Shown piece by piece: positions 1 to 25,154 of a stretch of 25,154 bases of DNA. How positions within the stretch are numbered: position 1 is the first letter of the stretch; the number at the start of each line of letters is the position of its first letter. The DNA comes from a virus. The stretch lies in IMG/VR virus record IMGVR_UViG_3300020442_003180, positions 1-25,154 of that record. The stretch is one strand, 5' to 3'. The translations under genes were made by a program, and so were the position numbers. The notes under the pieces are model-generated. The model had not been told where the DNA came from, did not search any database, and saw only the letters and a list, made by a program, of their open reading frames with translations.

Positions 1-48
1 TAATACCTTCTGCAACAAGGCAAGTAGTTTTTGCTCGGAAATCCCCAT
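1..48 (-). CDS. Start of an unidentified gene (partial, runs off the left edge)
   Basis: An ATG at 48-46 opens a frame that stays open to the window edge and encodes MGISEQKLLALLQKVL. The ATG shares its A with the TAA stop of the upstream RuvC-like gene (TAATG), the usual arrangement of translationally coupled phage genes, which is the main reason for calling it. Sixteen residues, most of them helix-forming, do not allow a function to be assigned. Confidence 0.55.
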   Translation of the reverse strand, partial: MGISEQKLLALLQKVL

Positions 49-578
49 TAATTGTCAATAGTATACCAATGATACAATGATGCTACGGTTGCGTCTAACA
101 TATCATAGTTCCTTTTATCATAATTTTTTCTACTATTATAGACAATAAATTCAGATAAATCAATAACTTTTTCAAGTTGTTCACGTACAAAAGTCTTGCT
201 ATCTTTGCCTTGTTCACGACTTTTACCGAATACTGTTTTTCTCAATGTTGATACATTTATGTGTTCGATTTTAGACTCATATAATGCTTCTATAACATAA
301 CTTATTACTGCATTGCATTTAGCAAGTTTTACGATTGTTTGTTGACTCGTTCTACCTCCACCATATCCACTCAATGAGTCTTCTATTATTATTATATCAG
401 GTGAATAATCTACTCTGTCAATAGACTTAGCAAAATAATGTGCCTTTGACGTTATGTCGGAGTTTTTACTAATATCAATAAAACCCGCCGATACGACTTT
501 TTTTCTTGAAGTAGAAAAACAATATCCCACAACGGTTGAACTAATATCAAGTCCAAGAGAAATTTGATTTTTAGACAT
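48..578 (-). CDS. RuvC-like (RNase H fold) Holliday-junction resolvase/endonuclease
   Basis: The 176-aa product has the spaced acidic residues of the RuvC/RNase H-fold nuclease family. These are Asp11 in strand 1 (GLDISSTVVGY), Glu66 at the end of a hydrophobic strand (DIIIIEDSLSG), and Asp159 and Asp162 in the last helix (YDMLDATVASLYHW). Enzymes of this family cut branched DNA with metal ions. In a phage such a nuclease could resolve recombination or replication intermediates before packaging, a role T4 gives to the unrelated gp49; that role here is inferred. The length is close to RuvC (about 170 aa). No Shine-Dalgarno sequence precedes the ATG, which overlaps a 14-bp palindrome. The gene follows the structural genes by 37 nt and overlaps the next gene by one base. 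The fold is fairly certain; the exact substrate is not. Confidence 0.8.
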   Translation of the reverse strand: MSKNQISLGLDISSTVVGYCFSTSRKKVVSAGFIDISKNSDITSKAHYFAKSIDRVDYSPDIIIIEDSLSGYGGGRTSQQTIVKLAKCNAVISYVIEALYESKIEHINVSTLRKTVFGKSREQGKDSKTFVREQLEKVIDLSEFIVYNSRKNYDKRNYDMLDATVASLYHWYTIDN

Positions 579-590
579 ACCATATGGTAT
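577..590. other. Perfect 14-bp palindrome at the start codon of the RuvC-like gene
   Basis: ATACCATATGGTAT is its own reverse complement, and its end overlaps the ATG (578-576) of the resolvase-like gene. It could be an operator or could fold weakly in RNA and mask the start, but a single copy is too little to assign a role. Confidence 0.3.
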
Positions 591-615
591 ATCAGTTTTA
601 GCAAAAAATCAACTA

Positions 616-1440
616 CTAAAGTACTCCACGACCATTATTAGCAGCGGATGAAATTTCACTACTATTAAAAGAAGTTTCATATTTTACGGTGTCCATTTTA
701 CGACGAAACGCACTATTATCCGCAACCGGACCTGTCACTTGTACTGGATTACCTCCCCCATAATCAGAATATGTTAACCTTAACCCATCGTCAAATCTTC
801 TTGTAAATCCGGTTATTTTGACTCCGTCAGTTGGCGTGTCATTCATAAAATTAGCACCAGGACCTTTACCGAGACTTGAATCTACTCCAGGAACAGTATA
901 ACCTCCACTGCTTTGTGACTGACGAAATACACTCTTGTCTGCATTATACTCGGTTGGTTCTTTATTGACAGATGGCATACCAGTTGAAAAGTTTCCTCTA
1001 TCTATTCCAATTCTGAATCCAGCCGTGCCTTTAGATCCCGCATCATCCATAAAATTTTGTATAATTGAAGTTCTATCTGCTTTTAAATTCGCAACCCGAC
1101 CGTTGGGTCCTTTACGATAAATTGTGACACCTGCTTGATTTGATGCGTGTTTAATGTCATTTCTAATTGGCTCACCTTTTCCATATGCTCCGGTGGTATC
1201 ACCCTCACGCACCGTATCGTCAAGACCACCACCTTGAAAAGTACCTCCTGCATTTCCTCCACGAGTGCCACCGTAACTGAAGAAATTAGTTCCCTGATCT
1301 CGTTGTGCTTCAAATGTCAATCCGTTTGCCGACCCTCCTGCACTTAATAACAAACTTCCTTTTTCAAATCTCTCTTCAAGACCCATTTGCATTGATGCAC
1401 GGTCTGCTCCACTATTAAAACTTACAGTTTCTTTTGCCAT
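616..1440 (-). CDS. Glycine-rich protein of unknown function, probably virion-associated
   Basis: The ATG at 1440 (MAKETVSFNSG) is preferred over a TTG five codons upstream because GGAG lies at 1453-1450, nine bases before it. The 274-aa product belongs to no family I recognise. It is rich in Gly, Ser, Asn, Thr and Asp, has almost no long hydrophobic stretch, no cysteine, no membrane segment and no signal peptide. A Gly-rich segment lies near residues 50-75 (YGGTRGGNAGGTFQGGG). Several short stretches have the form of a phenylalanine or arginine followed by small polar residues, as in extended fibrous or unstructured coat proteins. It follows the 1356-aa propeller protein, has its own 49-nt leader with an AT-rich element, and precedes the nuclease gene. 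A structural or internal virion role is inferred from position and composition only. Confidence 0.75.
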   Translation of the reverse strand: MAKETVSFNSGADRASMQMGLEERFEKGSLLLSAGGSANGLTFEAQRDQGTNFFSYGGTRGGNAGGTFQGGGLDDTVREGDTTGAYGKGEPIRNDIKHASNQAGVTIYRKGPNGRVANLKADRTSIIQNFMDDAGSKGTAGFRIGIDRGNFSTGMPSVNKEPTEYNADKSVFRQSQSSGGYTVPGVDSSLGKGPGANFMNDTPTDGVKITGFTRRFDDGLRLTYSDYGGGNPVQVTGPVADNSAFRRKMDTVKYETSFNSSEISSAANNGRGVL

Positions 1441-1449
1441 ATTTTTTTT

Positions 1450-1453
1450 CTCC
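1450..1453 (-). promoter_or_regulatory. Ribosome binding site deciding the start of the 274-aa gene
   Basis: GGAG on the minus strand, followed by an A-rich nine-base spacer and ATG at 1440. It supports the ATG over the in-frame TTG at 1455. Confidence 0.65.
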
Positions 1454-1489
1454 AATTATTAATTTTAATATAAATATAAGATACAATCA
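1454..1489 (-). promoter_or_regulatory. AT-rich gap with TATAAATAT/ATATTTATA element (putative promoter region)
   Basis: The gap between the 1356-aa and 274-aa genes holds TATAAATAT on the plus strand at 1469-1477, read as ATATTTATA in the direction of the genes. The same element recurs in four other gaps of this cluster. Its orientation is opposite to a T4 late promoter (TATAAATA on the sense strand), so a promoter role is a guess. No terminator hairpin is visible. Confidence 0.35.
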
Positions 1490-4400
1490 CTAACCGTCGT
1501 ATTTTACTAAAAAATTTATAGGATAACTGTCAGTAATTTTCACAGGTCGGCCTAGTTTTGCAACACCAACCAAAGAAAGACCATCGTATAATCCAATAGT
1601 TGTTACATGGGGTTTTAGGGAATCGAGGTTTTTTCCGTGTTTAATAAGTCTTTCTAAACTTTTAAACTTTGTAAAATTTTCCAAAATTTTAACTCCATTT
1701 TGTTTTCCCGTCATCTTATCTAAAAAATTAATTATATCGTTTGCAACTCTCCTCTTCGAGTTTTTATTTATTAAACCTTTTATTAGTTCAATTCCAGAGT
1801 TACCTCTAAAATACCTTACAATGAGTTTAGCATCAAGTGAATCTTGTACTCCATCCTGATTAATATCAAATAAGTTTTCTTTTTTGAGACTCAATAAATA
1901 AGGTTTGCATAATTCATATTCACTTAACTCCACATTATTTGACTCAGTTATAAAAAATTTTAAAATCGCATCCTCTGATTCAGTCATTAATATATCTGCG
2001 TTTGGCCAAGAAGAATCTTGCTCCATTACTATACCACCTTCAATTTCAGATTCACTTATAGCGTGGGATGGTTCATTTATTGTAAATTCTGTTAAAAATT
2101 TAAATATATAAATTAAATCTATAATATCAAATTTTCCATCTTTATTGACATCATATGGTATATCGTCTCTTATTACAGATGTTGGGTTTGTACTTACATT
2201 AAACTCATGTGGTTCTACTTTACACAGTATTTCGGTTTCAAATAAAGTGTGACTTCCTTTAAAAGTTAAGTCATATCCTGATTTTCCACTCTGTTTCATA
2301 AATAATTTCATATACGATTCACTTAAGTCATTTAAGACAATAATACCGTTCTTGTAAAAAATATTTCCTATTTGAGTTTTACGATTTTCAATTATCGTGG
2401 GAGAATCATATACCATGATGTGGCCAAATTTATTAGATAATTTGTCGTTATCGTTTTTATGTCTATAAATGTGTTTATCATAGTAAGAAAATAAACTCTG
2501 AGATGTACTTAAATTCACTGAGTCACTTGAAAAGGTTACAATCTCATAAAAAGGGAAACATCCGTTAATCGGACTTCCTGCATATGCAAAGTGGGGTGTT
2601 AGAGTTACACTATAACCAAACTGATGTCTAGCTGATAATTTATTTTTCGTTGATACTAAAGTTTTTAATAAATTGGGCTGTGTTTCATCTAATCTAAAAA
2701 AATGCACCTTGCCCTGTGTTAGATTGATTTGTTCATCTCCGACTTTCATAGACTCTTCCACAGAAGTTGATGTACCGATGAAGTAATCATCTATTTTTAA
2801 ATTTGAGTTTTCGTCATAATAAAAATTACTCATATCAATTGAGTGAGCACCTACCATTAATGTATTTTCATACAGAGATATAGAATGACCAAATCTATAT
2901 GTAAATTCTTCCTCTTGATCAATGGCAGAGTATATTTTATATAAAAATTTTAAGTCGTTGGTTTTTTCATATAAATAAACCGTACCTGCTTCGTTGTGTA
3001 TTATTTCATTTTTATAGGTACGATCAATTGAATCTCCAATTGCTACAAATCTTTCATTTACATCAATTGATATTCCAAATTTATTTTGTTCAGGTGGAAT
3101 ATATTGATAAGGATATAATACACTCTTTGTTCTATCTTTTGTTTCATATACACTCTCAATATTATTACTCAACGACCATATGCTTTTTTTTGTTATTTTA
3201 TTTATAAGATTCCACTCGTCTTTACAATTACCCGTGCCATATTCATAAACATATACTATTTGTTTTTTGGATGAGGGTGTTCCTACATATAGTTTATCAT
3301 GTGAAAGTTTTACAGTCTCTCCAAATTTTTCAAAATCTTCATCGGGATCACCAAAAATACAATCGATTAATTCCCATGTAGTATCACCAATTGCAAAATC
3401 AGGTGTTTCGGTATAATCGTGAGGTTTGTATCCAGAGTCAAAATCTTTGATTTCGTCTTTAATTGTAGCATCAACAGACATTCCTTCTCCATTAAACGTA
3501 TACAAATCAACAAGACAATCACCACTTTCTACAAATTCAATATTACCCGATATACAATTTTCATAACCTACGGTGTCTATACTTCCAGAAACCACTTCAC
3601 GTTCAGGTGTAGTAGACTCTATTACACATCCAGATATGATATTATACCACCACTCAGTAGTTGGTTCTGAAAGTGTTCCTGACTCAATACATCCGGACAT
3701 AAATAAATTACCAGAGTTTAATATTGATCCTGACATTAAACTTCCTGTTAATAATGATCCTGACATTAAATTTCCAGACTCAATGCATCCCGTCAAAAGA
3801 TTTCCAGATACAATACTACCCGAAACCAATCTATCAGGTACAATATGAGTAACCAAGTCACCACCTATTTTAATTGTTTCTACACTACCCGATTGATAAG
3901 TTCCCGAGTCACATATTTTTTCGTTACCAATAAATCCAGATTCATTAAATCCCCCCAATGTAGCTCCGTCTGGTATTAGACTCTTTACTTTCCAACGAGT
4001 TGTGTTTTTATTTATTTTTCTCAAAGTTTCTCCAGATGGATATCCAATTCTTTTATTTTTTTCAATATCATAAAAATAACCTTCCGGTACATCAGTCAAT
4101 CTTATCCAAGAACTACTTTTTGTTCTTTTAGTTTTTTTAAAAATATATACAACACCCGAACCATTCATAGCATTAGGAGCACCTATTGCCATTCTATCTG
4201 AGTCAATAGATATTGATTCACCAAAATCTGTATTTGGAATGCCTTCTAATATATTTATTAACCCCCAATTATCCGTTCCTCCTTTATTTTTTTCGTAGAT
4301 GAATACATGGCCAGTTCTGTGTTCGTCTGGTGTGCCTCTAATGTGACTTCTTGGAGAACCAATTGCACATATAGTTTCATCTATTTGCAATGAATTTCCA

Positions 4401-5560
4401 AACTGATCATTCAAAGAATAATCCGACCCAAGTAATACATCACTTATTTCTTTAAGTAATAGGTCATTGTGGTCTTGTCGCATCTCAAGTGCGAGTCCAT
4501 TTTGACTAAAAGGACAATAAAACTTTTTAAGACATCTAAATTTTTTATTTTGTTCGTCATGTTTGAACAAAGTTGCACTTCCCGACTGAGATTCGTCCAC
4601 GGCTGATTCGTCCACAGGTGAACCTACTAAAATATATTTATTATTTGAAGCTGATGTTTTTCCAAAACTATATGGATTATCAGTTTTTATTTCACCCTCT
4701 CCACACACAGCATCCTCATATCTAATTTTATTTATTTCCGAAAATGTATAATCATCTGTTATTAGGTTTGTATAACCATCATCTTTAATTTTAATTGTAT
4801 CAAACGGTGAACTATTATCTATAATTTCTAATGAATTTGGTTTTATTTTATCTCCAAAGTTTTTTTGTGATATTTCAATTACGGTAATCTTATCATCAAG
4901 TACCCGTCTTTCAAGCCTACGACCAGAATAAAAATCACCTTGGTCTATATCCTCTATAACAGTTGGATCATGGTATTCTGCACTTTCTACACCGAATAGC
5001 ATTAGAGGGTTTTTTATATTTAGTTTTTTATTGTTTGTGTGATCAAAGTGTTCTACAAAATAGTCGTTATAAAACAAGTGTTTTACATTGTTGTATATAA
5101 GTCTCTGATATGAACCATCCCAGTTTGTTGGTTCTTTTTTTGAATTATATCTCTTATGTTCAGTTGGATAAAAAGTACCATTTACATTATTACCTTCACG
5201 TGAAATGAGTTTTAATTTATTCCCCTTGTCTAATTTTATTTCTTCAGAAGCAGTTTGACTTCCATCTTCGCACAAGACAACATTGTCATTTTTTATTTTT
5301 TCAATTATATACTCTTTATATTCTAAAAATTCTAATCCACATACATTTATTTCACCATAACCATTCTTATTTAGAATCTCAGAGACCGAATTACACGTCA
5401 AATTAGAATAAAGTATCTCTGATGTTTTTTTTGATTTTATTTCATATATATCGTGTTCAATTAATAATGAGTCAAGACTATCAATTGTAGAATACTTCCA
5501 CCGTTTAAATGCAGTAAACGGCCGTACAGTTTTGTCAGAACTTTTAATTCTTTTTATCAT
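1490..5560 (-). CDS. Large virion protein with FG-GAP beta-propeller, Ser-Gly repeat and dockerin-like calcium loops
   Basis: The 1356-aa product is modular. Residues 1-290 form a unique N-terminal region. From about 297 to 1060 there are some eight FG-GAP-like motifs of the form FGxSIxxxxxxxxxGxP followed by GxVYIFxK (near 297, 387, 445, 745, 827, 888, 980, 1043), as in integrin-type beta-propellers. The propeller is split between the third and fourth motifs by an insert with Ser-Gly repeats (about 548-680). Two perfect dockerin/EF-hand-type loops follow, DVNKDGKFDIID near 1136 and DINQDGVQDSLD near 1232, each with a helix behind it. The last 40 residues (TTIGLYDGLSLVGVAKLGRP) match the end of the neighbouring 492-aa protein. 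There is no signal peptide. FG-GAP propellers and dockerins act in adhesion and protein docking, so a peripheral baseplate or host-binding part is likely. The ATG lacks a Shine-Dalgarno sequence. Confidence 0.85.
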   Translation of the reverse strand: MIKRIKSSDKTVRPFTAFKRWKYSTIDSLDSLLIEHDIYEIKSKKTSEILYSNLTCNSVSEILNKNGYGEINVCGLEFLEYKEYIIEKIKNDNVVLCEDGSQTASEEIKLDKGNKLKLISREGNNVNGTFYPTEHKRYNSKKEPTNWDGSYQRLIYNNVKHLFYNDYFVEHFDHTNNKKLNIKNPLMLFGVESAEYHDPTVIEDIDQGDFYSGRRLERRVLDDKITVIEISQKNFGDKIKPNSLEIIDNSSPFDTIKIKDDGYTNLITDDYTFSEINKIRYEDAVCGEGEIKTDNPYSFGKTSASNNKYILVGSPVDESAVDESQSGSATLFKHDEQNKKFRCLKKFYCPFSQNGLALEMRQDHNDLLLKEISDVLLGSDYSLNDQFGNSLQIDETICAIGSPRSHIRGTPDEHRTGHVFIYEKNKGGTDNWGLINILEGIPNTDFGESISIDSDRMAIGAPNAMNGSGVVYIFKKTKRTKSSSWIRLTDVPEGYFYDIEKNKRIGYPSGETLRKINKNTTRWKVKSLIPDGATLGGFNESGFIGNEKICDSGTYQSGSVETIKIGGDLVTHIVPDRLVSGSIVSGNLLTGCIESGNLMSGSLLTGSLMSGSILNSGNLFMSGCIESGTLSEPTTEWWYNIISGCVIESTTPEREVVSGSIDTVGYENCISGNIEFVESGDCLVDLYTFNGEGMSVDATIKDEIKDFDSGYKPHDYTETPDFAIGDTTWELIDCIFGDPDEDFEKFGETVKLSHDKLYVGTPSSKKQIVYVYEYGTGNCKDEWNLINKITKKSIWSLSNNIESVYETKDRTKSVLYPYQYIPPEQNKFGISIDVNERFVAIGDSIDRTYKNEIIHNEAGTVYLYEKTNDLKFLYKIYSAIDQEEEFTYRFGHSISLYENTLMVGAHSIDMSNFYYDENSNLKIDDYFIGTSTSVEESMKVGDEQINLTQGKVHFFRLDETQPNLLKTLVSTKNKLSARHQFGYSVTLTPHFAYAGSPINGCFPFYEIVTFSSDSVNLSTSQSLFSYYDKHIYRHKNDNDKLSNKFGHIMVYDSPTIIENRKTQIGNIFYKNGIIVLNDLSESYMKLFMKQSGKSGYDLTFKGSHTLFETEILCKVEPHEFNVSTNPTSVIRDDIPYDVNKDGKFDIIDLIYIFKFLTEFTINEPSHAISESEIEGGIVMEQDSSWPNADILMTESEDAILKFFITESNNVELSEYELCKPYLLSLKKENLFDINQDGVQDSLDAKLIVRYFRGNSGIELIKGLINKNSKRRVANDIINFLDKMTGKQNGVKILENFTKFKSLERLIKHGKNLDSLKPHVTTIGLYDGLSLVGVAKLGRPVKITDSYPINFLVKYDG
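3670..3835 (-). repeat. Ser-Gly pentapeptide-like repeat inside the FG-GAP protein
   Basis: About ten near-consecutive five-residue units of the form G-[NSC]-[LI]-x-[ST] are encoded, for example SGNLMSGSLLTGSLMSGS. Small residue, polar residue, aliphatic residue at period five resembles pentapeptide-repeat beta-helices. The DNA shows traces of duplication: a 16-bp direct repeat (tgatcctgacattaaa) at 3725-3740 and 3755-3770, 30 bp (two units) apart, and a related pair beginning at 3681 and 3777. Confidence 0.7.
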
Positions 5561-5602
5561 GTAGATATATAAATATATTTTTCGTAAAAAAAATATAAAG
5601 AA
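5561..5602 (-). promoter_or_regulatory. AT-rich gap with TATAAATAT/ATATTTATA element (putative promoter region)
   Basis: TATAAATAT is on the plus strand at 5568-5576, seven bases from the ATG of the 1356-aa gene. The gap is almost entirely A+T and has no Shine-Dalgarno sequence or hairpin. If this is a promoter for the minus-strand gene, the mRNA would have a very short leader. Confidence 0.35.
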
Positions 5603-7081
5603 TTAAAAATCTAATTTTACTTTTATCAAAGCCTCTGAGTCAAATGTCTTAAGTATAGGTCTACTTGTCTTAGCTACTGCCACAAGTTCATTGTCACTGT
5701 TATACAGTCCAATTGTCGTTATGTATACTCGTGGGTCTTCTATAAATGTATTGTGTCTTATTCTTCCTAAATAGTTATCCACATCGGCATTAGCACGGGC
5801 TGCAAGTGTCCTTGCTTCATACCCTTGGTATACAAACGAAGGGTTGTTGCTATAATTAAAATCAGTATTTTTAATTCTTATAAAGTAATGCTTTGAGGGA
5901 ACAATCTCGGTACTACGACATTCAAATTTTCTACCCATCCTCAATGCATTAAAAAGTTTACGGAAGTTTTGATAGTTTCTATCACCACCCGCCCGTTGGA
6001 GTCGTTTTTGATTTACACCACCTTCGTTCCATGTATTTGAGTCGTTTATATTATTAACACTACCCGAGTCTGATGTAAACTCCTCAACACTTGCACTTAC
6101 TCCCTCTGCATCGTATGATGGATTTATATCACCAAACCAAGCAAATCTTGCACCTTCGTTTTCTTCTTTTATATAGGTTGATGGTATTGAGTTTCCAAGT
6201 TCCTTATACTTGACTACTGCGTTATCAAGTCCAATACACAATTGATCAGAAATCGCACGGGTATTTAAAACTATAATACCAAGATCGGGATAAACTAAGC
6301 CAAACCCAAGACTTTTTTCAGGCGAATATCTTATATCGTATCCAGATGAATCCACTGCGTTTTCGGGTTCCGATGTCATTCTGATTATATCAGAGTCATC
6401 ATTGTTATATCTATCTGAATTTTGTGTTTTTACTAAATCAAAAACTCTACCAAACTGAGGTGATGATGAAACATAATTTAAGGATGTTCCAAAAACACTT
6501 GCATCCTGAAATGCAACTCTGTAGTTTATTTCTTCATTTACAGAAACTCCAAGGGAAAACAAAAAATTTCCTTCATCAATTTTTTCTTTCATTCTTGATG
6601 TAGAAAAATTAATAAAATGACAATAATCTGCATCGTATCCCACAAATGAATTATTTACTTTTCTCGTAAATGTAAACCTTTTATCATCCGGATTTAATAA
6701 TATATTTTTATATTGTGAATATACATTTTTTGTAATTTGTGGAGTTTTATTATTAAATGCTGAGTTTAGTGGACTTCCATATCCGTTTATATGACCATAC
6801 GACAGAGAAAATTGTTGTTTTGAGTTTTGATTTAAAAGTCCTGCAATATAGACCTCCTCGTGATATACATCCATGTAGTAATCTTCTTTTTTTGGACTTG
6901 TCCAGTTTTCATATATTTCATCAGCAGAGGTTGCACTCGATAAAGGTGTAGTTTGATTCTCTTCATCAAAAAAGAATTCAGTCAATTCAGAGGGGTTATC
7001 TCCACTGAATAACCCATCGTGTATTGATGTGACCCGTCCAGATACGGTATCAGTTGATTCGAGTTCTTTAAAAATTGCCAC
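5603..7081 (-). CDS. Tail/baseplate structural protein, unnamed family
   Basis: The 492-aa product starts with GTG (MAIFKELESTD), with AGG about nine bases upstream, two bases after the stop of the 221-aa gene, so the two are almost certainly co-translated. It is soluble, with no membrane segment or signal peptide. A central segment (HFINFSTSRMKEKIDEGNF, about residues 160-180) resembles in spacing ITVIEISQKNFGDKIKPNS in the 1356-aa protein. The C-terminal 40 residues (TTIGLYNSDNELVAVAKTSR and following) are clearly related to the end of that protein. I infer that both are attached to the virion by the same type of terminal module. As far as I recall, comparable proteins occur beside baseplate genes in uncultured T4-like phages, but no T4 equivalent is recognisable, so the exact place in the tail is open. 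Confidence 0.8.
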   Translation of the reverse strand: MAIFKELESTDTVSGRVTSIHDGLFSGDNPSELTEFFFDEENQTTPLSSATSADEIYENWTSPKKEDYYMDVYHEEVYIAGLLNQNSKQQFSLSYGHINGYGSPLNSAFNNKTPQITKNVYSQYKNILLNPDDKRFTFTRKVNNSFVGYDADYCHFINFSTSRMKEKIDEGNFLFSLGVSVNEEINYRVAFQDASVFGTSLNYVSSSPQFGRVFDLVKTQNSDRYNNDDSDIIRMTSEPENAVDSSGYDIRYSPEKSLGFGLVYPDLGIIVLNTRAISDQLCIGLDNAVVKYKELGNSIPSTYIKEENEGARFAWFGDINPSYDAEGVSASVEEFTSDSGSVNNINDSNTWNEGGVNQKRLQRAGGDRNYQNFRKLFNALRMGRKFECRSTEIVPSKHYFIRIKNTDFNYSNNPSFVYQGYEARTLAARANADVDNYLGRIRHNTFIEDPRVYITTIGLYNSDNELVAVAKTSRPILKTFDSEALIKVKLDF

Positions 7082-7083
7082 GA

Positions 7084-7749
7084 TTAATAACCTATATTTC
7101 CTGACTCCGAAATGCCCTCAAGTGGTTCTGCCAAAACATTTACAGGAATTGTTATTGATCCCCCACTTTCATTTCCGATAATTGTTAAATTTGCTCCCAC
7201 GTTTCTTGTTATAGATGGATTTACTCTAAATTCAAATGTCAACCCAACGGCTGTTTGAGCAAATGTACTTGCCGTGTCTCCAAGAAATATAGAAGTATTT
7301 TCACCAACAGACGCATCAACTCCACTACCAGTTATAGTACCAACCTCTCTATTTGACAAAACGGCAGTATAACCGAGTTGTGTGTTGTAGACTGGATTTG
7401 TTGTAGGATTTAATGTAACTACTCCGTTGTAATCTTTATCCAATGTAATGCTCTGCTGTCCAAGTTTTATCACGGGTATATATTGAGTTCCAGGAGGCAA
7501 TGTTACAAGTTTGTACTTCAGTGATTGTGATTCGTCTGTCAATGGTTCAAATACAGGAGTATTTCTCAAAGCAAGATCAAAAAACTGAGATCCATCAGGA
7601 TGCTCAGAGTCATAAAGTGTGTAATCTATTTCATCGTCTGCAAGTGCAAAACTCGTAATATTTAGTCCTCGGTCTGACGCAAGTAGTTCTCTACCACGTT
7701 TTGTTAGAACTGCTTCAACCGTTATTGTTTCGTTATTTAAGTAACCCAT
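7084..7749 (-). CDS. Putative tail/baseplate structural protein (MGYLNN-type)
   Basis: The 221-aa product begins MGYLNNETITVEAVLTKRGR and continues with ITSFALADDEIDYTLYDSEH. I recall this N-terminal pattern from unnamed structural proteins next to baseplate genes of environmental T4-like phages; no search was possible. The first 80 residues are mixed alpha/beta. The rest is rich in Thr, Val, Gly and Asn and looks like a beta-sandwich of the Ig or tail-decoration kind (about residues 130-215). No catalytic motif, cysteine or membrane segment is seen. It is the first gene after the largest intergenic gap, which contains a match to the T4 late promoter, and it overlaps functionally with the 492-aa gene two bases downstream. 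A structural function is inferred from context. Confidence 0.8.
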   Translation of the reverse strand: MGYLNNETITVEAVLTKRGRELLASDRGLNITSFALADDEIDYTLYDSEHPDGSQFFDLALRNTPVFEPLTDESQSLKYKLVTLPPGTQYIPVIKLGQQSITLDKDYNGVVTLNPTTNPVYNTQLGYTAVLSNREVGTITGSGVDASVGENTSIFLGDTASTFAQTAVGLTFEFRVNPSITRNVGANLTIIGNESGGSITIPVNVLAEPLEGISESGNIGY

Positions 7750-7785
7750 GCTAATAATATATATATTTTTTAGTAAGTTTTAGAA

Positions 7786-7799
7786 TATAAATATTTATA
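7786..7799 (-). promoter_or_regulatory. Candidate late promoter, TATAAATA in a 14-bp palindrome
   Basis: TATAAATATTTATA is palindromic, so it presents the T4 late promoter box TATAAATA on the minus strand (7799-7792) about 43 bases before the ATG of the 221-aa gene. It is the only gap in which the exact box has the sense orientation. A gp55-like sigma factor, the type that reads this box, is encoded in the window. The surrounding 68-nt gap (7750-7817) is otherwise featureless A+T. Confidence 0.5.
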
Positions 7800-7817
7800 T
7801 AAATAAAAAATAGTTCT

Positions 7818-10800
7818 TTATGTTGCTTCTTTTATAACACCACATAGAGGTCCCATATACTCAGTTGTACCATATTTGTATTTTCCGTCATTAGGTCCAC
7901 CCTTTATTTGAAACTTCATCCGTCTTCGTGTGTCTGCACTTAGAGTTGGGTCATCGATTAAATGCTTATTTTCGTTATACCAATTAGTGGCATCTCGGGC
8001 ATGTCTTTCTTGATAATATTCAAAATCAAAAATATCTAAAAATTCAAGACCACCACAATTTTCATTTTGATTTGAAATTAGTAGATTTTCTTGTTTTCTT
8101 GTAGATTCATACAACATCCCGACTAAATCAGATGCAGTCTCTCCCAATTCAATATCACCATATGGAAGTGCTTTACTATATAGTCTTATATCATCGATTG
8201 ATCCAGAAAATCTACCAATCTCAAGTTTATCTAATTTAATTTCTTCATGCTCTACACCGAGGTCATAATTTTTTACAAATACATTATCCACAAACACATC
8301 AACTAAACCAATATCATAAAAAACCAAAGATACATGGGACCAAATATCCTCTAAAAGTTTTATGTTAAGATCAACTAAATGTGAATCAAGCGAATTTTTC
8401 CAAGCATATCCGATTGACAATTTGTTTCCGTTTGGGTTTAAAACTATACCATGCCTTTCATTATTCACCACAGAGTTATTGAAAACAATACCAGCATTAT
8501 CCTGACTTACACCCGTTGGACGAATCCAAAAACTCAAAGTGCATGAGTTCATTTTTATTATATTTTGATTATCACCCTCTGTATAAAAATCAATAAAACT
8601 ATTAGTATTACTTTCATTATCAGCTACATCATTATCAAGTGATACTATTTTTTTGTAGTTTCTTGCCGTACCTCCGTTTCTTATTTGTGCATTTCTCAGG
8701 ATTCCACGTCTCTTGTGTTTAGATGAATCAATAACTATATTTTCATCATCTGACCTACTCTCAAAATCCAAGTGAAGTTCAAGATGATCGTTATTAAGTT
8801 CAGTCGGAGTGCTTTCAGATTCATCTATGGGTTGGGTGGTGTTTGCTTGTTCCGAATATCCACATGACAAAGGAGTTGCGTATGTTTTATCTTCAAGATA
8901 CCAAAAGGTATCTCCCATGCCACCACGGAGAGCAGCTTTTCTTGTTCTAACAATCGGCGGCGACATATCCGCATTTCCAGTTGTAGATACTGTGTTATTC
9001 AAGCAGCTTACTGACTTTCTACAGTGAACATTTTTCTTTGATTTTGTTTGCTTACCACGATCACTCAAATTAAATTTACGATGTGTTGTGAGTGGTCCGT
9101 TTAGTATATTCTTTTTATTATTTCCTATATCAATTATATTGTAATAATTAAATCTTGACTCTATTTTAATCTTATTCTGTATATCCAACTCAGAGTCAAG
9201 TTTTACAATTGAAAGTGGGGATGGATTGGGCCCAAGTTGTGTTTTAAATTTCTTTTTAAAGTCTATGTAATAATTTGAAATTTTAGATTCGTCGTTAATT
9301 ACATTGAATCCATATACATAATCAGCCGATGGAACTATATCAACAAAATCTGTACTTATTTCAATATTCGTTGTATCTAATCGTAAGACAGTTTCACCAT
9401 ACAATTTGCTTATTTTATCGGTAACTTCTGAAATCTTTATTATTTTTGCACTTTCCAAAAATCTAATACCATACATTACCCATAAAAATGATCCTTCTCT
9501 AAAAACAATATTTATTTTATCACCTACTTTTAAATTGTCCGGTCTCCTTTTTGGATAGCAAATTTGTGTTTCATCTCTGTGATAACTCATATTAATATCT
9601 AATTTATATTTTGATGACGATGACTGATATTCAAAATTTAGTGAACTTGGTAGTTTGAACAAAACACCCCCACCGTTATATGAAATATTTCTAATTTCAG
9701 AAGTTTTAACTTGGTTCGGTATTTTGAGTTCAAGTATATATTTTTTTGTATCACTTTCGTTCCTATCTACATTTACTATTGTGTAAAAATGATCATTAAA
9801 ATCAACAAAGTCAAATTTATTTGCTTTCCAATCAATACCACTTACAAAAACTACATCACCATTAAGTAACTCTTCATCTGATGTTATTTGTAAGTTTAAT
9901 AAATTTAATTTTTTATTATAGAAATTTTCTGACGAAGTACCTGTAATTTTAAATTCAGGTGAATCAAGTTTTACTAAAACATCAGACTTATTATACAATA
10001 TTGATGAAAATTTTGCGTTGTTAAATTCACAAAATAGTTTTAATTCTAAGAAATTTGCTTCATGGTCAAGTTTTAATGATTGATTAAATTTAAATGGTAT
10101 TTGATATTTTTTTATAAGATCAACTTCACCTATGTGAGTTTCTAATAATTTATTATTATCTGAAGAATCAAAAGATTCAACTTCAATTATATTATATCTA
10201 CCGTCTCTGTTGTCACATTTAAAATCTTCATCTTGTGTTATATTTCGATATGATTGTGTCGTATCTTTAACACTTAATGTAGGCAGTTCAAAATCTTCAT
10301 TAAAATTAGAAAAATCAGTATGTTTTTTTACCTTAATATTGTCTATATAGTCGTATGATGATTGCGATATTGATAGAATATTTTTTTTATCTTCTTTTTT
10401 CCATTTGATTTTGAATGAACAAACCGGAGGTGGAATTAATATTGCACGTGAACGTAAATTAAGTCTACATTGATAGATTCCACTTGCGTTTATATATTTT
10501 CCTGTTTCGTTTTTTAAAAAAATGTTTGTTTTTTTACTAAAGTTAAAAGTCAAATCATGTTCTATATTTTTTGGTATTTTAATTTTATTAACCTCAGAAG
10601 ATCCAAATGTTTCGTCTATTTTTATTATTTTATTTTTACTAAATAAATCTGACTTACTTTGTAAAAACGTTCCTCTTAATTTTTTATCCTTAACTAAACT
10701 TTTTATTTTTCCAGTAAAAATAGACCTTTGTGCTTTTATGTCGCATTCATTATATTTAAACCCACCGAAAGTACCAACTACTGTAAAGTTTTTAATAGAC

Positions 10801-13800
10801 CCATTTTGAATTACAATATTAGCAGAACCATAGATTTTACCCAAAATCACATGACCAACAAAATTAAATTTAAACTTTGCGTAATCATCTGAATACAAAG
10901 AACGGTCAAGAATATTACCATAAATAAGCTCTCCGTTTAGTGTTGCTTCTTTATGAACATAAAAAGAAGAACTTTCATCTTTTGTATTGCCGTACACTTC
11001 TGCATTTATCTCAGAATTTTCTAATATATTTCCTTGAATTCTTACTGCCTCATATATTCTTTTTATATTATCTTTTTTAATATATCTTGAATATAGCTTG
11101 TCACTCAATTCGATTTTGCTATCCGATGTAATACCTCTATAGGAATTGATTCCATACATAATATCATTTGGAATATTTAGAAACTGATTAAAATTTAATT
11201 CAGAAGGAAAAAAACTTGATTTTTTATGTGATATTTTTACATTAGTTTTTAGTCCCGATATATCTTCTTCTTTTATCTCATAATAACTTCGGGCATTTCC
11301 ATGTGACATTATTTTTTTATTAACCAAACCTGCTTTGATTTTTATATCATCTTGTATAAGGATTTCGTTTTTAATAGGACGTCTTTGTAATTTACTTCTC
11401 TCAAGTAAAGTGGGTTCTACAACTAATCCAGACATTAGAATTGTTCTTGCGGGTATTAGTTTTTCTATATTTTTAAATAAAGAAGGATCTAAATACGATT
11501 CTAAAATTGATAAATAATTACTAAAGTCTACCTCACCATATCCATGTTTAAAAAACAAGTGTTGCACGTTTGAAAATCCTTCATAAGTTTTATTGTATAA
11601 TTCAGAAGGATCACCTATATAATCACCAAGTTCAAAGTCTCCAAAAAATCTCAATATTTCATGATTTAGGATGTCAGAGGGACTAAAATACACCCCAAGT
11701 TTGTTTGTATCTATCGTAAATCTATCACCACTTTTTTTTGTGCTTCTTTTTGAAACCGATAGTTGTGTTTGTAATTCTTGAGTTTCTATTCTTATTTTAT
11801 TATTATTGAAAACTTGCGATCCATATGCCGGTAACTTTGCAGTTTGTCTTTTGTTTTGACCCGAAAAATTGTAAGGGTATTCTTTTGCATCAAATCCAAA
11901 CGCCTTTGCATACCTACTTACATCATCCCTAATTGCCGTATTTTGTATCTGTCCATATTCCACATCCTCCGGTGTTAGTTCATATGGAAAGTCAAAGTTT
12001 GCTTTGAATACAAGTGTATCCTCAAGTTCAAAAGGATTTGTTATATCATACGATTGATTAAACTTTATATGGTTCTCGAATCTGTCTTCTTTTATTGGAT
12101 TAGAATAAACTCTTAAACGATTTAATTTACCAAAAAAATTAGAATCATATATATTACCAATTCCAACACTGATGGGTGATAAAAATCTTTTAATATTTTC
12201 TTTTTTTAGAGAAATTTTACATTGTCCATTGTAAACTAAATCTTCATCGATATATCTTTTGACATATATTTGTATTCCGGTATCCGTCCACCTCGATGAT
12301 TCTGATATTTGTAGCAATACATCAAACGTGTTTCCACCAAAGGGATAAATGTCTTCTTGATGACCGTCAATTGACACATACTCTTTTCTTGCGTTTATTA
12401 AATCACCATCGGTATGTTTTATTTCAAAGTAAAATTTACCCCAACCAAGTTCATGAATCTTTGTGTCATTTGAATCGTATGCTTCAAAACCAAAGGTCCA
12501 CACCGACCCTTGGTGGTTATCTATTTCATCGTTTACTCCCGAGATTATTTCAATATTTTTGGTAATATCACATAAATTATCATTTAGTTCAAAATTTAAT
12601 TCAATGCTTTTTGAATTGTAGTTTGGATGATTCCAATCAAGTAAGAGATACTGATTGGATGATGAAAAAACAAGATGATAATCAAAGTGGTCAAATGTAT
12701 ATAAGACTTTATCATTTAATTCTGTATTATACTCAATCCCACCGAACTCACGAATTCTGAATAAATAGTCTGGAATACCATAACATCTGAATAATGCTCT
12801 TAAAGATTTCTCTGTTCCTATCGTTTTTAATATATACGGTAAATTATTTAGTATACGTCTCCAAACTATATGTTTTTTTTCTTTAAATCTCTTGATATAA
12901 TCAAGATGCTCTTTGGTTTTTACCTCACGTATTAGTGTTCCAATTTCACCCTCTTCATATCCCTCAAAAGACCCACCAAAATAACCAAGCATGTGAGATA
13001 CCATTTCATTAGGAATGCCCCTATCCTCTTTATTAAGAGGTTTTTTAATATTACCAATACCTTCTACATATAAGTGAATTAAATCAAATTGGTGACCAAC
13101 GAAAGCAAGAAAATCAAAGTAATCGGAGTTATCCTGATCACGTGTTATGAATTCAGGTGTATTATTAAAAAACGAATTATCATTGTATTTATCATAAATA
13201 TCTGCTTGCTTAGCCCTTTTGGCGTACCAATTGTATCCTTCGGTTTGGGAAAATTCCTGCATAGTAGCAGGTATAGGCATTGGACGATAATAACTACGGG
13301 CTGATAAAAAATTATAATTACTGGTATTTAAGGGAATTTTTTTACCAACACACTCTCCACATTTACAAAAAAACTGCCATCTGTCACTTTGTCCAGGTAT
13401 ATCTTCTGGTTTTGGATTTTCTCCCGTAGATACCGTCCATATTGAGTCATCATACAACACCGCATCCCCCTCGGTATAATCATATACCGTTGACTCCCAA
13501 TCATCAACGGAGTCGCAATTAAAATCGGCTCTTGGCCAAGAAACATATGTATAAAGTAACTTTGATTCAAGTTCACGTATTTCATCAGATAAAAGCCCAG
13601 AGTCGTCTCCCTGTAAAGATATTTTTAATTTTAATTCATCGATTTTTTCCTTATATTCTTTTGCAGATTCGGTTAATTCTGTAATATCTTCAAAATATAG
13701 AAATCTCTCGTAACCATCTAAGTTATTTAGAATATCAAGTTTTTTTGTATTTAGTTTATTTAATTGTGAATCATAAGATATTCTGCTGAACTTTTCCGGA

Positions 13801-15425
13801 CTGCTGTTTCTCCAAGATCTTCTTATTTCTTCAAGTTGCCTATCGATCTCTGATATTTTTGTTAATTTTAATATAAAAACATCAAGTCTTTTTCTTGCCG
13901 AAGAATATCTTACGAAATTTTCAAATTTAGAGTAATTTACTGTTAAGTAATAATCCTCTGTCTGATTATTAAAATAATTTGAAATTTCTTCCGTAATTCT
14001 TATTGGAGTCCCGAACACTTCTTCACGCATCTCAGTCTCTATATCTTTTATTTTTTCAAGGATACCAGGATCATTTGATTTTAAATTTAACAAACTATTT
14101 CGTTCTATTTCAATATTTGTTTTTTTGAGTTGCTCAGATGTATACTTTCTTGTTCCTTGGCCCGCAAGTCCACTTAAATCTGGATTTCTTAGTTTAAAAA
14201 CTTTTGGTTTTGTTTTTTTATACAATAATACTCTTTGTATTATATCATCAGAATATATAGAACTGTTTAAGTGAAAATTTGAACCAACTACTATATCGTT
14301 TGGCAGAGGAGTAACCAATTTTAGAATAAGTGGTGTGTGTTTTCTTTCATCATTTAAGTTTTCACTTCCTCTGTTCGTGGCAAGTACAGGAATTTCATGG
14401 TCACCAAAAACCATAATTGTGGATAAGTAAGAATCAAACTTTTCTTTATATATTTCTTTTACTTTATTAGAATCATATAAAACAAGAAATATATCTTTGT
14501 ATATACTCTTAATATTATTGTAAGTCTTGTCTTGAGTGTTTGAAAACTTACTTAAATTATTTAGAACATAGTCAACACACTTTACATACTCAGTATAAAA
14601 ATCAACTTCCTTGAAAATTGATGTATATTTCCACAAAAAAATATTTTTATATAAACTTTTAATTTGATTGTATATATCATCACACTCGTCCGACAAATCA
14701 TCAATTGAATTTAGTTTGAAGAAATCAATTATAGTATATACCTTATCACGAATATCTTCTATAATAAAACCACTGTCAATTAGTTCTTTAAAATGAACTC
14801 TTAGACTTTTATTTTTTAAGAAAAAAGGTATTTCGTGAAAGACATGAGATATTGGTATTTTTTTATCAAAGTAATTAATATATTCGTTATTTAAAACCAC
14901 ATCAGCAGGAAGTGTACTGCTTTTTAAAGAACTTGGTAATACTTTTAGTTCTGTTCTACTTGGGGAAATGTCCTGTACAACCAGTTTTGTTTTTGACTCG
15001 AACGAACCTATTGTCTCATTTTTCATAGACACTCCGATTAGGAACGACCCACTCATTTCTCCAAGTTCTAATAACTCATGTGTTGGTGAAAAAACGACAT
15101 GATTATCATCAGTTATTTCAAATTTATTATTGAAAACAGAGATTGTACCAACCCGTCTTGTACCAGTGTAATCTACAAAATCAAATGATTGTCTTTTATA
15201 TTTTTCGTTTGGTTGAATGTTTTTTTGTTTTATTACATTTGTATCATTATCATATATTGAAAATACTACGACATCTTTTGGGTTTCTACCAAATTTAAGA
15301 ACTGCTTCTGAATCGAGTTCATTTACTACAATTCTGTATATATCCGGATCGACCATCGATACACGTGGATAGTCAAAACCTTCGTTTGTGGCAGGTTCTT
15401 TTATGAACTTTATGTAATTACTCAT
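7818..15425 (-). CDS. Giant multidomain tail/baseplate protein with LamG and chitin-binding-like modules
   Basis: The 2535-aa product has an N-terminal beta region (1-165) ending in ISPSRTELKVLP. A helical, partly coiled-coil region (about 490-630) leads to GYERFLYFED. A short module at about 645-690 (YTEGDAVLYDDSIWTVSTG, then WQF) has the pattern of carbohydrate-binding family 5/12 (chitin-binding type 3), closed by CKCGEC. A helical segment at about 850-905 (LKTIGTEKSLRALFRCYGIP) resembles the P2 gpI-like baseplate domain. It is followed by a first concanavalin-like region (920-1115), a long unassigned stretch with beta-rich Gly/Asn segments (about 1465-1600), and a clear LamG-type domain at about 2212-2420 (CTLSFWIRPTG, VSLVFYD, GSIDDIRLYSKAL). 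LamG and CBM domains bind glycans. A peripheral baseplate protein touching the host surface is inferred. The ATG has no Shine-Dalgarno sequence. Confidence 0.88.
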   Translation of the reverse strand: MSNYIKFIKEPATNEGFDYPRVSMVDPDIYRIVVNELDSEAVLKFGRNPKDVVVFSIYDNDTNVIKQKNIQPNEKYKRQSFDFVDYTGTRRVGTISVFNNKFEITDDNHVVFSPTHELLELGEMSGSFLIGVSMKNETIGSFESKTKLVVQDISPSRTELKVLPSSLKSSTLPADVVLNNEYINYFDKKIPISHVFHEIPFFLKNKSLRVHFKELIDSGFIIEDIRDKVYTIIDFFKLNSIDDLSDECDDIYNQIKSLYKNIFLWKYTSIFKEVDFYTEYVKCVDYVLNNLSKFSNTQDKTYNNIKSIYKDIFLVLYDSNKVKEIYKEKFDSYLSTIMVFGDHEIPVLATNRGSENLNDERKHTPLILKLVTPLPNDIVVGSNFHLNSSIYSDDIIQRVLLYKKTKPKVFKLRNPDLSGLAGQGTRKYTSEQLKKTNIEIERNSLLNLKSNDPGILEKIKDIETEMREEVFGTPIRITEEISNYFNNQTEDYYLTVNYSKFENFVRYSSARKRLDVFILKLTKISEIDRQLEEIRRSWRNSSPEKFSRISYDSQLNKLNTKKLDILNNLDGYERFLYFEDITELTESAKEYKEKIDELKLKISLQGDDSGLLSDEIRELESKLLYTYVSWPRADFNCDSVDDWESTVYDYTEGDAVLYDDSIWTVSTGENPKPEDIPGQSDRWQFFCKCGECVGKKIPLNTSNYNFLSARSYYRPMPIPATMQEFSQTEGYNWYAKRAKQADIYDKYNDNSFFNNTPEFITRDQDNSDYFDFLAFVGHQFDLIHLYVEGIGNIKKPLNKEDRGIPNEMVSHMLGYFGGSFEGYEEGEIGTLIREVKTKEHLDYIKRFKEKKHIVWRRILNNLPYILKTIGTEKSLRALFRCYGIPDYLFRIREFGGIEYNTELNDKVLYTFDHFDYHLVFSSSNQYLLLDWNHPNYNSKSIELNFELNDNLCDITKNIEIISGVNDEIDNHQGSVWTFGFEAYDSNDTKIHELGWGKFYFEIKHTDGDLINARKEYVSIDGHQEDIYPFGGNTFDVLLQISESSRWTDTGIQIYVKRYIDEDLVYNGQCKISLKKENIKRFLSPISVGIGNIYDSNFFGKLNRLRVYSNPIKEDRFENHIKFNQSYDITNPFELEDTLVFKANFDFPYELTPEDVEYGQIQNTAIRDDVSRYAKAFGFDAKEYPYNFSGQNKRQTAKLPAYGSQVFNNNKIRIETQELQTQLSVSKRSTKKSGDRFTIDTNKLGVYFSPSDILNHEILRFFGDFELGDYIGDPSELYNKTYEGFSNVQHLFFKHGYGEVDFSNYLSILESYLDPSLFKNIEKLIPARTILMSGLVVEPTLLERSKLQRRPIKNEILIQDDIKIKAGLVNKKIMSHGNARSYYEIKEEDISGLKTNVKISHKKSSFFPSELNFNQFLNIPNDIMYGINSYRGITSDSKIELSDKLYSRYIKKDNIKRIYEAVRIQGNILENSEINAEVYGNTKDESSSFYVHKEATLNGELIYGNILDRSLYSDDYAKFKFNFVGHVILGKIYGSANIVIQNGSIKNFTVVGTFGGFKYNECDIKAQRSIFTGKIKSLVKDKKLRGTFLQSKSDLFSKNKIIKIDETFGSSEVNKIKIPKNIEHDLTFNFSKKTNIFLKNETGKYINASGIYQCRLNLRSRAILIPPPVCSFKIKWKKEDKKNILSISQSSYDYIDNIKVKKHTDFSNFNEDFELPTLSVKDTTQSYRNITQDEDFKCDNRDGRYNIIEVESFDSSDNNKLLETHIGEVDLIKKYQIPFKFNQSLKLDHEANFLELKLFCEFNNAKFSSILYNKSDVLVKLDSPEFKITGTSSENFYNKKLNLLNLQITSDEELLNGDVVFVSGIDWKANKFDFVDFNDHFYTIVNVDRNESDTKKYILELKIPNQVKTSEIRNISYNGGGVLFKLPSSLNFEYQSSSSKYKLDINMSYHRDETQICYPKRRPDNLKVGDKINIVFREGSFLWVMYGIRFLESAKIIKISEVTDKISKLYGETVLRLDTTNIEISTDFVDIVPSADYVYGFNVINDESKISNYYIDFKKKFKTQLGPNPSPLSIVKLDSELDIQNKIKIESRFNYYNIIDIGNNKKNILNGPLTTHRKFNLSDRGKQTKSKKNVHCRKSVSCLNNTVSTTGNADMSPPIVRTRKAALRGGMGDTFWYLEDKTYATPLSCGYSEQANTTQPIDESESTPTELNNDHLELHLDFESRSDDENIVIDSSKHKRRGILRNAQIRNGGTARNYKKIVSLDNDVADNESNTNSFIDFYTEGDNQNIIKMNSCTLSFWIRPTGVSQDNAGIVFNNSVVNNERHGIVLNPNGNKLSIGYAWKNSLDSHLVDLNIKLLEDIWSHVSLVFYDIGLVDVFVDNVFVKNYDLGVEHEEIKLDKLEIGRFSGSIDDIRLYSKALPYGDIELGETASDLVGMLYESTRKQENLLISNQNENCGGLEFLDIFDFEYYQERHARDATNWYNENKHLIDDPTLSADTRRRMKFQIKGGPNDGKYKYGTTEYMGPLCGVIKEAT

Positions 15426-15440
15426 TTAATTAAATTATTG

Positions 15441-16031
15441 TTAACTCATAAAAGGAAAACTATCATTTTTATTTTGCTGACCTTCTACCAATGGTAAAAA
15501 TGGAAATTCATCACTAAAATCTGATGGTACTTTACCTTCACCTAGTTCAATTCTTTGTGATACTATTAAATCTTTTGCCGCTGCAAAATTTTCTGAAGAC
15601 TTTTCTTGAAACTGCACATTTCTTTCAATTTCGGTATCCAGTATATTTGACATTTCTGATAATTGGGTTTGTAAAATTTGTTCTTGATCAAGTTGACTTT
15701 TAATTTCACTATCAATTTCTGAATTAAAATCAGAAATTAATTCCTTATCACTCTCGTTGTTTTTAGTTGCTACTTGATCGGCAAATTCTGTCAATTCTGT
15801 ATTCATAAATAACTCTACTTGTGATTCATTTAATTTTTTCTTTTTTGCATTTACTTTCATTAAAAATTTGTCTACATCCACAATTTCTTCATCAACATCT
15901 ATATTTGCACTTAAAACTAAATTTCCGAATCTATCTATTGAAGAGTTGTCACCTGGTTTAGACTTAAAATTTAAATAAGATTCAAGATTAAAATTATATT
16001 TTTCAAGAAATTCTGGATGGCTTTTGTTCAT
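15441..16031 (-). CDS. Unknown acidic coiled-coil protein of the baseplate operon
   Basis: The 196-aa product is not recognised. It is acidic (many Glu and Asp), has a likely coiled-coil or long helical region at about 85-165 (IDSEIKSQLDQEQILQTQLS) and two short aromatic-proline motifs at the C-terminus (FPFLPL and FPFMS), which look like docking peptides. No cysteine or membrane segment is present. It starts one base after the stop of the 419-aa DNRLRE-like gene and ends 15 bases before the 2535-aa protein, so it is made together with baseplate wedge proteins. A linker or chaperone between wedge and the giant protein is possible, but this is speculation from position. Confidence 0.75.
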   Translation of the reverse strand: MNKSHPEFLEKYNFNLESYLNFKSKPGDNSSIDRFGNLVLSANIDVDEEIVDVDKFLMKVNAKKKKLNESQVELFMNTELTEFADQVATKNNESDKELISDFNSEIDSEIKSQLDQEQILQTQLSEMSNILDTEIERNVQFQEKSSENFAAAKDLIVSQRIELGEGKVPSDFSDEFPFLPLVEGQQNKNDSFPFMS

Positions 16032-16032
16032 T

Positions 16033-17292
16033 TTATCTAATTACTTTAAATTTTATTTGATCCTGTATTATTTTTGTTTGATTTGGAGATTCTACTCTTA
16101 TCTCAAAAAAGTATATTCTATCCACATTTAATATCCCAAAATCAAAATCAAAATAATGTCCGTTGCCATCACAACTTATTCTTGTATAAATATCATGTTG
16201 TATAATGCGTTCTTGAGTATCCGCATCCACCACCGAATAGAACATTGGGTAATCTACAAAATTATTTTGTGTGTATCTTGATTTAGTACTAATTTTTTTT
16301 ATAGGATATTTCTCTCTTACATTTACCCTAACTCTAAGTTGCTCTTTTACAGATATTTCATTCTTTATATTTTTTAGTGAAACAAATATATCTTCACTTG
16401 AAATAAATTCAAGATCAGGTTTCCTATTTACTACCTTATATTCCATTGTTGAAGTTGTATTTGGGTTTTCTGTGTTTGTACATGAACCACTTTCTACATT
16501 TTTTATACTTCCCGAAATATCATTTAGTGTTCCACTTATTTGATTTACATTACTGCCACTTACAATGTTATGGTATTCAAATTGGTTTGAATTATTATAA
16601 ATACAATTTACTTCTTCTACTGATGTACATCCACATGGATTGAAAATATAATCATTTTTTGCAACCTTTACGAATGGTTGATATATTGTATTTGTATCTT
16701 TTGAAAAGAAATTTACTTTACTATTATGGTTTATTGTCTCGTCTGAAAACTTAATAATAAGACCATTATTTTCTAATATATTAGACATCCACATATCAAC
16801 GTAGTTTGTAATATCAAAACTTACATCAGAAGTTCTTTTATTAAAAATATAAGTTGGTATATTTTCAACTCCGTACAAATCTCTGAGTTCCGTTTCGGTG
16901 TAATAGTCACCACCCCCCTCATCTCGCACCCATGTAGTTCCATGCCCACTTGTCTTCCAACTTGCCCCACTCATATGGTCAGAGTCAAATCTACGGCCAA
17001 ATCCTTCCTCCCAATTACTTTTAATCGGAAATATCTCAAGTGCAGTATTTCCAGTTAACTCATGTGAGTCTGATATTTTTAAATTTAAGTTAAAGTTTGA
17101 ATTGTAAAAAATGCCTTGATTTCTCTCACCATTCAGATTAAATTGTACAAGTAGTCTTGATATATGGTGGCCACTTTCTTCTGAATATAGATTAGTCAAT
17201 TCAAGTATTTCATCAAGACCTGTATTTAGAGTTTGGTCTTTTTTGTATTTAAATATTGTTGTATCTTTTTCTAAATAAATAAAACTGTTCAC
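16033..17292 (-). CDS. DNRLRE-like beta-sandwich protein of the baseplate
   Basis: The start is GTG, overlapping the gp6-like stop as GTGA, with a strong GGGAGGG ribosome site. Residues 3-212 follow the DNRLRE/CBM-like pattern: DTTIFKYKKDQTLNTGLDEI, then SRLLVQFNLNG, LEIFPIKSNWEEGFG, an aromatic Gly-rich loop (SWKTSGHGTTW), SFDITNYVDMWMS and FFSKDTNTIYQPFV. A Cys-containing hinge (CGCTSVEEVNC) and a Ser-Gly segment (VSGSNVNQISGTLNDISGS) follow. The C-terminal 130 residues look like a second beta domain. DNRLRE domains are found in surface and adhesion proteins and are thought to bind carbohydrate. The position immediately after gp6 corresponds to where T4 has wedge genes gp7 and gp8, but no sequence similarity to those is visible. 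A peripheral baseplate role is likely. Confidence 0.8.
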   Translation of the reverse strand: MNSFIYLEKDTTIFKYKKDQTLNTGLDEILELTNLYSEESGHHISRLLVQFNLNGERNQGIFYNSNFNLNLKISDSHELTGNTALEIFPIKSNWEEGFGRRFDSDHMSGASWKTSGHGTTWVRDEGGGDYYTETELRDLYGVENIPTYIFNKRTSDVSFDITNYVDMWMSNILENNGLIIKFSDETINHNSKVNFFSKDTNTIYQPFVKVAKNDYIFNPCGCTSVEEVNCIYNNSNQFEYHNIVSGSNVNQISGTLNDISGSIKNVESGSCTNTENPNTTSTMEYKVVNRKPDLEFISSEDIFVSLKNIKNEISVKEQLRVRVNVREKYPIKKISTKSRYTQNNFVDYPMFYSVVDADTQERIIQHDIYTRISCDGNGHYFDFDFGILNVDRIYFFEIRVESPNQTKIIQDQIKFKVIR

Positions 17293-19268
17293 GAAACTAC
17301 CCTCCCAACTACATCTCTATCAGGAAATTTTAGTTCAAAAATACAAGGATCAACGGACGGATGTATCACTTTGTTATATGTGGCTGCCTCGATATTATAT
17401 TCATTCTCGGAATAATTCCCATCATTTATTGTTTTGTTAAAAATTCTTAGGCTTACTACTGACTTAACTCCATGAATTTTAGATACCTCCAACTCGACCT
17501 CACTCAATTCTATCGATTGTCCTATACTCCAACGATCTATGTTAAAATATCTTTTTATCGAATCAAGTACACTATCAAGTACCTCGATATTATTATAGTT
17601 TTGAAAAACAGAAATCTCGATATCAATTCCTATATTTACTACAAACGCATCTGTAATGTTAATACCATCTGTCAATAATTTGTATTGACCTAAATATGTT
17701 CTTAAGTTTCTATATACTAATTCGTTTGGTGACACCAAATTTTTATTGTTATCATAACTTAGTATATAAAGGTTTATTGCAAAAGGATTATTTATCTCTC
17801 CATATGCATTTGTGAGTCCATTTGAAGATAGTTTTTTTGTAGACTCACCTAAGTTATTAATAAATTCAAATTGCGTTTTGGTATCTAAAATTCCATCGGG
17901 TGATACAAACGCTTTTGCTATACTTCCAAATTTTGTTGGCATTGAGTAAGCTCGTATTACATAATCTTCACGGGTAACGGCCCGGTTTTGTGCAGAAAAG
18001 TACGCAAGTGCGTTTCTTCTAATTTCTTCAGAAGACTCCGGGCCCTTGCCCCCCATTGCTGGATTATTATTATTTACCTTAACACTACCTTTAATTGTAT
18101 TTAAAATTGTTCTTTCACTTGGTTCCAGATATTCTACTTGGTCACCGTACTCAATTTTAGTAATATTTGTTAATGTATTTGATGAAACATTTGAATCAAT
18201 GCCCCCACCTACATAATATTCAACCACGAGTGTTGTATTTGACGGAGCCTCTCCATAACTTTTAGTTTTTAAAAAATTTGCTGGATCCATTGCAACTTCA
18301 AATGCAGGATCAGTTTTTATTGTTCTACCAACATTGTTTAAATTTGGAACAATTATTTCATCATCAATTTTATCCGTACCAGAACCAAATTCAATTGTAG
18401 TTGTGTTGTCTGAGTTTACACGGGTTGTAAATCTACGAGAAGTTCGCAAGAATCTTAGAACATAGGGTGTTGACTCAGCATACTTTGAGTAGAATGGATT
18501 TTTTTTAAAACTGTTTTCCTCCTCAAGAAATATTGTATCATTGGCAAGATAGGGAACTTGATAATACTTATTTCCATTTTCATCTTTTATCGTTGTAATT
18601 TCAAGTACATTTGGTTCTACCAATTCAATTTCAAAAAATTCTTCTGCCTCACCCACTACAACATTTCTTGTTTTCTTTGTACCAGCAGATGCCATTACTA
18701 CTTTCTTAAGTAAATAAAAAGTAGGTTCTTTTGAATTTGGATCACGATCAAATACCGAAACCTCTCTTGGGTTATCCGGTGTATCTTCGTAAAAATTAAC
18801 TGAATCAAGTGTTCTGAAAACGGTTGTTGTCGTATCAGTTGATTGTATTTCCATTCCTGCCAAAATGTTTAAAGCAAACTTATAGTCAGGTTTCAATTCT
18901 CCGGTTTCACTATCAACAATTGCGGGTACAAGTTGAAATACGTCAACCTCTACCAAAGCAGCGGTTGATGTTTTTGGCATATAACCCAAATAATTAGCAA
19001 GAGTGACTATGTTCTTGCGTTCTTCTGCATGTTGCATGAACCCTTCTTTAAATTGGTAATCTATATAGTATGATAAAACATCACCAACATAACTTGCGAG
19101 TTCGATGAACATCATTCCTGTTGAATTTTCACTAAAGTCTTTGTATGTTTTTGGAAAATATGACTTTGCATATTCTACAAGATTTTTTTTAAATGAATTG
19201 AAATCTTTTCCAAGATAGTTTATATCACGGGATGTAGTTTTAATTTTTTCTGAATTTCCTATCTCCAT
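17289..19268 (-). CDS. 6: Baseplate wedge protein gp6-like (Baseplate J family)
   Basis: The 659-aa length is close to T4 gp6 (660 aa). The N-terminus has the family pattern GKDFNSFKKNLVEYAK (20-35) and FIELASYVGDVLSYYIDYQF (54-73), then AEERKNIVTLANYLGYMP. The central conserved part includes ESSEEIRRNALAYFSAQNR and AVTREDYVIRA, typical of the Baseplate_J/gp6 core, and a C-terminal region ends with WSIGQSIELSEVELEVSKIH. gp6 dimers form the inner ring of the baseplate that keeps the wedges together and drives the change of shape at sheath contraction. It starts four bases after gp25, with GGAG 10 bases before the ATG, and overlaps the next gene by GTGA, so the wedge genes are co-translated. 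No oddities were seen. Confidence 0.93.
   Translation of the reverse strand: MEIGNSEKIKTTSRDINYLGKDFNSFKKNLVEYAKSYFPKTYKDFSENSTGMMFIELASYVGDVLSYYIDYQFKEGFMQHAEERKNIVTLANYLGYMPKTSTAALVEVDVFQLVPAIVDSETGELKPDYKFALNILAGMEIQSTDTTTTVFRTLDSVNFYEDTPDNPREVSVFDRDPNSKEPTFYLLKKVVMASAGTKKTRNVVVGEAEEFFEIELVEPNVLEITTIKDENGNKYYQVPYLANDTIFLEEENSFKKNPFYSKYAESTPYVLRFLRTSRRFTTRVNSDNTTTIEFGSGTDKIDDEIIVPNLNNVGRTIKTDPAFEVAMDPANFLKTKSYGEAPSNTTLVVEYYVGGGIDSNVSSNTLTNITKIEYGDQVEYLEPSERTILNTIKGSVKVNNNNPAMGGKGPESSEEIRRNALAYFSAQNRAVTREDYVIRAYSMPTKFGSIAKAFVSPDGILDTKTQFEFINNLGESTKKLSSNGLTNAYGEINNPFAINLYILSYDNNKNLVSPNELVYRNLRTYLGQYKLLTDGINITDAFVVNIGIDIEISVFQNYNNIEVLDSVLDSIKRYFNIDRWSIGQSIELSEVELEVSKIHGVKSVVSLRIFNKTINDGNYSENEYNIEAATYNKVIHPSVDPCIFELKFPDRDVVGRVVS
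17300..17306 (-). promoter_or_regulatory. Strong Shine-Dalgarno before the GTG start of the DNRLRE-like gene
   Basis: GGGAGGG on the minus strand, seven bases before the GTG at 17292 and inside the end of the gp6-like gene. It is the strongest ribosome site in the window and decides this non-ATG start. Confidence 0.7.
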
Positions 19269-19272
19269 CTTC

Positions 19273-19659
19273 TTAGAACTCCAATGAAAGTAATTGCTCG
19301 GAATCTGGAATTGAAATCATCCTAAACTTAATTACTACCTTTGCGTGGTTTGGTTCTTTTATGTAATCACGATCAACCAATACCGATATAACAAATATTT
19401 CAGGCATCCATATTTGCACAGCTTCCTTCACCGCATCTTCAAGAAGATCATCTACATACCCCTCTGTATTTGACTCAAATATAATTTCTCGTAAATCACT
19501 TCCGTATGTCGGCATCATAGGTCTTTCTCCTTTTGATGTCATTAATAGCATTTTTAGGTTTGTTAGTCCTCTCACCATGTCCGAGTTTGTTTGTTTAAAG
19601 AAACCCGAACTACCACGTGAATATGGAAAAGTAATACCAACTGGAACAATATCTACCAT
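19273..19659 (-). CDS. 25: Baseplate wedge protein gp25-like
   Basis: The 128-aa product matches the GPW/gp25 family in length and pattern: an N-terminal beta strand (VGITFPYSRG), SDMVRGLTNLKMLLMTSKGE, the conserved ERPMMPTYGSDLREIIFE, a helical segment ending in EAVQIWMPEI, and C-terminal strands (VISVLVDRDY, HAKVVIKFRM). gp25 joins gp6 and sheath at the baseplate core and is conserved from phages to type VI secretion (TssE). AAGG lies nine bases before the ATG. It lies between a 134-aa unknown (2 nt) and gp6 (4 nt), the order 25-6 being that of many contractile-tailed phages. Confidence 0.93.
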   Translation of the reverse strand: MVDIVPVGITFPYSRGSSGFFKQTNSDMVRGLTNLKMLLMTSKGERPMMPTYGSDLREIIFESNTEGYVDDLLEDAVKEAVQIWMPEIFVISVLVDRDYIKEPNHAKVVIKFRMISIPDSEQLLSLEF

Positions 19660-19661
19660 GT

Positions 19662-20066
19662 TTATTTACCTTTTTTCTTGTCTATTGCAGTCAATACATC
19701 TGAGTAGTTTCGTGTAAGTGCGTGTGACAGGTGTTCGGGTAATTCCTCAATATTTACAGAGTTTCCGTTAAAGTCGGTGGTTGTGTTTTCATACTCCGAA
19801 CCTACTTTCGCACCTTCACTCGGTATACCACCAACGGTTTCATTTAATATTTGGTTTATTACCTCATTTTTAGAATATGTTTTATTGTTTTTTTGTTTTC
19901 GAACTCCTTGTAATTTAATCTTGGTACTTTCCACAATGTCATTTTCTTTTTTAATATTTTGGATATTGTTATTTTTTCCAAGATTTTCTACAATAACGGG
20001 TAAAAAATCAAGAAGTTCACTTCTAACAGATTCTCTTATAATTTTGACTAATTCTGATTTTTTCAT
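19662..20066 (-). CDS. Small unknown protein at the head of the wedge operon
   Basis: The 134-aa product begins with a basic helix, MKKSELVKIIRESVRSELLD, and contains the short motifs LNETVGGIPSEG (about 74-85) and LPEHLSHALTRNYSDVLTAI near the C-terminus. The middle is Lys/Asn-rich and probably disordered. I recall small phage structural proteins starting with MKKSEL and an amphipathic helix but cannot name a family. It is followed by gp25 after two bases and is the first gene after an AT-rich gap, so it is part of the wedge operon. The ATG has no Shine-Dalgarno sequence. A wedge accessory or assembly factor is inferred. Confidence 0.75.
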   Translation of the reverse strand: MKKSELVKIIRESVRSELLDFLPVIVENLGKNNNIQNIKKENDIVESTKIKLQGVRKQKNNKTYSKNEVINQILNETVGGIPSEGAKVGSEYENTTTDFNGNSVNIEELPEHLSHALTRNYSDVLTAIDKKKGK

Positions 20067-20092
20067 AATTTTAATAAATATACATATATAGT
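20067..20092 (-). promoter_or_regulatory. AT-rich gap sharing a 15-mer with the gap at 23481-23508
   Basis: The plus-strand 15-mer ataaatatacatata at 20074-20088 is identical to that at 23486-23500, eight bases from the ATG at 20066. Identical placement just before two operon heads suggests a control element, though the sequence is low in complexity. Confidence 0.4.
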
Positions 20093-23077
20093 TTATCCAG
20101 ATATAAATATTCTTTCACTCAATAATGTTGGCAATCTTGCTCTTAAACTCGCCAATTGACCTTGTTGTGCAGGACGACTTGTAGTAATATAGGGATCATG
20201 GTGAACGTGGGAAGACAACCACCCACACAAATCGTTTAACCACCAAACCGTACAATCACCTTTCAATGTTGGGTGGCACTCAGATGTATATGCCCCAAGA
20301 TGAACACTTGGAGTTGCGAAAGAAATGTGCTTATCACTTCGCAATACAATGCGTTCTTTTGCATCCATAGTTATTTCATCATCAGTCGTTACAAAAAACT
20401 TTTTTTTACTAAATATACCAGTTTCTTGAGTCTTCGATGAAATCAAGATTCGTTCTGAGTTAAGTATTATTTGATTTCCCGTCAATTGTGGTAATTGCTT
20501 ACCAAAAATAGCACTTGAGTCTGTTTTTCTTAAAATACTTCTCTCGGTACTCTCCAACTCTTTATTGAATTCACTCTCATATATTTCGGTTGCTTCCTTA
20601 ATAGCAATGTCCATTTCTTCATTATTTTTCAGAACATCTAAATCTTCTTTATCAAGTAATGCCACCGCATTTAGATCTGCGTTTTCAAGGACAGTGCCTT
20701 TTAAAGAATTTCGTGTAATCTTTTCACCTGACATATATGATGTAATTTCTGTTGCCGATGAATTAACTGGTCTAATATTTCTTTTTGTAATTTTATCCAA
20801 GTCAACTTTATCTTTATCCGTAGGAGCCAGATAAGAAGGTATTTTTATTTTATTTTTCGAATCCGATTTACCGAAATTTTTATTAGTATTTTTAGGAGAT
20901 GTTGTATTTCCAAATGGACTGAATCCTGAAATACTTGCATTTTTTAAACTTGATAGTGAAGTACCGTTTCCAGAAATTTGCAAACTTGCAGAATTATTTT
21001 TTGATAGATTAATGCTCGTGGGATTAGAACTGCGTTGCTTCTGACGAAATAATCCTGTGAGTGGATCAAACTTTAGTTCGGCTATATTTTTTTCATCCTT
21101 TGTAAGTCCAATGTTTGTTTGACCAAAAGATTTGGCTGAATTTTTGATTGCATCTACATCACCGACAAGTGATCTGTAATTTAGATCAAAGTCTTCGTTG
21201 TTTCTTGCATATGAGTCGTATGTACCATTTGCAATAAAAGAATCTCCAAGTTGTTTGGTGAGTTCCATATCTGATAGTAATTTATTTCCTTCGTTTCTAA
21301 AAGTATCTATTAAACTATTTTTATATTCAATTTTGTTTACCCAATCGCATAAATCAAATAATAAGTTATCTAAATTAAATCCACCAAATCCACCAAAGTT
21401 AAATTTTAAATTTCTAAGTTTATCAAATAATCCCATTAAAAGTGCAAGGAGGGTAAGATCTATTCCAATTGACAATAACCAACCAAGTTTATTTTCTGTT
21501 TTAGAGTTTCCATTTTTTTCTCCAGTTAAACTTCCACAGATTGACTTTAATCCAAACGCAGCTAATTTAAAAATCTTAAACATTGGACTGTCGTCAGGTG
21601 TAATCCCAAGTTCATTCACTTTTGGAATTGCTATACCAAGAGAATTGGCGGCAGAAATCGCATTTCCAACAGAAGAACCAAATAGATGACTTTTAGCTGC
21701 TTTTTTAGCATTACCACCCGCACTTATAATACCCCGTTCGTATTCTGGGTTTAAAGAAAAATTTCCACTGACTATACTTTTGCTAAATTTTTTTCTCAAG
21801 GACCTTGATGATGAAGTTGGGTTTCCACTTGCATTTACAAATTTTTTTAACGAACCATTACTTAATTTACCTAAACGACTTCCAACCATATTTCCAATTT
21901 TAGAACCCGTTGCCATACCTACCCCCATACCGACAGCAGACCCTATTCCTCCAGTTTTCATGGCATCTGACATTTTACTATATGGATTGCTTACCCCACG
22001 TTGATTAGCATCCATTTCATTTGCTTCCGCTACACCCGAGTATGACCCTACACTATTATTAGTATTTAAACTTGATATTTTTTTTGCACCAATTGATGAT
22101 TTTGCTAATTTATATAAACCTACAAAGCCTCCAATTTTACAACCAATACACCCATAATTTATGTTGTCATATGAATGTGAAATGGTTGAAAGAAATTCAG
22201 AAATAGTATTACCTGATGTAATTTGAATACTACTACCATCTCTATTTACGTCTTCAAGTATGTTAAATTGATATTTTTTTTCATCATCTACGGTTGGTTT
22301 TTGTCGGTTTCTTATAAGAATCATTGGGTTTCCGAGGTTTGAATCATAAGACTCACCATGCCCAATGGATGTTCCTCTGTCTAATACAGGATTGTCTACA
22401 TAACACCCAAACCTTATGCTACTTCCAAACCTGCTTTCTAAAATAGTATCTCCTTCATAATGCTTAAGTGGTCTTATTTTATTATTAGACTTATAATATT
22501 TTCCAAGATACATACCGTATTTGTTAGATTCAACACTTATATCAGATGGATTTCTTGCACCAACTAAATTTGAACTTGTCTCAGATGTAACTCCTTTATT
22601 TTTTCCGTATCTATGCTCGTACCTAAAGTCAGCAGATGTGTTAATAAAATTTCTTGTATTCAGCCTCCGTGAGTAATATCTCGATCCCATGTACTGAGAT
22701 ACTATAACCAACTCATTGACAAGTGGATATTCTCGTATTGAGTTTTCAATTGGAATTAACCAACCAAGTTCTGACACCGGTGTTGTTTCTTCTTCAACAA
22801 TAAGTCTTGCTTTGATTCTTCCTATCCAAGAGTAGTCGGGTGTGTCTTTTATATTATAATTATTTGGCCACTCCTGTGTGCTTACTTTTGGAAATTTTTT
22901 TTTATTTTTAAAAATAGGATGATTTTCGTCTCGTATTACATCAATAACAACCGCAGGTTCCAACTCATAAAATAAAATTCCTTCTGGACTTTTGTTATAT
23001 ATTTGTCGTTGAGTCATTAAGGTAGAAACCTCAACTTCTCTTTTATTTGATTGTTTATAGTATCTACTATGTGCCAT
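20093..23077 (-). CDS. Baseplate hub / tail spike-like protein (gp5/VgrG-type ends)
   Basis: The N-terminal 330 residues look like hub and OB-fold material (TRQRQ-like basic start, then IGRIKARLI, ELGWLIPIENSIREYPLVNE, VIVSQYMGSRYYSRRLN). The C-terminus (about 870-994) has the regular beta pattern of tail-spike stalks (GNQIILNSERILISS, EITMDAKERIVLRSDKHI, FATPSVHLGA) and a late SSHVHHDPYITT segment (His at about 957, 959, 960), as in many phage spike proteins. Between them are two unusual parts: a glycine-zipper region near 372-405 (GSAVGMGVGMATGSKIGNMVG) and a hydrophobic stretch at about 533-550 (WLLSIGIDLTLLALLMGL) followed by a Gly/Phe-rich segment. A needle that crosses the outer membrane is a reasonable role. 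No lysozyme domain was recognised. It overlaps the upstream gene by 11 bases. Confidence 0.8.
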   Translation of the reverse strand: MAHSRYYKQSNKREVEVSTLMTQRQIYNKSPEGILFYELEPAVVIDVIRDENHPIFKNKKKFPKVSTQEWPNNYNIKDTPDYSWIGRIKARLIVEEETTPVSELGWLIPIENSIREYPLVNELVIVSQYMGSRYYSRRLNTRNFINTSADFRYEHRYGKNKGVTSETSSNLVGARNPSDISVESNKYGMYLGKYYKSNNKIRPLKHYEGDTILESRFGSSIRFGCYVDNPVLDRGTSIGHGESYDSNLGNPMILIRNRQKPTVDDEKKYQFNILEDVNRDGSSIQITSGNTISEFLSTISHSYDNINYGCIGCKIGGFVGLYKLAKSSIGAKKISSLNTNNSVGSYSGVAEANEMDANQRGVSNPYSKMSDAMKTGGIGSAVGMGVGMATGSKIGNMVGSRLGKLSNGSLKKFVNASGNPTSSSRSLRKKFSKSIVSGNFSLNPEYERGIISAGGNAKKAAKSHLFGSSVGNAISAANSLGIAIPKVNELGITPDDSPMFKIFKLAAFGLKSICGSLTGEKNGNSKTENKLGWLLSIGIDLTLLALLMGLFDKLRNLKFNFGGFGGFNLDNLLFDLCDWVNKIEYKNSLIDTFRNEGNKLLSDMELTKQLGDSFIANGTYDSYARNNEDFDLNYRSLVGDVDAIKNSAKSFGQTNIGLTKDEKNIAELKFDPLTGLFRQKQRSSNPTSINLSKNNSASLQISGNGTSLSSLKNASISGFSPFGNTTSPKNTNKNFGKSDSKNKIKIPSYLAPTDKDKVDLDKITKRNIRPVNSSATEITSYMSGEKITRNSLKGTVLENADLNAVALLDKEDLDVLKNNEEMDIAIKEATEIYESEFNKELESTERSILRKTDSSAIFGKQLPQLTGNQIILNSERILISSKTQETGIFSKKKFFVTTDDEITMDAKERIVLRSDKHISFATPSVHLGAYTSECHPTLKGDCTVWWLNDLCGWLSSHVHHDPYITTSRPAQQGQLASLRARLPTLLSERIFISG

Positions 23078-23480
23078 CTTTGGTAATTTTTTTATTTATT
23101 TTATTGAGTTCTTTATCCAACCCTCTGTTATCTTTCTCTAAATTACTTATTTCAGTCTTTACAGATGACAATAGTTGGTTTTTTTCTTCTTCACTCAAAA
23201 CTCCACCAACCGATGATTCTTCGTAGTTTGATTTACCGGATATGAATCTTTGTAAAACTGCTGATAACTTTACAAGTTGATCGTCATTTTTTATACCCAC
23301 ATCAATATAATCTTTTATCATAGGTGCGATTACAGTTGCTGATCCTGAATCTTTTACCATTTTATGTAGATCTGAAATCAACTGATTTATTTGATCTTTT
23401 TTATTTGAAGAATTAAAATATATGTCTTTTACAAGTGATGAAAATGTTTTTCCTGCAAATATTTCTGTATCATTTTCCAT
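23067..23480 (-). CDS. Small helical protein of unknown function before the hub gene
   Basis: The 137-aa product is predicted by eye to be nearly all helical: FSSLVKDIYFNSSNKKDQIN, VIAPMIKDYIDVGIKNDDQL, then VKLSAVLQRFIS, and a heptad-like C-terminus (about 100-135) rich in Lys, Glu, Asn and Leu. There is no membrane segment or cysteine. I recall a similar small protein in uncultured T4-like phages but know no function. Its 3' end overlaps the hub gene by 11 bases, so the two are translationally coupled and it may act in hub assembly. The ATG follows an AT-rich element by four bases and has no Shine-Dalgarno sequence. Confidence 0.78.
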   Translation of the reverse strand: MENDTEIFAGKTFSSLVKDIYFNSSNKKDQINQLISDLHKMVKDSGSATVIAPMIKDYIDVGIKNDDQLVKLSAVLQRFISGKSNYEESSVGGVLSEEEKNQLLSSVKTEISNLEKDNRGLDKELNKINKKITKDGT

Positions 23481-23508
23481 GAATTATAAATATACATATA
23501 CATATTTT
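23481..23508 (-). promoter_or_regulatory. AT-rich gap with TATAAATAT/ATATTTATA element (putative promoter region)
   Basis: TATAAATAT on the plus strand at 23485-23493 ends four bases from the ATG at 23480. The overlapping 15-mer ataaatatacatata (23486-23500) recurs at 20074-20088. A transcript starting inside this element would be nearly leaderless. Confidence 0.4.
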
Positions 23509-24225
23509 TTAATTCATAGTAATTCGTCCTGTGTCACGATACTCATTGTAAATCTCACTTTGAGTTTTTTTCATTTTACCAATTACTTTTGTAATTGCTT
23601 GTGTTTTACAATTTGTCATTTCACGAATATATAGATAAATTGCTTTTTTGTTAAAATTTTCAATTGATTCGGATCGTCTAAAAACTTCAACAACTGCAGC
23701 TGCTATTTCTTTGTCTGATTTTCTTTTAAAAATAATGTTTATATGTTCGTCCCAATACTCTACCATCAATTTCATAAACTCTGATAATTCTTTTTTTCTG
23801 GTAGTTTCTTTTGGAAAGTATGTAAGTTCTTTGTGTTCATAAACTATCTCTTCGTCATCTACACTCGTGTGTCTTTTAAATTTTTTATAGTTGCCATTAT
23901 TATACAATATTAAAAAATTTTTTGCAATTATGCTAAAGTAGGAGAATGCTTTACCCTTTCCTTCTTTGAACTTATGCATATTAGAAACTAAATTACTCAC
24001 AACTTCCATTTGTACTTCTTCATGACTGCACTCGAAATAAGAAAATTTAAATGTATTTAATATATTTTCTGCAAGTTTTTCAAATGCGTGTTTAATATTA
24101 TCTTCATATATTCTATTTCTTACATTCATATCTTCAGTATTGTTATACTCAATAATTGAATTTTCTGTATCCTGAGTAAAGTATAAATTCTTCTTTTTTT
24201 TCTTTCGTTTTCTTGTTTTTTCCAC
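23509..24225 (-). CDS. 55: Late-transcription RNA polymerase sigma factor, gp55-like
   Basis: The 238-aa product has the compact form of phage late sigma factors. After a basic N-terminus (KTRKRKKKKKN) come a region-2-like part, AFEKLAENILNTFKFSYFEC (about 48-67), EEVQMEVVSNLVSNMHKFKE, and the characteristic GKGKAFSYFSIIAKNFLI, equivalent to the -10-reading region of sigma-70 proteins. A C-terminal helical part ends in AITKVIGKMKKTQSEIYNEY. gp55 directs host RNA polymerase to TATAAATA late promoters, in T4 with the sliding clamp gp45 and gp33; neither is in the window. The start is GTG, one base overlapping the previous stop (TAGTG), with AAAGG about 10 bases upstream. An internal ATG at codon 33 is less likely because it would cut conserved helix. 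Confidence 0.88.
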   Translation of the reverse strand: MEKTRKRKKKKKNLYFTQDTENSIIEYNNTEDMNVRNRIYEDNIKHAFEKLAENILNTFKFSYFECSHEEVQMEVVSNLVSNMHKFKEGKGKAFSYFSIIAKNFLILYNNGNYKKFKRHTSVDDEEIVYEHKELTYFPKETTRKKELSEFMKLMVEYWDEHINIIFKRKSDKEIAAAVVEVFRRSESIENFNKKAIYLYIREMTNCKTQAITKVIGKMKKTQSEIYNEYRDTGRITMN

Positions 24226-24479
24226 TAGTCTTGTACCTTTTCATTAAATGAGGTTATAAGTTCTTTTATTTCTTCGTATATCACCCCCACATCGTCATCT
24301 TTTTCAAAAATTCCACGAGAGTCTATCTCTTTTATTTGTAAATTCAATAAATTAACATCATTTTTAATTTCTATTATCCAGTTTTCATAAACTCTGGTTT
24401 TTTTATATAAATTATATACAATGTAAATTAATATACAACATATAATAAAACTTAAAAATAATAGGTAAGTAGCATACAT
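24225..24479 (-). CDS. Small membrane-anchored coiled-coil protein
   Basis: The 84-aa product has one membrane segment at residues 5-25 (YLLFLSFIICCILIYIVYNLY) with a following KK, so the C-terminus should face the cytoplasm, unless the segment acts as an uncleaved export signal. Residues 30-84 are charged and helical. The form matches many unrelated phage proteins (i-spanin, superinfection-exclusion or inhibitor peptides), and nothing selects one. It precedes the sigma factor gene, overlapping it by one base, so the two are co-expressed. No Shine-Dalgarno sequence is seen before the ATG. Confidence 0.65.
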   Translation of the reverse strand: MYATYLLFLSFIICCILIYIVYNLYKKTRVYENWIIEIKNDVNLLNLQIKEIDSRGIFEKDDDVGVIYEEIKELITSFNEKVQD

Positions 24480-24512
24480 AAGTTACATATTAAAACATAA
24501 TTAATAAAAAAG

Positions 24513-25154
24513 TCAATTATTTTTATCATTTATACCAACATTACCAAGTGTACTTCCGTTTAAATAACCACTATTTACTTTTGTTTTTTTGATTTTATTG
24601 TAATAATCCATTGAGGTTTTCTTCCAAGGAACATAATAAGGACCCATGTTTTCTGGATTGGTTTGTTCTGTATTTATGTCATACATTGGTGTTGATAAAA
24701 TATTATCATCAATTTGGTGTTGATTGGTTTGGTTACTGGTTTTTTTCAAAGTTATTTTTAGAGTCGGAGTTGGTGTTGAGGTTGGAGTATCTTCGGGGGT
24801 TGGGGTTGGGGTTTCTTCGGTAGTCGGAGTTGGTGTTGGAGTATCTTCGGGGGTTGGGGTTGGAGTATCTTCGGGAGTTGGAGTCGGAGTTGGGGTTGGG
24901 GTATCTTCGGAAGTTGGAGTCGGAGTTGGGGTTGGGGTATCTTCGGGAGTTGGAGTCGGAGTTGGGGTTGGAGTATCTTCGGGAGTTGGAGTCGGAGTAT
25001 CTTCGGGAGTTGGAGTCGGAGTTGGAGTATCCTCAACTACATCTTCTATGAAGTCACCATCTTCTTGGAATTTATCAACAAATGGTAAATTATCTATCCA
25101 ATTTTTTTTTTCGGTAACTCTTCTCCAAGAGTCATTCTTCCACCTACCATAATG
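24513..25154 (-). CDS. C-terminal part of a protein with a Thr-Pro/Glu-Asp repeat (partial, runs off the right edge)
   Basis: The minus-strand frame is open from the window edge to the TGA at 24515-24513, giving 213 residues of a longer protein. It begins [19 protein letters not shown], continues through [19 protein letters not shown], then a repeat of TPTPTPED blocks of about 90 residues, and ends with an Asn/Lys/Tyr-rich tail ([18 protein letters not shown]). A TTG at 24749 could be mistaken for the start of a 78-aa gene, but the frame runs straight through the repeat into it. TP/ED repeats are flexible extended linkers in secreted and cellulosomal proteins. Here they would separate an unseen N-terminal part from a C-terminal 70-residue tail. 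The gene lies upstream of the sigma factor operon; its function is unknown. Confidence 0.8.
24762..25034 (-). repeat. Degenerate tandem repeat coding for TP...ED blocks
   Basis: About nine blocks of three to five Thr-Pro pairs, separated by Glu-Asp (once Glu-Glu), are encoded in one frame on the minus strand. Block lengths differ by whole TP pairs (6 bp), which points to gain and loss of units by slippage. The plus strand reads as G-rich gttggggttggagtat-type DNA and is far higher in G+C than the rest of the window. It is not a CRISPR array: there are no unique spacers and the repeat is coding. Confidence 0.85.

Follow-up and report, generated by a model that had tools for sequence, protein, structure and literature searches.

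What do two dockerin-type calcium loops do in a large phage protein that also carries an FG-GAP propeller? Most known dockerins belong to bacterial enzyme complexes or to some archaeal and bacterial surface proteins. The window analysed here is a 25,154-nt stretch of viral DNA (the source record is a 25 kb viral fragment), and positions 1490-5560 on its minus strand encode a 1356-aa ORF. The gene closes a cluster of baseplate genes, within which the sequence-only reading had placed it; the ORF and its gp6/J- and gp25-type neighbours bear this out (PHROG baseplate wedge 76 and 61 bits; PF04965 43 bits). Pfam finds FG-GAP_2 (PF14312) at 73.4 bits (cut-off 23) and Dockerin_1 at 28 bits (cut-off 22.9) in the protein, so that a profile search, one of the checks suggested earlier, put both domains over their cut-offs. 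The Dockerin_1 match is made of two halves that match separately, each of them weak by itself.

Table 1. Features of the 1356-aa protein gene, its neighbours and its three-gene version (positions refer to the window unless a contig is named)
Feature	Position	Strand	Basis or remark
Whole gene, 1356 aa	1490..5560	-	ORF; Pfam FG-GAP_2 and Dockerin_1 over cut-off
N-terminal phage scaffold module (N-module), residues 1-285	4706..5560	-	start signature common to LamG homologs
Propeller of FG-GAP type with seven GAP-strand repeats, about residues 295-1045	2426..4678	-	FG-GAP_2, AF2, Foldseek
Ser/Gly-rich low-confidence insertion after blade 3, residues 487-716 (230 residues)	3413..4102	-	AF2 pLDDT mostly <50
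C-module first half, residues 1060-1130 (GNIFYKNG...EFNVSTNPT)	2171..2383	-	alignments
Dockerin-like insert between C-module halves, residues 1131-1313	1622..2170	-	
First calcium loop DVNKDGKFDIID (residues 1137-1148), followed by helix 1146-1158	2117..2152	-	
Middle element WPNADILMTESED (residues 1185-1197), conserved, where helix 1195-1209 begins; no calcium hand	1970..2008	-	
Second calcium loop DINQDGVQDSLD (residues 1232-1243), flanked by helices 1212-1227 and 1241-1252	1832..1867	-	
C-module second half, residues 1314-1356 (TTIGLYDGLSLVGVAKLGRPVK...)	1493..1621	-	
Neighbouring scaffold paralog, 492 aa, without propeller or dockerin	5603..7081	-	C-terminal signature shared
Baseplate wedge genes fixing context: gp6/J type 17289-19268, gp25 type 19273-19659	17289..19659	-	
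Three-gene version	L130 3889-6873; L132 3950-6873		scaffold, propeller, C-module with insert

The propeller is the clearer of the two domains. Eight FG motifs can be picked out by eye (residues 299, 387, 446, 746, 828, 890, 981 and 1045). The sequence-only reading had listed eight FG-GAP-like motifs; the FG motifs stand, but a 'GAP' strand follows just seven of them, the eighth running on into the C-module, and the propeller therefore has seven blades. The fold proposed earlier is borne out by the FG-GAP_2 score and by structure prediction: AF2, run on the 1356-aa protein with relatives as alignment, gives a confident propeller (apart from the Ser/Gly-rich insertion and some loops, pLDDT is mostly 80-96), for which the best solved-structure matches in Foldseek are integrin alpha chains (integrin alpha E 2.5e-6, TM 0.58 by target). 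Giant-virus FG-GAP and integrin-like proteins are among the top matches to viral models. The protein has FG-GAP repeats and seven blades in common with integrin alpha and bacterial FG-GAP proteins, but the identity is about 10%, the phage blades lack calcium loops and a phage scaffold surrounds them. No Dx[DN]xDG loop occurs in the blades; both such motifs of the protein lie in the dockerin-like insert. This general motif, propeller calcium blades included, is treated in PMC3123361.

The central part of the Ser/Gly-rich insertion was found in about 4% of relatives. Within it, positions 3581-3868 (residues 565-660) encode some ten SG/TG pentapeptide-like units (SGSIV SGNLL TGCIE ...). Similar SG runs occur in the protein encoded beside gp6 at 16033-17292, which also has a weak match, under the cut-off, to a disaggregatase-related repeat (19.6 bits).

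Where do the calcium loops belong? A direct protein search for close relatives found none until the C-module alone served as query, and with the 1356-aa protein the match in sequenced phages was limited to residues 1060-1136 because the C-module is interrupted by the insert. When the insert was removed from the query the Mel-JY01, immuto, LR756508 and RM378 phages matched at once. The C-module makes up the last 300 residues (GNIFYKNGIIVL...EFNVSTNPT ... TTIGLYD..LVGVAKL.RPVK) and is broken by about 185 residues that contain both calcium loops; its first half has columns that are invariant family-wide. The insert occupies a single fixed site, at which insert-less homologs are continuous: the gap there is about 20-57 aa in these and about 176-335 aa in insert-bearing ones. 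Since the C-module of homologs is continuous, and since bare-scaffold and LamG-bearing versions exist, the 1356-aa protein can be described as a phage scaffold that carries two inserts: the propeller separates the N-module from the C-module, and the split dockerin-like module interrupts the C-module itself. The two loops are thus parts of one insert in a conserved phage module, and the architecture is common to many phages, both of which points the sequence-only reading had missed.

The relatives illustrate this anatomy. WWT39517 of Microcystis phage Mel-JY01 and other LamG homologs (L028-L084 group) have the same N- and C-modules and the same place after the baseplate genes, but carry a LamG lectin in place of the propeller and lack the dockerin insert. 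The minimal scaffold proteins of Flavobacterium phage immuto (gp165) and of LR756508 agree in both modules and in context but are bare, with neither insert. The Mel-JY01 and immuto phages have the gene order of the window, and LR756508 has related genes. Among solved structures no relative was found of the C-module or of the 492-aa paralog, and the LamG-containing alignment retrieved just generic LamG and pentraxin folds. PHROG gave no convincing match for either the C-module or the paralog, the better matches being to LysM inserts of some members.

The motif DxNxDGxxDxxD occurs exactly twice in the protein, at residue 1137 (DVNKDGKFDIID) and residue 1232 (DINQDGVQDSLD); two perfect loops had been noted near 1136 and 1232, and their separation, given then as some 96 residues and as wider than in a dockerin, is 95. 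Composition shuffles (n = 20,000) yielded one such motif in 2 cases and two motifs in 0. Both hands have the Dx[DN]xDG signature with the last Asp at position 12, as in PF00404, and AF2 predicts a helix after each (1146-1158 and 1241-1252, pLDDT about 86-90). The other predicted helices of the insert are 1195-1209, 1212-1227 and 1273-1284 (pLDDT about 80-90 for the whole set); a first AF2 model, made from the C-module alone, was poor except for the helices. Cellulosomal type I dockerins (PF00404) likewise have a helix after each of their two DxNxDGxxDxxD hands, and the phage protein is over the Pfam cut-off for them. However, their hands are adjacent, about 33 aa apart in a module of ~60 aa, whereas the phage loops are separated by 95 residues (median 88, range 67-198 in 53 members) and by two helices extra to the dockerin plan, in a phage-module setting and with no cohesin found. 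Foldseek gave no dockerin match. Because the adjacent-hands feature is absent, the insert is called dockerin-like and is not filed as a dockerin; of the dockerin module proposed earlier, the calcium loops, the predicted helix after each and the Dockerin_1 score hold up, and the spacing does not. A degenerate third calcium hand had also been proposed (WPNADILMTESEDAI). The family does conserve this helical stretch. Scored with a profile built from the calcium hands of the family itself, however, the middle element does no better than shuffles, and the candidate was rejected.

Conservation was assessed in a sample of 53 diverse, non-redundant, full-length insert-bearing members. The calcium ligands are kept in loop 2 in 51 of them, in loop 1 in 43 and in both in 41; Dockerin_1 is matched at E <0.01 by 41/53. 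Loop 1 ligands are lost in several members, some of which still have the helices. At position 10 of loop 1, 50 of the 53 have an aromatic or hydrophobic residue (F/I/Y), and the clade of the 1356-aa protein conserves the middle element WPNxDILxTESED. FG-GAP_2 is present in 53/53; the propeller is found in every full-length insert-bearing member of the sample, as a separate gene in L130 and L132. It is of note that six relatives (L018, L021, L022, L023, L024 and L027) have open frames of >3100 aa that keep the dockerin-like insert and have weak FG-GAP scores.

How widespread is the family? Scanning viral contigs with the C-module alignment gave 520 candidate stretches encoding relatives, of which 80 were kept. 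In about 28 of the 80 the insert occupies the same position, and its loops are typically separated by 93-100 aa; most of the rest show a gap of about 20-57 aa, with LamG or no insert. When the alignment that includes the dockerin served as query in another scan, at least 317 relatives came up, contigs of 369, 365 and 279 kb among them. The family thus occurs in several hundred uncultured viral contigs, some of 279-369 kb: the insert-bearing form is in jumbo phages and not in the isolates searched. No dockerin-like insert was found in a collection of 50,697 phage records, and a single scan of bacterial genomes found no relative, so no prophage of the family was seen.

In a tree built from the scaffold columns alone, a single change accounts for the 53 insert-bearing members, which group together (support 81/82, 80% of bootstraps), the nearest outsiders being the bare-scaffold L064 and L067. 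The simplest reading of this tree would be one ancient acquisition of the insert, followed by descent. Mean pairwise identity is 0.30 for the insert, 0.275 for the propeller and 0.46 and 0.60 for the C-module halves; this comparison gave no clear signal of a propeller evolving faster, as a sign of receptor variation.

Natural gene splitting gives a second view of the domain borders. In many relatives the propeller gene begins at blade 1, and of 38 loci at which the N-module signature is missing from the propeller or C-module gene, 25 have it on a separate upstream ORF. In L130 and L132 three adjacent genes encode the N-module (209-211 aa), the propeller (469 aa) and the C-module with the dockerin-like insert (294-295 aa). 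The breaks coincide with the assigned domain borders, so the parts would assemble without a covalent link unless the splits are assembly errors, which is unlikely because L130 and L132 are independent contigs.

Taken with the anatomy, the fixed insertion site and the conserved ligands, gene splitting makes a role within the virion the most likely one for the calcium module. We consider it slightly better than an even chance that the protein is a baseplate adhesin in which a two-part phage scaffold carries an integrin-like seven-bladed propeller head and a split calcium-loop module acting in the virion. The propeller would be the exposed head and contact the host surface. Both loops would take up calcium extracellularly, and the helical calcium module would stiffen the C-module inside the virion and help to hold propeller head and scaffold together, instead of binding a host cohesin. 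More probably, then, the loops help to build or stiffen the phage particle than plug into a host scaffold. Some findings count against this reading: the insert has diverged nearly as far as the propeller, further than one would expect of a closely packed contact conserved within the particle, several members have lost loop 1 ligands, and Foldseek matched no dockerin. Even if the part of the module were purely structural, the family would account for large unknown genes adjoining baseplate wedges, and it provides an example of a scaffold that takes LamG, FG-GAP, LysM and dockerin-like domains at fixed sites.

Does the module have a partner in the particle? It may be that a dockerin which phages acquired a single time has become a calcium-dependent plug inside the particle, with another baseplate protein as its unrecognised socket. 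We regard this as unlikely. If true, it would be a viral counterpart of the cohesin-dockerin pair, setting how an adhesin head is mounted or released, and a new principle of phage-tail assembly and a source of calcium-controlled connectors. It is similarly doubtful that the insert is a spacer with no partner at all, in which calcium just folds the helices and the role is one of length or rigidity. Insert length does vary by whole domains, with LysM between the halves in some relatives, and the helices survive loss of loop 1 in some members, as a spacer would allow; the near-complete conservation of loop 2 and that of WPNxDILxTESED in the clade of the 1356-aa protein speak against it.

Docking to a host scaffold was one of two functions suggested by the sequence-only reading, the other, docking within the virion, being the one favoured here. 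For a calcium-dependent adsorption to a cohesin on the host surface or on a secreted host scaffold one can cite the Dockerin_1 score, the conserved ligands and the company of adhesin-type domains. We nevertheless found no support for docking to the host and think it rather improbable. A host-specific scaffold interaction is hard to square with one family-wide module that is conserved in very different phages and looks vertically inherited across them, and no cohesin-bearing host is known for any relative. Furthermore, cellulosomal dockerins have polar recognition pairs at position 10 of loop 1, the position that is F/I/Y in this family.

A cohesin in the phage itself was also sought, as had been proposed. 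None scored over the cut-off in 47 phage records (the 25-kb stretch and 46 others, many of them fragments, and including the 369, 365 and 279 kb contigs), and in the records searched Dockerin_1 matches are confined to one protein per record. Sub-threshold cohesin matches of 13-16 bits appeared in the neighbouring scaffold paralog of four related phages (the equivalents of 5603-7081 in L086, L087, L168 and L170); with Pfam cohesin, one paralog in 32 reaches E 0.13, and these matches are probably due to chance. A further match proved to be a coiled-coil membrane protein and was rejected as chance.

Dockerin-type hands usually bind calcium structurally. It is accordingly quite unlikely that the loops are a switch that loads as virions exit the calcium-poor cytoplasm and changes the shape of the adhesin, even with two EF-hand-type loops and high extracellular calcium (for context see PMC3123361). 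Finally, that the motifs arose by chance and have no relationship to dockerins, as the weak Pfam match of each half and the wrong spacing might hint, is refuted by the ligand conservation in both loops and the Dockerin_1 matches of the relatives, and can be set aside almost entirely.

Dockerins have been mentioned in phages before, as a predicted carbohydrate-binding module of an E. coli phage (PMC5967307) and as a gene of possible bacterial origin in VvAW1 (PMC3558961). We came across no account in the open literature of a phage adhesin with a dockerin, or of a propeller combined with a dockerin-like module in phages. In the present case a dockerin-like module is conserved in a family of probable baseplate adhesins of phages, one for which no PHROG match was found.

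Several minor observations concern the scaffold and its surroundings. In six relatives (L011, L013, L020, L025, L033 and L041) the C-module has LysM or LysM-like repeats between the dockerin-like halves, that is, a peptidoglycan-type binding domain nested in a split module. In the window, positions 7818-15425 encode a 2535-aa baseplate-region protein with a LamG domain close to its C-terminus, and tandem repeats of 24-36 bases lie at 24761-25031, where the minus strand can read Pro/Thr-rich repeats of the PEDTPTPT type. In Mel-JY01 the scaffold C-terminal signature is present in five tandem genes (L002 3480-12426), which suggests repeated duplication of this scaffold part of the baseplate.
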